Of a DNA stretch of 60,972 bases, positions 1-60,972 are shown piece by piece. The notes below the pieces were generated by a model. That model ran no database searches, was not told where the DNA came from, and was given only the letters and a program-made list of their open reading frames with translations. Source of the stretch: Acaryochloris sp. CRU_2_0 (GTDB taxonomy: Bacteria > Cyanobacteriota > Cyanobacteriia > Thermosynechococcales > Thermosynechococcaceae); NCBI GenBank assembly GCA_012034865.1, contig JAAUOM010000012.1:1-60972 (forward strand), written 5' to 3'. The number at the start of each line of letters is the position of its first letter. Position 1 is the first letter of the stretch. Both the position numbers and the translations under genes were made by a program.

Positions 1-497
<497 letters not shown>

Positions 498-561
498 ATT
501 TAATTGGTGTTATGTGACAGAATTTAGCTATGCAGTCTTCAGGGTTCTGACCCTAAAATCT

Positions 562-679
562 TCCTGGTGCTTATTGCGCGGTGGTACCACACCGATCCAT
601 CCCGAACTCGGTTGTGAAACGCTGTAGCGGCGAAGATACTTGGGGGGTAGCCCTCTGGGAAAATAGCTCGGTGCCAGGT
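562..679 (+). rRNA. rrf: 5S ribosomal RNA
   Basis: A 118-base 5S rRNA follows the 23S gene after a 64-base spacer. The 5' end TCCTGGTG pairs with the 3' end GTGCCAGGTT to close helix I. The internal stretch CCGATCCATCCCGAACTCGG is the conserved loop B/helix III region of bacterial 5S rRNA. The position fits the usual order 23S-5S at the end of an rrn operon. Confidence 0.96.
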
Positions 680-688
680 TAATATTTG

Positions 689-724
689 AAGTAGACCTTC
701 TTATGCAAGAAGGTCTACTTTTTT
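689..724 (+). terminator. rRNA operon terminator
   Basis: A perfect 14-bp stem (AAGTAGACCTTCTT and its complement) closes a four-base loop ATGC and runs into a T tract. It starts nine bases after the 5S gene, so it is the intrinsic terminator of the rRNA operon. Confidence 0.95.
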
Positions 725-804
725 GCGTATTTTTAAGCTGAACAACAGGTGAAAGCAGGGGATCTGGGACAGATATCTCTTGCATTTGCTGATGGAGATA
801 CTTT

Positions 805-1737
805 ATGTCTGATCAATATTCTGTAGATGTCAGTAAAGGGAAGGCAGAACAGCGGTCTGTTTCTCTTCAATTGAGTTCTTTAGAACCACAAACTTCTGCT
901 TCATCTGTTGAGTTAAGTGCTTCTGGGCGACGAGAATGGTGGGCTCAGCGATGGGTTGATGTATTGGAGTCTTTTGGTTGGCGTCGTCGGTTGGAGAGGG
1001 CTCGTAACTATGTTCGTGAAGGTCGGGTTTTGCAGCTTGATTTTAAGGGTTCTCGGGTTGTGGCTCGAGTACAAGGGACAGCAGAGCAGCCCTATAAGGT
1101 TTCCCTTGCTCTTGATCCGTTTACGGATGAGCAATGGGGCTATGTGCTTGGAGAAATGTCTCAACGGGCTATCTTTGCGGCAAAATTATTAGCTGGAGAA
1201 ATGCCTCAGAATATTGAAGAAGCGTTTACGGCTAGTGGGTTGAGTTTATTTCCTTTTAGTAAGTTTGATATTCATAGTCGGTGTTCTTGTCCTGATCCGG
1301 TTAATCCTTGTAAACATATTGGGGCTGTATATTATCTGCTGGGGGATCATTTTAGCCAGGATCCATTTATTTTGTTTCAATTGCGGGGGCGAACTAAGCA
1401 AAGTATTGTCGAAGATCTGCGGCAGATGCGTACTGTTGCTTCGCAAGTGGCTGAGCAGGATGGTCTAGTAGGGGAAGTGGTTCAACCTACGGGATTGCAA
1501 GTTGATCCCAATTTTTGGCGATATGAGCAGCAACTTGATCCATCTTTGGTCGTGATTGCGCCTCCCCTAGCGAGTGAGACGGTTTTAGATGTTTTAGGTT
1601 CTTTGCTGCTGCCTTCTCAGTCAGTTGCTGGAAAATCGGCTGGTGAGCAGTGGGTTAATGAGTGTTTGCGGGGAATTTATCAAAGGGCTAGCCAAAATGC
1701 AATGATGAAGGCGATGTTCAGTCGGGAGAGAGAGTAG
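805..1737 (+). CDS. SWIM zinc-finger protein
   Basis: This 310-residue protein carries a SWIM zinc finger at residues 160-171, with the pattern C-x-C-x6-C-x-H (CSCPDPVNPCKH). SWIM domains bind zinc and are thought to mediate DNA or protein contacts. In many cyanobacteria such a protein is encoded beside a Snf2-type helicase, but no helicase is present here. The start is the ATG at 805, preceded by GGAG at about -10. The stop codon is followed at once by the ATG of the permease, so the two genes are probably translationally coupled. The actual role is unknown. Confidence 0.85.
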   Translation: MSDQYSVDVSKGKAEQRSVSLQLSSLEPQTSASSVELSASGRREWWAQRWVDVLESFGWRRRLERARNYVREGRVLQLDFKGSRVVARVQGTAEQPYKVSLALDPFTDEQWGYVLGEMSQRAIFAAKLLAGEMPQNIEEAFTASGLSLFPFSKFDIHSRCSCPDPVNPCKHIGAVYYLLGDHFSQDPFILFQLRGRTKQSIVEDLRQMRTVASQVAEQDGLVGEVVQPTGLQVDPNFWRYEQQLDPSLVVIAPPLASETVLDVLGSLLLPSQSVAGKSAGEQWVNECLRGIYQRASQNAMMKAMFSRERE

Positions 1738-3335
1738 ATGCAAGGACCAGCCAGTGTTACACCGAGTTGGTTTGTCCGTAGAGATATTGATGGTTTTTTT
1801 GGTTTAGCGATTGATAATATTGTCCAAATTTTGTTGATTGTGGGATTTGTCAGGGGGTGCTTGGGTTTGGGGTTGACTTGGTTTATGGCCGCATTTTGCC
1901 CGGTGTGGCTCTAAGTTTGATTGTAGGGAATGTTTACTATAGTTGGCTGGCTTATCGGCTGGGGCAGCGAGAGCAGCGAGATGACTTGACGGCGTTGCCC
2001 TACGGCATTAACACGGTGAGCTTATTTGCTTATTTGTTTTTGGTGATGTTGCCTGTGAAGTTGGATGCGATCGCACAAGGCATTCCCTCTTCTCAGGCTG
2101 CAGAAATCGCTTGGCAAGCTGGATTAGTGGCCTGTTTAGGATCAGGACTGATTGAACTAGGCGGGGCTTGGATAGGTCATCGTTTGAGAGTGTTGGCACC
2201 TCGGGCAGCGATGCTTTCAACCTTGGGGGGAATTGCCCTCACTTTTATTGCCATTGGATTCTTGTTGCGCACCTTTGCCAACCCCATTGTGGGTTTAGTG
2301 CCCCTAGGTGTGATTTTACTGACCTATTTTGGTCAAGTTAATTTTGGCATTCCTGGGGGATTGTTGTCGGTATTGTTGGGGATTGCTTTAGCTTGGATAA
2401 CGGGTTTAGTGCAATGGGATTCAGCGTTATTTGAGCAAGCGTTGCAACCCTTGGGACTTTATCTGCCTAAGCTTTGGATTGGAGCGATTTGGCAGCAAGG
2501 GACGGTGCTAGGGCGATATTTCAGTATTATTTTGCCGATGGGATTATTCAATTTAGTAGGCAGTTTACAAAATCTTGAAAGTGCGGAAGCAGCAGGCGAT
2601 CGCTACCCAACGGCAACTTGTTTAGCGGCCAATGGAATTGGGACTTTAGTCGCAGCGGTGTGTGGATCCTGTTTCCCAACGACGATCTATATTGGCCATC
2701 CCGGGTGGAAAGAAATGGGAGCTCGCGTGGGTTACTCCTGGTTAAATGGGTTAGTGATAGGGAGTTTGTGCTTAACTGGTGCGTTGGGTATTATTACTTA
2801 TTTAGTCCCGATCGAGGCAGGGATGGCGGTTGTCCTGTGGATTGGGATTGTGATTGTGGCTCAAAGTTTTACGGCCACGCCTGTCGCTCATGCGCCAGCG
2901 GTGGTAGTCGGTCTGTTGCCAGGAATTGGTGCTTGGGGAGCCTTGATTGCTAAAAATAGCCTCCGGGTAGCAGGGGTTGGTATTCCCAATCAACCCTTTG
3001 AGCCGGAAGCATTAGTGGCGAACTTTAAGCTCAGTGATACTTATATTGAAGGGGCTTTGGCCCTAGAACAAGGGGTGATTTTGTCAGCGATGATCTTAGC
3101 TGCGATTACGGTTTATATCATTGAGCAGCAGTTTGGGCTGGCGGCCTTGTGGGCAATAGCAGCAGCTATTTTAGCCTGGATTGGACTCATCCATAGCTTT
3201 GCTTGGACTCCGACGGATACCGTTGTTCAGTTAGGTTGGGGAGCTGGCAGAGAATGGGCAATCAGTTATGCATTGCTGGCGATCTTGTTTGGGTTTGCGG
3301 CTTGGCAAAGTCGTCGGCACAAAAAACTATCTTGA
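1738..3335 (+). pseudogene. NCS2-type permease, frameshifted
   Basis: This is a polytopic membrane protein of the nucleobase/xanthine-uracil permease superfamily. The first frame starts at ATG 1738, right after the SWIM gene stop, and encodes about 40 residues including [18 protein letters not shown]. The rest ([20 protein letters not shown] onward) lies one frame away, from 1857. The switch falls in a GGGGG run at 1853-1857. One extra G gives VRGVLGFG, the expected family junction, and a 532-residue protein. The downstream part alone would start at an unlikely GTG and lack the first membrane segment. A sequencing deletion is the simplest explanation. The substrate (purine, pyrimidine or other) cannot be read from the sequence. 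The 3' end overlaps the convergent kinase gene by 9 bases. Confidence 0.85.
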
Positions 3336-5372
3336 CCCTGGTCCCCATAGGGGTTCCTTTGAAGATTGACTCGACCCTGGTCCCCACAAGGGTTCTTGGG
3401 TTTGAGGCGCTGGAGCTGGAACTGGGGCTGGAGCTGGAGCTGGCTCAGAGGGGGGTACGTAGGTGGTTTCTTGCCGAGGCGGGGGTACGTAGGCTTCTCT
3501 AGGGGCAGACTCTGCAGGAATGGGGGCAGCTTGCTCAGCTTCCATTTGACGTTGTGCCTGTGCTGCCGCTGCAATTGTTTTCTGGCGCTGTTCTTCCAGG
3601 GATGTAAGTTGCTTAGAGAAATCCTTACGTTTGGCTTCAACCTGGGAGGCAAGGAAGGAATCTTTAGGAACTTCCTGAAGCAGTTTCAGGGCTTTTTGCC
3701 ATTCAGCTTTGTGTTGGTCGAGGGTCGAAACGGAATCATTATTTTTCGCGCTTTTCTGGATGGTTTGGGCTATTTTATTGGCTTTTTTAAGGCTTTCGTC
3801 TGCTTTTATCTCTTTTTGAATTCGAGTAGATAGGGTTTTGCTTTCGTTTTGATAAGTGGCTAAAGCCCTTTTAGCTTGCGGGTACACCTTGATATTCCGA
3901 GGAATCTTGTTGAGTTCAGCAATGGCTGTGTCCAGTTGTTCTTGTGCTGCTTGGATATTAGCGACGGTTTTGGCTTGTTTATAGGTGATTTGAGCGGCTT
4001 GGGCGTCATCCACTGCCTGGTCATAAGTGGCTTGAAATTGAATATCCTGGGAGCAATTCTTGAGAACGGTGCAAACGGATTGAATGTAGGGGGAGGTCAA
4101 GGCTAGGCTGGTTCCACCGATCAACACTGCGACCAGGCTTCCTGTCAGCAATTTGGTTCGAGTTAACCTGACAATTTTGTGGGGAGAGGTTTTTGGGGAG
4201 GCGACGACGGTTTCAGAAGACTTCTCCTGGGCAGGATGGGAACCGTTGTTGGTAACTTGGGGCGTGGTTAGGTTGAGATCTCCTGATGGGGCAGTCGTTA
4301 CTGCAAGTTGGGGGCTGGTTTGAGGTGTTTGTGGGGTTGTGGGAGGGGACTGGGGAGTGGTTACGGCTTGTTGAGCTATGGTTTGTAATTGCTGAGCTGT
4401 ATTATCTTGCTGAGCAGTGGTAGGGGAGGTGTTGGGTTGGTTCTGAGTTGGATTGGCAAAATTGCTATTGCCGGGGTTAACAACTGTCTCAGCTAAAGAG
4501 TCGATGTTAGGGTTGAAGCTGGAGGGTTGCTGTGTTTGTCTAATGGCCAATAGGTTTTGAACTGCCAGTAAAGCCTCGGTCGCAGAACGATAGCGTTGAC
4601 GGTAATCGTAGAACACCATTTTCTCTAGAAGGGTGGCAAAAGCAGGTGATACAGAAACGCGATCGCGCCAGACCAGCTCACCCGTGGTCTCATCTTCTGG
4701 CAGTTCACCAAAGGAAGGTCTTAGTCTAGTTAAGGCTTGGATGCCAATGATGCCAACGGCATAGATATCGCTACAGAGTCGGGGCTGTCCTCGAAACTGC
4801 TCACTGGGCATATACCCTGACGTGCCGATGAGAACCGTGCGAGGCATTTGAGTAGCGGTGTCGGCGAGTTGGGTAGTGACTTGTTTGACGGCACCAAAAT
4901 CAATTAAGACGAGTTTGCGATCGCGCCTCCGCCTGATTAAGTTGGAAGGTTTGATATCCCGATGAATAACCTGTTTCTCATGGACAAAGGACAAGACTTC
5001 TAAAATGTCATAGAGCAATTGGAGAACCGCATCTTCATCCAAGGGTTTTCCTGTTTCTAATTCCTCGGCTAGACTCTCGCCTTCCACAAATTCCTCTGCC
5101 AGATAAAACTCTTCATTATCTTCGAAGTGAGCGAGAAGACGGGGAATTTGAGGATGATCGCCTAACTGGTGCAGAACCTTCGCTTCCGAGTCAAATAACC
5201 GACGAACCGTTTGCAGCAACGCTGGATCATGGGAGCCTGTTTTTAACTTTTTGACCACACATTGGGGTGAATCAGGGAGGTGAGTGTCTTCAGCTAAAAA
5301 GGTTTCGCCAAAGCCGCCCTCTGCTAAAGGTTTGACGACGGAATAGCGGCCTGCCAGTTTGCGTCCTAACAT
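3327..5372 (-). CDS. membrane serine/threonine protein kinase
   Basis: A Hanks-type kinase of 681 residues. The N-terminal catalytic domain has the Gly-rich loop (AEGGFGETF, 18-26), the ATP-binding Lys near 41 (CVVKKLK), the catalytic loop HRDIKPSN (137-144) and DFG (158-160). A Pro/Thr/Gln-rich linker follows (about 280-400). One membrane segment lies at 408-427, then a helical, probably coiled-coil region and a Pro/Ala-rich tail that ends in two EPLWGPGS repeats. The kinase is therefore cytoplasmic with a C-terminal part on the other side of the membrane. The ATG at 5372 (MLGRKLAGRY) matches the usual family start. A TTG at 5411 would add 13 residues and has no clear ribosome site. Substrates are unknown. 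Confidence 0.92.
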   Translation of the reverse strand: MLGRKLAGRYSVVKPLAEGGFGETFLAEDTHLPDSPQCVVKKLKTGSHDPALLQTVRRLFDSEAKVLHQLGDHPQIPRLLAHFEDNEEFYLAEEFVEGESLAEELETGKPLDEDAVLQLLYDILEVLSFVHEKQVIHRDIKPSNLIRRRRDRKLVLIDFGAVKQVTTQLADTATQMPRTVLIGTSGYMPSEQFRGQPRLCSDIYAVGIIGIQALTRLRPSFGELPEDETTGELVWRDRVSVSPAFATLLEKMVFYDYRQRYRSATEALLAVQNLLAIRQTQQPSSFNPNIDSLAETVVNPGNSNFANPTQNQPNTSPTTAQQDNTAQQLQTIAQQAVTTPQSPPTTPQTPQTSPQLAVTTAPSGDLNLTTPQVTNNGSHPAQEKSSETVVASPKTSPHKIVRLTRTKLLTGSLVAVLIGGTSLALTSPYIQSVCTVLKNCSQDIQFQATYDQAVDDAQAAQITYKQAKTVANIQAAQEQLDTAIAELNKIPRNIKVYPQAKRALATYQNESKTLSTRIQKEIKADESLKKANKIAQTIQKSAKNNDSVSTLDQHKAEWQKALKLLQEVPKDSFLASQVEAKRKDFSKQLTSLEEQRQKTIAAAAQAQRQMEAEQAAPIPAESAPREAYVPPPRQETTYVPPSEPAPAPAPVPAPAPQTQEPLWGPGSSQSSKEPLWGPGSR

Positions 5373-5441
5373 CGAATGAATCTCAGCGTTTAACAATGGG
5401 ATGTGAAACAATGAAGAGTGTTGCTTGCAGGAACCCTAGCA

Positions 5442-6056
5442 GTGTCACTCTCGGTAATCACTCTAGCACCTACAACAGGCGGATCGCCCGCAGGTTTATT
5501 GGTCGCCCTCCATGGTTGGGGATCAAATGCCCAAGATTTAGCCTCTTTGGCTCCCTATCTCAATTTGCCGACCTATCAATTTTGTTTTCCCAATGCGCCT
5601 TTCCCCCATCCCCAAGTCCCAGAAGGCCTTATGTGGTATGACTTAGGGACTCAAGAAGGACTACCCGCAAGTCGGCATGCCCTCTTAGACTGGTTGCCCG
5701 CCTTAGCCCAACAGACAGAGGTGCCCCTGACACGGGTGATCTTAGCTGGATTTTCACAAGGGGGAGCGATGACATTGGATGTGGGGGTTCGTCTACCCTT
5801 AGCAGGGTTGATCTGTTTGAGTGGCTATTTACATCCGTCGGTGAAACCTTTATTGGGGGAACAGACGCCGCCTGTGCTGATGGTTCATGGTCAACAGGAT
5901 CCTGTTGTGCCGTTGAGTGCAGCTCAACAGGCAGATCAAGCTTTACGCACAGGTGGTGTATCGGTCGAGTATCATGAATTACCGATGGCTCATGAAATTA
6001 GTCCACCTGTTTTGGTTTTGATTCAGACCTTTGTGACAACCCTTTTGAAGACTTAA
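5442..6056 (+). CDS. alpha/beta hydrolase, carboxylesterase/phospholipase family
   Basis: A compact serine hydrolase of about 204 residues of the YpfH/Est-type carboxylesterase family. It shows the oxyanion stretch LHGWGSNAQDL, the nucleophile elbow GFSQGG (Ser near 105), Asp near 153 (HGQQDPVVP) and His near 184 (PMAHEIS). I chose the GTG at 5442 because GCAGGAAC lies about eight bases upstream. The frame can be extended to a GTG at 5418, which adds nine residues. No signal peptide is convincing, so the enzyme is probably cytoplasmic. It is divergent from the kinase gene, whose start is 70 bases away. The natural ester substrate is unknown. Confidence 0.88.
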   Translation: MSLSVITLAPTTGGSPAGLLVALHGWGSNAQDLASLAPYLNLPTYQFCFPNAPFPHPQVPEGLMWYDLGTQEGLPASRHALLDWLPALAQQTEVPLTRVILAGFSQGGAMTLDVGVRLPLAGLICLSGYLHPSVKPLLGEQTPPVLMVHGQQDPVVPLSAAQQADQALRTGGVSVEYHELPMAHEISPPVLVLIQTFVTTLLKT

Positions 6057-6380
6057 GTATTGATAAGATTTAAATGTTGAGTTGTCTTGACATGGTGAGG
6101 ATTGCCCTTATCCTTTGTGGCTTCGATTAAAGCAAGGGGGAGAATCTACAGAGAGATTAAGCAGAAGCGATTCTGCCTAAGTTGGGGGGATAGGGGTACT
6201 GAGGGTGACAATCCTCAGGCAAGAAAAACTTAATAGAATTCCTGGCCTCATCCCCTATAAGCGGGTATCAGCGGTCTGATAGACTAATAAATTGGTACTG
6301 AAAGATACAAAATATAACTCAAAGCAGTTACTGAAAGACAGAACGCAAGACACAGTCAGGCATGTAGGAGGATTCTTTGC
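6057..6380 (+). other. intergenic region upstream of glpX
   Basis: There is no convincing gene in these 324 bases. A possible promoter is TTGACA at 6087-6092 followed after 16 bases by TATCCT, but it lies far from the glpX start. A long 5' leader is possible. No clear terminator for the esterase gene was seen. Confidence 0.3.
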
Positions 6381-7427
6381 GTGGATAACGTTATCGGCCT
6401 AGAGATTATTGAGGTGGTAGAACAAGCTGCGATCGCCTCAGCTCGGTGGATGGGTAAAGGAGAAAAAGATACTGCGGATCATGTTGCAGTAGAAGCCATG
6501 CGCGATCGCATGAACAAGATCCATATGCGAGGCCGCATCGTTATTGGTGAAGGCGAAAGAGATGATGCCCCCATGCTTTATATCGGCGAAGAATTGGGCA
6601 TTTGCACCCAACCCGATGCCGCTAACTTTTGTAACCCAGAAGAACTCGTAGAAATCGATATTGCCGTAGACCCTTGCGAAGGCACTAACCTCGTGGCTTA
6701 CGGTCAAAATGGGTCAATGGCCGTGCTGGCTATCTCTGAGAAAGGGGGCTTGTTTGCAGCACCGGACTTCTATATGAAAAAACTAGCCGCTCCCCCTGCT
6801 GCTAAAGGCAAGGTGGATATCAATAAATCTGCCACTGAAAACTTGAAAATTTTGGCGACAGCCCTGGATCGCTCCATCGAAGAGCTGGTTGTGGTGGTGA
6901 TGAAACGAGAACGCCATAACGAGCTGATTAAGGAAATTCGCAGCGCAGGGGCTCGCGTTCACCTGATTACGGATGGGGATGTCTCCGCTGCTCTATCTTG
7001 TGCCTTTTCAGGGACGAATATTCATGCCCTCATGGGCATTGGCGCTGCCCCAGAGGGAGTGATTTCAGCGGCAGCCATGAGAGCCTTGGGGGGTCATTTC
7101 CAAGGTCAACTGGTCTATGATCCTGACGTTGTCAAAACAGGGTTAATTGGCGAGAGCAAGGACAGTAACCTGGCGCGCTTACGAGAGATGGGCATCACTG
7201 ATCCGGATCGCGTTTACACTGCCGAAGAATTGGCTTGTGGCGAAACCGTCCTCTTTGCTGCCTGTGGGATTACGCCTGGAACCTTAATGAAAGGGGTGCG
7301 CTTCTTTAATGGCGGTGCTCGTACCCAATCCCTGGTCATTTCCACCCAATCTAAAACCGCCCGATTTGTGGATACCGTTCATATGTTTGAAACGCCTAAA
7401 CGTCCAAAAGCACTTCAGTTGCACTAG
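6381..7427 (+). CDS. glpX: class II fructose-1,6-/sedoheptulose-1,7-bisphosphatase
   Basis: A 348-residue GlpX-type phosphatase. In cyanobacteria this enzyme removes the 1-phosphate from both fructose-1,6- and sedoheptulose-1,7-bisphosphate in the Calvin cycle. The metal and substrate motifs GEGERDDAP (56-64) and DPCEGTN (97-103) are intact, and the length matches the family. The start is a GTG at 6381 with a strong TAGGAGG about ten bases upstream. hemA follows after 79 bases on the same strand. Confidence 0.97.
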
Positions 7428-7506
7428 GCACAGCCATTGCCTATAGGAATTCTGAAGTTTTATATCCCTCAAGTGACGCGGCTCAATCAACAGTGAAGGA
7501 GAACAC

Positions 7507-8805
7507 ATGAATATTGCGGTGGTCGGTTTAAGTCACAAAACAGCACCCGTTGAAGTTCGGGAAAAGCTGAGTATCCCTGATGATGCTAAAGAAAAGGCAA
7601 CGGCTCAACTGCGGACTTATCCTCACTTAGAAGAGGTTGCCATTTTAAGCACCTGTAACCGCATGGAAGTTTATGTGGTGGCTCAGGAAACCGATGGCGG
7701 TATTCGTGAACTGACGCAGTTTTTGTCCGAGTGGAGTCAGATCCCGCTGGCTGAATTGCGTCAGCATTTGTTCATCCTCTTGCATCAAGATGCAGTCATG
7801 CATTTAATGCGGGTGTCAGCAGGGTTGGATAGTTTGGTTTTGGGCGAAGGCCAAATTCTAGCTCAGGTGAAACAAACCCACAAATTAAGTCAACAGTATA
7901 GTGGTGCTGGCCCCATTCTCAATCGCCTCTTCAAACAGGCCATTTCTGCGGGCAAACGGGTGCGTACCGAAACGAGTATTGGCACCGGTGCCGTCTCCAT
8001 TAGCTCGGCGGCTGTGGAACTCGCGCAGATGAAAACCGAGGATTTGTCTGCCCATCGAGTGGCCATTATTGGGGCAGGCAAAATGTCGCGGTTGTTAGTT
8101 CAGCATTTGCTGAGTAAGGGAGCCAATCAGATTACAATTCTCAATCGCTCCCTTAAAGGCGCGCAGCAACTGGCGGGTCAGTTTCAGGAGGCAGACTTAA
8201 AACTCCATACCCTAGCAGATCTGCCGACGGTATTGGCGGTGTCGGATCTGATTTTTACCAGTACGGCCTCGATGGAACCCCTCCTAGATCGGGATATATT
8301 GGAGCCGATTATTCGCGATCGCCAATCCTGCCTGATTGTGGATATTTCAGTGCCCAGAAATGTGCACAGTGATGTCAATGAGTTATCCCAAGTCAGGGTC
8401 TTTAATGTCGATGATCTCAAGGCAGTGGTCGCCCAAAACCAAGAAAGCCGTCGGCAAATGGCAATGGAGGCGGAATCTCTTTTAGAAGAGGAGTTGGCCA
8501 GTTTTGATGTGTGGTGGCGCTCCTTAGAGACGGTTTCTACCATTAGCAGCCTGCGGACCAAGGTAGAATCGATTCGGGAGCAAGAGCTAGAAAAAGCTCT
8601 ATCTCGTTTGGGTGCGGAGTTTGCCGAGAAACACCAAGAAGTGATTGAAGCCCTGACGCGGGGCATCGTCAACAAAATTCTCCATGATCCGATGGTGCAG
8701 TTGCGGGCTCAACAGGATATCGAAGTGCGGCGCAAGGCGATGCAATCGCTGAATATGCTGTTTAACTTAAATGCGTCCCATGAAGTGGCTAAGCGCAATA
8801 CTTAA
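7507..8805 (+). CDS. hemA: glutamyl-tRNA reductase
   Basis: A 432-residue enzyme that reduces glutamyl-tRNA to glutamate-1-semialdehyde, the first committed step of heme and chlorophyll synthesis. The catalytic Cys is at 50 in STCNRME. The conserved stretch [13 protein letters not shown] follows, then an NADPH-binding GAGKMSRLL motif and the C-terminal dimerisation helices. The start ATG has GAAGGAG just upstream. The order glpX-hemA is typical of cyanobacteria. The stop faces the convergent glycan cluster 48 bases away. Confidence 0.98.
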
Positions 8806-8853
8806 TATCAAAGCCAGTAGGTTTGAGAGCGATCGCATTCCCTCATCCTTGCT

Positions 8854-9630
8854 TCAAGGTTTCGGTTTAAGTTGGTGTTGGCAAAGTTGCCAAATCAGAA
8901 GAATCAGAAAAACAGGATTATTGATCAAGTACCGTTGCCAGAGTCGTCTAGGCTCGACGGCTAAGCGGTAGAGCCACTCTAGGCCAGCCGCCATCATCCA
9001 GCGCGGGGCTTGGCTCGTTTCGCCGCTGTGAAAGGCGAAGGCGGCCCCGACGCCAATCATGACGGCCTCTAATTTTCCCTGTTGTTGTGCCATCCACAGT
9101 TCTTGTTTGGGGCAACCCAAGGCGATAAAGACGATCGCTGCCCCCGACTGATGAATGCGATCAATGTCGCCAGTGGTTTCAGCGGGTGTGAGTTCTCGAA
9201 AGGGTGGAGCGTGCGTACCTGCAATCTTCAGGGCTGGGAAGCGACTTTGTAGGTTTTCTTGGAGTTTTTGTAGCATTGCCTCAGTCCCACCATAGAGATA
9301 AATGGGCACCTGTTCTTGAGCAGCACGCTGACAACAGGCCAGCATTAGATCGGGACCATAGACGCGGGTTGCTTGTGGCCACCCCAGCCACCGTAAAGCC
9401 CAAACGAGGGGCATGCCATCGGGGGTGACGAGGGCGGCTTGATTGACAATTTGACGGTAATCGTGATTCCAGTAGGCGGTCATAACGACATGGACATTGG
9501 CAGCGATAATGTAGCAGGATTGATGAGTGCTGGTCCATGCGAAAATGCGATCGCATGCAGTCCTGTAATCAACAATAGACACCGTAGTGGATAGAATCCA
9601 TTCTTTCAGAACCGACTTTTCTTCAACCAT
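8854..9630 (-). CDS. WecG/TagA/CpsF family glycosyltransferase
   Basis: A 258-residue GT26 enzyme of the WecG/TagA family, which adds N-acetylmannosamine(uronic acid)-type sugars to a lipid-linked acceptor at the inner membrane face. Seen: NVHVVMTAYW, the acceptor/catalytic stretch TPDGMPLVWAL (69-79), YGPDLM and GCPKQELW. It is the last gene of the long minus-strand glycan cluster, eight bases after the preceding GT2 gene, so it probably belongs to the same operon. The exact donor sugar cannot be told. Confidence 0.92.
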   Translation of the reverse strand: MVEEKSVLKEWILSTTVSIVDYRTACDRIFAWTSTHQSCYIIAANVHVVMTAYWNHDYRQIVNQAALVTPDGMPLVWALRWLGWPQATRVYGPDLMLACCQRAAQEQVPIYLYGGTEAMLQKLQENLQSRFPALKIAGTHAPPFRELTPAETTGDIDRIHQSGAAIVFIALGCPKQELWMAQQQGKLEAVMIGVGAAFAFHSGETSQAPRWMMAAGLEWLYRLAVEPRRLWQRYLINNPVFLILLIWQLCQHQLKPKP

Positions 9631-9637
9631 CTTTTAT

Positions 9638-10561
9638 TTAACGCTTGTGTTGCATTCTTTTTGCAAGTTGCTGTAATAGCCAGGTTGGGATCAGTAATAC
9701 AATTAACGTGGAAAGCTGGAATTTGCCTCTGGGTATCAACTTTATAAGTTGTTGAGAATACTGTTTCACTTCTTGAGTGCGATTACTCCATTTACTACCT
9801 AGGAGAAGCAGCTCGTTCGCACGATAGGCCAGTCCTACTTTTGTATAGACTTGGAGATGTGTCTTAGCAACTCTGTACCAGGCTTCTGGTGTAACTTTAC
9901 GGCTATTGCTTCCTAAATACTTGCGCCAATGATAGATACAGTCTGGAATATATTGATAGTCACATTCAGAGGAAATGACCCGAATCCAGAACTCCACATC
10001 GTGTAAATCTTGAACCTCAAATTCTGGATCGTATCCTCCTACCGCTTTCCATACACTGCGCTTGAGGGGTGTTGTACCGATTAGAGTCCATTGGGAGCTG
10101 ACTCGAAGTTTTTTTGCCCGCAGCATTCGCTTGAGGGAAATGTCACCTGGGTTCACAATTTTGCAATTACCTGCTTGATCTTCCCGCAGGTAATTGCCAT
10201 ACATAAATCCTAAAGATGGTGATTGGGCAAACGTAGATTGAATTTTGGCTAGGGCATCTTCTGGTAATAGATCATCTGCATCGAGTAAGACTAGAATTTC
10301 TCCCTGAGCTACTTGAAATCCATCATTACGGGCACCAGAAGGCCCACCATTTTGTGATCGCTTAATCAATCGAATTAATGGGTTGTGGGCCAAATCCTGG
10401 CAAACTTGGTTAGTCTCTGGGTAGGGTGAAGCATCATTGACAAGAATGATTTCCAGAGGGGGCTGTGATTGTTTCAGCACACTCTCAACAGCTTCGTAGA
10501 GGAGCGCTCCTTCGGAATAACAGGTAATAACAACGCTGATGGTGGGAGCAGTTGGGCTCAT
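9638..10561 (-). CDS. GT2 family glycosyltransferase
   Basis: A 307-residue inverting GT-A glycosyltransferase. The N terminus ISVVITCYSEGALLYEAVES and the DxD-type motif LLDADDLL (about residue 95) are clear, and a hydrophobic C-terminal segment (LSTLIVLLIPTWLL) may anchor it. It overlaps the upstream gene by four bases (ATGA), so the two are translationally coupled. It should add one sugar to the cluster's glycan. Donor and acceptor are unknown. Confidence 0.9.
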   Translation of the reverse strand: MSPTAPTISVVITCYSEGALLYEAVESVLKQSQPPLEIILVNDASPYPETNQVCQDLAHNPLIRLIKRSQNGGPSGARNDGFQVAQGEILVLLDADDLLPEDALAKIQSTFAQSPSLGFMYGNYLREDQAGNCKIVNPGDISLKRMLRAKKLRVSSQWTLIGTTPLKRSVWKAVGGYDPEFEVQDLHDVEFWIRVISSECDYQYIPDCIYHWRKYLGSNSRKVTPEAWYRVAKTHLQVYTKVGLAYRANELLLLGSKWSNRTQEVKQYSQQLIKLIPRGKFQLSTLIVLLIPTWLLQQLAKRMQHKR

Positions 10562-11448
10562 GATTGGGCCTTAGGGGAAAAGAAATGCTGACAATACCGA
10601 AGAACTGTGATCAGGGCAATGGACGTATATTTCTTTAAAAACATGACGCAGCCCCATAGGGAATAAGCTTCCCAATTCAAGCGCAACCATAAACGCCAAC
10701 TTAGACCAGAGTAAGGATTGAAGACTAATTTCCATAATTGACCTGGATCTCCATTGGAGGCTAACCAGTTACTAGGATACAAGAATGACTCTCCCGGCAT
10801 ACTCAATGCTGGATAACGTCCATCGACAAAAATTTTAAATCCGGCTTTTTGGGCTCTCAGCAAGTAGAGAGAATCTCCGCCATAGTGGGGTGTTTGCTGA
10901 ATATTCGGATAACCCATTTTATCGACAACAGTTCTGGGAATACAGACAATATTGCCACTGAGTAAGTCACAAGGGCTAATTTGATTGGGCTCAGCCTGGA
11001 TATAGCGATACCCTTGCCATGTTTTACGTTTGCCGCCAAAAGCAAGCTGGTCTGGCTGATTTTTAGAAAAGCCTTGTGCACCAACGATCGCACCAGGGGT
11101 TGCTTGGCAAAATTGGACTAGGCTAGGGATGGTTTCGGGCAAAAGTTCGCAATCGTCGTTGAGCCAGATGATGTACTCTGCCCCTTGGGTGTAGGCATAT
11201 TCCATGCCAAGGGCGATCGCGCCTGTCCACCAAAGGTTTCCGTCTCCTTTTAAGAGGGTAACGTAGGGATACTGTGTGCAGATGCTTTCTCCCGTGTTGT
11301 CGGTTGACCCATCATCAATCACAACAACTTTCAAGTGTTCTAAATTGCCATTTTGCTGGAGGTTTTGCAAGCATTTCAATGTAATCGCCTTGCGATTGTG
11401 TACGGGGATGACAATGTAGGTGGTGGCGTGGTGTTGATCTGTATCCAT
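10558..11448 (-). CDS. GT2 family glycosyltransferase, rhamnosyltransferase-like
   Basis: A 296-residue GT2 enzyme. Seen: TYIVIPVHNRKAITLKCLQN, VVIDDGSTDNTGE and a WLNDDCELLPE motif that supplies the metal-binding acidic residues. The pattern (early WWTGA, then LNDDCE) is like rhamnosyl- and related transferases. It sits two bases from the upstream GT4 gene and overlaps the downstream GT2 gene by four bases. Sugar specificity is unknown. Confidence 0.9.
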   Translation of the reverse strand: MDTDQHHATTYIVIPVHNRKAITLKCLQNLQQNGNLEHLKVVVIDDGSTDNTGESICTQYPYVTLLKGDGNLWWTGAIALGMEYAYTQGAEYIIWLNDDCELLPETIPSLVQFCQATPGAIVGAQGFSKNQPDQLAFGGKRKTWQGYRYIQAEPNQISPCDLLSGNIVCIPRTVVDKMGYPNIQQTPHYGGDSLYLLRAQKAGFKIFVDGRYPALSMPGESFLYPSNWLASNGDPGQLWKLVFNPYSGLSWRLWLRLNWEAYSLWGCVMFLKKYTSIALITVLRYCQHFFSPKAQS

Positions 11449-11449
11449 C

Positions 11450-12724
11450 TCAGTGGGTGACTGTATTCCGGGATGACTCGATCAGTTCATGGAAAAGATC
11501 CTGATAGCGACTGGCTTGTAGCTCTAGCGTAAACTCCTGTTCTGCCTTAGCCCGTGCAGCTTCTGATAGGGTTCGCCAACGGTTCTGATCGTCTAGGATC
11601 CAGTTGATGCCCTGGGCGAAATCTTCAATCTCAAAGGGATGTGCTAGATAGCCATTGGATTGATGGTTGATCAGGTCTGGCATTCCGCCAATTTTAAAGG
11701 CAATACAGGGTGTGCCACAGGAGATCGCTTCTAACACGGTATTGGGTAAGTTATCCTGCACGGAAGGGGCAACAAATACATCGGCTGCTGCATAGGCTAG
11801 GGCAAGAGAATAATCATCTTTTAGGGTACCCAAGTAATGGGTTTCAAAGCCTAAATCCAAGGGAGGGATGGGTGCAGAAGAACCAATAATTACGATGTGA
11901 GTATCCCCATGGTTTCGCAGTTGTCTGAGGCGTTGCAGGATCGGTTGGAGAAAGTGAAATCCCTTGCGGCGATCGCTGGTTGCTTGTATGGCACCAAATA
12001 AGATGAGCGCCTTATCCTGGGGTAGATTGAGGATTTGGCGGGCCAATTGTGCATTGATGGGCTTGTAAATTTGTAGATCAAGACCATTAGGAATCACTTC
12101 CACTCTGTGCCCTTTAAAAAGTGAGCTGGATTGGGCACACTCAGCTAGCCATTGACTGGGGGTTACCAGAGTAAGATCCAGTGCCTTGAAGGTTCTCTTT
12201 TTGCGTTGCCAAACCCAAGAGGAGAAATCAGATGATTTCCCACTCTCTAGTTGCGGGCAATAACCGCAGTGATCGGTATAGCGATCGCACTCACCACTGT
12301 AATGACACCCTCCTGTAAAAGGCCACATATCATGCAGTGTCCAGACTAGAGGACATTTGAACCGTTGCAGAGTTTCTATTTTTAGAAAACCATCGCAGAT
12401 CCAATGAAGATTGATCACTTCTGGGTCTAGTTGGTTTATCTTTGTTGCGATTCGTTCAGGTAACCACTGAAGCGAGTAGGTTTTTGAGTCAGCTTCTGTA
12501 AAAAGTTTGATGGGAAGTGCATTGATAGCGGGACGGAGAGATGCTAATCCTTTCTCGAGTTTGCTCTGAAGCGTGATTGCTGTTGGGTCGTCAGTTCCTT
12601 TAGCTTGAACCAACAGATGTGAATCAATATCTGCCTTTCGCAAACTCTGATGTAGGCGATGAGCTGCACGAGCTGCCCCACCGCCGCCATCAGCAATACT
12701 TAAGAGTAATGCATTCAACATCAA
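11450..12724 (-). CDS. GT4 family glycosyltransferase
   Basis: A 424-residue retaining GT-B glycosyltransferase. The N terminus has the Gly-rich SIADGGGGAARAAHRL stretch. The C-terminal domain has VFVAPSVQDNLPNTVLEAISCGTPCIAFKIGG, where the conserved Glu of the EX7E motif contacts the nucleotide sugar. A Cys/His-rich stretch (GGCHYSGECDRYTDHCGYCP) is common in the wcaC-like branch of this family. It overlaps the methyltransferase stop by four bases. Specificity is unknown. Confidence 0.92.
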   Translation of the reverse strand: MMLNALLLSIADGGGGAARAAHRLHQSLRKADIDSHLLVQAKGTDDPTAITLQSKLEKGLASLRPAINALPIKLFTEADSKTYSLQWLPERIATKINQLDPEVINLHWICDGFLKIETLQRFKCPLVWTLHDMWPFTGGCHYSGECDRYTDHCGYCPQLESGKSSDFSSWVWQRKKRTFKALDLTLVTPSQWLAECAQSSSLFKGHRVEVIPNGLDLQIYKPINAQLARQILNLPQDKALILFGAIQATSDRRKGFHFLQPILQRLRQLRNHGDTHIVIIGSSAPIPPLDLGFETHYLGTLKDDYSLALAYAAADVFVAPSVQDNLPNTVLEAISCGTPCIAFKIGGMPDLINHQSNGYLAHPFEIEDFAQGINWILDDQNRWRTLSEAARAKAEQEFTLELQASRYQDLFHELIESSRNTVTH

Positions 12725-13677
12725 GACTTTGGCTTTCGGTAAACAGCAATGACAGAGTGACCATTAGGTAGCATTTCGGGGACATTCATCCCTTCAATTA
12801 AGAAGGTAGCTATCATCTCAGATAACTTGGCAAAAAAGCGATAAGTCCAAGACCGATTCACTAATGAAAAATGAAAATTAAGTTTTTTACTCAAGCTTTC
12901 TAAAACAATGTAAGCCAAATAAGATTTCTTATGAATATCTGCAAGGCGTTCATGCTTGATGTCAACAATTTCTAATTCAAATCTTTGACTAATGTATGTT
13001 AGGGCTTTATCTGACCACCAACTAACATGATGAGGTGGCATATTCAAAATATTATTTTTTGCTGCTGACAAAAAAGAATCCGCACTAGGGACAGAATAAA
13101 TTAGGAAACCTCCTGGCTTTAAACACAATAAACTGGACTCTATAAAGGAAGTAATTTCGGTAACATGCTCTAAAACTTGAAATGCACAAACAACATCATA
13201 AACTGAAGAATAAGACTTCACATGAACCTGAATTGATTCATTCAAAACCTCGATACCTAAACTTCCTGCATCTAATTTAGCTTTTTGACTGAACTCAATT
13301 CCTCTATATTTTTCTACAGAAATTTGCTTCGCAAATAAGCCGTTTCCACATCCAATTTCAAGAACATGATCAGTTTTTCTAATAAATTTTTGAGCATAGT
13401 AATATTCATATTTCTCATCTAGATAATACCAATCTATTCTCTGTAGCTTTTCATAAAAAGATTCTGAGCCTGATATTAATGGGTAGAAAAATTTCAAATC
13501 TGATTTTAAGCAGTGATACAAACTAATTTCTTGAACTGAACCAAATTCTGAAGAAACGTCTATTGAAAGCTGTTTCTGATAAAGTGCTGTAATATCTGAG
13601 GTCTTTAAACTTTCAACTAGAGTAGTATCGAATTCACCATTCAGCGGACACAGAACTTTACTCTTAGAAAAAGTCAT
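12721..13677 (-). CDS. class I SAM-dependent methyltransferase
   Basis: A protein of about 318 residues with a methyltransferase core. Motif I is VLEIGCGNGLFAKQI, motif II-like AFQVLEHV, and LKPGGFLIYSVP follows. I prefer the ATG at 13677 (MTFSKSK) to the TTG at 13701. An N-terminal stretch of about 100 residues precedes the core. The place in the cluster suggests methylation of a sugar or glycan end, but the acceptor is not known. The gene is AT-rich compared with hemA or aroC. Confidence 0.85.
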   Translation of the reverse strand: MTFSKSKVLCPLNGEFDTTLVESLKTSDITALYQKQLSIDVSSEFGSVQEISLYHCLKSDLKFFYPLISGSESFYEKLQRIDWYYLDEKYEYYYAQKFIRKTDHVLEIGCGNGLFAKQISVEKYRGIEFSQKAKLDAGSLGIEVLNESIQVHVKSYSSVYDVVCAFQVLEHVTEITSFIESSLLCLKPGGFLIYSVPSADSFLSAAKNNILNMPPHHVSWWSDKALTYISQRFELEIVDIKHERLADIHKKSYLAYIVLESLSKKLNFHFSLVNRSWTYRFFAKLSEMIATFLIEGMNVPEMLPNGHSVIAVYRKPKS

Positions 13678-13697
13678 AATCTGGCACCCTAAGCTGT

Positions 13698-14621
13698 TCA
13701 ATACTGAGAATTAAAGATGTAACTTACTTTTCTTCTAAATCTTAAGAGTGGACTTAAGCTAAACATGATTGACTCAATAAGCTCATCAGCATCAAAATTA
13801 CGAATTATCATCTTTGGATGATGCAGTGGAAACTTCATTCCCTTTGAAGGGCAGTTTGCTAGTGAGCTATTAGTTTCTGTGGTATGAGTTGCATCTAGGC
13901 CGAAACCTATATTAGATACCAAATTTACGTTTGGAATAATACTTAGCGCATGTTGAGTCCAACAAGCAAAAGTCCAAGCATAGTCCCACGTATCAATTTG
14001 ATTGTTGTAGGCAGTTTGAAATTTCTTGTCCCAAAAGGCAACTGCTTGAGAAGACCTGAACCAATTTTTGAGAAAGCTTTTTTCACGCAAAGATGGCCAT
14101 TCTTTCATTGAAATGTCATAATGTTGCCAAGCACGCTTCCAAGTAGCCCACCCCCAAATTTGGTTGTATCGAGAGAAATAGTAGCTAGTTGAATCTGTGT
14201 ATTGATTTGGAATGATATTGTTCCCTGCGATCGCCATAATACGGGTGTCATTACGATATCGACATAAAAGCTCATCGCAAAATTGGAAAAAAGTTGGATC
14301 GGGTAAACAATCATCTTCGAGAATGATTGCTTCTTCTACTTGTTCAAATACCCAATTTAATCCACTAGCGACTCGCTGTTTACAACCCAAGTTAATGTCT
14401 GCATAGTTTTTATAGACTCTACAATCCCAATCAATCTGCTCAATGATGCTTCTTGTTTCTGTACATTTTTCTGCTTCACCAGAGCGATCGGTACGAGGGC
14501 CATCTGCAACAACTAGTAATTGTTGTGGTTTTGCCTGTCGAATTGTATTGAAGACCCGTTGGGTAGTATTGGGTCGGTTAAAAATTAAAAATGCAACTGG
14601 CGTAGTAAGTTGAAAAGTCAT
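13698..14621 (-). CDS. GT-A glycosyltransferase, HlpA-like
   Basis: A 307-residue nucleotide-diphospho-sugar transferase. The N terminus TPVAFLIFNRPNTTQRVFNT, LLVVADGPR and the acidic EEAIILEDDCLPDPTF stretch are typical of proteins often labelled hemolytic protein HlpA-like, which are GT-A transferases found in glycan loci. WGWATWKRAW is another family motif. It follows the capsule-type gene after two bases, which supports one operon. Donor and acceptor are unknown. Confidence 0.88.
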   Translation of the reverse strand: MTFQLTTPVAFLIFNRPNTTQRVFNTIRQAKPQQLLVVADGPRTDRSGEAEKCTETRSIIEQIDWDCRVYKNYADINLGCKQRVASGLNWVFEQVEEAIILEDDCLPDPTFFQFCDELLCRYRNDTRIMAIAGNNIIPNQYTDSTSYYFSRYNQIWGWATWKRAWQHYDISMKEWPSLREKSFLKNWFRSSQAVAFWDKKFQTAYNNQIDTWDYAWTFACWTQHALSIIPNVNLVSNIGFGLDATHTTETNSSLANCPSKGMKFPLHHPKMIIRNFDADELIESIMFSLSPLLRFRRKVSYIFNSQY

Positions 14622-14623
14622 GT

Positions 14624-16095
14624 CTATATTTTGAGCTTATTTAAAGCTTTGGCAATGAAACTGGGTTCGACAAAAAATTCCTTCCCATCTTTTGTAAGTG
14701 ATACTTTTGAAATTTCATAAGGCTTTGCAAACTCAAATTTATGGCCAAATGTTTTTTGAAAAAACCCATATTTTATCAGCGAAGTTTCACTATTGCCAGT
14801 AAGAGGTAATTGTCTAGATTGTAAATAATCTTTTAGGATTTGAATTAGTTCTGCATGGCTCGAAGGTTTAATGATCCCCTCAAGGTCTTCATAAAACGCT
14901 CTTGACATTAAAATAGAGGGTTTACTCTGGTAAAGTGCTTCAATACCCACTGTAGAGCCAAATGTGATCACAAGATCACAGGCTTTCATTAACGCATAAC
15001 TTCCTACCTTAGAATCAGCATCTATGACTTCAAGATTACTAAATTTATATTTGAGTTTTTCAAGACTTTGAGTTTGAGAATTATTTAAGCCAGATAGATT
15101 AGGGTGAACTCTTAGAAAAAACTGAATTGACAAATTATCTTTAAAATCACTAGCAATTTTGCATATCCCATCATTCTGATCATTGTAGAATGGATTTTCC
15201 CATTCATCAAAAGCCACAAATTCATCTTCAGATGAATTAAATATTGCGACTTTAAAAATAGAAGGAGAAAGCCAAATTAATTTTTCAGGTAAAACATTTT
15301 GCTTTTGTTTCTCGGTAAATGAGAACCATCCTTGTGTTTGACTGTTTATACGCTCTTTATACCAAGTATAAGCGATCATCTTTTTTTTGATTCATCTAAA
15401 TTCGACATTTGATAAACTCTTTCTATGCTCTCTTTTGTAAGTTTAAGATCATGTGGATAGCTATTTTTACATAAGTAATATTGCTCAAGCACTCCAGCAC
15501 GCTCATGTACATAAGTTTCAATCCCTAGTGATTGAGCTATCCTTAATGCTGGTCTGAATGCAGAGAATCTGCCATTGCAAATAAAGAAAAGATCTGGTTT
15601 TTTGGAAATTAAATGATTTTTGATGGAGAAATGAGTGATTGCAGAGGTTAGTAAATTATTTCTGATAATATCAATATTTTTGCAAATATCTGGATTAGGT
15701 TCTCGTAAGTAAGAGACTATTGAACTGAGGGCTGCCAAGCCAATATCAGAACCTTCTAGGTATATATTTTTAAGATCTTTGACGCAGGTAATTTCGATTG
15801 AGTTTAAACGTTCAGTTTCTAAACGCTGAGTTTCAGAGATCCAATAAAAATCTTCTACAGTGATTTTATGAGAGCCTATCCATTTTAATCCAGCATTTAG
15901 ACGAGACTTACACATTCGACAAGTCCATCGTTCGTGTTTTGGGTTAGGCTCACAAGTAGGTAGTTTCCCAGAACAGGATAAAAGTGTAACAGCATAGTCT
16001 TTTTGAAGGTATTGCTCAATTAAATCTAGCTCAGTTTCAAAATGGTAAGGCCAGATTGCGAAAGGTACATAAAAAATCACTTTTTTGGTTTTCAC
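14624..16095 (-). pseudogene. capsule-type glycosyltransferase, frameshifted (A8 run)
   Basis: Two frames make one protein of about 490 residues. The N-terminal half (16095-15376) begins KVIFYVPFAIWPYHFETEL and contains a CEP...CRMC cysteine pair. The C-terminal half (15379-14624) has LRVHPN and DLVITFGSTVGIEAL, the sugar-nucleotide site seen in capsule polysaccharide transferases of the KpsS/KpsC and polysialyltransferase-like group. The break is at a run of eight A (coding strand, 15381-15388). Nine A would give DESKKKMIAYTW. This is either a sequencing deletion or a natural slippage site. The reconstructed length nearly equals that of the other capsule-type gene at 17919-19400, so the two may be paralogs. 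Confidence 0.8.
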
Positions 16096-16107
16096 TAGTA
16101 CGTACCT

Positions 16108-17913
16108 CTAATCGATTAAGACCTGAGCCATTTCTCTAAATATTTTGGAGGATTTCAGTAACTCTGAGTAGGTTCCTGTTGCTGTTACTTGCCCGCTTTC
16201 CAAAAGATAAATATGGTCACATTTTTTTATAGTCGTTAGTCGATGAGCAATGATTACTAAAGTCTTTTCTCCGGTCAAATGATCCAGTGCCTTAATAAAT
16301 TCTTGTTCTGTAGTGTTATCTAATGCTGCTGTGGCCTCGTCCATAACAAGCACATTTGGGTTGTGGTACAAAGCCCTAGCAATTCCGATGCGCTGCTGCT
16401 GACCGCCGGAGAGACGAACACCCAACTCTCCAACCATTGTATCAAGTTTATCAGGAAGGCCTTTGATGAACTCATCAAGTTGAGCTGCTTCTAGCGCAGC
16501 CCAGACTTGATCATTATTAATATCCGATTCCGGTAATCCAAAAGCTACATTCTGCCTAATGCTCTCATCTGAGAGATATATTTTCTGAGGAATGTATCCA
16601 ATTTGGTGTTGCCATGACATTAAATAGGGCTGAATATCTCGCTCATCTATTAACACTTTTCCTTTATTTGGAGTGAGTAATCCTAAGAGAATGTCTACAA
16701 TTGTGGTTTTCCCTGCACCTGATGAACCAACAAAAGCAGTAGAAGTTCCTTTCTCTATCGTCAAACAAATATTCTGAAGAGCCTCTATTTTTGCATTAGG
16801 GTATTTATAGGAAATATCTCTTAGTTCAATTGTGTTTTGAAACGAAAAATCTTGTTGATCGACTTCGATTAATTGTTCAATAGGTGTTTTCTCAAGCATC
16901 TTAATCTCGTGATAAATAGCGTCAACTGAGTGCTTATAGTATGTAATTAAAGGTAGCGTAGATGAGATGCGTTTGGCAGAAGGCATGATTCGCAGAGCTG
17001 CGATCGCAAATAAAGATAGCAGTGGAAAAACAGATTGACTTGACTTACCTTGAACAATTGTCAATAAGACGATAAGAATAACCGATATTAGAATAATAGT
17101 TTCTATAAATAAAGATGGTGTTTGCCGAGTAAAACTTGCAAACATATCTGCATGACTAGACTTGGATAAATTATAACTAAAATTCTGTAAAAACAAATTT
17201 TCTCTGCCTAATACCTTGGTTTCTTTAATGCCTCCTATAGATTGATTTACTGTCTTCACTATCTTAGAAAAGTGACGCTGACGAATTAAGCCTAATTGAT
17301 TAGTTTTTCTCCGAATTAGCAAATTGAAAGAAATCATTGATGTACTTAAAATAACAAGGGCTAAGATCGAGGAAAAAGGTTCGATATAGACCAATAATAA
17401 AAAGATAAATGTTACAACTATTAGTTCAGTCAGTAAAGTCAGAGCTGGCATTAGGACACCACTAAAAACTTGTCCAACTTCGGAAATAATATTAGAGACT
17501 ATGTCTGCTGTATTTCTCTGTAAGTGAAAAGTGTAGGGAGCATAGATATATGCTTTAAATAAGCGGTTGGATAGATTAATTTGATTTTTGTAAATAAATT
17601 TATGTTGCCAAAAAATAATCAATGAAAGAAAAACATTCTTGAAACTATAAATTAAGATTAATCCCATGCAGATCAAAATCAGCAATAATTGTGTCGAGGT
17701 ATTTTCAGGAATAAATTTGCATAAAAAATTAAGATTTTGATTGCTCTTAGACAGCTGAGTTGGGTTATTTAAAAGGGACACAAATGGCATAATAATGCCA
17801 ATACCTAGTGTCTCAATTACCCCACCAATTAGCATCAATAATAGAATGCCAATTATCTGGATTCCTTTGCCCGGTTCCAGAATATAGTCAAGTTTAGCAA
17901 AAAGCTGTTTCAT
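16108..17913 (-). CDS. ABC transporter, membrane and ATPase fused (glycan flippase-like)
   Basis: A 601-residue half transporter. Six membrane segments lie in residues 15-310, followed by an ATPase with Walker A GSSGAGKTT (396-404), signature LSGGQQ (501-506) and Walker B VLVMDE (521-526). It resembles MsbA and the PglK-type flippases that move lipid-linked oligosaccharides. Placed among glycosyltransferases, it is the best candidate for exporting the glycan of this locus. It works as a homodimer in known family members. It starts five bases after the upstream gene. Confidence 0.92.
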   Translation of the reverse strand: MKQLFAKLDYILEPGKGIQIIGILLLMLIGGVIETLGIGIIMPFVSLLNNPTQLSKSNQNLNFLCKFIPENTSTQLLLILICMGLILIYSFKNVFLSLIIFWQHKFIYKNQINLSNRLFKAYIYAPYTFHLQRNTADIVSNIISEVGQVFSGVLMPALTLLTELIVVTFIFLLLVYIEPFSSILALVILSTSMISFNLLIRRKTNQLGLIRQRHFSKIVKTVNQSIGGIKETKVLGRENLFLQNFSYNLSKSSHADMFASFTRQTPSLFIETIILISVILIVLLTIVQGKSSQSVFPLLSLFAIAALRIMPSAKRISSTLPLITYYKHSVDAIYHEIKMLEKTPIEQLIEVDQQDFSFQNTIELRDISYKYPNAKIEALQNICLTIEKGTSTAFVGSSGAGKTTIVDILLGLLTPNKGKVLIDERDIQPYLMSWQHQIGYIPQKIYLSDESIRQNVAFGLPESDINNDQVWAALEAAQLDEFIKGLPDKLDTMVGELGVRLSGGQQQRIGIARALYHNPNVLVMDEATAALDNTTEQEFIKALDHLTGEKTLVIIAHRLTTIKKCDHIYLLESGQVTATGTYSELLKSSKIFREMAQVLID

Positions 17914-17918
17914 TTACA

Positions 17919-19400
17919 TTAGGGTAAATTAATCTCTTCAATGTGATCAGATTCAGTCTGTAAATTTTTAACAGTTTGAATTAATGCATTAGAAATATTA
18001 TTAATATTCTCCACCTCAGATATTTTACTAATGGTTCTATAAGCTGAATCAATGTATCCCTTAATAGAAGACTGCTCTATAGCTTTGAGAAAGAGCCTTA
18101 CCTGGATTAGATGGAGTTGGTTTTTGGAAATCTGTAAGATTTTATGAACTGCAGTTCTACATTGTTCAATATTTTGTATGTGAAATACATTAGGTGCATG
18201 TTGATAAAAATTAAAGCCAAACATTAGAACAGGTTTATCTCTGAATAATGCTTCCCATCCTACTGTTCCCGTTGCAGTGGCAACTGCAATGCTGTTCTCA
18301 AGTATTCTAAATGAATTAAAGTCTCTAGGAATTAGATGTACATTTCTAATTTGCTTTAGTTCTTGATAAAACTTTCTATCACGTCCTACTTTCTCTTGCA
18401 TAGGATGATCTTTTACGTAAAGATAAACATCCTCTGGCAAAACTGATGACAGCATTTGCACGATTAAGATTTGATCGACAAATACATCTGCCATTGGTGA
18501 AGTTGTACATTCAGGTTGATAATGCAGGGCTACGTATATATACTTCTTAGAAAAGTCAGGCGGTTGACTAAGTTTTCTGTATTCTTCAAAAATATTATGC
18601 TTTTTGTCAAAAAACGTTCTTTAATAAGAGATTTTATTCTACCTTGGTTTGATCAATAAAAAGTTTTAAGTTTACATTTTCAGAGAAACTTAGAAAATCC
18701 TTTGCTTGCTGCTTCAAGCTCCAAGGCGTTGAATTCATATAGAAAGGAATTGGATCTTTTCCTCTCTCGCTTTGATTGTCATAGTGAGATTGAAATCTAT
18801 CTGTAAGTATAATGCTTGAAACGTTTGCTTTAATTTCTGATTGATTAGATATAATTAGATTATAGTAAGCATTTTTGATTTCATTCCAAGCCTGCCAATC
18901 TTCTGTCAAAAACACAGTATCTTCAATGGGTCCTTGAAAGAATATAAGTGTTTTTATTTTATAAAGCTTACACAAGCAGTATGCTACATAGTCATATCCT
19001 TCATGTGGAATATTAGCCCCAATATATAAATCAAGTTTTCCTTGGGAAATAATATGATTCCAGTATCTCAAGTGTTTTAGATATAAGGATTTCCGTTGTG
19101 AGTAACTAAGAAATCCTTTGCTTTCACAGCGATCCATCATCTTTAGAAATATTATTTCACAATGAGTCATATGTGAAATAATATTTGAGTCTAGAGGTAC
19201 GGACTGATTCCAGTCTACTTTATAATTTGCCCACAAAGTTTCTTCGTAATTTAAGTAAGTTGCTTTTTGCAAAATCGATCAAAGTTTGGCTCCTTTTCAA
19301 AATAGGTCAAATATAAATAATTGACTCTTTGAGATTGCAGGATTTCTGAAGCTATCTGCAACTGAAAATTTTCAAAGAAACCATTTATGAAAAGATTCAT
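17919..19400 (-). pseudogene. capsule-type surface carbohydrate transferase, three frameshifts
   Basis: Four pieces in different frames form one protein of about 494 residues. The start is ATG 19400 (MNLFINGFFENFQLQ). The first switch is at a five-base homopolymer (19264-19268), restoring FCKKATYLNYEETLW. The second is near 18637-18639, after IDQTKVE. The third is at an A6 run (18609-18614), restoring KERFFDKKHNIFEEY. The C-terminal part reads YIYVALHYQPECTTSP, FVDQ, YVKDHPMQ and GTVGWEAL, a pattern known from surface carbohydrate transferases of the capsule-synthesis group. Each break needs one added base. Three breaks in one gene suggest either poor sequence in an AT-rich stretch or a decayed gene. 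Confidence 0.78.
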
Positions 19401-19470
19401 ACTAATTTTCTATCTATCAATTTTTTGAAATAAGATTCCATTCTAAGGATGTGCTTGACTTTAATATAAT

Positions 19471-20124
19471 TTACTCTCTTTTGGATATATATTTTGCAGG
19501 AACTCCTCCCCAAATTTCATATTCTTCTAACCTTTTATTTGCTGTTACTACTGAGTTTGCTCCGATAATGCAGCCTCTTCCAACATGTGAGCCATACATT
19601 ACAACCGAAGAGATTCCCAACCAACAATCATCGCCAACTATAATTGGGGAGCTAAAGTCTTTTCCTTTATTTTTAGTTAAATAATTTTTATCAGCTTCTT
19701 TGATGGAAGTTCTACCTTTAAATTGATGCATTCCCGATGACAAATAGACATAAGGCGCGATCAAACATTTTCTTCCAATCTTAATATCTCCAATTAATAT
19801 ATTGAAGCTATTAAGTGATGTACTTTCTCCTATTACCATCAAGTTATCTTTGCCGACATGAATTCTACAGAAAGGTTCAATATTTACATGATTTCCGACG
19901 ATTAATTTGCCCCCTTTTTCTACTACGATTGATGCAAATTCATCTATCTGGAGATACCCATCTATATGTAATTCTCCTTGTATATAATACTTTCTATTTT
20001 TACCTATTGGTAATTTATAAGCTTGGCATGTTTTGAAATATCTAATAAAGTCATTTATTGATTTAATGCTAGAGATAAGCTTAAACTTTGTTTTGGAAAT
20101 AATTTTGCAAAACAATGTATACAT
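19471..20124 (-). CDS. hexapeptide-repeat acyltransferase
   Basis: A left-handed beta-helix acyltransferase of about 217 residues, related to WbbJ/maltose acetyltransferase. Hexapeptide-type turns run through the middle, and the C terminus has VGDDCWLGISSVVMYGSHVGRGCIIGANSVVT followed by IWGGVPAKYI, the usual end of this family. It probably acetylates a sugar of the glycan using acetyl-CoA. I chose the ATG at 20124. A TTG at 20154 would add ten residues. Confidence 0.88.
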   Translation of the reverse strand: MYTLFCKIISKTKFKLISSIKSINDFIRYFKTCQAYKLPIGKNRKYYIQGELHIDGYLQIDEFASIVVEKGGKLIVGNHVNIEPFCRIHVGKDNLMVIGESTSLNSFNILIGDIKIGRKCLIAPYVYLSSGMHQFKGRTSIKEADKNYLTKNKGKDFSSPIIVGDDCWLGISSVVMYGSHVGRGCIIGANSVVTANKRLEEYEIWGGVPAKYISKRE

Positions 20125-20161
20125 AACTTCACTAGTCTGCACAAGCGGAATCAATTAAATT

Positions 20162-20902
20162 TCAAGAATGAAATACTGTAAACGTTTCTCCTTTATAGGC
20201 AAAAATATGAGGCTTTGAGTTTGGAGAGCCGAAACCCTTTATGAACACTCGCTGATGTTTTAGGTTAGGATTGATAAAAAAATTCTGAATTTGGCAAGAT
20301 TTAGGTTTTAATGAAAAATTTTTTTTGTTGTCAAGTAAGTTATTATAACTAAAATCTGACATAACTCCTACTTTAGTATGAAGTAATTTTGAAGATGGAT
20401 TTAAGGCTAGTATTTCTACTTTATCGTATTCATCTAATATGGCTGAACTGTACCAGTCAATATTTTCAGTATTTTCTGAAAGACTTGTTTGAGTATGCAC
20501 TAAGCCTAACCCTTTATTATTCCGGTTTTCATAAAAGACATAGAAATGAGAATATAGGGATGGGCTTTGACGAACCATTTCTAACTTTGATTGCATGATA
20601 CTACAATCAACAATAACTGTTCCATAGGGACTTTTCTCAGAGTAAATCTCAATATCTATGCTTTGTTGTGGAAGTACAATTCGAGTCTCTGTATACAATA
20701 AGTTGCCATTATTACTATAAACATTAAATTTATATTTTACTTGAGTCTTATCATCCAACAAATGCGATAGGTAATTGGTTAAAAATAATCTTGTTCGGAA
20801 GCCTTGATCGCCTCTCCAAAATTGGATGTAACTCGGAAGCCGTGGTTTTACTCCAAGTGTTGATTTAATTTTTTGCTTAATTTTATAGGTAGTAGATTTC
20901 AT
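20162..20902 (-). CDS. unknown protein in glycan cluster (beta-rich)
   Basis: This 246-residue protein belongs to no family I recognise. It begins with a basic stretch (MKSTTYKIKQKIKSTLG). The rest alternates polar and hydrophobic residues as in beta-sandwich proteins, with the pattern YKFNVYSNNGNLLYTETRI. It has no signal peptide or clear membrane segment. The neighbouring gene at 20918 has a similar pattern (YNWNILDCSGKIIAKGNTK), so the two may be distant paralogs. The place in the operon, just after pseI, suggests a role in handling the pseudaminic acid glycan, but this is inference. Confidence 0.75.
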   Translation of the reverse strand: MKSTTYKIKQKIKSTLGVKPRLPSYIQFWRGDQGFRTRLFLTNYLSHLLDDKTQVKYKFNVYSNNGNLLYTETRIVLPQQSIDIEIYSEKSPYGTVIVDCSIMQSKLEMVRQSPSLYSHFYVFYENRNNKGLGLVHTQTSLSENTENIDWYSSAILDEYDKVEILALNPSSKLLHTKVGVMSDFSYNNLLDNKKNFSLKPKSCQIQNFFINPNLKHQRVFIKGFGSPNSKPHIFAYKGETFTVFHS

Positions 20903-20917
20903 CTTAATAAAATAATT

Positions 20918-21730
20918 CTAGTTAAAACCAAAAGCATATTTTCTTGACTCATCTAATATAGCTTTTTCCCCTAAATAATATCCAGGAGGTAGCGAATGTT
21001 CAATAGCGATTGTTTTATCATTATGTAAAACAGTAAAAATAGTTTGATTCTTATAAGTGCTTGTCATTTTTAAAGTTAGAAGTTGATTAAAATAATCTGT
21101 TTTAATTAAGCTATTAACATTAATATGAATATAATTTCCTGACTTAGACTTAGTATTTCCTTTTGCAATAATTTTTCCAGAGCAATCAAGAATATTCCAA
21201 TTATAAATAACTGGATTACTATCAAATGTTAATGTGTCTATAAGGTTGGATGGACAACAAGCAAAAATATCGCAAGATAGGTCTTCTCTGCATATAAGCT
21301 TATGAGCCAAGGTAATCAGATTTCCTTCTATTGGAAATGGCTTGCCTGGAAATGATTCAAATAATATTAGACCTTTCGTAGATTGAAACTCTCTCTTATG
21401 GATGGTTAAAGTACCTTCAGGGAAAGAGATATTATTAGTCTCTAAAGAAATTATTTGACAAGCTCCAGATTTAACAATGCTGCCATTATATAATTCTTGT
21501 GCATTATGCAAGGTTGTCCTAAAAGCATCTCCAGGAAGTAAGTTATGTTGTGAGCAACCTTTTCCATCTAAATCAAAAACTTTAATGCATATTGATTCTA
21601 TATTCTGTATATCTTTCTCCCAATTTATTTTGCTGGTTCTTGAACTTGGTAAGTTATGAAAAATGAACTCAAAAATAAAGTCTTGATTAGATGAGGGTAA
21701 GCAAAAAAAACGTTCGCTATTCACTTTCAA
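20918..21730 (-). CDS. unknown protein in glycan cluster (beta-rich)
   Basis: A 270-residue protein with no motif I can name. It is AT-rich in codon use, rich in beta-prone segments and has several Cys (IFACCPSNL, NILDCSGK). The frame starts at a TTG at 21730 with a GTG at 21724, so the true start is uncertain. It lies between pseI and the other unknown protein and reads in the same direction with short gaps, so it is very likely co-transcribed. A sugar-binding or glycan-attachment role is possible but unsupported. Confidence 0.72.
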   Translation of the reverse strand: MKVNSERFFCLPSSNQDFIFEFIFHNLPSSRTSKINWEKDIQNIESICIKVFDLDGKGCSQHNLLPGDAFRTTLHNAQELYNGSIVKSGACQIISLETNNISFPEGTLTIHKREFQSTKGLILFESFPGKPFPIEGNLITLAHKLICREDLSCDIFACCPSNLIDTLTFDSNPVIYNWNILDCSGKIIAKGNTKSKSGNYIHINVNSLIKTDYFNQLLTLKMTSTYKNQTIFTVLHNDKTIAIEHSLPPGYYLGEKAILDESRKYAFGFN

Positions 21731-21752
21731 GTTTGAACCTATATAAGTTTAC

Positions 21753-22814
21753 CTAGAATAAGTCCCACTGAAGTGGTGTTCCTTTTTTAGTTTCCTGCTT
21801 AATTTGTTTTCCCAGAGCTAGGTTATAGTGCTTGGGTGCAAGCCCTAAACCTGGGCGAACAATCCGAAGATTATCAGACGTAAATATATCACCAACTTGC
21901 ATGTCTTGAGCAATGTAAATTGATCGCCGAAACTTGAGCGATCCTTTTTCTGCCTCAGTGGCTCCATAGGTTATTTTGCCCAAAGCCTGCCATGCTCTTT
22001 CAGACTCAATCACTAATTGCCTCATTTCTTCGGGTTCCATTGAGAAGGCCGAGTCTACGCCGCCATCAGCTCGGTTTAAGGTGAAGTGCTTTTCAATGAC
22101 AGTTGCTCCTAGCGCTACACTGGCTATGGCAGCACCAATGCCCATCGTGTGGTCAGACAAACCGACCTGAACATTAAAGAGATCTCGTAGATGGGGAATT
22201 GTGAGTAAGTTGGTATTTTCTGGGTTGGCTGGATAGGTACTGGTACATTTCAACAAAATTAAATCTTGACAGCCTGCTTCTCTTGCTGTGCGGATAGTTT
22301 CATCCAGCTCTGCGATGGTAGCCATTCCTGTTGAAATAATCATGGGCTTGCCTGTTTGGGCTACTCTATAAATGAGAGGAAGATCAGTATTTTCAAATGA
22401 AGCGATTTTGTAGAGGGGAACTTGTAATGATTCTAAAAAATCTACGGCACTTTCATCAAAAGGAGTGCTGAAACCAATCATACTTAGTTCTTGACAACGA
22501 TCAAAAATGGGCTTATGCCATTCCCAAGGCGTGTAGGCTTCTTGGTAAAGGTTATAGAGAGAATTCCCTGCCCATAAGCTACTGGGGTCTGAGATATGAA
22601 ATTCTCCCTGATTAATATCCAGGGTCATTGTATCGGCAGTATAAGTTTGGATTTTTAAGGCATGGGCACCAGCTTTAGCTGCGGATTCAACGATCTGTAA
22701 GGCACGCTCTAAAGATTGGTTATGATTGCCCGACATCTCAGCAATGATAAAGGGTTGATAGTGGCAACCTATCGATTGATGTAAAATGCGCATGTCTTGA
22801 ACCTGTACTGTCAC
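21753..22814 (-). CDS. pseI: pseudaminic acid synthase
   Basis: A 353-residue NeuB-family enzyme that condenses phosphoenolpyruvate with the 6-deoxy-altrose sugar made by PseG to give pseudaminic acid. Seen: FIIAEMSGNHNQSLERAL, ALKIQTYTADTMT, GFSTPFDESAVDFL, VGLSDHTMGIGAA and VIEKHFTLNR, followed by a C-terminal SAF (antifreeze-like) domain. AEMSGNHN and KIQTYTADTMT are closer to PseI than to sialic acid synthases. The start is a GTG at 22814. An ATG at 22793 is the alternative. Confidence 0.94.
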   Translation of the reverse strand: MTVQVQDMRILHQSIGCHYQPFIIAEMSGNHNQSLERALQIVESAAKAGAHALKIQTYTADTMTLDINQGEFHISDPSSLWAGNSLYNLYQEAYTPWEWHKPIFDRCQELSMIGFSTPFDESAVDFLESLQVPLYKIASFENTDLPLIYRVAQTGKPMIISTGMATIAELDETIRTAREAGCQDLILLKCTSTYPANPENTNLLTIPHLRDLFNVQVGLSDHTMGIGAAIASVALGATVIEKHFTLNRADGGVDSAFSMEPEEMRQLVIESERAWQALGKITYGATEAEKGSLKFRRSIYIAQDMQVGDIFTSDNLRIVRPGLGLAPKHYNLALGKQIKQETKKGTPLQWDLF

Positions 22815-22847
22815 ATTGTCTCTCGCAAACTCACCGATTGAAAATCT

Positions 22848-24338
22848 TTATATTATTCTTAAATAATGAAGTGCTGGATGACCTTTAATAACTTCTTCGG
22901 TCAGTCTTTTAAATTGAGCTTTTTCAAATACTTTGCAGGAAGCTAAATTATGCGGCTTAATCCGAGCATGAATAGCTTGGATGTGGATTTGCCGCAGAAG
23001 TTCTTCAATTCCTAAATTAATTAAGACGGTGCCATACCCCTGTCCGCGATGATTACAGTCTAAACTAATACTAATTTCAGCATGTTCATTATCCCAAGTA
23101 TCAAAACGGACTTGGCCTATAGGCTCATCTTCTTTGTTGATTCCAATAAAAAGGTGATGGCTGGAGTCTTTTAACTGCTTTGAAAACCACAATTTGTGAG
23201 TATCCCAAGGGATTGATTCAGTTGAAAATGAGTAAGCTCTAACTTCTGAATCATTAGCCCATTTCCACAGCAATTCACAATCTTCTGGATGAACTTGTCG
23301 TAACCTTAAGGTTTTGCCTTTCAAAATCATTAGCACTCTGTCAGATCCTTGCCCATCTACGAGGGCTTGTCCAAGCTGGGTCATTCTGGTTTGGATCTGT
23401 TTGGATAGAAGTACTTTAAGGATTTCTCGTGCAATGGTTTCGGCTGTTTGACTTGCAGACCAACCTATTGCCTGAGCTATACCTGCTTGGTCAAGTGTTT
23501 CGGCGATCGCTCGTTGATTTTCAGCTAAAATGATCACTAGAGCTGGTAAGCCCATAAAGGTCAGTTCCCAGCAAGTACTGCCTCCGCCTGCGATCGCAAT
23601 ATCAGCCCAAGCCATAAGTTCTGGCATATTGGTGACATTTCGTTCCAAGCGTATCGAATGCCGAGAATTTTGTACCGCTTCTTTTAATGCTTCAATATGG
23701 GGATTACTAGCCCCCACTACTGCAACAATCTGTAAGTCATCAATTTGAACTTGTTGTAGTGTCTGAATTACCTTGAGTGTCACATTATCGGGATCAGCTC
23801 CACCTAAGGTCACTAAAATCTTTCTAGCAACTTCGGGTGTTTGCCTTTGCCACCCTTGCCAATCCCAAAATTCCCGACGCAACAATGCAAATCGTGGCCC
23901 TAGTAGCAGTTGAGTATAAGGTTCTCGATTGGCATACAAACTGATATTGGCAGAAATATTTTGATTGAGAACAATATCTGCCCAGTAATGTTTAGCGTGT
24001 CCATAGTCATCAAGAACTAAGAGTTGCAAACCATGTTCCTTGAAGATGCATTGATACTCCGCATTAAATTGATAGCCATCTACGACCACCCAGGTTGCTT
24101 CAACTCGCTGAGCCGCCTGAACTGTTTCCCATGCATCTTCCCGACTCCCGGCGATACTCTTCAAGTGCAGAATTTGGATTTTCTCTGAGATCAAGCGGGA
24201 CTTTAACCAAGGGCTTGTCTCTGTCATTAAGATCGCCCGTCCATCGTGTTGCATCCAGGCTTGTGCTAGCGCTAAACAGCGCATTACATGACCTGTCCCA
24301 ATTTGAGCTGAAGCATCTGCCCGAATTAATAAGTGCAT
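22848..24338 (-). CDS. pseG: PseG-PseH fusion: UDP-sugar hydrolase and N-acetyltransferase
   Basis: Two enzymes in one 496-residue chain. Residues 1 to about 335 are PseG, which removes UDP from the 2,4-diacetamido altrose sugar: LIRADASAQIGTGHVMRCLALA, VTLGGADPDNVT and IAGGGSTCWELTFMGLPALV are clear. Residues about 340 to 496 are a GNAT acetyltransferase with LDCNHRGQGYGTVLINLG, matching the PseH step that N-acetylates C4 just before PseG acts. Fusion would pass the intermediate directly. No separate pseH is present, which supports this reading. Confidence 0.92.
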   Translation of the reverse strand: MHLLIRADASAQIGTGHVMRCLALAQAWMQHDGRAILMTETSPWLKSRLISEKIQILHLKSIAGSREDAWETVQAAQRVEATWVVVDGYQFNAEYQCIFKEHGLQLLVLDDYGHAKHYWADIVLNQNISANISLYANREPYTQLLLGPRFALLRREFWDWQGWQRQTPEVARKILVTLGGADPDNVTLKVIQTLQQVQIDDLQIVAVVGASNPHIEALKEAVQNSRHSIRLERNVTNMPELMAWADIAIAGGGSTCWELTFMGLPALVIILAENQRAIAETLDQAGIAQAIGWSASQTAETIAREILKVLLSKQIQTRMTQLGQALVDGQGSDRVLMILKGKTLRLRQVHPEDCELLWKWANDSEVRAYSFSTESIPWDTHKLWFSKQLKDSSHHLFIGINKEDEPIGQVRFDTWDNEHAEISISLDCNHRGQGYGTVLINLGIEELLRQIHIQAIHARIKPHNLASCKVFEKAQFKRLTEEVIKGHPALHYLRII

Positions 24339-24399
24339 CTAGACTCTTGTTCCAAAAAATCCTGTCATTACATTTTGGACAAACTGGTAGACCTAGCCT

Positions 24400-24837
24400 C
24401 TATAGATCTGGCCAAAAGTCCACACTCATTACCTGTTCCCAGGAAAAAGGACAAACTTCAGGAAATTGTTCATCCGGCAAACCCGTTTCAGCGATCGCCA
24501 AATCTCTAGCTTCCTGCCAACTTTCCTCCATTGCCTCATCCAATCGAGATTTTAGACCTGGATTCCGGCGTAGTAGCTTGGTGATCGCCGTCCGTTGAGC
24601 TCGAATTGTCGCCCGCCAACTATTGGTTCGCTGCCAGTACTGAACCTGCCATTTCAGTAAATGGGCAGTCAACTGCATTAGACGAGATTCAAGCTGATCG
24701 TAATGACGATTCTCCAAATCTTCTAGCTCCTCAATCAGATTGGACAAATCTAGCTGGTCAAACTGCCCCTGACGCAGTAAGCCAGATTGTTGACGAACCC
24801 AAGTGTAAAAATCTTGGTCATAAAGCGTATTACTCAT
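24400..24837 (-). CDS. DUF29 family protein
   Basis: A 145-residue cyanobacterial DUF29 protein. Seen: LYDQDFYTWVRQQSGLLRQG, LSNLIEELEDLENRH and LMQLTAHLLKWQVQ, the usual family signature. The function of the family is unknown, and many copies occur per genome. It interrupts the pse operon between pseG-H and hisF and looks like a later insertion. The start ATG has GGAGATGAAAG upstream. Confidence 0.9.
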   Translation of the reverse strand: MSNTLYDQDFYTWVRQQSGLLRQGQFDQLDLSNLIEELEDLENRHYDQLESRLMQLTAHLLKWQVQYWQRTNSWRATIRAQRTAITKLLRRNPGLKSRLDEAMEESWQEARDLAIAETGLPDEQFPEVCPFSWEQVMSVDFWPDL

Positions 24838-25056
24838 CTTTCATCTCCAGTAACCGTGCTTAGAAAATGATGACCTAGCTTCAATATCACAGTCTCAATT
24901 CAATCGCTTAAATCCACTATGACAAACTGGCTCCTTTATCAGAGAGAGTACATCACGTCCCTCTTCACACTGCTTATATGCTTGAAATATGCTGCATGAT
25001 GTTTACTATAGCGGTTCCCAATCGAGTGCAGTACAATTTAATCCACGAAACCCTTG

Positions 25057-25860
25057 CTAATTCAAAATTATCTGTATTCCATCCGAGGGAGAACTGCTAT
25101 ATAGGCTTTGGCGAACAGGAATACCAGCCGCTTTCATAGCAGCTTTTGCCCCAGATGGTGTTTGCTCAGTAAAGTGAAAAATACTAGCTGCTGCGACAGC
25201 AGATGCACCTGCTTGCTTAACGGCATCGATCATATGCTGGTAATTACCAGCTCCTCCAGAAGCAATTACTGGAATTTTAACTGCAGATGTGACTTTCTCA
25301 ATCAGTTCCAAATCGTATCCCTGCATCGTGCCATCGCGGTCTACCGATGTCAAAAGAATCTCACCTGCACCACGATCTGCTAATTCTCTAGCCCAGACCA
25401 CTGGTTCATATTGAGAATTTCGTGTCCCAGAGTGACTTAAACAAGTAAAGCGATCCTCAAATCGATGTACATCGATACTTGCAACAATACATTGAACGCC
25501 AAATTGGTACGCTGCATCATTAACTAAATTAGGATTATCGAAAAGCACCGAATTTAGTGATACCTTATCTGCTCCGGCATGTAGCAAGAACACGATTTGT
25601 TTCAGGTCAGTTATACCGCCACCAACTGTAAGAGGAACAAAACACTCATCTGCAAAATCGTTTAATGAGTCATGGTCTGGGTTATTTCCTTCTCGTGATG
25701 CTATAATATCTACCAATATTAATTCATCCACTTCCCGAGAGTTGTAGACCTTAATTGCTGGAAGCACTGGGCCAACTCTTCGCCAACTGTCAAACCCAAC
25801 TCCTTTAACTAGGCCAAAATCTTTCCAAAGTAATGTAGGAATCACTCGAACTTTTAACAT
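25057..25860 (-). CDS. HisF-like cyclase subunit of sugar amidination trio
   Basis: A 267-residue TIM-barrel protein of the HisF family. The canonical first catalytic Asp of HisF (in PCLDV near residue 11) is replaced: the sequence reads VIPTLLWKD, with Leu at 11. The second Asp (VASIDVHRF) remains. This fits the HisF2/WbuZ branch in glycan loci, which likely serves only to guide ammonia from HisH to a PP-loop amidotransferase and not to make imidazole glycerol phosphate. The start overlaps hisH by seven bases, so the two are coupled. Confidence 0.9.
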   Translation of the reverse strand: MLKVRVIPTLLWKDFGLVKGVGFDSWRRVGPVLPAIKVYNSREVDELILVDIIASREGNNPDHDSLNDFADECFVPLTVGGGITDLKQIVFLLHAGADKVSLNSVLFDNPNLVNDAAYQFGVQCIVASIDVHRFEDRFTCLSHSGTRNSQYEPVVWARELADRGAGEILLTSVDRDGTMQGYDLELIEKVTSAVKIPVIASGGAGNYQHMIDAVKQAGASAVAAASIFHFTEQTPSGAKAAMKAAGIPVRQSLYSSSPSDGIQIILN

Positions 25861-26477
25861 ACTGTGAACTCAATAAAATTCTTTAGGATTTGTCGGCCAG
25901 CTTTTGAACTTTTTTCTGGATGAAATTGTGTGCCGAATATATGATTTTTCCTGACAGCAGCAGTAACAGATATATCATATGCTGAAGTAGCTATTATATT
26001 AGCTGGATCATCGGCTATAAAGGCATAGCTGTGAACAAAATAGAAATCTGTTTGTTGAGGTATTTTCTTAAACAAAGATACATTTTCTTGGTAATTTACA
26101 TCGTTCCAGCCCACATGTGGTAATCGGAAGCAACACCCTAACTGGTCAAGACGAAGAACTTTACCTGGAATAAAATTTAGTCCTTTGTTTAGACCATTTT
26201 CTTCGCTTAAACTTGAGAGCATTTGCATACCAAGACAAATACCAAGAAGTGGTTTACCTTGTTCAATAACTTGTACTTGCAAGGATTCAATCCAACCTTC
26301 GCTGCATAATTTCTTCATGCCCTCTCCAAAAGCTCCCACGCCAGGAAGAATAACTCTGTTGGCATCTAACAATTGCTTTGGGTGTTCAGCAATGATGACA
26401 TCTGCATCAAGATTTTCCAGGGAGCGCCGCACTGAACCCAAATTTCCCATGCCATAGTTAATGATGGCGACTTTCAT
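25854..26477 (-). CDS. HisH-like glutamine amidotransferase of sugar amidination trio
   Basis: A 207-residue class I glutamine amidotransferase. The catalytic Cys is at 81 (LLGICLGMQML) and His/Glu at about 186/188 (TQFHPEKS). GVGAFGEGM is the HisH-type oxyanion loop. It releases ammonia from glutamine. Lying between a PseA-like gene and a HisF with a lost catalytic Asp, it most likely feeds a sugar amidotransferase and not histidine synthesis. Confidence 0.91.
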   Translation of the reverse strand: MKVAIINYGMGNLGSVRRSLENLDADVIIAEHPKQLLDANRVILPGVGAFGEGMKKLCSEGWIESLQVQVIEQGKPLLGICLGMQMLSSLSEENGLNKGLNFIPGKVLRLDQLGCCFRLPHVGWNDVNYQENVSLFKKIPQQTDFYFVHSYAFIADDPANIIATSAYDISVTAAVRKNHIFGTQFHPEKSSKAGRQILKNFIEFTVC

Positions 26478-26519
26478 ACAAACCTACAAACTATAAGCTG
26501 AGTAAATTTACAAGAGCAA

Positions 26520-27668
26520 CTACAAATTATCATTACTCAATTTCTCAAGATTTCCGTTTTTATCTTTAATCAAGATGCCAGACATATCACGCTTAAAAAT
26601 TTTTTTATTCGTAAAACGGTCGCAGATTTTGATAAATTCATCAATAGAAATATCTAGCGGGTCAAGAATATTTTCCAAAGGTTTTCCAAGATAAGTCCAT
26701 GGAAATTTTCCGTCTCTCGTCATGACTATTTCCAAAGCATCTTGACGCGTGATCCGTTCCCGACGGACATGTAGGCATGCAATATCGGTAGCGCGACCAA
26801 ATCCAAACTTTAAAAACTTGAAGTAGTCATGAATTCCAGTTTGATGGTTGTCAAGATTTTCATAATTCACCATAGATCCCTCGACTGCTTGGTCAAGGGT
26901 CGTAAATCCGTTTGCTTGGGCAATTAGTGCATTTGAAAGGCCATCCCAAGGGATATAGTGTCCGAGAAATAAACCAGTAACACCAACCCTTTGTAACTCT
27001 TCATCACTTGGGTATTGGTAAGGTAAAAGATGCTTTGGCGCTATCCCATATGTACTTGACAGATCACTAACACGCAACCCTAGTAAACCACCAAATTCTT
27101 CGAGCCATCGGCGAGTAAGAATATTATTTTCGGCAGCAGCGGCAGGCCCACCATATTCATTTTGGGAATTTTCTCCCCAAATAATTAGAGGTACATTAAA
27201 CTGTACAGCCGCACGGACAGGAATCGTAAATATTCCCACATGCTCCGGCCAAGAAATATCACCCACTTCGGTTAAACCTATACGGTTGAGTCTTGCTCGG
27301 ATCAATGGATTGGGTGAGAATTCCACATAGTCAACTCCAAGATGCTTAATATTCTCAATATTTTTTCTCCCTATTAGGGATAGATCGCAGGTGGTAGATG
27401 TCACACACAAAGGGTTCATGCCAAGCTGCAACATCCTAACCACTTGGTATGTACTGTCTTTTCCTCCACTTACCGGAACAATACAGTCCCAATTACTTTC
27501 ATGGCGTTGATATCGTTCCAAGATTGTTAGTAATTCTTGACGACGCTGATCCCAATCTACCGCTTTTCTATGTTCATAGGCGCGACAGGCATTACATACA
27601 CCCTCTTCATCTAAATGAAGATCTGGTTTTGTATAAGGCATTACACAGCGAGTGCAGTATTTAAGCAT
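26520..27668 (-). CDS. pseA: N-acetyl sugar amidotransferase (PseA/WbpG-like)
   Basis: A 382-residue PP-loop enzyme. It has VSGGKDST at 67-73 for ATP binding and two cysteine pairs near the N terminus (Cys5/Cys8 and Cys25/Cys28) that probably bind zinc. The family (PseA, WbpG, LegG/PtmG) turns an acetamido group of a nonulosonic acid or its precursor into an acetamidino group, using ammonia from HisH/HisF. All three partners are adjacent here. The stop overlaps nothing downstream. The start overlaps the methylase end by eight bases. Confidence 0.92.
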   Translation of the reverse strand: MLKYCTRCVMPYTKPDLHLDEEGVCNACRAYEHRKAVDWDQRRQELLTILERYQRHESNWDCIVPVSGGKDSTYQVVRMLQLGMNPLCVTSTTCDLSLIGRKNIENIKHLGVDYVEFSPNPLIRARLNRIGLTEVGDISWPEHVGIFTIPVRAAVQFNVPLIIWGENSQNEYGGPAAAAENNILTRRWLEEFGGLLGLRVSDLSSTYGIAPKHLLPYQYPSDEELQRVGVTGLFLGHYIPWDGLSNALIAQANGFTTLDQAVEGSMVNYENLDNHQTGIHDYFKFLKFGFGRATDIACLHVRRERITRQDALEIVMTRDGKFPWTYLGKPLENILDPLDISIDEFIKICDRFTNKKIFKRDMSGILIKDKNGNLEKLSNDNL

Positions 27669-28296
27669 TTTTAGCTCTCTTTTTGATTAGAAACCAATTG
27701 ATGTCATCTTGAGGAAATGCTAAATCGCGATGATAAACAAATCCATAATCTATGAGTTCTAAATCTGTAAACATATCTAGCATCTCACCAGAAAAGTCAC
27801 GCTTGAATAAGCGATCACGGTGGCCACGATATGGTATTGAAACTGGAGAAGGGTTATAATATTCACATATAAGAATATTCTGTTTTGCTGCTTCATATAT
27901 TTTTTTATAAGTAGATTCCAATTGATCTGGATTAATATGAATAAGAACACCTTTGACAAGAACGAGATCTGATTGAGTCTCAATGGGATAGTCCAATATT
28001 GAACCATTGAACACTGCAGAATCACCAATAAAGTTGCTCAGTTCTTTTGCTGCATCTTTATTAATTTCTACACCACTCAACTCAATATTGGGATATAGCA
28101 ACTGAATTGCTCGTAAGTTCATTCCAATATTGGCTCCAAACTCAAGACATGATTTTAACGCTCCAGCTTTTGATAAGGTACGACTGAAAAATGATAAATT
28201 GGATGCGAGTAATTCTTTGCTATCATTACGCCTAATATATTCTGTTCCAAAAATTCCTGCCCAAAAATTTTCTTGTTCTGTTAGATATTCAGTCAT
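27661..28296 (-). CDS. pseudaminic acid biosynthesis-associated methylase
   Basis: A methyltransferase of about 211 residues of the type found specifically in pseudaminic acid loci. Seen: TEQENFWAGIFGTEYIRRN, motif I CLEFGANIGMNLRAI, and LVLVKGVLIHINPD. It may methylate the nonulosonic acid, but the position is not established. The ATG at 28296 has GGAGAA eight bases upstream and is clearly better than an earlier non-ATG start at 28326. Confidence 0.9.
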   Translation of the reverse strand: MTEYLTEQENFWAGIFGTEYIRRNDSKELLASNLSFFSRTLSKAGALKSCLEFGANIGMNLRAIQLLYPNIELSGVEINKDAAKELSNFIGDSAVFNGSILDYPIETQSDLVLVKGVLIHINPDQLESTYKKIYEAAKQNILICEYYNPSPVSIPYRGHRDRLFKRDFSGEMLDMFTDLELIDYGFVYHRDLAFPQDDINWFLIKKRAKNA

Positions 28297-28309
28297 TTTA
28301 TTCTCCGTA

Positions 28310-29035
28310 TTATTTCTGATCAACATTTTTGTTGATCAGGATCCATTCAGGGTGTTGAGACAATAACTCTAGACAATCTTCTAATGAGAATTCTGGATTT
28401 TTTGGATATAAAGATTCAATTATTTTTTTTATTAGTTCAAAATCTTCAGGCATATCAACTGTCCATCTATGATTTTTAATTCTCCTATAATAGGTGACTT
28501 TTCCCAGATGATATCTATCTGGTCTTCGATAAATAAAAGGAGTTACGTGTTCTCGATCTGATTGAGCTTTAGCTTGGTGAAATGCTTGATCTAAGGCGCT
28601 AAAAGCAAAAACTTCTGTATCCATACCACGAGGATAAGTTCTTTCTAGACAATTGGAAACATAGTCATATTTTGGATATGCATCTATGTAAAATTGAATA
28701 ACATGATCAATGACTTTTGGATCAATTAGGGGGCAATCTGAAGTCACTCGAACTCCAACGTCAGCTTGATAAGCGATCGCTGCACCATGATAACGGGCTA
28801 AAACATCATCTTCTGAACCGCGATAGTAAGAAATAGAGAGGCGATTGCATAAATCAATGATTGGTTGGTCAGTATCGTTGGTGGTTGTCGCTACAACAAT
28901 TTGATCAACCAACTTAACTCGCCGCAATCGTTCAATTTGATACTCTAGAAGAGTTTTACCTAATACCTGTTTCAGTACTTTTCCGGGTAATCGAGTAGAA
29001 GTCATTCTAGCTTGATTTATAATCACTATCTTCAT
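28310..29035 (-). CDS. SpsF-type cytidylyltransferase (PseF role)
   Basis: A 241-residue nucleotidyltransferase of the SpsF/NeuA-like group. Seen: INQARMTSTRLPGKVLKQV, VATTTNDTD, YRGSEDDVLARY, RVTSDCPLIDP and HRWTVDMPEDFEL. In pseudaminic acid loci such proteins activate the sugar with CTP to CMP-Pse, the step done by PseF. It overlaps pseC by four bases. The assignment of substrate comes from context. Confidence 0.88.
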   Translation of the reverse strand: MKIVIINQARMTSTRLPGKVLKQVLGKTLLEYQIERLRRVKLVDQIVVATTTNDTDQPIIDLCNRLSISYYRGSEDDVLARYHGAAIAYQADVGVRVTSDCPLIDPKVIDHVIQFYIDAYPKYDYVSNCLERTYPRGMDTEVFAFSALDQAFHQAKAQSDREHVTPFIYRRPDRYHLGKVTYYRRIKNHRWTVDMPEDFELIKKIIESLYPKNPEFSLEDCLELLSQHPEWILINKNVDQK

Positions 29036-30197
29036 GAAAAAATCTCATGTAATACTGTAGCGATTCGATCTTGGTCTATTTCTTTTAGACCAAAATAAAT
29101 GGGAATACTGATCGCCTCTTGGTAGTAGTTTTCAGTGTTTGGAAAGTCTCCCCATTGAAAACCGAGGCTTTGATAGTAAGGTTGTGTATGGACAGGAATG
29201 TAGTGCAAGTTTACGCCAATTCCTGTCTGACGTAGTAACTCAAATACTTGACGATGGGTTTTTCTGATTTTATCCAAATTTAAACGAATCACATATAGAT
29301 GCCAACTTGATTTTGCGTCTGGATGTTGCCAAGGTAAAGTGATTGGTAAATCATGTAATAAGCAATCATAACGTTGCGCCAAAAATCGTCGTTGTGCGAC
29401 AAACTCATCCAATCGCTGCATCTGACTTGTGCCCAATGCGGCTTGGATATCAGTCATTCTGTAATTAAAACCTAGTTCTAATTGTTGGTAGTACCAAGAA
29501 CCGTCCGATTCGCCCTGAATCAAGTCTGGGTTTCGGGTAATACCATGTGATCTCAGACGAATTAATCGTTCATAAAAATCTTCCCGATTGGTTAGCACCA
29601 TTCCCCCTTCCCCTGTCGTAATAATTTTGACGGGATGAAAGCTGAAAACAGCCATATCTGAAAAAGAGCAACAGCCAATAGGGCGACCTTGATAGCGTCC
29701 TCCAATGGCATGGGATGCATCCTCAATCACTCGGAATCTATAGAATGCTGATAGTTCAGCTATTTTGTTCATCTCGCAAGACTGACCTGCAAAATGAACA
29801 GGAACGACTACATTCGGCAAACAGCTTTGCTGTGCGGCTACCGCTAATTTTTGCTCCAGAGCAGATGGATTAAGATTGTAGGTCTGCGGATCAATATCGA
29901 CAAAATCAACTGTTGCACCGCAGTAACGTCCACAATTTGCAGAAGCAACAAAGGTATTGGGAGAAGTCCAAAGGCGATCGCCCTCTTTTAGGTCAAGCGC
30001 CAAACAAGCAATATGTAAAGCCGCTGTCGCACTTGAAACTGCAACCGCATAGCGAACACCGCAATAAGCCGCAACTGCAGCCTCAAATCGCTCAATAGCA
30101 GGTCCTTGTGTCAACCAGTCTGAACGTAGGATATCAAGAACCGCATCAATGTCTGCTTGACTGATGTCTTGCCTTCCGTAGGGGATAAACTGACTCA

Positions 30198-30198
<1 letters not shown>
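29032..30198 (-). CDS. pseC: UDP-4-amino-4,6-dideoxy-N-acetyl-L-altrosamine transaminase
   Basis: A 388-residue DegT/DnrJ/EryC1-family aminotransferase. Its PLP Lys is at 191 (FSFHPVKIITTGEGGM), and VSSATAALHIA and VIEDASHAIGG are further PLP contacts. PseC moves an amino group from glutamate onto C4 of the keto sugar made by PseB. It abuts pseB by one shared base, so the two are coupled as in known pse operons. Confidence 0.94.
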
Positions 30199-31516
<1,318 letters not shown>

Positions 31517-32188
31517 CTAGCTGAGCAGTGCCCGCTCCAGTCCACTCAGTAAACCTTCAGCCCCAAGAGCCAACAAGGTCACGGGAATGGCTCCCACCAG
31601 CAGAATAGCGGTGTTATTTAAAGCAAAACCCAAGCTAATCAAGGAACCCAATCCCCCGGCTCCAATAAAGGCAGCTAAGGTGGCACTGGCAATCACTTCT
31701 AGAGTTGCCGTTTTCACCCCTGCCAAGACAATGGGCAATGCCAGGGGCATTTCCACTTGCAGAAACAATTGCCACGGTGTCATGCCCATGGCCAACCCTG
31801 CCTCACAGATAGCGGCTGGCACGGTTCTAAAACCCACTTCAGTGGCTAGTAAAATGGGTGGAATTGCCAATAAAGATAGAGCCAAGGCTGCTGCTTGAAA
31901 CGTTAGTCCTAAAGTTGGAATTACCAGAAATAAAATGGCCAAACTGGGAATCACCCGTAGACCATTAAACAAATTGAGGACAACTATGGCATAGAGGCTC
32001 GTTCTCTGACGCTGCTGCCTAGACCAGCGAGCGCATTGCCATCCCAAACTTCCTGCGAACAACCCTGCTATTGTTAAAGGCACTAGCACTAATAGCAAAT
32101 GTTGTTGCAGGGCGATCCTCAATTGCTCTTGATGAGCAAAGGCGTAGTGATAGGCTTCGATCAATATATCCATGACGAGGGAATTCAC
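31517..32188 (-). CDS. ABC transporter permease, osmoprotectant type
   Basis: A 223-residue membrane permease with five to six segments, related to OpuC/YehW-type glycine betaine/choline transporters. The binding-protein-dependent signature is visible as EAGLAMGMTPWQLFLQVEMPLALPIVLAGVKTA. No ATPase or binding protein lies next to it, so the partners must be elsewhere or the gene is an orphan. The substrate is inferred from the family only. Confidence 0.86.
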   Translation of the reverse strand: MNSLVMDILIEAYHYAFAHQEQLRIALQQHLLLVLVPLTIAGLFAGSLGWQCARWSRQQRQRTSLYAIVVLNLFNGLRVIPSLAILFLVIPTLGLTFQAAALALSLLAIPPILLATEVGFRTVPAAICEAGLAMGMTPWQLFLQVEMPLALPIVLAGVKTATLEVIASATLAAFIGAGGLGSLISLGFALNNTAILLVGAIPVTLLALGAEGLLSGLERALLS

Positions 32189-32301
32189 GCCTTGGGCAGT
32201 ACCTACATGGCTCTACGTATCAGAACAGGGGATGATCCTTTGGCTGAGATATTTTGTTGAACAGTTTACCTGCTAGCAGCGGCTTGAGCCATGATCTCAC
32301 C

Positions 32302-32886
32302 CTAATAGGTAGAAGGATGGGTGGATAGTCCCTGTACTCTGTCTGCTGCCACGGCTTGAGTTGTGTCCGCCCACTGCAAATAGTCATTGACGAGTTGATA
32401 GCCTAAACGCTGCTTGAAGGTTAGGAAAATACCTTGCAAAATGCTCTGACCCGCTGCTTCTAAGATAGGTTGGGGGGTCATCCAAAACAGTGGTGGCAGC
32501 TCCACATTCACACTGACATCGCCTTTGCCTACCAGTTGGGTGAGTCCCTCTGTGCAGAGGGGATAAAGGTGGCCATTAAGGGTGAGATCAAAGCGATTAT
32601 TAATATATTCAATGCCGCGAATTTCACAACCCATGGACTGTAAATGCACCGTACCATTGGGTTCAGCCCAAACTTTTAGATCAACGACGGGCTGAAAACT
32701 CAGGTTGAGAAATTGACGAGGACGCATGGTCAATTGAAAGCATTCTTCTGTCAGGCGTTCGACCCGACTGCGATCCGTCAGGGCGTACACCAAACGTTGA
32801 GGTTGCCGTAAGTAATGTTGAATAGGCACAGAGGCCTCAGGAACTGAGAGTAAGACGGAATGAGAGGCTGCAAAGTTAAGTTGCAT
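32302..32886 (-). CDS. DUF1997 family protein
   Basis: A 194-residue protein of the cyanobacterial/plastid DUF1997 family. Seen: the N-terminal FAASHSVLLSVPEASVPIQHYLRQPQRLVYALTD and the central YINNRFDLTLNGHLYP. Family function is unknown. It is divergent from pheA with about 120 bases between starts. Confidence 0.85.
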   Translation of the reverse strand: MQLNFAASHSVLLSVPEASVPIQHYLRQPQRLVYALTDRSRVERLTEECFQLTMRPRQFLNLSFQPVVDLKVWAEPNGTVHLQSMGCEIRGIEYINNRFDLTLNGHLYPLCTEGLTQLVGKGDVSVNVELPPLFWMTPQPILEAAGQSILQGIFLTFKQRLGYQLVNDYLQWADTTQAVAADRVQGLSTHPSTY

Positions 32887-33006
32887 AAACGGGAACGCTA
32901 CCAGACTGTTAAGCTAATTTTACATTTCTTTGGCTCATTGGTGTAGCGATTCACCACAAGAAATACCCTAAATCCAGATACACTATCTGTATGGTTAGGG
33001 GTGTTT

Positions 33007-33912
33007 ATGCCGTTATCGATTGCCCATCTCGGTCCCACAGGGACGTATGCTGAACAAGCGGCTCTTGCCTATGCGGCTTGGTATACCCAACATACTCAGC
33101 AAACAGCCCCAATTTTGTGTCCTTGTCCTAGTATTGCCCAAGCTCTACAATCGACGGCATCTGGAGATACCCAATTATCTGTTTCTCCAGTTGAAAATTC
33201 CATTGAGGGGAGTGTGTCGGTGACCTTAGATACCCTCTGGCAATTGGATATCTTACAGATTTGCCAAGCGTTGGTGCTACCCATTGAACATGTTCTCATC
33301 GCTAAAACCCAGAATTTGCAGATCATTCAAGCTGTTTACTCTCATCCCCAACCCTTAGGTCAATGTCAGGCATGGTTAAAGACCATGTTGCCCCAAGCTA
33401 CCTTAGTTCCTGTGAACTCTACTACAGAAGCTTTGAAATATGTGGATGAGGATGGAGCCATTGCTGCGATCGCATCAGAACGAGCTGCCCAACTCTATCA
33501 ACTGCCTGTGATTCAACGGTCGATTCAAGATCACCCTGATAACTGTACTCGTTTCTGGATTGTCAGTCGCCGTGATACCCCAGGCCTGATCAGTCCTCCT
33601 GTAACTGATGCCCCCATTTATACGTCCCTAGCCTTTAGCTTGCCAGCGAATGTACCAGGGGCTTTGCTACAACCGCTGAAAATTTTTAATGATCGGCATA
33701 TCAATCTCAGCCGCATTGAATCGCGCCCCAGTAAGCGATCTTTGGGAGAATATGTCTTTTTTGTTGATGCAGAAGCGGATCTAGAGACAACGTTTTTGCA
33801 ATCGGCCTTGGATGAACTTCAAACTCACACGGAAGTGCTAAAGGTGTTTGGGCGTTATCCACTGTTGCAAGTTGCGGGAGTCTCAGGAGCCAAATCCAAC
33901 AGCACCCGTTGA
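33007..33912 (+). CDS. pheA: prephenate dehydratase
   Basis: A 301-residue enzyme that converts prephenate to phenylpyruvate in phenylalanine synthesis. The catalytic domain shows HLGPTGTYAEQAALAYA, SVSPVENSIEGSV and the TRF motif (NCTRFWIV). A C-terminal ACT domain (NVPGALLQPLKIFNDRHINLSRIESRPS) indicates feedback control by phenylalanine. The ATG at 33007 is preferred to a GTG at 33001. Confidence 0.95.
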   Translation: MPLSIAHLGPTGTYAEQAALAYAAWYTQHTQQTAPILCPCPSIAQALQSTASGDTQLSVSPVENSIEGSVSVTLDTLWQLDILQICQALVLPIEHVLIAKTQNLQIIQAVYSHPQPLGQCQAWLKTMLPQATLVPVNSTTEALKYVDEDGAIAAIASERAAQLYQLPVIQRSIQDHPDNCTRFWIVSRRDTPGLISPPVTDAPIYTSLAFSLPANVPGALLQPLKIFNDRHINLSRIESRPSKRSLGEYVFFVDAEADLETTFLQSALDELQTHTEVLKVFGRYPLLQVAGVSGAKSNSTR

Positions 33913-33937
33913 TGCCTTCTTTCTATAGCTAGGGGGT

Positions 33938-35446
33938 CTAAAGCCTGACTCGCTGCCACTTTGTGACCCCTCCAAATTTATACCGAGCTGGCCAATTAAT
34001 ATACTTGAGTAGATCCATCAGGCTGGACACATCTTCTGGCACAGCAATGCCCGATGTGGCACCGGGTGTAACGGTATTATCGTAGGTGTCATCGTCTGAG
34101 GTCAGGCCAAGATAGTTAATGGTTCGATTGCTGGCTGAGTTTTTGGAGCTGAGGATAGCCTCCATCCAGGCCACCCCTTCAAAGTTAGTATTTTGGCCTC
34201 CTGGGCATCCGGGACCTGAAGTTAACAGTCTTAATTCATCTTTCCAGAACCATAGAAAAGCATTTTGGATACAGGATTGATCATAAAGGGTTACCAGATG
34301 GTCACCCTGAGATAGAATTCGCAAATCTCCAACTTGCGGGGGCTTGCCATCGGTGCGAAGGTTAAGGATTTTAGCGTTATGACGTAGGGTAATGGCTTGA
34401 TAGTTTGTCTTATGGGTGTTGTCCACGACATCAATCTGGACGGAACCCCCTGTCGTATCAACGGTAAGGACTTCGTTAGTATCAAGATCGATCTGCTCCA
34501 CCCGATAGCGAGTAGGAACACTGCCCCCAACTCCTCTCAAGGTAGTACTGGTGTTAATGACCCCAAAATTGGTGCCCATTATTCCAGGCGGAATCCAGGG
34601 TTTCAATCCACAGGCGAAGATCTTGCCTGCAACAGTATCCCTAGTAGCGCCATCCTGGCTGCTAGAGGAGTAAATTGCATTCAGATAGGCAGAACGGGTC
34701 GTATCTCCCGGTGCAGAACTCCCTGTTAGAGAAGGATCTGCGGAATGCTGAGGAAGATAATAGACGTTACCTTTGCTGCCTAAAATACTGCGACCTCTCA
34801 AACCCAGCACTCCTGCTTTCCATTCTGAATTTTCTATGGGATGGATCAAGACAATGCCGGGGAAGTCATCTAAATCAGGCTTAACAGCAATATTGATCAA
34901 CACAGTGGATGTCTGACCGTTGCTGGTTGCTTCTACCAGTAAAGTTCCCTGTTGTTGTGTGGGATTATAGCGATAAGCTTTTAGGGTATACGTGCCAGTG
35001 CCAATACTACCGCTGTAGACGACATTGGGTGCCCCCCAGCCCTTGGATTGATAGCAAGGTTGATGGCTAGGGTCATATCCTGTCCATTCGTCAACAACAG
35101 CAGACTCTTCATCTCCACTATTGACGATACCATCAGAGCCTAAATAGGTTTTACCCGTCTTGGGGTTAATGGTGTCGTAATTGCGATTGAGAAGGACAGC
35201 ATTATTGGGTGCGGTTAGTTGGGCTAGGGTACGAGCCATACCGCCTTCGGTCGTCGCTAAATTGGTGTTGGATTCTTTGCGTTGCCAGGAAGAGGTGCGA
35301 TCGCTCTGGGCCATCATAATGGTGGACATCCCCAAAATCACCATCACAAAACCCAACCCCATTGCCAGGGGTAAAGCAAAGCCTTGCTCTCGACATTGTC
35401 GATGTTTGAGTCGTGAGGGGTTGAACACAGGTTTTCTCTTTGGCAT
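33938..35446 (-). CDS. pilus/pseudopilin-like protein (PilX-type N terminus)
   Basis: A 502-residue protein with a type IV pilin-like N terminus. A basic leader ends in CREQGFALPLAMGLGFVMVILGMSTIMM, that is, G|F followed by a long hydrophobic helix that lacks the usual Glu at +5. The rest is a long exported domain with many Gly, Thr and Asn. PilX- and hormogonium-polysaccharide-type proteins look like this. It is convergent with pheA (25 bases apart). Two more pilin-like genes lie at 42290-44180. Confidence 0.75.
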   Translation of the reverse strand: MPKRKPVFNPSRLKHRQCREQGFALPLAMGLGFVMVILGMSTIMMAQSDRTSSWQRKESNTNLATTEGGMARTLAQLTAPNNAVLLNRNYDTINPKTGKTYLGSDGIVNSGDEESAVVDEWTGYDPSHQPCYQSKGWGAPNVVYSGSIGTGTYTLKAYRYNPTQQQGTLLVEATSNGQTSTVLINIAVKPDLDDFPGIVLIHPIENSEWKAGVLGLRGRSILGSKGNVYYLPQHSADPSLTGSSAPGDTTRSAYLNAIYSSSSQDGATRDTVAGKIFACGLKPWIPPGIMGTNFGVINTSTTLRGVGGSVPTRYRVEQIDLDTNEVLTVDTTGGSVQIDVVDNTHKTNYQAITLRHNAKILNLRTDGKPPQVGDLRILSQGDHLVTLYDQSCIQNAFLWFWKDELRLLTSGPGCPGGQNTNFEGVAWMEAILSSKNSASNRTINYLGLTSDDDTYDNTVTPGATSGIAVPEDVSSLMDLLKYINWPARYKFGGVTKWQRVRL

Positions 35447-35797
35447 GACAGATAGTGACTAGCCCTCCAAGTTAGGCATAACTGGCCGCGTCAGCTCAGC
35501 CCTTAAGAGGGAGCAAAGATGAGAATGATATTGGTGGCTTTCAAAAGTGTTTCCAAGAGTGGTAGTGCGAAAGAGGTTATGATCCAAGCCTGACAGGATC
35601 GCCTCTTTGACGAAAAGCATCGCTACTTCTTTAGGACTATCCCAAGAGTGAGTTAGTCTTAATGGAGAAATACTGACTCAGATGATTGCAGCACGCTACT
35701 CTTCAAAATCATCCCTTAAGCAAGTCTGTTCTGACGACCGCAAGATTACGGAAATCCTGAAAAGCAGAAGCTGCGTAATCAATATCATTTTTAAACA
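35447..35797 (-). other. intergenic region
   Basis: No gene, RNA or clear regulatory site was seen in these 351 bases. They separate the pseudopilin-like gene from the phosphatase gene on the same strand. The stretch presumably holds the promoter of the pseudopilin-like gene. Confidence 0.3.
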
Positions 35798-36472
35798 CTA
35801 ACCGGAACCTTCAGAAGAAAGGTGAGGACGGTCATTAAACTGAAGAATTTGACAAAGCGCTAGATTGGATTGAACCCCATTGGATTTGTGTAGATGATCC
35901 AAGTCCAGCTCAAATTCAAATAAAGCTGTATTGAGGGTTTTTATCTCCCAAACTTGCGGTGTATCGAGGATGGCTGCGATTAAATAGGGCAAAATACCGC
36001 CGTGGCTGATAACCCAAAGACGGTCTGAATTTTGGTGTTGGGTATAGAGGGTTTGGATGAATTGATGGGTGCGATCGCAACATGCCTGCCTTGATTCTCC
36101 CCCTGGGACTGCAATCCACTCCTGTGAACTCAGTAGGGCTTCACAGAGATCGGGCTGTTGCTCCTCAGCCTCAGACCAAGTTAACCCTTGCAAGACCCCA
36201 GTATTGATTTCTAGTAAAGCCGTTGATCTCTGGATTGGCAAAGTGCTGATCGGTTTATTGTTGCAGTCCCTGAGGATTCTGAGGGTTTGCACCGCTCGCT
36301 GTAAGGGACTGCAATATAGATGGGTCGGTTGCCAAGAATAGGCGTGCAAAAACTGCCCCAATTGCTGTGCTTGCTGCTGACCTTCCAGCGTCAGGGGCAC
36401 ATCTAACTGCCCTAGCATCCGCTTCTCGGCGTTCCCCGCAGCGATGGCATGGCGAATCAACAGTAACTTCAT
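35798..36472 (-). CDS. histidine phosphatase family protein
   Basis: A 224-residue member of the phosphoglycerate mutase/phosphatase superfamily. The catalytic His is at 8 in LLIRHAIAAGN, with QLDVPLTLEGQQQAQ, YCSPLQRAVQT and a second His in WVISHGGILP. The motif RHA in place of RHGE and the small size argue for a phosphatase (CobC/GpmB-like) and not a glycolytic mutase. The substrate is unknown. aroC lies 32 bases upstream on the same strand. Confidence 0.9.
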   Translation of the reverse strand: MKLLLIRHAIAAGNAEKRMLGQLDVPLTLEGQQQAQQLGQFLHAYSWQPTHLYCSPLQRAVQTLRILRDCNNKPISTLPIQRSTALLEINTGVLQGLTWSEAEEQQPDLCEALLSSQEWIAVPGGESRQACCDRTHQFIQTLYTQHQNSDRLWVISHGGILPYLIAAILDTPQVWEIKTLNTALFEFELDLDHLHKSNGVQSNLALCQILQFNDRPHLSSEGSG

Positions 36473-36504
36473 GGTGAGGATAGGTTAGCAACCAGTACAC
36501 TCAC

Positions 36505-37595
36505 TCAACCCAACAACTGGCACTGTGCATGGTGACGGAGGAGATGATCGCACAATACCAGCGCCACCATCGCTTCCACCATGGGCACCGCTCGCGGTAA
36601 GACACAGGGATCATGCCGACCCTTAGCGGCTAGAGTCGTTGCCTCTCCAGCTTGGTTGACGGTCTTTTGGGACTTGCCAATTGTCGCTGTTGGCTTAAAG
36701 GCGGCTCGCAGCACAATGTTTTCGCCATTGGAAATGCCCCCTTGAATCCCCCCTGAGCGATTGGTGACCGTGCGGATGCGGCCTTGGTCATCGGTATAAA
36801 ATTCATCATTATGTTCTTGGCCCGTCATCAGTGTGCCTGCAAACCCTGAGCCAATTTCAAATCCCTTACAAGCGGGTAGAGACATGACGGCCTTGGCTAG
36901 CTCTGCCTCTAATTTGTCAAATACGGGCATACCCAGCCCTTTGGGTACTTTCCGTGCCACACATTCCACTACTCCGCCAAGGGAATTGGCATCCTGCCGT
37001 GTTTGATCGATGAGGTCAATCATTTGGGCTGCTACCTCCGTATGGGGACAGCGAACCATATTCGCTTCGACTTTTGCTAGGGTGACGCGATCAGGGTCAA
37101 TATCGGCTTCTACATCCTTGATCCGTTTGACATAGCCAATAATTTCCACGCCAGCCACTTGCTGGAGAATTTTTTGGCGATCGCACCTGCCGCCACTCGA
37201 CCAATCGTTTCCCTGGCCGATGAGCGTCCTCCCCCCTGCCAATTGCGAATCCCATACTTGGCATCATAGGTAGCATCGGCATGGGAAGGTCGATAGACTT
37301 GAGCCATCTCGCTATAGTCTTGAGGTCGCGTATCTTGGTTGCGTACCAAAATTGTGATGGGGGTGCCCAAGGTTTTGCCTTGAAACAATCCAGAGACAAT
37401 TTCACAGGTGTCGGTTTCTTTGCGAGGCGTCGTAATCCGGCTTTGACCGGGACGCCGCCGATCGAGTTCAACCTGAATATCTTGCTCTGTTATGGCAATT
37501 TGTGGTGGACAGCCATCAATGACCACCCCTACCCCACCGCCGTGGGATTCACCAAAGGTTGTAATCCGAAATAAGTGTCCAAAAGTATTGCCCAT
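36505..37595 (-). pseudogene. aroC: chorismate synthase, frameshifted
   Basis: Chorismate synthase forms chorismate from EPSP and is the last shared step of aromatic amino acid synthesis. The N terminus [20 protein letters not shown] starts at 37595. The frame then breaks at a six-base homopolymer at 37170-37175. One more A on the coding strand restores [21 protein letters not shown] and gives 363 residues, the normal cyanobacterial length. The C-terminal part has [12 protein letters not shown] and [12 protein letters not shown]. The enzyme is essential, so a sequencing deletion is likely. A 31-bp tandem duplication covers the start codon and places a second, out-of-frame ATG 31 bases upstream. 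Confidence 0.93.
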
Positions 37596-37629
37596 ACTGA
37601 AATAAGTGTCCAAAAGTATTGCCCATACT
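37568..37629. repeat. 31-bp tandem duplication over the aroC start
   Basis: Two perfect copies of a 31-bp unit, at 37568-37598 and 37599-37629, lie head to tail. The unit contains the aroC ATG and the first eight codons. Because 31 is not a multiple of three, translation from the upstream copy runs in the wrong frame. Confidence 0.95.
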
Positions 37630-37708
37630 GACAAGATGAGTTTAATCAACAGAAACAAGGCAATTTGCCTTTCTTCACTATCTCATATGGTCAACTTGGC
37701 AAATCGGC

Positions 37709-37737
37709 AAAAAAAAGAGGGAAAGTTATTTCCCTCT
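37709..37737 (-). terminator. intrinsic terminator, minus strand
   Basis: On the minus strand, AGAGGGAAA pairs with TTTCCCTCT across a four-base loop and is followed by eight T. It lies 36 bases after the 52-residue frame at 37774-37932, so it likely ends that transcript before aroC. Confidence 0.85.
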
Positions 37738-37773
37738 CTCTCCAAGAGCATTGGTTATGGCTGAAATTAAAGG

Positions 37774-37932
37774 CTAGTGAGATTGAGCGGTCTGAATCCT
37801 TTGTTGCTCTATTTGAGCAATGACCCTATCGACTTGCTGAGGGGTATAACTGGTTAGCTCCGTGAGCCACTGCTTCATCAAATCTTGTGTAACAGCATTA
37901 GGAGTAATCCTCATTTCGCTTATATTCGGCAT
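37774..37932 (-). CDS. small hypothetical protein (52 residues)
   Basis: A short frame encodes MPNISEMRITPNAVTQDLMK and then a helical, Gln-rich stretch (SYTPQQVDRVIAQIEQQR). GAGGATAGGG upstream could serve as ribosome site. An intrinsic terminator follows the stop. No family is recognised. A further open stretch upstream (37944-38054) would encode a hydrophobic peptide (IALAILACIGITLWIQDYVG) but has no start codon. Confidence 0.5.
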   Translation of the reverse strand: MPNISEMRITPNAVTQDLMKQWLTELTSYTPQQVDRVIAQIEQQRIQTAQSH

Positions 37933-38238
37933 AAACCCTATCCTCAACCCTTAGTACAACACTTCACCAAACCAACGTAGTCTTGAATCCAAAGAGTGAT
38001 CCCAATACATGCCAATATAGCTAAGGCAATGTAAGGATTAACAGAGAGAAAAAGTCATATAAACCTGGTGAATAGTCAGCGAACGAATGTGACTTTTTAG
38101 CAAAAGTCACATTCTTCATCCAAATAAAATTTTGCTTAAGGTGATTTCTGCAAAAATTTTTACCCTTGTAGGGGCGAAAGGTGGTTTGCTCCTAACAAAG
38201 ATTAACAATTGATCGGGGATTTCTAATCTGGAGATCAC
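37933..38238 (-). other. intergenic region between hrcA and the small ORF
   Basis: About 306 bases. Apart from the start-less hydrophobic reading frame at 37944-38054, nothing is recognised. It probably contains the promoter of the small peptide gene. Confidence 0.3.
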
Positions 38239-39344
38239 TTAAGCAGCTTGAGCGAGGCAATTGGACAGATAATCGGCGGTAACGGTTACCAAAGCAATAA
38301 CTTTTTCATAGGCCATGCGGGTAGGCCCCAAAATGCCCACACTACCAATGGGGGTTGTTCCCTTTTGGTAGGTGGCAGAAATGAGCGTATAGGCATGAAT
38401 CGATTCCAGCAGATTCTCCGAGCCAATCCGCACATTGACTTTTTGCCTATCCCCAGGAGCAGCGGATAGAACGGACTTCTCGTTTGTAGAGGCCCATTCA
38501 TGAATGAGGGGCCATAAAAGATCTTGGCCATCTTCTAACAGATGGATTAAGGTCTGGACTTGCTGTAGCTCTGAAAACTCTGGTTGCCGCAGGACTTCTG
38601 CCAAACCCCCGACCAGGATATTTTTGGGGCTTAAGGCTTGATAGCGCTGGGTCAAGTCAGACAAAAGAATTTTCAAAAATTCAGCATATTGATCAAATTC
38701 GCGATCCAGTTCATTGGGGTCTAGCGCCACTAATGCTTGCAGAGAACATCCCTGAAATGGTGATTCAAAAAATTAGATAGGATTTTTAACTCTTGTTCAA
38801 TGCGATCAGGATCGTCTTCATCCCAGATGGAATGGGGCAATTCCATGACCACCGACTGTGTTTCGTAGGCATCGGTGACTAGAATGAACATGACTCGCTG
38901 AGGTTCAACTCGCGCTACGTGCAGATGGCGAATTGTGGCGGTGGCCGTCTGAGGTAAGGTGATTAAAGCGACACACCCACTCAAAGTCGCTAGAATTTGA
39001 GCCGTTTCTCGTAATAAGACTTCAAAAATCCAGCTTTCTGTGCGTAATCGCTGATAAAGTGCTTGTTTGACCTGGGTGATCAATGTTTCTGGGGGCATCA
39101 TTAATTGGTCAACATAAAGCCGATATCCTGAGTCCGAAGGAATGCGTCCGGCGGAGGTATGGGGTTGAAATAACAATCCAGCATCCTCTAAAACGCCCAT
39201 GACATTGCGAATAGTTGCTGGACTGATGCTGAGTTGATATTCCCGCGCTAGAGCTTGGGAACCGACGGGTTCTGCCGTGGCGATATAGTGATCGACGGTT
39301 GCCCTCAGCACTTGTTGTTGGCGGTTAGTCAGACTGTGGTCCAT
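38239..39344 (-). pseudogene. hrcA: heat-inducible transcription repressor HrcA, frameshifted
   Basis: HrcA represses groESL-type heat-shock genes by binding CIRCE elements. The N-terminal part has the winged-helix region [17 protein letters not shown] and [17 protein letters not shown]. The C-terminal part has NILVGGLAEVLRQPEFSEL and SVGILGPTRMAYEKVI. The frame breaks near 38745. One added T on the coding strand joins FRDV to [14 protein letters not shown] and gives 368 residues. No CIRCE element was seen in the window. A sequencing deletion is likely. Confidence 0.92.
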
Positions 39345-39394
39345 AGGACGGTGGAAAAGAGATGGGCGATCGCAACTCCGATTGAGTAACGAAA

Positions 39395-39754
39395 TTAGTA
39401 GCGGGGAATACAGGGGTCTACTTTCAGAGAATAGGCATCAATTCCACCCATGACATTTTTGACGTTTGTAAACCCATTCTCACTCAACCACAGACAAACT
39501 TGTGCAGAGCGCATCCCATGATGGCACATCACCCATGTTTCTTGAGAGGCATCGAATTGTTCACAAATCGTGGCAGACCATTCGGGGAACTCACTTAAGG
39601 GTAAGTTAGTAAAGGCCGACAGGTGGGCAATGGCAACTTCTTGGGGTTCTCTCACATCCAAGAGTTGAATGGGGGAAGATCCATCAGACAGTTGAGCAGC
39701 GAGCGTCTCAACATCAATTTCAGGAATCCTAGAAAAATCTGGCACAGGCATCAT
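39395..39754 (-). CDS. rhodanese-like domain protein
   Basis: A 119-residue single-domain rhodanese. The active-site Cys is at 77 in [11 protein letters not shown], preceded by [15 protein letters not shown]. This family transfers sulfur or acts as a phosphatase-like or regulatory module. It lies 50 bases upstream of hrcA on the same strand and is divergent from the kinase at 39983. A second ATG two codons in is an equally good start. Confidence 0.9.
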
Positions 39755-39831
39755 CTTTTTAAAAATTTGGGTTATATCTAAGTATCGATATACTTAACAA
39801 AAGTCAGCCTTCAAAATTTATTCATTGATTT

Positions 39832-39981
39832 ATGACTTATTCTGTCATAGGTGTAGCAAAACGTGGAATCCCTATCAACTCAGTAATATTCGGGCAGCAA
39901 TGCCAAGAGCAAAAAAGATTCTGCAACTTCGTTATGGCCATAACAAACACAGGATCTCTAAGCACCAGCGTCAATCTTTGA
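39832..39981 (+). CDS. possible small ORF upstream of HprK-like kinase
   Basis: A 49-codon frame (MTYSVIGVAKRGIPINSVIF...) ends with TGA one base before the ATG of the kinase. The kinase has no obvious ribosome site, so translational coupling to this frame is possible. No family is recognised and there is no good ribosome site for it either. Confidence 0.22.
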   Translation: MTYSVIGVAKRGIPINSVIFGQQCQEQKRFCNFVMAITNTGSLSTSVNL

Positions 39982-39982
39982 C

Positions 39983-40903
39983 ATGCCGTTTTATCGCCTC
40001 TACGGTCTACATTTTCAATCAACCTTTTCGATTCCGGCTCTAACAGAGATTCCCGGCCTTGGGGTTAACCCTAATGTCACTATTCAATTAGTGAGCGATG
40101 GCTGTATTTATGACTTTATTCCTAAAGACGTTGCCCAGCAACCTATTGCTCTACAAATAGAACCCGCCGATGCTTTAGTCTATTTGTACAACACAGGTGT
40201 CTATCTGATTCAAGGGGGCTGCAAAATTGTAATTGTGTCAGCCCCCCAAGCTTGTAGCCAAAACATTTGCCAGGCTCTTTTAGGCATTGTCATGGCTGTG
40301 CTGCTTTACCAGCGACGACTTTACATTCTCCACGCCAGTACTGCCGCGATCCACGGGATGGCGATCGCTTTTCTAGGGGATTCTGGCGCAGGCAAATCCT
40401 CTGTGCTGGCTGCTCTGCTAGCTCAGGGATTCCAGGGCATTGCCGATGATCTAACAGCTCTTCGATTAGAACCTCATACAGCCTTGACCTATCCCGGCGT
40501 CCCTCACCTGAAAATTGCTTCTGAAGTTGCTAACAGCCTAAAACTCTCTGTCTCTCCGCTTCAGTCTAAGGACGAATTTTACTTTTCCTTCCCTTCTACC
40601 TGTAAATCCTCTGCATTCCCTCTACGCCATCTGTATATTTTGGAGTATGGATCCCACTTCTTAATTGAACCCATTTCTCCCCAGCAGGCCATCATCGAAT
40701 TGTGGCGCTATGCGGGTTTAAAATCTGTCTTAAAACTCCGTAACCGCCACCACTTTAATCAAGTTGCGTTGTTGGCTAAAACCAGTTGCCTTTACCGACT
40801 GCGACGACCCCGAGATCTACAAAAGTTGTCTAAGGTAGGAAAATTATTAAAACACCATATCAGCGATATTCATTTTAACAATGACTATTTAAACTGTGAA
40901 TGA
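39983..40903 (+). CDS. HPr kinase-like protein of RiPP type
   Basis: A 306-residue P-loop protein of the HprK-like group found in lasso-peptide loci. Seen: LHASTAAIHGMAIAFLGDSG with Walker A GDSGAGKS at 132-139, and the acidic pair IADDL (155-156). The N-terminal 110 residues match the long extension typical of this group. Known members (for example in paeninodin and related loci) phosphorylate the C-terminal Ser of a lasso precursor. The next gene encodes such a precursor-like peptide ending in Ser. No PTS HPr gene is nearby. The kinase start is ATG 39983. Confidence 0.85.
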   Translation: MPFYRLYGLHFQSTFSIPALTEIPGLGVNPNVTIQLVSDGCIYDFIPKDVAQQPIALQIEPADALVYLYNTGVYLIQGGCKIVIVSAPQACSQNICQALLGIVMAVLLYQRRLYILHASTAAIHGMAIAFLGDSGAGKSSVLAALLAQGFQGIADDLTALRLEPHTALTYPGVPHLKIASEVANSLKLSVSPLQSKDEFYFSFPSTCKSSAFPLRHLYILEYGSHFLIEPISPQQAIIELWRYAGLKSVLKLRNRHHFNQVALLAKTSCLYRLRRPRDLQKLSKVGKLLKHHISDIHFNNDYLNCE

Positions 40904-40937
40904 TAGACTAAAATCTCGTTGTGCAAAGATATCCAAT

Positions 40938-41090
40938 ATGAAGAAATCCTGGACATCCCCTACATTAACCACCCATGGAGCAATTGAGGAACTAACACAA
41001 GCCAATTTGGATCAGTTGCACCAAATGGGATCCTTTACCCTTCCTGATCAAGCTTTTGATCTGTTGGCAAGCTTAGGAGGTTTAAGCTAA
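40938..41090 (+). CDS. RiPP precursor-like peptide (lasso-type leader)
   Basis: A 50-residue peptide. The N terminus MKKSWTSPTLTTHGAIEELT follows the lasso leader pattern (aromatic)-x-x-P-x-L-x-x-x-G-x-x-x-x-L-T. The C-terminal half ends ASLGGLS, with Ser as last residue, the site that HprK-like enzymes phosphorylate in related systems. If the core starts right after LTQ there is no Asp/Glu at position 7-9, so a classic ring is not obvious. A core beginning at GSFTLPD would place Asp at position 7. The GTG at 40896 overlapping the kinase stop is an alternative start. Confidence 0.7.
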   Translation: MKKSWTSPTLTTHGAIEELTQANLDQLHQMGSFTLPDQAFDLLASLGGLS

Positions 41091-41159
41091 AGTACCCAAG
41101 CCTTGTCTCAACGCTGTGATCAGCTTGACTCAAAAAATAGAGCAGGTTGCCTGCACAGA

Positions 41160-41201
41160 ATCGTCGTCAATGTAAGAAACATCGTCGTCAATGTAAGAAA
41201 C
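41160..41201. repeat. 21-bp tandem duplication
   Basis: Two perfect copies of ATCGTCGTCAATGTAAGAAAC (41160-41180 and 41181-41201) lie between the precursor-like peptide and the DUF2949 gene. They contain no gene. Two copies only, so not a CRISPR array. Confidence 0.93.
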
Positions 41202-41209
41202 CCAGCCCT

Positions 41210-41431
41210 TTAAGCGATACTTTGTTCGAGGGGATGGGAAGTTTGGTCTTCTAACCACTCAAAAACTGAGTTGAGCTGGTTGAGGGTGAGCAGACCGTGT
41301 TGCCAGAGTACAATATGGAGTTGCCCCATTAGCGGATCTTGTCGACGTAGCGCGATATCCAGTTCTGCGTCTGAGATCGCTAAGTCTGTTTGGAGGAACT
41401 GAATGAATTTCTGCCGAAGTGAGAATGACAT
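41210..41431 (-). CDS. DUF2949 family protein
   Basis: A 73-residue cyanobacterial DUF2949 protein. Seen: FIQFLQTDLAISDAELDIAL, then LHIVLWQHGLLTLNQLNSVFEWLE, the family signature. It is probably cytoplasmic and helical. Function is unknown. It faces the precursor-like gene convergently. Confidence 0.88.
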   Translation of the reverse strand: MSFSLRQKFIQFLQTDLAISDAELDIALRRQDPLMGQLHIVLWQHGLLTLNQLNSVFEWLEDQTSHPLEQSIA

Positions 41432-41831
41432 GATTGCTTGATCTTAATAGAGTTACAAGGTGCAGGATGATAGATGAATAAATGACTCTGAACACCTTCC
41501 CTAAGCTTGTAATGGTAACTGGATTAGTATCTATAGTGCCAATACTAACGACCTATACTATCGGTAGAATCACTGAATTCTCTGGCTTTCATATAATTTT
41601 CCGTATAACTATGCAAGGCTGGACAGAGTTTTGACAACCCGTTTCCGTAAAGACTAGGAAAAGGGGGTACTCTTCAGTTGCTGAGGATGGACAAGATCTG
41701 GCTGAGTATGCCTTGACCCGTTATAACTTCCGTCATCCAACCCAAGAATAAAGCCCAGCCTCATTTACCATACCTTTCAAATGGACTGAGCTTAAAAGCA
41801 ACTTTGCAGCTTTATGGGATGAGATCTGCTG
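41432..41831. other. intergenic region
   Basis: These 400 bases hold no gene that I can support. They should include the promoter of the DUF2949 gene and the 3' end of the small secreted protein transcript. No repeat or hairpin with a T tract was recognised. Confidence 0.3.
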
Positions 41832-42161
41832 TTAGCGCTGCTCTAGAATGGCAACTGCCTTATGATCAAGACTTTCTTGGTTGACTGCCACAGGTTGTTG
41901 GTCTTCGAGTTGAGGAGCCGATGCTCTGAAGGTGAAGCCCAAGCGGGACTCTTCTACTGGATTTTCAGGAGAATGGCCAGGAGCAGAAGTTGCAGATAAA
42001 TGGCGGCAACCCGCAGGCACAATTTTGACGATAAAGGCAGCAGCATTTGGACCACAGGTAACGAGGGTTTCTGCATGGGCAGGCGTGATCTGTGTTAAAG
42101 CAGAGGCACTGATGAAGGAACCACTAATTAAAGCAGCATGAAGTAAAGCTATTGTTTTCAT
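41832..42161 (-). CDS. small secreted hypothetical protein
   Basis: About 109 residues, starting at MKTIALLHAALISGSFISAS. A hydrophobic segment followed by ITPAHA gives a plausible signal peptide with AHA cleavage site. The mature part has two Cys (LVTCGPNAAAF, VPAGCRHLS). No family is recognised. An upstream ATG adds six residues. The downstream neighbours on the same strand are not functionally informative. Confidence 0.6.
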   Translation of the reverse strand: MKTIALLHAALISGSFISASALTQITPAHAETLVTCGPNAAAFIVKIVPAGCRHLSATSAPGHSPENPVEESRLGFTFRASAPQLEDQQPVAVNQESLDHKAVAILEQR

Positions 42162-42289
42162 GTTATTGACCCAATTCACCTAACTAAGACTTGGATAGTT
42201 TATCTAAATAAAGTATATAAAGGCTTAGCTGAGATCTCAGTGAAAATGTATTAAATTATACTGAACTCATGGGTGCAGTCTTCTAAAAC

Positions 42290-43354
42290 TTACTGAATAA
42301 AACAAGCTTTATTACTCGTGGGGCTAGTGATAGTGCCCACACTGGCTGTAACGGTATAACAATGTTGATCGCCTGTACTTCCTGTCATTTGGGTAACAGT
42401 ATTCAGGTTGGATCCGTTATAAATTTCAGTGGTTTGCTTGGCGTCGGTGACTTCTTTCGTAACGGCAAAGGTTGTATCTGTCCCGGGGGTGTTCCATTGC
42501 CAGGATAAATTAACTGTATTCGTCCCAGGTTGGCGAGTCGCGTTTAGGAAGGGAGCGACCTGACTATTGCCTGTACGAGAGGTAGCGGTACTACTGAGGC
42601 GATGAATCTCTACACTGGAGATTTTGCTGCGCATGAATAAATCAACTTGACTTCCCCTAACGCAAACTTGAAACCCCTCTGCCCCCATTAATATTCCCGG
42701 TGTCGGACAGTTAGAGGAGTTATCTATTTGGTCTGAAATGGCATCCACCAGAGTATCACTTGCCACTGGATCGCTACAGGGGTCAATCGTACCGTCGGTT
42801 TTAGGAATCCGGCCATACCGATAAATGGAATTGGGACCCAACCAGTCTTGGCTACTGGGGCGAATATCATAAACAACGAGATCGTAGGTAGTGGGCTGGG
42901 GCGGCGGAGCGCCAGCGTTAGGTCCATCAGCAGGACAGATAGTTGGGATATTAGATGTGATCGGAACTTCTAGATAGAGAACGGGAATGCCAGGAACACT
43001 TAAACCTACGCTGGTTAAGAGATTGGCCATAGAGGCAGAATCCGTGGCTGTGAGGGCTGTGGTTTGATTAATCCGAGTCGCCATCCGAATTTCATTGCTA
43101 ATGAAATCAAAGGCGCGACTCAAATCATAGCGTCTGGCGGCAATTGCTTCTGTGCGTTTATTCGATTGGGTCGCTGTCACCACGCCAAACCCAGCCAGAC
43201 TAATGACTAAACCGATGATGGCGGCTGCTATCAGTAACTCTATCAGCGTAAAGCCTTGGGTCTTGTTTTTGCCAGAAGGATGATCTGAACTCACAGACAG
43301 CAAACCCAAAAGCAGTTGTATCCCCAAGCGCGTCATCGGTTTGATGGGTTTCAT
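42290..43354 (-). CDS. type IV pilin-like protein (PilW-type)
   Basis: A 354-residue prepilin. The leader is followed by TQGFTLIELLIAAAIIGLVISLAGF, a full class III signal with Glu at +5, processed by PilD. The C-terminal part is large and Thr/Ser-rich with CxxC-type Cys. The start ATG overlaps the stop of the frame-corrected upstream pilin by four bases (ATGA), so the two genes are coupled. Likely a minor pilin or pseudopilin. Confidence 0.85.
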   Translation of the reverse strand: MKPIKPMTRLGIQLLLGLLSVSSDHPSGKNKTQGFTLIELLIAAAIIGLVISLAGFGVVTATQSNKRTEAIAARRYDLSRAFDFISNEIRMATRINQTTALTATDSASMANLLTSVGLSVPGIPVLYLEVPITSNIPTICPADGPNAGAPPPQPTTYDLVVYDIRPSSQDWLGPNSIYRYGRIPKTDGTIDPCSDPVASDTLVDAISDQIDNSSNCPTPGILMGAEGFQVCVRGSQVDLFMRSKISSVEIHRLSSTATSRTGNSQVAPFLNATRQPGTNTVNLSWQWNTPGTDTTFAVTKEVTDAKQTTEIYNGSNLNTVTQMTGSTGDQHCYTVTASVGTITSPTSNKACFIQ

Positions 43355-44180
43355 TGTTGTTCCCAGTTCTCAGCCGTGCAGCGACCTGAGTCAGTAATGG
43401 CCGCAGGTTGGATATCACCCTGATAGGTACCCAGTCGGGTTAAGCCTAACGTATTGGAAATGGCAATGCAACGCTTGGCTGCTTTTTGATCTTGCGAGTC
43501 AAAAAGATGATTTTGCCCGTAGGGTCTGTGGCGGTTGATGTTGCACTGGCGACCGTAAATTCAGGATTTCCCAAGACCCCGTATTTGATGGGAATATCGG
43601 TCATTGCAGTTCCAGTGTCAGACTGATTTTGATTTTTACAAGTGCCCAGTCCCAGACCTGATTCAGTATTGCCTTTGCATTTAGTGATGACTTGGACAAT
43701 TATGCCGGCTTTAGAAACTTTGGTTTGGTTCCCAGGTGCTATGGCAACCTGAGAGACATGTTCTCCATCATTAAGACCCAGGGTAGGTTGGGTATCTGAA
43801 CCGATGAGAAGGGTGTCTGGTTGGTCGTGAGCTTCATTATTGGGCTGTGTTAAGTTGGTGGCAATCTCTACGTTTGGATCTAGGGTGCGATCGCCCGTCT
43901 TCAGACAAGATCCGGTAATCTTCCCATCCACAAAATTCAGCGTCACTGTACAAACTTTGTTGCCTTTAATCGCCTCCCGCTGCGTCTCATTTAAAGCAGT
44001 ACGAACCTCAATCATGGTTTGCTTGACTTGGGCACGGTTAAACATAGCCCAAATACTGGGTGCTGAGGCCACAGTCACAATCCCAATAATAGCCACTATC
44101 ACCATCTGTTCTGCAAGGGTAAAGCCGGCTTCAGTGTTGTAGGGTTTAGTGAATTGATGTGAACGGTGCAGAGGGATCAT
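43351..44180 (-). pseudogene. type IV pilin-like protein (FimT/GspH-type), frameshifted
   Basis: A prepilin with AGFTLAEQMVIVAIIGIVTVA (Glu at +5 after G|F), then FNRAQVKQTMIEVRTALNET. The frame breaks near 43489-43493. Adding one base after FLTRK continues as QKAAKRCIAISNTLGLTRLG and ends at 43351, giving about 276 residues. The repaired stop overlaps the start of the next pilin gene as ATGA, strong evidence that the repaired frame is the true one. Start chosen at ATG 44180; a TTG at 44225 is possible. Confidence 0.85.
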
Positions 44181-44677
44181 TTTAGGTACAGCAACAATAA
44201 AAGATAAATTAGATCTACTCACCAACCCTTATCCCTTGCCAGCTAAAGCCCAACGCGGGACTCTAGAGTGAATGGAAAACCCTCTTAAGATATGGTTTTA
44301 AGGGAAGGATGGAACTTACTATTAAAATCTTCCCCTTTTCCCACTAGTGCTCACAACAGAGATAATACGGAATTCTTCTTTGTCAAGATTCGGTCTTCTG
44401 CTGCACTCAGAAAAATGCGTAATCATTCTCCTTCCCTACTGCAACACGGTTAACTAGCGATCGCCTCTCAGCGCCGTAACAGCTTAAACCCAACTTGCCC
44501 AAGTTGTTGAGTATAGGCAAATTGAATCAACCCAGACGGTTTTAGTCTGTAAAATAGAATTCAAGGGTTTGCCAACGTTCAACATCACAGATAAGCTCTA
44601 AATTACCACTACCGCTCATAGTGCTAGCCAGCTAACTGGCGTTTATCCCCGTTCTTTATGTATACGCCTGTGACATT
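44181..44677. other. divergent intergenic region
   Basis: About 500 bases between the pilin operon (minus) and the GlcD-type gene (plus). It should hold both promoters. TTGACA (minus strand, near 44383) with TATTAT only 13 bases on is too closely spaced for a normal promoter. Nothing else is recognised. Confidence 0.3.
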
Positions 44678-46146
44678 ATGATCGCCACAGATACTTCCCG
44701 ACAATGGCAACCGATTATCCAACAAATGGAGTTGGTCGTGGGAAAGCAAGGGGTAATGGTGACCCCCGAAGAATTATCGGTTTATGAATGTGATGGTCTA
44801 GCTAGTTATCGTCAACCCCCTAGTCTAGTGGTTCTGCCGCAGACGACGGCAGAGGTGGCCGGGGTGGTGCAGATTTGCGATCGCCATCAAATTCCCTTTG
44901 TGGCTCGTGGCTCTGGCACGGGCTTATCGGGGGGAGCCTTGCCTACGGAAGGATGTGTGTTGATTGTCACTTCACGGATGAACAAAATCCTGGACATTGA
45001 TATAGACAACCAATGTGTGGTGGTTCAACCGGGTGTGATTAATGCCTGGGTTACCCAAGCCGTGGCTCAAGAGGGGTTCTACTATGCACCCGATCCGTCT
45101 AGCCAAATTATTTGCTCCATTGGCGGCAATATTGCCGAAAACTCTGGCGGCGTCCATTGTCTTAAGTATGGGGTGACCACCAACCATGTGTTAGGGATGA
45201 AAGTGGTGCTCCCAAACGGAGACGTGGTGGATTTAGGGGGTAAGGTTGCCGATACCCCTGGATATGACCTGACAGGGGTATTTGTCGGCTCGGAAGGCAC
45301 CTTGGGGATTGCCACGGAAATTACGTTACGGATTTTGCGTGTTGCGGAGCGATCGCGGTTTTGTTGGCCGACTTCACGAGTATTGATGCAGCGGGTCAAA
45401 CCGTTGCCGATATCATCGGTGCGGGTATCATTCCCGCTGGCATGGAAATCATGGACAACTTCAGTATTAATGCCGTAGAAGATGTCGTGGCCAGTCACTG
45501 CTATCCCCGTGATGCCGCCTCGATTCTTTTGATTGAGCTGGATGGATTGGAGGTTGAAGTTAAGACTAGCAGCGAACGAGTCCAATCCATCTGTCGCCAA
45601 AACGGTGCCCGCAGCATCACCATCGCCACTGAACCCTCAGAACGCCTCAAACTTTGGCAAGGCCGCAAAGCGGCTTTTGCCGCAGCGGGTAAACTCAGCC
45701 CTAACTACTTTGTCCAAGACGGCGTCATTCCCAGGACAAAATTGGCTTATGTTTTAGGAGAAATCAACATCTTAAGTCAGCACTATGGTTACCGAATTGC
45801 CAATGTCTTCCATGCTGGCGATGGCAATTTGCATCCTCTGATTCTCTACGATGAATCTGTGCCAGGTTCCTTAGCCAAGGTGGAAGAACTGGGTGGAGAA
45901 ATTCTCAAGCTTTGTGTGCGAGTCGGCGGGAGTATTTCCGGTGAACACGGTATTGGTGCAGATAAACGCTGCTTTATGCCCGATATGTTTACCGCAGCAG
46001 ACTTAGAAACCATGCAGTGGGTTCGTCAAGTCTTTAATCCCAAAGAACTAGCCAATCCTGGCAAAGTGTTTCCCACCCCCCGCACCTGTGGGGAAAGTGC
46101 TCATTCTCATCTACCCTTAGATCTGGATGATGCTTCCCTGTTTTAG
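44678..46146 (+). pseudogene. glcD: GlcD-type FAD-linked oxidase, frameshifted
   Basis: A flavoprotein of the glycolate/lactate oxidase D family. The FAD-binding part has FVARGSGTGLSGGALPTEGC and ENSGGVHCLKYGVTTNHVLG. The C-terminal part has NVFHAGDGNLHPLILYDE and GSISGEHGIGADKR. The frame breaks near 45349 at a HIP1 site. One more G gives EAIAVLLADFTSIDAAGQTV and 489 residues, the usual length. In cyanobacteria this enzyme oxidises glycolate from photorespiration or D-lactate. A sequencing deletion is the simplest cause. Confidence 0.9.
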
Positions 46147-46158
46147 GTGACTCTGGGC

Positions 46159-46206
46159 AAACCCACCCCGCCCTGCGGGCACCCCTCTTGGGAGGGGATT
46201 GGGTTG
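46159..46206. terminator. hairpin between convergent glcD and nrtD
   Basis: A GC-rich inverted repeat: outer arms AACCCA and TGGGTT enclose CCCTGCGGG and CCCCTCTTGGGAGGGG. It lies between two convergent genes and could end transcription from both sides, though no T tract follows. It could also be a dispersed palindromic repeat. Confidence 0.6.
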
Positions 46207-46249
46207 TTTCCCTGTTGTATGTACACCGTAGCTTAGAGGCTGCCTAAAA

Positions 46250-47086
46250 CTAGGTATCGTCATGGGCATAGCGTTGGAACAGAAACTCAAGAGCCTGGTT
46301 GCGGAGGTGATGATAATCCGGGCTTTCCATGATCCGGGTGCGATCTCGCGGACGAGTAAAAGGCACCGTCACAATCTCGCCTATCTGGGCTCCGGGTCCA
46401 TTGGTCATCATAACGATGCGATCAGCTAGAATGAGTGCTTCATCAATATCGTGGGTTACCATCAGTACCGTCACTTGATGCTCCTGCCAAATCTTGAGCA
46501 GTTCCTCTTGCATCTCTTCGCGGGTGATGGCATCTAAGGCTCCAAACGGCTCGTCTAGAATCAACACTTGGGGACGAATCGCCAAGGCACGGGCAATGCA
46601 GACGCGCTGTTTCATCCCCCCGGATAGTTCGTGGGGTCGCTTATCGGCAGCTTCAGTCAGACCCACCATTTCCAGGTGTTCTCGGACAATGGCAATTTTT
46701 TCTGCTTTCGGTTTGGCGGAGTAAACTGTCTTAACGGCCAGGTAAATGTTGTCGAAGGCACTCATCCAGGGCAGCAGGGAGTAGTTCTGGAAGACCACCA
46801 TCCGGTCTGGTCCTGGCTGGTAAATGCGTTCGTTTTTTAAGCGCACCTGCCCAAACGTGGGTTGGCGGAAACCGGACACCATATCCAGCAGGGTTGACTT
46901 GCCACAGCCGGAGTGGCCAATTAAGCAGATAAACTCGCCCTCTGTCACCGTTAGGTTAATGCCACTGAGGACTGTGTAAGGTCCTTGAGGCGTGTTATAA
47001 ACCTTGGACACATCCTCAATGATCAAGTAAGGATTCTGCTGTTGAGGAGGAGCGGGGTGGCTAGAAAGATTGAGGGTTTGAGTCAT
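46250..47086 (-). CDS. nrtD: nitrate ABC transporter ATPase NrtD
   Basis: A 278-residue ABC ATPase. Walker A is GHSGCGKST (57-65), signature LSGGMKQRVCIARAL, Walker B VLILDEPFGALD. In the NrtABCD system NrtD pairs with NrtC to power uptake of nitrate (and nitrite). It lacks the extra C-terminal domain of NrtC. It is the last gene of the four-gene operon. Confidence 0.93.
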   Translation of the reverse strand: MTQTLNLSSHPAPPQQQNPYLIIEDVSKVYNTPQGPYTVLSGINLTVTEGEFICLIGHSGCGKSTLLDMVSGFRQPTFGQVRLKNERIYQPGPDRMVVFQNYSLLPWMSAFDNIYLAVKTVYSAKPKAEKIAIVREHLEMVGLTEAADKRPHELSGGMKQRVCIARALAIRPQVLILDEPFGALDAITREEMQEELLKIWQEHQVTVLMVTHDIDEALILADRIVMMTNGPGAQIGEIVTVPFTRPRDRTRIMESPDYHHLRNQALEFLFQRYAHDDT

Positions 47087-47135
47087 CTTATGGCCTAGAA
47101 CGAGGATAGGGAAGCAGGGCTAAACACAGGGGATG

Positions 47136-49163
47136 CTAAGCAGCGATGGTCTCCGACCGGCCTTCAGCCATCGCAGAAGCTCCTACTAAAACTTCTTGAA
47201 TTTGGATGTCCCGCTTAATGGCGAGGCGATCCAGATACCCCATGGGATCATCGGGATTAAAGATCATGCCATCGAATAGTTGAAATTGATGGCGATCTGG
47301 CCCGATACCGGGTAGCCCCAACTCCTGAGCGGCTTGGGCAAACATCTCCGGTCGGCGAACCTGATCGAGAACTTCAATCCAGTTGCGAGGAAACGGCACC
47401 AGCCCCCAGCGAGCCAACTGGGTCAGAATCCACAACCCTTCCACGCGATCGGGGAAGTTGGCTTGGCTGACAAAAAACTGGTTGTACCGAGGTAATACCT
47501 GAGGCTGTGCTGGAGTGCCCCGGTCATAGGCTCTCAAAAAGCCTGGTTGGATTACCTCTGCCGCAGCCCCTACATATTGAGGTAAACAGAGCCAGGTCAA
47601 AATTTGATTGCGATTGCGGGGGTCATCACAATATTGGCAGGCTTCTAAGAGAGCCTTAACGAGTGCTACCTGAGTTTGAGGATGCTGATCGGCCCAATCT
47701 TCGCGCATTCCCAGTACCTTCTCCGGTTGTCCCGGCCAGAGTTCTAAATCATGGGTGATCACAAATCCTAAGCCTTCTTTGACCGCATGGGAATTCCAGG
47801 GTTCGCCCACACAATAGCCGTCAATCTCGCCAGCCCTGAGGTTCGCCACCATTTCTGGGGGTGGAACGACCTTTAAGGTCAGGTCGCGATCGGGGTCAAT
47901 CCCACCCGCAGCCAGCCAATAGCGGAGCATGAGATTGTGCATGGAGGCTGGATGCACCATCCCCAAGGTGGGAGGGGTCACATTGGGCTGGCTCAGGTAC
48001 TGCTTAAAGTCAGCCAGGGTGCGCACTCCTTTTTCGTAGAGATCCTTGCTGAGGGTAATGGCATTGCCATTGCGACTGAGGATCAGGCTAATCACCATGG
48101 GCACTGGAGCCTTGTCTTGGAGGCCAATGGTCATGGCTAGAGGCATCCCGGCCACCATTTGCGCGGCATCTAGACGGCCAGTGGTTACGCCCTCAAGCAC
48201 AGTTTTCCAACTGGGTTCACGACTGAGGGTCACTTCTGCCAAGCCATGTTTGGCAAAAAAGCCTTGCTCTTTCGCCACCACTAAGGGCGCACAGTCCGTT
48301 AACGGGACAAAACCCAAGTTAAGATTGACCTTCTCTAATCCGTGGCGGGAAATAGTCAGGGGTTGCTGACGTTTCCGTTTTTTCTGAAGCTTTTGTTGAT
48401 TGAGGAAGTAGAGAATCTCACTGCGGAGGCCGTAGTAGCTAGGATGGTTGACGACGTCCATACGTTGGCGGGGGCGAGGAATGGGCACCTCTAATATCTG
48501 GCCAATATAGGACGCAGGGCCATTGGTGAGCATGACAATCCGGTCGGAAAGTAGCACTGCTTCATCGACATCATGGGTGACCATGATACAAGTGGCTTTA
48601 GTTTCAGTCAAAATTTTCATCAACTGGTCTTGGAGACCCCCACGGGTGAGGGCATCTAGGGCACCAAAAGGTTCATCCAACAGTAAGAGTTTGGGACGAA
48701 TGGCGAGGGCACGGGCGATCGCAACCCGCTGCTTCATGCCCCCAGACAACTCATGGGGAAACTTATGCACTGCCGCGCGTAAACCCACCAGATCCACATA
48801 ATGTTCAACAATGCTACGCCGCTCTCCCTTGGGGAGATGCTTGAGAGCAGTATTCACCCCTAAAGCAATATTCTGCTGCACCGTCTTCCAGGGCAGCAGA
48901 GAGTAATTCTGGAAGACCACCATCCGATCCGGTCCAGCACCCTTGACTTGGCGACCTTCGAGTACAACTCCTCCCGTTGAAGGGCGCTCCAAGCCAGCCA
49001 CAATGTTCAGTAGCGTGGATTTACCACAACCAGAATGACCAATCAGAGAAATAAATTCTCCTTTACGGACATTCAAGGCAATGGTACTCAGCGCTTTGTA
49101 GTGGCGACCATTGGGCAGCGGGAAAACTTTCTCAATGTGATCTACTTCTAGAAACATTGACAT
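47136..49163 (-). CDS. nrtC: nitrate ABC transporter ATPase with binding domain NrtC
   Basis: A 675-residue fusion. Residues 1 to about 260 form an ABC ATPase (Walker A GHSGCGKST 42-50, LSGGMKQR, LLLLDEPFGALD). Residues about 285 to 675 resemble NrtA (LGFVPLTDCAPLVVAKEQGF, VGEPWNSHAV) and sense substrate to control transport in known systems. Start and stop of nrtB/nrtC overlap as TAATG, so the two are coupled. The same layout occurs in the bicarbonate transporter CmpC, so the substrate depends on the NtcA and NrtA evidence. Confidence 0.92.
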   Translation of the reverse strand: MSMFLEVDHIEKVFPLPNGRHYKALSTIALNVRKGEFISLIGHSGCGKSTLLNIVAGLERPSTGGVVLEGRQVKGAGPDRMVVFQNYSLLPWKTVQQNIALGVNTALKHLPKGERRSIVEHYVDLVGLRAAVHKFPHELSGGMKQRVAIARALAIRPKLLLLDEPFGALDALTRGGLQDQLMKILTETKATCIMVTHDVDEAVLLSDRIVMLTNGPASYIGQILEVPIPRPRQRMDVVNHPSYYGLRSEILYFLNQQKLQKKRKRQQPLTISRHGLEKVNLNLGFVPLTDCAPLVVAKEQGFFAKHGLAEVTLSREPSWKTVLEGVTTGRLDAAQMVAGMPLAMTIGLQDKAPVPMVISLILSRNGNAITLSKDLYEKGVRTLADFKQYLSQPNVTPPTLGMVHPASMHNLMLRYWLAAGGIDPDRDLTLKVVPPPEMVANLRAGEIDGYCVGEPWNSHAVKEGLGFVITHDLELWPGQPEKVLGMREDWADQHPQTQVALVKALLEACQYCDDPRNRNQILTWLCLPQYVGAAAEVIQPGFLRAYDRGTPAQPQVLPRYNQFFVSQANFPDRVEGLWILTQLARWGLVPFPRNWIEVLDQVRRPEMFAQAAQELGLPGIGPDRHQFQLFDGMIFNPDDPMGYLDRLAIKRDIQIQEVLVGASAMAEGRSETIAA

Positions 49164-49999
49164 TATTTCTGCTCCTCCGGCGTCAAAAGTCTACCAATTG
49201 AGGCCACCAGCTTATCCAGCAGCAAGCCCACTAACCCCACATACAGCAGCGCTAGAATAATTTCACTAATCAGAGAACTAGTCCAAGAATCCCAGATAAA
49301 ATAGCCAATCCCAACACCGGGCACCAACATTTCCGCCGCCACAATCGCCAGCCAAGACAGGCCAATGCCAATCCGTAACCCCGTAAACACATAGGGCACC
49401 GTTGCTGGCAGCAAGATATTGGTGAAATAGTCTGCTCTAGACAATTTCAAAACACGAGCCACGTTTTTGTAATCTTGAGGAAGTTGCTGGACACCAACAG
49501 CCGTATTGATCACAATCGGCCAAATGGCAGTCATAAAAATGACAAAAATCGAAGAAGGCTCGTTATCTTTGAAGGCTGCCAGGGAAATCGGTAGCCAAGC
49601 CAAGGGCGGGACGGTACGGAGAACCTGAAAAATAGGGTCTAGGGCATCATAAATTAAACGGCTCGTGCCAATTAAAATGCCCACTGCAATCCCTGTGATT
49701 GCGGCCAAGGAAAAACCAATGGCAACTCGCTTTAAGCTGGCCAGAATTTGCCAGAACAGCCCGACATCCGTACCACCGTTATTAAAGAACGGATCAATAA
49801 TCAGACCCCAAGTATCGGTAAGCACTGTCAGGGGTGGAGGCAGAGCCGGATCCTTTCCCATACACAGTAATTGCCAAATTCCTAAAACAATGAAAATGGC
49901 AATACTAGACGTCGTGATTTTGCGGAGTCGCTCTGGTCCTAGCCACTTCGTTAAGAAAAAGCGTGATGAGACAGGAGAACGGTAGGAGCTAACAGCCAT
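49163..49999 (-). CDS. nrtB: nitrate ABC transporter permease NrtB
   Basis: A 278-residue permease with about six membrane segments. The EAA-type loop lies in FTNILLPATVPYVFTGLRIGIGLSW, which contacts the ATPases. Family members NrtB, CmpB and SsuC are close. The gene order with NrtA/C/D points to nitrate. The start is ATG 49999. Confidence 0.93.
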   Translation of the reverse strand: MAVSSYRSPVSSRFFLTKWLGPERLRKITTSSIAIFIVLGIWQLLCMGKDPALPPPLTVLTDTWGLIIDPFFNNGGTDVGLFWQILASLKRVAIGFSLAAITGIAVGILIGTSRLIYDALDPIFQVLRTVPPLAWLPISLAAFKDNEPSSIFVIFMTAIWPIVINTAVGVQQLPQDYKNVARVLKLSRADYFTNILLPATVPYVFTGLRIGIGLSWLAIVAAEMLVPGVGIGYFIWDSWTSSLISEIILALLYVGLVGLLLDKLVASIGRLLTPEEQK

Positions 50000-50110
50000 C
50001 AGGTTTTACTCTCTTAGCAACGGAACAATCATGGGAAATAAGAAACAGGAATAGAGTGGTTACCGAGAAGATTGCAGACTTACAGCCCCCTTGGGTTGAT
50101 CGCCTGCTTC

Positions 50111-51427
50111 CTAAGCTTTTTTAATTTTGAGCGCCTTCAGATACTCCTCAGGTTTTTCAGGATCGAACTTAACCCCATCGAAAAAGGTTTCCACACCGCG
50201 AGAGTCACTTTTAGGAATGTCTGCATCTGCGACACCTATCGTTTTTGCCGCTTCTTTCCAAATATCAGAACGGTTGACCTTATCCACGAGTTCCTTGGCC
50301 TTGGTATCAGGTGGGAGATAGCCCCAGCGCATATCCTCAGTCACAAACCACAGGTCATGGCTCTTAAACGGATAAGAGGCGAAATCTGACCAGAATTTCA
50401 TCTGTAGGGGACTATTCTCGACCGGTGCTTTACCCGCTTGACCGTAGTCGATATTGCCTTGAGACCGACCTAAGATGTCATCCGCCTTAATTTTTAGCCA
50501 TTGACGTTCCGAAATTATGTCGCACATTTCTTTTTTATTCTCAGCCTTGTCGCACCACTGCTGGGCTTCCAAAACCGCCATGGTCAAGAGCTTAGCCGCC
50601 TTAGGATTTTTATCTACCCAATCCGAGCGCATGGCAAAGGCTTTTTCAGGATGATCTTTCCATAACTCACCCGTCACTAAAGCTGAATAGCCTAGTTTTT
50701 GCGTAACCAGTTGAGCATTCCAAGGCTCACCCACACAAAAGCCTTGCATGGTTCCTGTTTTCATATTGGCCACCATTTGCGGCGGCGGCACCACAATCAA
50801 AGACACATCATTATTGGGATCGATGCCACCAGCGGCCAGCCAATAGCGCATCCACAGGTCGTGGGTACCACCAGGAAACGTGACGGCCAGTTTGGCCTCT
50901 TTACCGCCAGCCTTTGCTTTGCTAAAGGCATCTTTTAAGGGCTTGCTGTCATCCCCCACGTTTAAGTTTGCATAGTCATTGGCAACGGAGATGCCTTGGC
51001 CATTGGTATTGAGGCGAGCCAAGATATACATGGGTAAAGGTTGCTTCGTAATTTTACCCACGCTCATCAAATAGGGCATCGGCGTCAGGATATGCGCGCC
51101 ATCAATGCCATTGCCCGCTGAACCGAGTTCTAAATTGTCCCGTGTTGCCCCCCAAGAGGACTGTTTAATGACCTCTACATCTGGCATCCCATATTTCTCA
51201 AAAATGCCTTTCTCTTTGGCAATAATTAGAGGAGCTGAATCCGTTAACGCAATAAAGCCTAATTTGGCAGTTGTGACTTCTGGTGTGTCTAGGTTTGCAG
51301 GCTTACTGGCTGAGCTTGAAGTATCTGTTGGTGATGAACCTGGCGAGTTGCATCCGTGAAGTAACAGAGTAGCAGCAGTCGTTGCACTAGCTGTTGCGAT
51401 AAATTTGCGTCTAGAAATCTTGGACAT
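50111..51427 (-). CDS. nrtA: nitrate-binding lipoprotein NrtA
   Basis: A 438-residue periplasmic binding protein. The N terminus MSKISRRKFIATASATTAAT has a twin-arginine-like motif and leads to a lipobox LLHGC with the lipid Cys at 26. Seen: LTDSAPLIIAKEKGIFEKYG, PGGTHDLWMRYWLAAGGIDP and CVGEPWNAQLVTQKLGY. THDLWMRYWL and TQKLG look more like NrtA than CmpA. This points to nitrate, but binding residues were not checked by alignment. GAGGAA lies about 16 bases upstream of the chosen ATG. Confidence 0.9.
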   Translation of the reverse strand: MSKISRRKFIATASATTAATLLLHGCNSPGSSPTDTSSSASKPANLDTPEVTTAKLGFIALTDSAPLIIAKEKGIFEKYGMPDVEVIKQSSWGATRDNLELGSAGNGIDGAHILTPMPYLMSVGKITKQPLPMYILARLNTNGQGISVANDYANLNVGDDSKPLKDAFSKAKAGGKEAKLAVTFPGGTHDLWMRYWLAAGGIDPNNDVSLIVVPPPQMVANMKTGTMQGFCVGEPWNAQLVTQKLGYSALVTGELWKDHPEKAFAMRSDWVDKNPKAAKLLTMAVLEAQQWCDKAENKKEMCDIISERQWLKIKADDILGRSQGNIDYGQAGKAPVENSPLQMKFWSDFASYPFKSHDLWFVTEDMRWGYLPPDTKAKELVDKVNRSDIWKEAAKTIGVADADIPKSDSRGVETFFDGVKFDPEKPEEYLKALKIKKA

Positions 51428-51754
51428 AATATTGAAAATCAATTCCTCGTAAAATCAGGGGATAGTTGTGCGATCGCCAACAACTCCAATCTAAAAATTC
51501 CTTAAAACTTGCCTTACTACATCTAAATCAATAAACTCTCTTGAGTTATAGATAAGTTGAAATCAAAACACTATCTTCCATAAATAAGAAAACCTCAAAA
51601 TGGTTATCCTTGAGAGCATCTACTTGAGGATTTGAGCATATAGAAACCACCTTTCAAGAGAATATGATCTACTAGAAATAGTAGAAAAAGACTTTAATAA
51701 ATAGGGGTAATCCCTATCCGTTAGTCACTGTATTTCTGAACAATATCTCTAACT

Positions 51755-51779
51755 AAAAAACCTGCCAGAAGATTGGCAG
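51755..51779 (-). terminator. terminator-like hairpin in nrtA leader
   Basis: On the minus strand CTGCCA pairs with TGGCAG across six bases and, after one G, six T follow. It lies between the NtcA box and nrtA, so it would end or attenuate a transcript started at the NtcA promoter. Confidence 0.65.
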
Positions 51780-51947
51780 AAAGTAGATAGATATTATGGG
51801 AATACAAAAATCTAAGGATTTGACAAGAACTTAATCAAGAAAAATGCAGTTCAAAAAAAGAGAATAGCTGTTGTGAACTCATAAGGTATAGATAATTTAT
51901 GACAAAATCAAGCGAATTATTGCAGGAACAAAAAGCAAGGAATTATT

Positions 51948-51961
51948 GTAGTAATTGATAC
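51948..51961 (-). promoter_or_regulatory. NtcA binding site
   Basis: GTAGTAATTGATAC matches the NtcA consensus GTAN8TAC exactly. On the minus strand AATAAT lies 26 bases further on, slightly more than the usual 22, and could be the -10 box. NtcA activates nitrogen genes when ammonium is low, as expected for nrt. The site is palindromic and could also act on the plus-strand gene at 52146. Confidence 0.75.
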
Positions 51962-52145
51962 AAATTTATTCGGTGAATGGCATTGAGTACATCTAAAATA
52001 AAATGAACTTTTCAACAAACATAGCTTTGCATTCTAGTTAGAAAATTCATAACCTTTCGTATCTTAAGTTACTATTTTCTGGCTCTAAATGTTTTTTATG
52101 CATTAGAGTAATGCATAGACTGCATTGGTGGTTATCGGCTCAGGC

Positions 52146-52793
52146 ATGCACAATTTGATTAATCAGATTCATTGTGAATTACTTCCTCAAATTCAACTTG
52201 AAAGTCTAGAACCCCACAATCCGATTGTTGTTCATTACTTGCCCCAGCCTTGGCAGTTGTTAGGGATCGGGAACTACGCTGCCGTCGTGTCTCATCCTGA
52301 CTATGGCAATCTTGTCGTCAAAATTTATGCCCCTGGACGCCCTGGGTTTGAGGAAGAGGTTGAAGTATACCGTCGCTTAGGGCAACACCCCGCCTTTTCC
52401 GAATGCTTCTATGCAGGGCAGGGCTTCCTGATCTTAAAACGCTTACAGGGTGTGACTTTATACGATTGTATGCATCGAGGTATTAAAATTCTGCCATCGG
52501 TCATTCGGGATATTGATCAAGCCCTACACTACGCACGCTCTGTAGGATTAAATCCCCACGATGTCCATGGGAAAAACTTGATGATTGCCCAAGAGAAAGG
52601 ACTGGTCGTGGATGTATCAGACTTTCTCAAACTGGAAGCCTGCTCTGCTTGGGAAGATCTAAAACGAGCTTATTATTGTTTTTATTTGCCCGTCTTATCC
52701 CGCCTACCGATGCGCTTTCCCTATCGACTCCTAGATTTGATTCGAGCAGTCTATCGTTTTTATCGACGGGCTTGGCGGCGTGATTTGGACTGA
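52146..52793 (+). CDS. protein kinase-like protein
   Basis: A 215-residue protein with a minimal kinase-like fold. Seen: IGNYAAVVSHPDYGNLVVKI (Lys 59 as nucleotide contact), HDVHGKNLM (catalytic-loop type, residues 138-146) and VVDVSDF as a variant metal-binding motif. Cyanobacterial homologs are often named serine/threonine kinase. The Asp of the standard HRD motif is absent, so activity is uncertain. I chose the ATG at 52146; a TTG at 52125 is weaker. The target is unknown. Confidence 0.75.
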   Translation: MHNLINQIHCELLPQIQLESLEPHNPIVVHYLPQPWQLLGIGNYAAVVSHPDYGNLVVKIYAPGRPGFEEEVEVYRRLGQHPAFSECFYAGQGFLILKRLQGVTLYDCMHRGIKILPSVIRDIDQALHYARSVGLNPHDVHGKNLMIAQEKGLVVDVSDFLKLEACSAWEDLKRAYYCFYLPVLSRLPMRFPYRLLDLIRAVYRFYRRAWRRDLD

Positions 52794-53094
52794 TCACAAT
52801 GACAACCTCTGATCAATTGTAGGTTGCAAGGGCAACAAAGTCTGTGAGCTTGCCTCAAAACTTCATTCGTAGTCCTGTAGAACCAGCCCTGCCCTCAGCT
52901 TTGCTGATCCCTGGATTCGTAGAGAGAGTGCTTCTTCAAGATAAATCACAGTGCCTCTGTGATCTCCAGCACAAGTGCATTTTCGGCATTTCTCTATGCT
53001 AAAAGTCAAGCTTTCAGCAGCGGCCTTTACTGGTCTGCTTTGGACAGGTTGCAGGTTGACAGCTATCCCTTCTATTCAAAGAACCAACCCATCT
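52794..53094 (+). other. intergenic region
   Basis: These 301 bases hold no supported gene. The frame of the next protein can be extended upstream into this stretch to 52975, but a clear signal peptide begins at 53095. The promoter of the secreted protein probably lies here. Confidence 0.3.
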
Positions 53095-53403
53095 ATGAAA
53101 ACTCGTTTTGTCCTGTCTCTTTCAGTACTGCTTAGCCTTGGTAACTTAGCCCCTGCCTTTGCCTATGATCTTACGGATGTGGGTGCTTATCGTGTTGTTA
53201 CTACGGGTTTAAACTGCCGCTATGGTCCAGATGTAGACTTTGGAATTAAAGAATTCATCCCTCGCGGCGAAGAGTTCCAAAGTGAACGGGTGGTTTACGA
53301 CGAGGATGATGATCCCTGGTTCTGGACCGATCGCGACTGTTATGTCAGAGCAGATTCTGCCTACCTGCAATACATTGATGACGGTGAAGATATAGATATA
53401 TAA
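53095..53403 (+). CDS. secreted SH3-like protein
   Basis: About 102 residues. [20 protein letters not shown] followed by AFA is a good signal peptide. The mature part ([20 protein letters not shown]) resembles a bacterial SH3 domain, with an acidic C terminus (DDGEDIDI). These domains often bind cell-wall material. The Cys pair (NCRYG, DCYVR) may form a disulfide. An upstream ATG in the same frame would add 40 residues ahead of the signal and is less likely. Confidence 0.78.
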
Positions 53404-53453
53404 GCTCAGCAACAGGCTCCACTCTGAAATGCTCCACTCTAGATAAGGACAAC

Positions 53454-54464
53454 ATGACCACTTGGTATTTCAATTACGGGACTGATCGTCTAGGTCCCTT
53501 TGACAACAAGCAGGCCATCGATCAGGCTAGACAGAATCCCAATGGCTACTGTTGGCGACAAGGGTTTAGCGATTGGCTACCGATTCAACAAGTCGCAGAA
53601 TTACAGGGGAATGCCTCCCCCTTTGCTGTCCCTCCTCCACCCCCGATGAGTCCCGGCACAGCCCATGAGATTGACTATCAAATTTTGGGCGAGGATATGC
53701 AGTTCGTCGAAATTGAACTCGATCCAGGGGAAAGTGCCGTGGCTGAAGCTGGAGCCATGATGTATAAAGATGCCGTTGTCCACATGGAAACGATCTTTGG
53801 TGATGGGTCTCAAAAATCCTCCCAAGGTGGGTTTATGGATAAGTTGGTGGGAGCGGGCAAACGCCTCCTCACGGGAGAAAGTTTGTTTACCACTGTCTTT
53901 ACTCATACAGGTTCGCAAGGGAAAGTCCATGTTGCCTTTGCTGCCCCTTATCCCGGCACAATTATTGTCGCCAAACTCAGTGACTATGGCGGTCGTTTGA
54001 TTTGTCAAAAAGATAGCTTTCTCTGTGCAGCCAAAGGGGTACAGATTGGCATTCATTTTCAAAAAAAGATCTTGACAGGTCTGTTTGGCGGGGAAGGATT
54101 CATCATGCAAAAGCTAGAAGGTACAGGCTTGACCTTTCTCCATGCAGGTGGAACCGTGATTCAGCGGGATCTCAAACCCGGAGAAACCCTGCATGTGGAT
54201 ACGGGTTGCTTGGTGGCTCTCACCGACTCTGTTCAGTATGATATTCAACAAGCTGGCAACGTCAAGTCCATTATTTTTGGGGGAGAAGGGTTATTCTTCG
54301 CAACGCTCACTGGACCTGGGCATGTCTGGCTGCAATCTCTCCCCTTTTCGAGAATGGCAGGACGCATGTTGGCAGCAGCACCCCAAAGACAAGGGGGCGG
54401 TGGTCGTGGCGAAGGATCCCTTCTGGGGGGCTTGGGGGATCTCTTGGATGGGGATAACTTCTAG
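53454..54464 (+). CDS. GYF_2 and AIM24 domain protein (TIGR00266 type)
   Basis: A 336-residue protein. Residues 1-50 form a GYF_2 domain ([34 protein letters not shown]), often a protein-binding module. After a Pro-rich linker, residues 70 to about 290 form an AIM24/TIGR00266 beta-prism ([41 protein letters not shown]). A Gly-rich tail follows. The function of the family is poorly known. The 3' end overlaps the antisense HEPN frame. Confidence 0.9.
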
Positions 54465-54809
54465 GGGGATCCTTCGCCCCTCAAAAAGCAAAGCACTCTG
54501 AAAATGCGATCGCAGAACTAATTTCGTTAAGGAAAATCTGAGGAATTTATAGATTTGTACGTCAGGACGCAAGATCTTCCAGATTGGCTCAAGGGGCAGC
54601 AGGAGATCGAGTAAGACGACTAGATTATGGGTTTTTCCGAAAGGAATAATGGCTTCTTGCAACCGAGCTTTGAGATACTTCTCAACACATTGCTGCGCGT
54701 GAAAACAGGCTGCATCGTAGTTGGGTGTTTTGCGTGCGCGGAGTTCTCGTTGGGCTGTCGCAAAGTCCCCTTCAGCTTTATTAAGCCACTCTTGTGTGAG
54801 GGGCTGCAT
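54291..54809 (-). CDS. HEPN domain protein, C-terminally truncated
   Basis: The first ~86 residues are a HEPN (COG2250) domain: [37 protein letters not shown] and [11 protein letters not shown]. After RPDVQI the family sequence stops. The remaining ~86 residues come from a dispersed repeat and antisense of the AIM24 gene and are probably meaningless. The part that carries the RX4-6H RNase motif in this family is missing, so toxin activity is doubtful. The start overlaps the MNT antitoxin gene by 29 bases. Confidence 0.8.
54474..54513. repeat. dispersed repeat, copy A
   Basis: A stretch of about 40 bases beginning TCGCCCC, with AAAAAGCAAAGCACTCTGAA and a terminal HIP1 site. Related copies lie at 55181-55220 and 55297-55340. 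It coincides with the point where the HEPN gene loses its family sequence. Confidence 0.7.
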
Positions 54810-55110
54810 ACAGCACGGTTCCTTTATCTAGGATTTCACGGATAAAAAAGTCGTTCCATTCTAAGCGTTGCTGAATTTGAGTAGGTGTGCGAACCAACAG
54901 ATCGACGGCAAAATCCGGATTGGTTTGAGTCAAAATTTCTACTGCTTGACGGAAGGGTTGGCCTTTGAAGGGCATGATGACTAATAAGTCTACGTCTGAG
55001 GATTCTGTAGGTTGACCGTAAGCATAGGAGCCAAACAGGATGATTTGCTCTGGTTGAAATGCCAGAGCAATGCGCTGACTCCATTGTAAGATTTTGCTTT
55101 TGTCAATCAT
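54781..55110 (-). CDS. MNT-type nucleotidyltransferase antitoxin
   Basis: A 109-residue minimal nucleotidyltransferase. The motif GS-x10-DxD is perfect (GSYAYGQPTESSDVDLLV), with a third Asp in FAVDLLV. In type VII toxin-antitoxin pairs MNT AMPylates or otherwise blocks the HEPN RNase. Here the partner HEPN gene overlaps but is truncated, leaving a possibly orphan antitoxin. Confidence 0.92.
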   Translation of the reverse strand: MIDKSKILQWSQRIALAFQPEQIILFGSYAYGQPTESSDVDLLVIMPFKGQPFRQAVEILTQTNPDFAVDLLVRTPTQIQQRLEWNDFFIREILDKGTVLYAAPHTRVA

Positions 55111-55180
55111 GGGATAAGCGCAAGGCTATATACGATAGCTATTTTACTGTATTAAGTCTTATAGAGAAAGAACCTGGAAA

Positions 55181-55220
55181 TCGCCCCTACAAAAAGTAAA
55201 TCTTTGACATGTGATCGCCT
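55181..55220. repeat. dispersed repeat, copy B
   Basis: A diverged copy: TCGCCCCTACAAAAAGTAAA, then TCTTTGACATGTGATCGCCT. It shares its start and end with copies A and C. Confidence 0.55.
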
Positions 55221-55296
55221 CCGCAAACCTAACCCCGATCGCCATCTCCAGTCCAAACAACCCCGATCGCATCCTCGAAAATGGACATGCGCGCGA

Positions 55297-55340
55297 TCGC
55301 CCCTCCACCAAAAGCAAATCACTCTGAAATGCGATCTCCT
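55297..55340. repeat. dispersed repeat, copy C
   Basis: The copy begins TCGCCCCTCC, then AAAAGCAAATCACTCTGAAA and TGCGATCTCCT. It is nearest to copy A. Confidence 0.65.
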
Positions 55341-55558
55341 TCGTAACCAGCACAATCACTCCTTATGACCGAGAAATGCAGAAAATTAGGTGCCATCAAA
55401 TAGCTCGTAAGGATCAAGTAGAAGTTTTGGCCACACAAGCATTTCAGGGCAAAATATTCTTATTTGTTTAGGGCTACCCGACAGAGTAGAAGCTGGACTC
55501 AAAAGACCTGAGCAAATCAATGCAGATCATTGTCAGTGAAATCTAATGAACCTACCCA

Positions 55559-56926
55559 TCACAGGGTAAAGATAAAATCGTTCACTAACAGTCCCGGCAT
55601 CAGGGAGGCTCCTAGCGATCGCGCACCATAGGTATCCACGCAGGGAATGAGTTCTTGCGTATTCGTGAGGTTTTCTAAATTTGGTCCTAAAAAAGAATAG
55701 AGACTATCATCAAACCGTAAATCCTGGATGGGAGCCACAATTTCCCCCTGTTCGACCCAGAAACAGGCATACCGAGTCATGCCTGTAATGCGTCCACCCG
55801 TGCGATCGCTCCAATTGAGGTAATGCAAATTGGACAAATACAACCCAGTTCCCAGTTGAATCAAAATTTCTTCCGTTTTGAGGGTTCCAGGTGAAACTTC
55901 CGGGGAACGCATCCCTTCATAGGCATTGGCGGCATTACTGTGGACTTGATACTCCTTGGCGGTACGGGCATTGACCAAGGTATTCACAAGTTGACCTGCC
56001 ACCAGAATCGGCACTTCTTCTGGAGCCACCTCACCCAAACTATTGAATCGAGGTACTAACCCCAAACCAAAGTTTTCCCTCAGGGTCAACTGGGGTGACA
56101 GGGATTTTCCTTCCCGTAACTGAGCCAGGGCACTTCCTCCTTGCCGCATGGAGGCTTCACTTACCCCACCCCAAGAGAGGAGGCCAATCAACTCGTCCGT
56201 AGCGGCTGGGGCAAAATAAGTACGGTGTCGTCCGGGTTCCACCTTTTGGACTGGACGATCCAGAACTTGCAACTGAGTGATTGATTGCCGAATTTGATCG
56301 GCATAGCTTTGAGGATCCCAAGTTTGACCTGCGAGAGTGGCTTTCACCGCTTTCTCGGAAGGCGCAATCAGGGAGTAATCGAGGACAAAGGTTTCCGTGG
56401 CAAACCAGTGGTTTTGTCCGGCAGAATTGCGATTGGCGCGCACCATTGGCCCTGCGGCATAGATACCGGTAAAATCCACTCCCTGGACAGCAGGTAGAAT
56501 AGCGGCGGGCACTTGCTCTGGAGCCAGCAATTGCCCAGTATGGGCTTCCCGACTAGAGCCAAAGTTCTCTGGCAAAACGATATAGGGATCTTCTAGGAAT
56601 TGCGGTAAATCCTGACGCAAGCGCTGGAGCTGCGCCAAGCCCGTGGCACTATCCACCGCCAGATCGCCAGTGAATGGAAATTCTGCATAGGCGCTGCGCT
56701 GATTGGCCATCAGGCGGAGGTTAAGGTTGGCATCAGTGACCAGACCCGATTGGCGGACTTTTCCGGCATTCAGGCGCATAAAGTGACTCTGTTCACCCGC
56801 TAACTCTATCGACAACTGCTCATTGCCCTGTAAAGTATCCAAGAGCAACTCTGCCAGTTGATTAAAGGTGGATTCCCAGGTGGAGAGGATCTCCGTAGAG
56901 TGGGTGGCGATCGCAACAGGGTTCAT
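55559..56926 (-). CDS. tldE: TldE/PmbA metalloprotease subunit
   Basis: A 455-residue protein of the PmbA/TldE family. It shows the family's C-terminal stretch (YLSNLHYLNWSDRTGGRITG, CFWVEQGEI and GPNLENL). TldD and TldE form a heterodimeric protease that trims peptides such as microcin B17 precursors and other small proteins. The start overlaps the tldD stop by four bases (ATGA), so the pair is coupled. TldE itself lacks the zinc motif. Confidence 0.93.
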   Translation of the reverse strand: MNPVAIATHSTEILSTWESTFNQLAELLLDTLQGNEQLSIELAGEQSHFMRLNAGKVRQSGLVTDANLNLRLMANQRSAYAEFPFTGDLAVDSATGLAQLQRLRQDLPQFLEDPYIVLPENFGSSREAHTGQLLAPEQVPAAILPAVQGVDFTGIYAAGPMVRANRNSAGQNHWFATETFVLDYSLIAPSEKAVKATLAGQTWDPQSYADQIRQSITQLQVLDRPVQKVEPGRHRTYFAPAATDELIGLLSWGGVSEASMRQGGSALAQLREGKSLSPQLTLRENFGLGLVPRFNSLGEVAPEEVPILVAGQLVNTLVNARTAKEYQVHSNAANAYEGMRSPEVSPGTLKTEEILIQLGTGLYLSNLHYLNWSDRTGGRITGMTRYACFWVEQGEIVAPIQDLRFDDSLYSFLGPNLENLTNTQELIPCVDTYGARSLGASLMPGLLVNDFIFTL

Positions 56927-58362
56927 GCAGCCCCTCCAAAGACTTCAATCTGGTTAAACACACAGGTGGGTGAAGCGTGACCGACGCGAATGCACTGATT
57001 CGGCTCACCTTTACCACAGTAGGGGGTTCCATACATTTCCAAGGTACTGCGATCGCCCACTTGCACCAAATTGCGCCAGAACTGATTAGTAATCCCTCGA
57101 TAGTTAGGATTGCGGAGAACCTGGGTGAGTTGGCCGTTTTCAATCAAACGGGCATATTCACAGCCAAACTGAAACTTGTTGCGATAGTCATCAATGGACC
57201 AAGAGCGATTGGCCTCCATATAAACCCCCGATTCAATCCTGCTAATCATCTCGGCAAAAGACGACGAACCCGGTTCTAGATTGAGATTGGCCATCCGGTC
57301 AATGGGTGCCCGGTTCCAAGAACGGGCGCGGCAGTTAGCGACCCCCGGCACCTTGGCTCTGGCTTGACTTTCTAAACTGCCTAATCCTCGCAGCAGCAGA
57401 CCGTCTTTAATCAAATATTCGCGCTGGGCAGGCATCCCCGCATCATCAAAGGCATAGCCCGCAAATTCACCCGCAACCGTGGGGTCAAAGGTGATATTCA
57501 TCAAGGGTGAACCATAGACCAATTGACCAAAATCAGCAAGTTTAACAAAGCTGGATCCGGCATAATTGCGCTCATCTCCTAAAATTCGATCCAGTTCTAG
57601 GGGATGGCCGACACTTTCATGAATCTGCAACATCATCTGGTCAGGGGCCAAGACCAATGTTGTGGTCGTGGTTGGACAGTCCGCTGCCGTCAATAGTTTA
57701 ATCGCTTGTTCGCCTACCCGTTGAACCCGTGCTAAAACCTGTTCTGGATCAAAGACTTCAGCGCCCGCTTGATAACAGCGGGCCAGGGGACCATTATCAG
57801 TGCGTTTTTGGATCACGTTGCCTGCTTGGGCGGTGGCCTCATAGTCCGTAATCACCAGACCCAACTTTTGGTAGGTGTCCGAGCCATTGCTGCTGACGAA
57901 GATTTGTTCTGTTTCTAGGGTTTGGGCAAAGGCACTAGTTTTCACAATCTGGTCAGAAACATGGAGGGTTTCACAGACTTTCACCAGTAAATCGAGTTGA
58001 TCGGCAATGCTAATTAAGTCAAAGGGTTGCTGAAAAGGCGATTGGTATTGCCCTACAGCTTTAGGGCGCACATCAGCGGTAAAGGGATGAACGGCCCATT
58101 TTGCGGTTGCGATCGCCTGCTGTTGCGCCTGCTCTGCGGCCCATTGCAAACTGGCTTGATCAAAGCGATTCGTCGCCGCATAACCAAACTGGCCTTGAGC
58201 TAAAACCTCGACCATCACTCCTTGGCTAAAACTGCGACCACTACTTTCCGGTCGTCCGTCCCGAACGGCATGGGTCGTTGTCGTTTCATTCACCTGACGG
58301 AGTCCTACCCAGTCTGCATTGAGGGTTAGCTGGTTGAGGGCTTGGTGGAGATCAAACTTCAT
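56923..58362 (-). CDS. tldD: TldD metalloprotease subunit
   Basis: A 479-residue protein with the TldD zinc motif HESVGH at 248-253 (HExxxH), followed by PLELDRILGDERNYAGSSFV. The C-terminal part has ANLNLEPGSSSFAEMI and GVYMEANRSWSIDDYRNKF. It supplies the active site of the TldD/E protease. The family matures some RiPPs, so a link to the precursor-like peptide at 40938 is conceivable, but there is no direct evidence. Confidence 0.95.
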   Translation of the reverse strand: MKFDLHQALNQLTLNADWVGLRQVNETTTTHAVRDGRPESSGRSFSQGVMVEVLAQGQFGYAATNRFDQASLQWAAEQAQQQAIATAKWAVHPFTADVRPKAVGQYQSPFQQPFDLISIADQLDLLVKVCETLHVSDQIVKTSAFAQTLETEQIFVSSNGSDTYQKLGLVITDYEATAQAGNVIQKRTDNGPLARCYQAGAEVFDPEQVLARVQRVGEQAIKLLTAADCPTTTTTLVLAPDQMMLQIHESVGHPLELDRILGDERNYAGSSFVKLADFGQLVYGSPLMNITFDPTVAGEFAGYAFDDAGMPAQREYLIKDGLLLRGLGSLESQARAKVPGVANCRARSWNRAPIDRMANLNLEPGSSSFAEMISRIESGVYMEANRSWSIDDYRNKFQFGCEYARLIENGQLTQVLRNPNYRGITNQFWRNLVQVGDRSTLEMYGTPYCGKGEPNQCIRVGHASPTCVFNQIEVFGGAA

Positions 58363-58588
58363 TGCAAAACGTTGAGTGTGAGGATAAGGGGTAAGAAGAT
58401 TATGGAGAGATAGTGAAGATGGGGAAGATAAGGGAGATGAGAGAGTATGTATGGGTTAGTGTAGCGTTTTCTGACGATAAAAGGTCTGAAGTGGGATGAT
58501 TGATTCAGAATATTCAAGGAAATCGCAGAGGTGCAAAACCAAATAGTACCTAAATTTCTGCCATTACTTCAGTCCCCTTAGGAGGCTT

Positions 58589-58600
58589 ATGGAAAGGTGA
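58589..58600 (+). other. three-codon upstream ORF before the metacaspase
   Basis: ATGGAAAGGTGA (Met-Glu-Arg-stop) starts six bases after a strong GGAGG and ends two bases before the metacaspase ATG at 58603. It could control translation by reinitiation, or be an accident of the ribosome site. Confidence 0.4.
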
Positions 58601-58602
58601 GC

Positions 58603-60843
58603 ATGAAACGACGACATTTTCTGCAATCAGCAGGGTCTGCGTTAGCGGTGTTGGGGCTGAATCAATGGGAGATTCAACAACAGGGGTTACGCTATGCCCA
58701 GGTGATCGCTCAGGGCACCCCTCGTAAACTGGCACTCCTCGTTGGCATTAATGTTTATCCATCTCCCATTAACCCCCTCCAGGGGTGCCTCACGGATGTC
58801 CAGTTGCAGCGGGAACTACTCATCCATCGTTTCGGGTTTAATCCTAAGGATATTGTGCAGGTAACGGATGCCCAGGCGACACGGCAAGGGATTCTCACTG
58901 CCTTTGAAGAGCATTTGATTAAACAAGCCCAGCCTGGAGATATTGTTGTGTTTCATTTTTCAGGGCACGGCAGCCAAGTGAGTGCAAAACCTGAATGTGA
59001 TTCAGTTGCGATTGGGGCAAGTGATCGCTGTGTTAACAGTACTCTTGTTCCCCAAGATAGCCTTCTCTCTGGCGGAACCTTGGAAGGGGGTGCAGTCAAT
59101 GACATCATGGGACATACCCTCTTTCTGCTCATGTCTGCCCTGCGAACCGAGAATGTCACGGCCATTCTGGATTGTTGTCATTCCGGGGGTGGTACTAGGG
59201 GCAATTTCCAGGTGAGGGCAATTTCACGGGTAGGAGAGAGTGAATCTTTTCTGCCCAGTCCTGCGGAAAAAGAGTATCAACAAAAATGGCTCTCGCAACT
59301 AGGACTTTCTCAGGCAGAGTATGTCAAACGACGCAGGGCGGCTGTTGCTAAGGGAGTCGTCATTGCGGCAGCGCGTCGGGAGCAGTACGCTGCCGATGTG
59401 CCCTTTGAAGGATTTCAGGCCGGAGCGTTCACCTACACGATGACACGCTACCTATGGCAACAAACCTTCAACGAAGGAGTCGGTAATTCTCTCGTTAGAA
59501 TTAGTCTCAGTGCCAAAACCCAAGCTTCACTCAATGGGATTGAGCAAGATCCGCTTTCTGAAGCAAATCCAGCGAATAATAACGATCGTCCTTTCTTCTT
59601 CTTGCCGTTAGGAAGTGTACCTGCTGAGGCGGTGGTCACGGAAGTGAAGGGCAAGCAGTTTAACTGTTGGTTGGGAGGAGTGGATGGGGAAACGATAAAC
59701 GCCGTTGGTAATGATGCAGCACAATTGGCCATCGTTGATTCGCAAGGTAAAGAGCAAGGATTGGTTAAGCTCTTAAGTCGAGAGGGGTTGATCGCTAAGG
59801 GTGAATTGATTAAAGGTACGCTGAGTCCGGGTACACTGCTGCAAGCAAAGGTCGTGGGAATTCCCAATGATTTACCTTTGGAAATCATCTTAGATGCTTC
59901 TTTGAAACCTGAAGAAACCGCTATCCAGCAGGCATTGCAATCGATTCAACGGGTAAAGATCGTTCCGATCGGTCAAGCGGGTCAGTACTTGCTGGTGCGT
60001 CTGACAGACGGATACCGCCAGTCCATAGCCAAACCAGCAGGAACCAATGTCCCTGCCGTTGGCAGCATTGGGCTTCTCTCTCCAGGGGGGGATCGCATCA
60101 TTACCGGATCATTTGGGCCTGCCAATGAAACCGCCGCCAAGGCTATGGATCGGTTGAGATCGCAATTTACCCTCCTGCTGGCCAATCGTCTGCTGCAAAT
60201 GTTGCGTAATACCGATACTTCCTCTCTGGCAGTGGATGTGAATGTTACCCCTATGGGTGCCAAAGGCGCTCCAATTGCTACGGTAGGGACATCGCGAAAT
60301 CGTTCTGCTTCAAATCGGGGCAATACTCGCAGTGCGGCATCCTCCCCTCCCTTAACCCAATCAATTAAAATTGGGTCAAAAGTTCAGGTAAAAGTCACCA
60401 ATCAGCATGACAAACCTCTCTATACCGCCATTTTGGGAATTGGCACATCAGGAGAACTGGTTGTGCTGTTTCCTTCCGATTGGAACGTGCCTACCGATGC
60501 CTCGTTAGTGAGTTCCAAAGAAAGCATTCTGATTCCCCGTTCCGGTGTGGACAAATTTGAATTTCAGATTGATGGCCCGCCGGGAGCTATTCAGGTGATG
60601 GTACTCGCTAGCGTAGAACCCCTCCGCAATGCAATGAAAGGATTGCAGCAGATTGCTAGTCAGCGGGGGATGCGCTCTGGTGCCCTTCTTCTAGAAGGTG
60701 AGGCGGCTTCAGCCGTGGAAGGTTTGCTGGGTGGTCTAGATGTAAATACTCGTGGCTCATTCAAGATTAATTCCACCGAGCATAAGGCAATCGCTAATAA
60801 TCAATTGGCTGCGATTTCCGTTGCTCTGGAGGTGGTCGAATAG
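58603..60843 (+). CDS. exported metacaspase (caspase family) with DUF4384-like C terminus
   Basis: A 746-residue protein. The N terminus MKRRHFLQSAGSALAVLGLN looks like a Tat signal. The caspase domain has LLVGINVYPSP, catalytic His about 122 (HFSGHGSQ) and catalytic Cys about 192 (LDCCHSGGG). The C-terminal third (IGSKVQVKVTNQHDKPLYTA, GELVVLFPSDWNVP) resembles DUF4384. Metacaspases cleave after Arg/Lys. Cyanobacterial ones are linked to stress and cell-death responses in some species. Start ATG 58603 chosen; an in-frame GTG lies at 58597. Confidence 0.92.
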   Translation: MKRRHFLQSAGSALAVLGLNQWEIQQQGLRYAQVIAQGTPRKLALLVGINVYPSPINPLQGCLTDVQLQRELLIHRFGFNPKDIVQVTDAQATRQGILTAFEEHLIKQAQPGDIVVFHFSGHGSQVSAKPECDSVAIGASDRCVNSTLVPQDSLLSGGTLEGGAVNDIMGHTLFLLMSALRTENVTAILDCCHSGGGTRGNFQVRAISRVGESESFLPSPAEKEYQQKWLSQLGLSQAEYVKRRRAAVAKGVVIAAARREQYAADVPFEGFQAGAFTYTMTRYLWQQTFNEGVGNSLVRISLSAKTQASLNGIEQDPLSEANPANNNDRPFFFLPLGSVPAEAVVTEVKGKQFNCWLGGVDGETINAVGNDAAQLAIVDSQGKEQGLVKLLSREGLIAKGELIKGTLSPGTLLQAKVVGIPNDLPLEIILDASLKPEETAIQQALQSIQRVKIVPIGQAGQYLLVRLTDGYRQSIAKPAGTNVPAVGSIGLLSPGGDRIITGSFGPANETAAKAMDRLRSQFTLLLANRLLQMLRNTDTSSLAVDVNVTPMGAKGAPIATVGTSRNRSASNRGNTRSAASSPPLTQSIKIGSKVQVKVTNQHDKPLYTAILGIGTSGELVVLFPSDWNVPTDASLVSSKESILIPRSGVDKFEFQIDGPPGAIQVMVLASVEPLRNAMKGLQQIASQRGMRSGALLLEGEAASAVEGLLGGLDVNTRGSFKINSTEHKAIANNQLAAISVALEVVE

Positions 60844-60972
60844 TCAACAGCGCTTCAAAATCACCATAAATCCGTTACATTTTCTAATATCTTTTTCGTT
60901 CACTGGATTTTATCAAGATATAATACCCCTCAACAGATCTATACTTGGGCTTCTCCTCACTATGCACCCATC

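Follow-up and report, generated by a model that had tools for sequence, protein, structure and literature searches.

HprK-like kinases and lasso-type leaders meet in peptides of more than one kind. In the LPP system of Bacillota, an HprK-like kinase was shown experimentally to act on an internal Ser of a linear peptide carrying a lasso-type leader, and Tyr or Trp in the leader decides the choice of RRE through N33/D70 in LppB and G42/Q79 in PbaB1, with FusB1, an RRE from outside Bacillota, binding both kinds of leader (PMC13381572, in the sections of that article drawn on here). The kinases acting on paeninodin-type precursors recognize a Ser at the C-terminus and are largely indifferent to the remainder of the peptide, according to the excerpted part of PMC8498205. 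The publication of linear, kinase-modified LPPs from Bacillota in 2026 (PMC13381572, same sections) makes "undescribed", the term of the initial annotation for the locus analyzed here, too strong as far as the principle is concerned. For the pair of genes itself, no published account was found in full-text literature searches weighted to freely readable papers.

The pair lies in a stretch of 60,972 nucleotides from Acaryochloris sp. CRU_2_0, analyzed over its full length and called the window below. Its open reading frames are as first described, with an HprK-like kinase gene directly 5′ of a gene for a 50-residue lasso-leader peptide that ends in Ser (Table 1). Two tandem copies of a ~21-bp sequence (ATCGTCGTCAATGTAAGAAAC) occupy positions 41158-41202, just 3′ of the peptide gene. 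Elsewhere in the window, three housekeeping-type genes (36505-37658, 38239-39344, and 44678-46146), identified by eye as those of chorismate synthase, HrcA, and a GlcD-like oxidase, with a family search of the N-terminal part of HrcA alone, are each split into two overlapping open reading frames that differ in frame, a pattern suggestive of indel errors in the assembly.

Table 1 Features of the kinase-peptide locus, in window coordinates.
Feature	Position	Strand	Basis
HprK-like kinase gene, 306 aa	39983-40903	+	Family models, fold, orthologues in 7/7 Acaryochloris genomes
Kinase P-loop GDSGAGKS, residues 132-139	40376-40399	+	Aligned with the HprK P-loop of 1jb1
Kinase Asp155-Asp156	40445-40450	+	Aligned to ADD of HprK (1jb1); invariant in A1 and A4
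Gap from kinase stop to peptide ATG, 34 bp	40904-40937	+	
Lasso-leader peptide gene, 50 residues, Ser last	40938-41090	+	
Leader part, residues 1-21, W5xxP8xL10xxxG14xxE17xxT20	40938-41000	+	Motif in 15/15 relatives
Core part, residues 22-50; core positions 7-9 are H, Q, M	41001-41087	+	
Ser45, internal Ser kept in every C-terminal motif; candidate phosphorylation site	41070-41072	+	15/15 relatives; putative role
Ser50, C-terminal, site proposed in the initial annotation	41085-41087	+	Ser last in 2/15 relatives

HprK-type models match the kinase over its P-loop region only, with scores below the curated cut-offs (TIGR04352, 2.2e-5; PF07475, 4.2e-5), and a profile of nine kinase relatives matched solved HprK chains at 1.9e-6. 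Residues 132-140 are invariant among the seven genus orthologues. An AlphaFold model built from seven sequences (mean pLDDT 72.8, pTM 0.74) matched the folds of PEPCK (best E 4e-8) and of HprK (1kkl_B, E 9.8e-7). On this model, the window kinase has a P-loop fold of the HprK/PEPCK type.

The NF033528 model (lasso_cyano) aligned with residues 1-22 of the peptide at 6.9e-7 and 29.1 bits, against a cut-off of 33, and at E ≤ 1 with all 13 of the relatives scanned. The leaders of the 15 peptides compared all read W..P.L...G..E..T; they retain every position of the RRE-binding motif as well as the penultimate Thr used for cleavage. By the penultimate-Thr rule, the leader would end after T20-Q21. The same rule places no Asp or Glu at core positions 7-9 in any of the 15, which bears out the earlier remark that the window peptide lacks an acceptor at the standard place. 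Without such a residue, the lasso cyclase would be barred from its standard action.

At the other end, 15/15 peptides carry the motif [GDS]L[LF][AS]S[LF], whose internal Ser, Ser45 in the window, is invariant and the sole core Ser conserved across the set. The last residue is Ser in two of the 15 and I, N, P, or L in the remainder. The C-terminal Ser had been put forward as the defining target; this distribution moves the likely target to Ser45. The window peptide does end in Ser, as a paeninodin-like phosphorylation of the last residue would have it, but with that residue shared by so few relatives we hold this to be very unlikely. Ser45 itself is retained in three genomes where no kinase adjoins the peptide (G296, G393, and G394), so it may be conserved for another reason.

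Over 21 pairs, with synonymous sites saturated, the kinase had a pN/pS of 0.374 and the peptide one of 0.178 (0.120 in the leader and 0.192 in the core), which makes the peptide the better conserved of the two and its core a sequence maintained by purifying selection, whereas the cores of typical bacteriocin-like peptides change fast.

Among 29 genomes of the family searched, a kinase orthologue (52-62% identity) is present in 7/7 Acaryochloris genomes, each of which carries at least one further kinase at ~30%. Downstream of every one of these orthologues, after a gap of 29-63 bp, lies a peptide 69-78% identical to that of the window. When open reading frames within 9 kb were compared (less at the contig ends of G388, G389, and G390), only the kinase and the peptide were common to all seven loci, the next gene families being common to four; both frames are intact in all seven genomes amid differing neighbours. 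Conserved pairing in relatives had been named beforehand as a test of the initial annotation, which withstood it, the pair being found in all seven genus genomes and in Moorena. The pairing is therefore not accidental, given its presence in seven of seven genomes and a peptide pN/pS of 0.18. A chance reading frame or a pseudogene was ruled out by the conservation of the pair, its intact frames, and its pN/pS. The window kinase has relatives in complete lasso clusters (in G078, G024, and G340, see below), as would be expected if the pair were the decaying remnant of a second cluster that had lost B1, B2, C, and its exporter; against such decay stand the low peptide pN/pS in the face of saturated synonymous change, the intact frames, a peptide more conserved than its kinase, and the retention of the pair in changing surroundings, and we regard it as scarcely credible.

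Outside the genus, the family is sparse. A profile of the seven peptides, run over 388 genomes of the class, matched 20 at E ≤ 0.001, 11 of them near full-length (the seven Acaryochloris genomes and, in the same family, G296, G393, G394 with two peptides, and G397) and the other nine confined to the leader or to a part of the core. One further genus has the pair in reversed order, with the peptide upstream of the kinase (G397), and another has the peptide without an adjacent kinase. Within the stretches fetched, no kinase was found beside the peptide in G296, G393, and G394, which have kinases elsewhere, outside the orphan-kinase group. The kinases at three loci of these genomes (L060 on G296:C77, L070 on G394:C536, and L072 on G393:C295) are ~60% alike; no lasso-type peptide was seen in the stretches scanned there, and the orphan peptide lies on other contigs. 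Among eight loci obtained by scanning genome_contigs, Moorena sp. SIO3H5 has the kinase and the peptide 27 bp apart, with no other cluster protein on its 12.1-kb contig, and a search of 20 genomes of Moorena's family gave full-length peptides with a kinase in G643 and G360, the kinase of the latter being cut by the contig end. Of 386 genomes drawn across the phylum, three have a full-length peptide (G000, G296, and G360), and the peptide family is thus rare. A mobile or viral origin of the pair was rejected, as viral_contigs gave no match by the patterns used, kinase matches occurred in 13 of 72,556 plasmid records (all below 60% identity and none cyanobacterial), and a single plasmid record matched the peptide, at chance level (E 5).

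We then consider the enzymes by which such a leader could be removed. Contig C162 of the same genome (4.89 Mb, 259 contigs, 92.1% complete) carries a complete lasso cluster that comprises B1, B2, C, an ABC exporter, another kinase with 30% identity to that of the window, and a canonical precursor whose leader has Tyr and whose core has Asp at position 8. An additional gene of this cluster is presumably a 2-oxoglutarate-type oxygenase. In family searches of the genome, B2 and PqqD (RRE) exceeded their cut-offs on C162 alone, and these searches together with tblastn of the whole window placed no B1, B2, or C at the locus. When B1, B2, the oxygenase, C, the kinase, and the exporter of C162 were compared with the whole window by tblastn, the kinase was recovered together with three generic ABC matches, all more than 5 kb away, in agreement with the initial report that neither the maturation enzymes nor an exporter were near. 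A search of the genome for cyclase and PqqD-like genes had been advised; as it yielded B1, B2, and C on another contig, their absence from the genome is ruled out, and both options offered at the time, enzymes acting in trans or an uncyclized phosphopeptide, are still live. For an SpI-like leader peptidase, the best match to TIGR02228 in this 92.1% complete genome was 29.3 bits (C35), below the cut-off of 51.85.

The other genus genomes are arranged alike. Around the six other copies of the pair, the stretches examined yielded neither B1, B2, or C nor an exporter; pieces of B1, B2, and C occur elsewhere in all seven genomes, scattered over contigs in G388 and G391, and each genome has a single B2. 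Across the family, B2 is present in 10/11 peptide-bearing but 2/18 peptide-less genomes (Fisher 3e-5, kinship ignored), the peptide-bearing genome in which B2 was not found being G394, which is 82% complete. This co-occurrence supports removal of the leader in trans, while the Trp leader described below counts against it.

With a complete cluster in the genome, the peptide might also be a true lasso precursor on which the resident B1, B2, and C act in trans, the cut being made at a non-standard place, before Gly31. Its core would then begin G-[PS]-F-x-L-P-[DE] and close a seven-residue ring on Asp/Glu37. All seven genus peptides have Gly31 and either Asp or Glu as residue 37, but this spacing is lost in Moorena and in the five family peptides outside the genus, no acid following there in either group; the leader would moreover end 10 residues past the conserved Thr, and its Trp would be a poorer fit to the resident B1. 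We consider this improbable.

Among precursors in the fetched loci, the acceptor was missing from 17/17 with a Trp leader and from 17/59 with a Tyr leader, 13 of the 17 Trp rows belonging to the orphan-peptide family, so that the other four alone give p 0.01, with rows that are related. Duplicates, four Phe rows, one Trp row that is spurious by eye (G397d), and rows lying over 3 kb away from any lasso gene, save four named orphan-peptide loci, were left out of this count. As a strict mark of acceptor-less precursors, the Trp leader was set aside, given the share of that one family and the kinship of the rows. The other four Trp-leader precursors lie in complete lasso clusters (L050, L051, and L052, in G078, G024, and G340). 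These precursors lack Asp and Glu at core positions 7-9, and their B1 proteins have Glu where Tyr-type B1 proteins have Asp. In a tree of 44 kinase rows, from which G397_can was dropped for length and in which G397_orphan stands on a long branch, the kinases of the orphan pairs and of the Trp-leader clusters form one group of 14 with support 98/99.

By spacing and by alignment to entries 9x8z and 9x90, which we take to be LppB and PbaB1, the residues that govern leader choice correspond to N50 and D87 of the B1 on C162. N50 is conserved in 28/28 B1 sequences; position 87 is E in 3/3 Trp clusters and D in 24/25 others, G393 being the exception. The resident B1 of all seven Acaryochloris genomes is of the Tyr type (N50/D87), and the orphan leader has Trp. 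Such a mismatch may mean that the orphan leader is insulated from the lasso machinery or weakly served by it, a "may" that the promiscuity of FusB1 obliges us to keep. Taken further, it gives a tentative and less likely alternative, a self-contained phosphopeptide module of two genes in which the kinase itself recognizes the Trp leader, RRE, leader protease, and cyclase go unused, and the Trp/Tyr difference keeps the peptide apart from the resident Tyr-type lasso pathway. If so, the leader switch seen between LPP and paeninodin in Bacillota would have arisen a second time, in Cyanobacteria, this time separating the lasso pathway from a linear peptide of signalling or antidote type with a conserved C-terminal phospho-motif.

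A related but rather unlikely reading is that of an unprocessed regulatory or membrane-active peptide switched by the kinase, an antidote-like or signalling pair in which the leader would be a kinase-docking sequence and not a client of B1. The lack of RRE, protease, and exporter at the locus in seven genus genomes, the conservation of a small hydrophobic C-terminal motif across two families, and the mismatch between the Trp leader and the resident B1 agree with it. Mere docking, however, would need neither the RRE-binding motif nor the penultimate Thr found in 15/15 peptides, three genomes have no kinase adjacent to the peptide, and the AlphaFold model of the peptide is of low confidence (pLDDT 58.3), its helices at residues 15-22, 24-29, and 37-45 being unreliable.

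Judged from sequence comparison, we lean, by little more than an even chance, towards a conserved two-gene system that makes a linear phosphorylated peptide with a lasso-type leader, one that has ceased to be a lasso precursor or has never been one. The kinase would probably phosphorylate its own precursor peptide, most likely at the invariant Ser45 near the C-terminus, and the product would probably be linear. The leader could be cut in trans by B1 and B2 of the sole complete lasso cluster in the genome; this is the weakest link, to which we give somewhat less than an even chance. Cyclase-less clusters with B1, B2, a kinase, and an exporter, together with acceptor-less precursors, in four other cyanobacterial genomes support the proposed two-gene system. 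If it is correct, the HprK-like kinases of lasso clusters can leave them and form, with one peptide, an independent unit under selection, and such a unit exists outside Bacillota, to which reported linear phosphopeptides are so far confined. A Trp orphan leader and a Tyr lasso leader facing one B1 in one genome offer a natural test of leader discrimination by the RRE, and the constancy of the C-terminal motif suggests that the peptide has a specific target or receptor.

Other cyanobacterial loci combine similar parts. At L135 (G030), L136 (G278), L137 (G127), and L169 (G101), B1, B2, an HprK-like kinase, and an MsbA-type exporter occur together, C was not found in the fetched stretches, and the precursors, with cores of the form [QA]VGGSxGF..., are devoid of Asp and Glu at positions 7-9; L135 also holds a PF14907 NTP transferase and a family-2 glycosyltransferase. 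These four are LPP-like clusters outside Bacillota in which B2 replaces SpI. At L097 (G386, 9678-10812), a third kinase adjoins a lasso-leader peptide that is strongly acidic, and the fetched 19.9 kb contain no B1, B2, or C. At L096 (G400, 3831-3992), a peptide adjoining a kinase and an exporter joins a lasso-type leader to a core (GYGRRRRRRSHARR...) that is rich in arginine and free of acidic residues, possibly through a frameshift.

Compared with the lpp cluster of Paenibacillus alginolyticus, the Acaryochloris pair has the same HprK-like kinase, aromatic-xxP lasso-type leader, and lack of a local macrolactam cyclase, and as with LPP clusters, which often have a lasso cluster in the same genome and an internal Ser as target, a lasso cluster is found elsewhere (PMC13381572, in the sections cited above). 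According to the same sections, LPP clusters have their own RRE, SpI-like leader peptidase, NTP transferase, and MsbA-like exporter, whereas two genes are found here; their leaders read YxxP...HQxIxFET and their C-termini vary, in contrast to the WxxP leader and conserved C-terminal motif of this family; and they are restricted to Bacillota by their authors' account, while the present pair is cyanobacterial. With the paeninodin-type systems (PadeK, ThcoK, and SyanK), the pair shares an HprK homologue adjoining the precursor and a WxxP leader, but those peptides are cyclized, have the C-terminal Ser as target, and come from loci that include B1, B2, and C (PMC8498205, in the part excerpted here). 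The NF033528 precursors that come with a kinase, such as that of C162, are alike in leader and kinase family, the C162 precursor differing in its Tyr leader, its Asp at core position 8, and the adjoining B1, B2, oxygenase, C, and exporter. As the pair lacks three of the LPP features compared, namely a local RRE, an SpI peptidase, and a YxxP leader, and two of the lasso features, namely the acceptor and local B1, B2, and C, we assign it to neither class; we regard it as a variant of the kinase-modified lasso-leader peptides, LPP-like in its working but without several of the defining parts.
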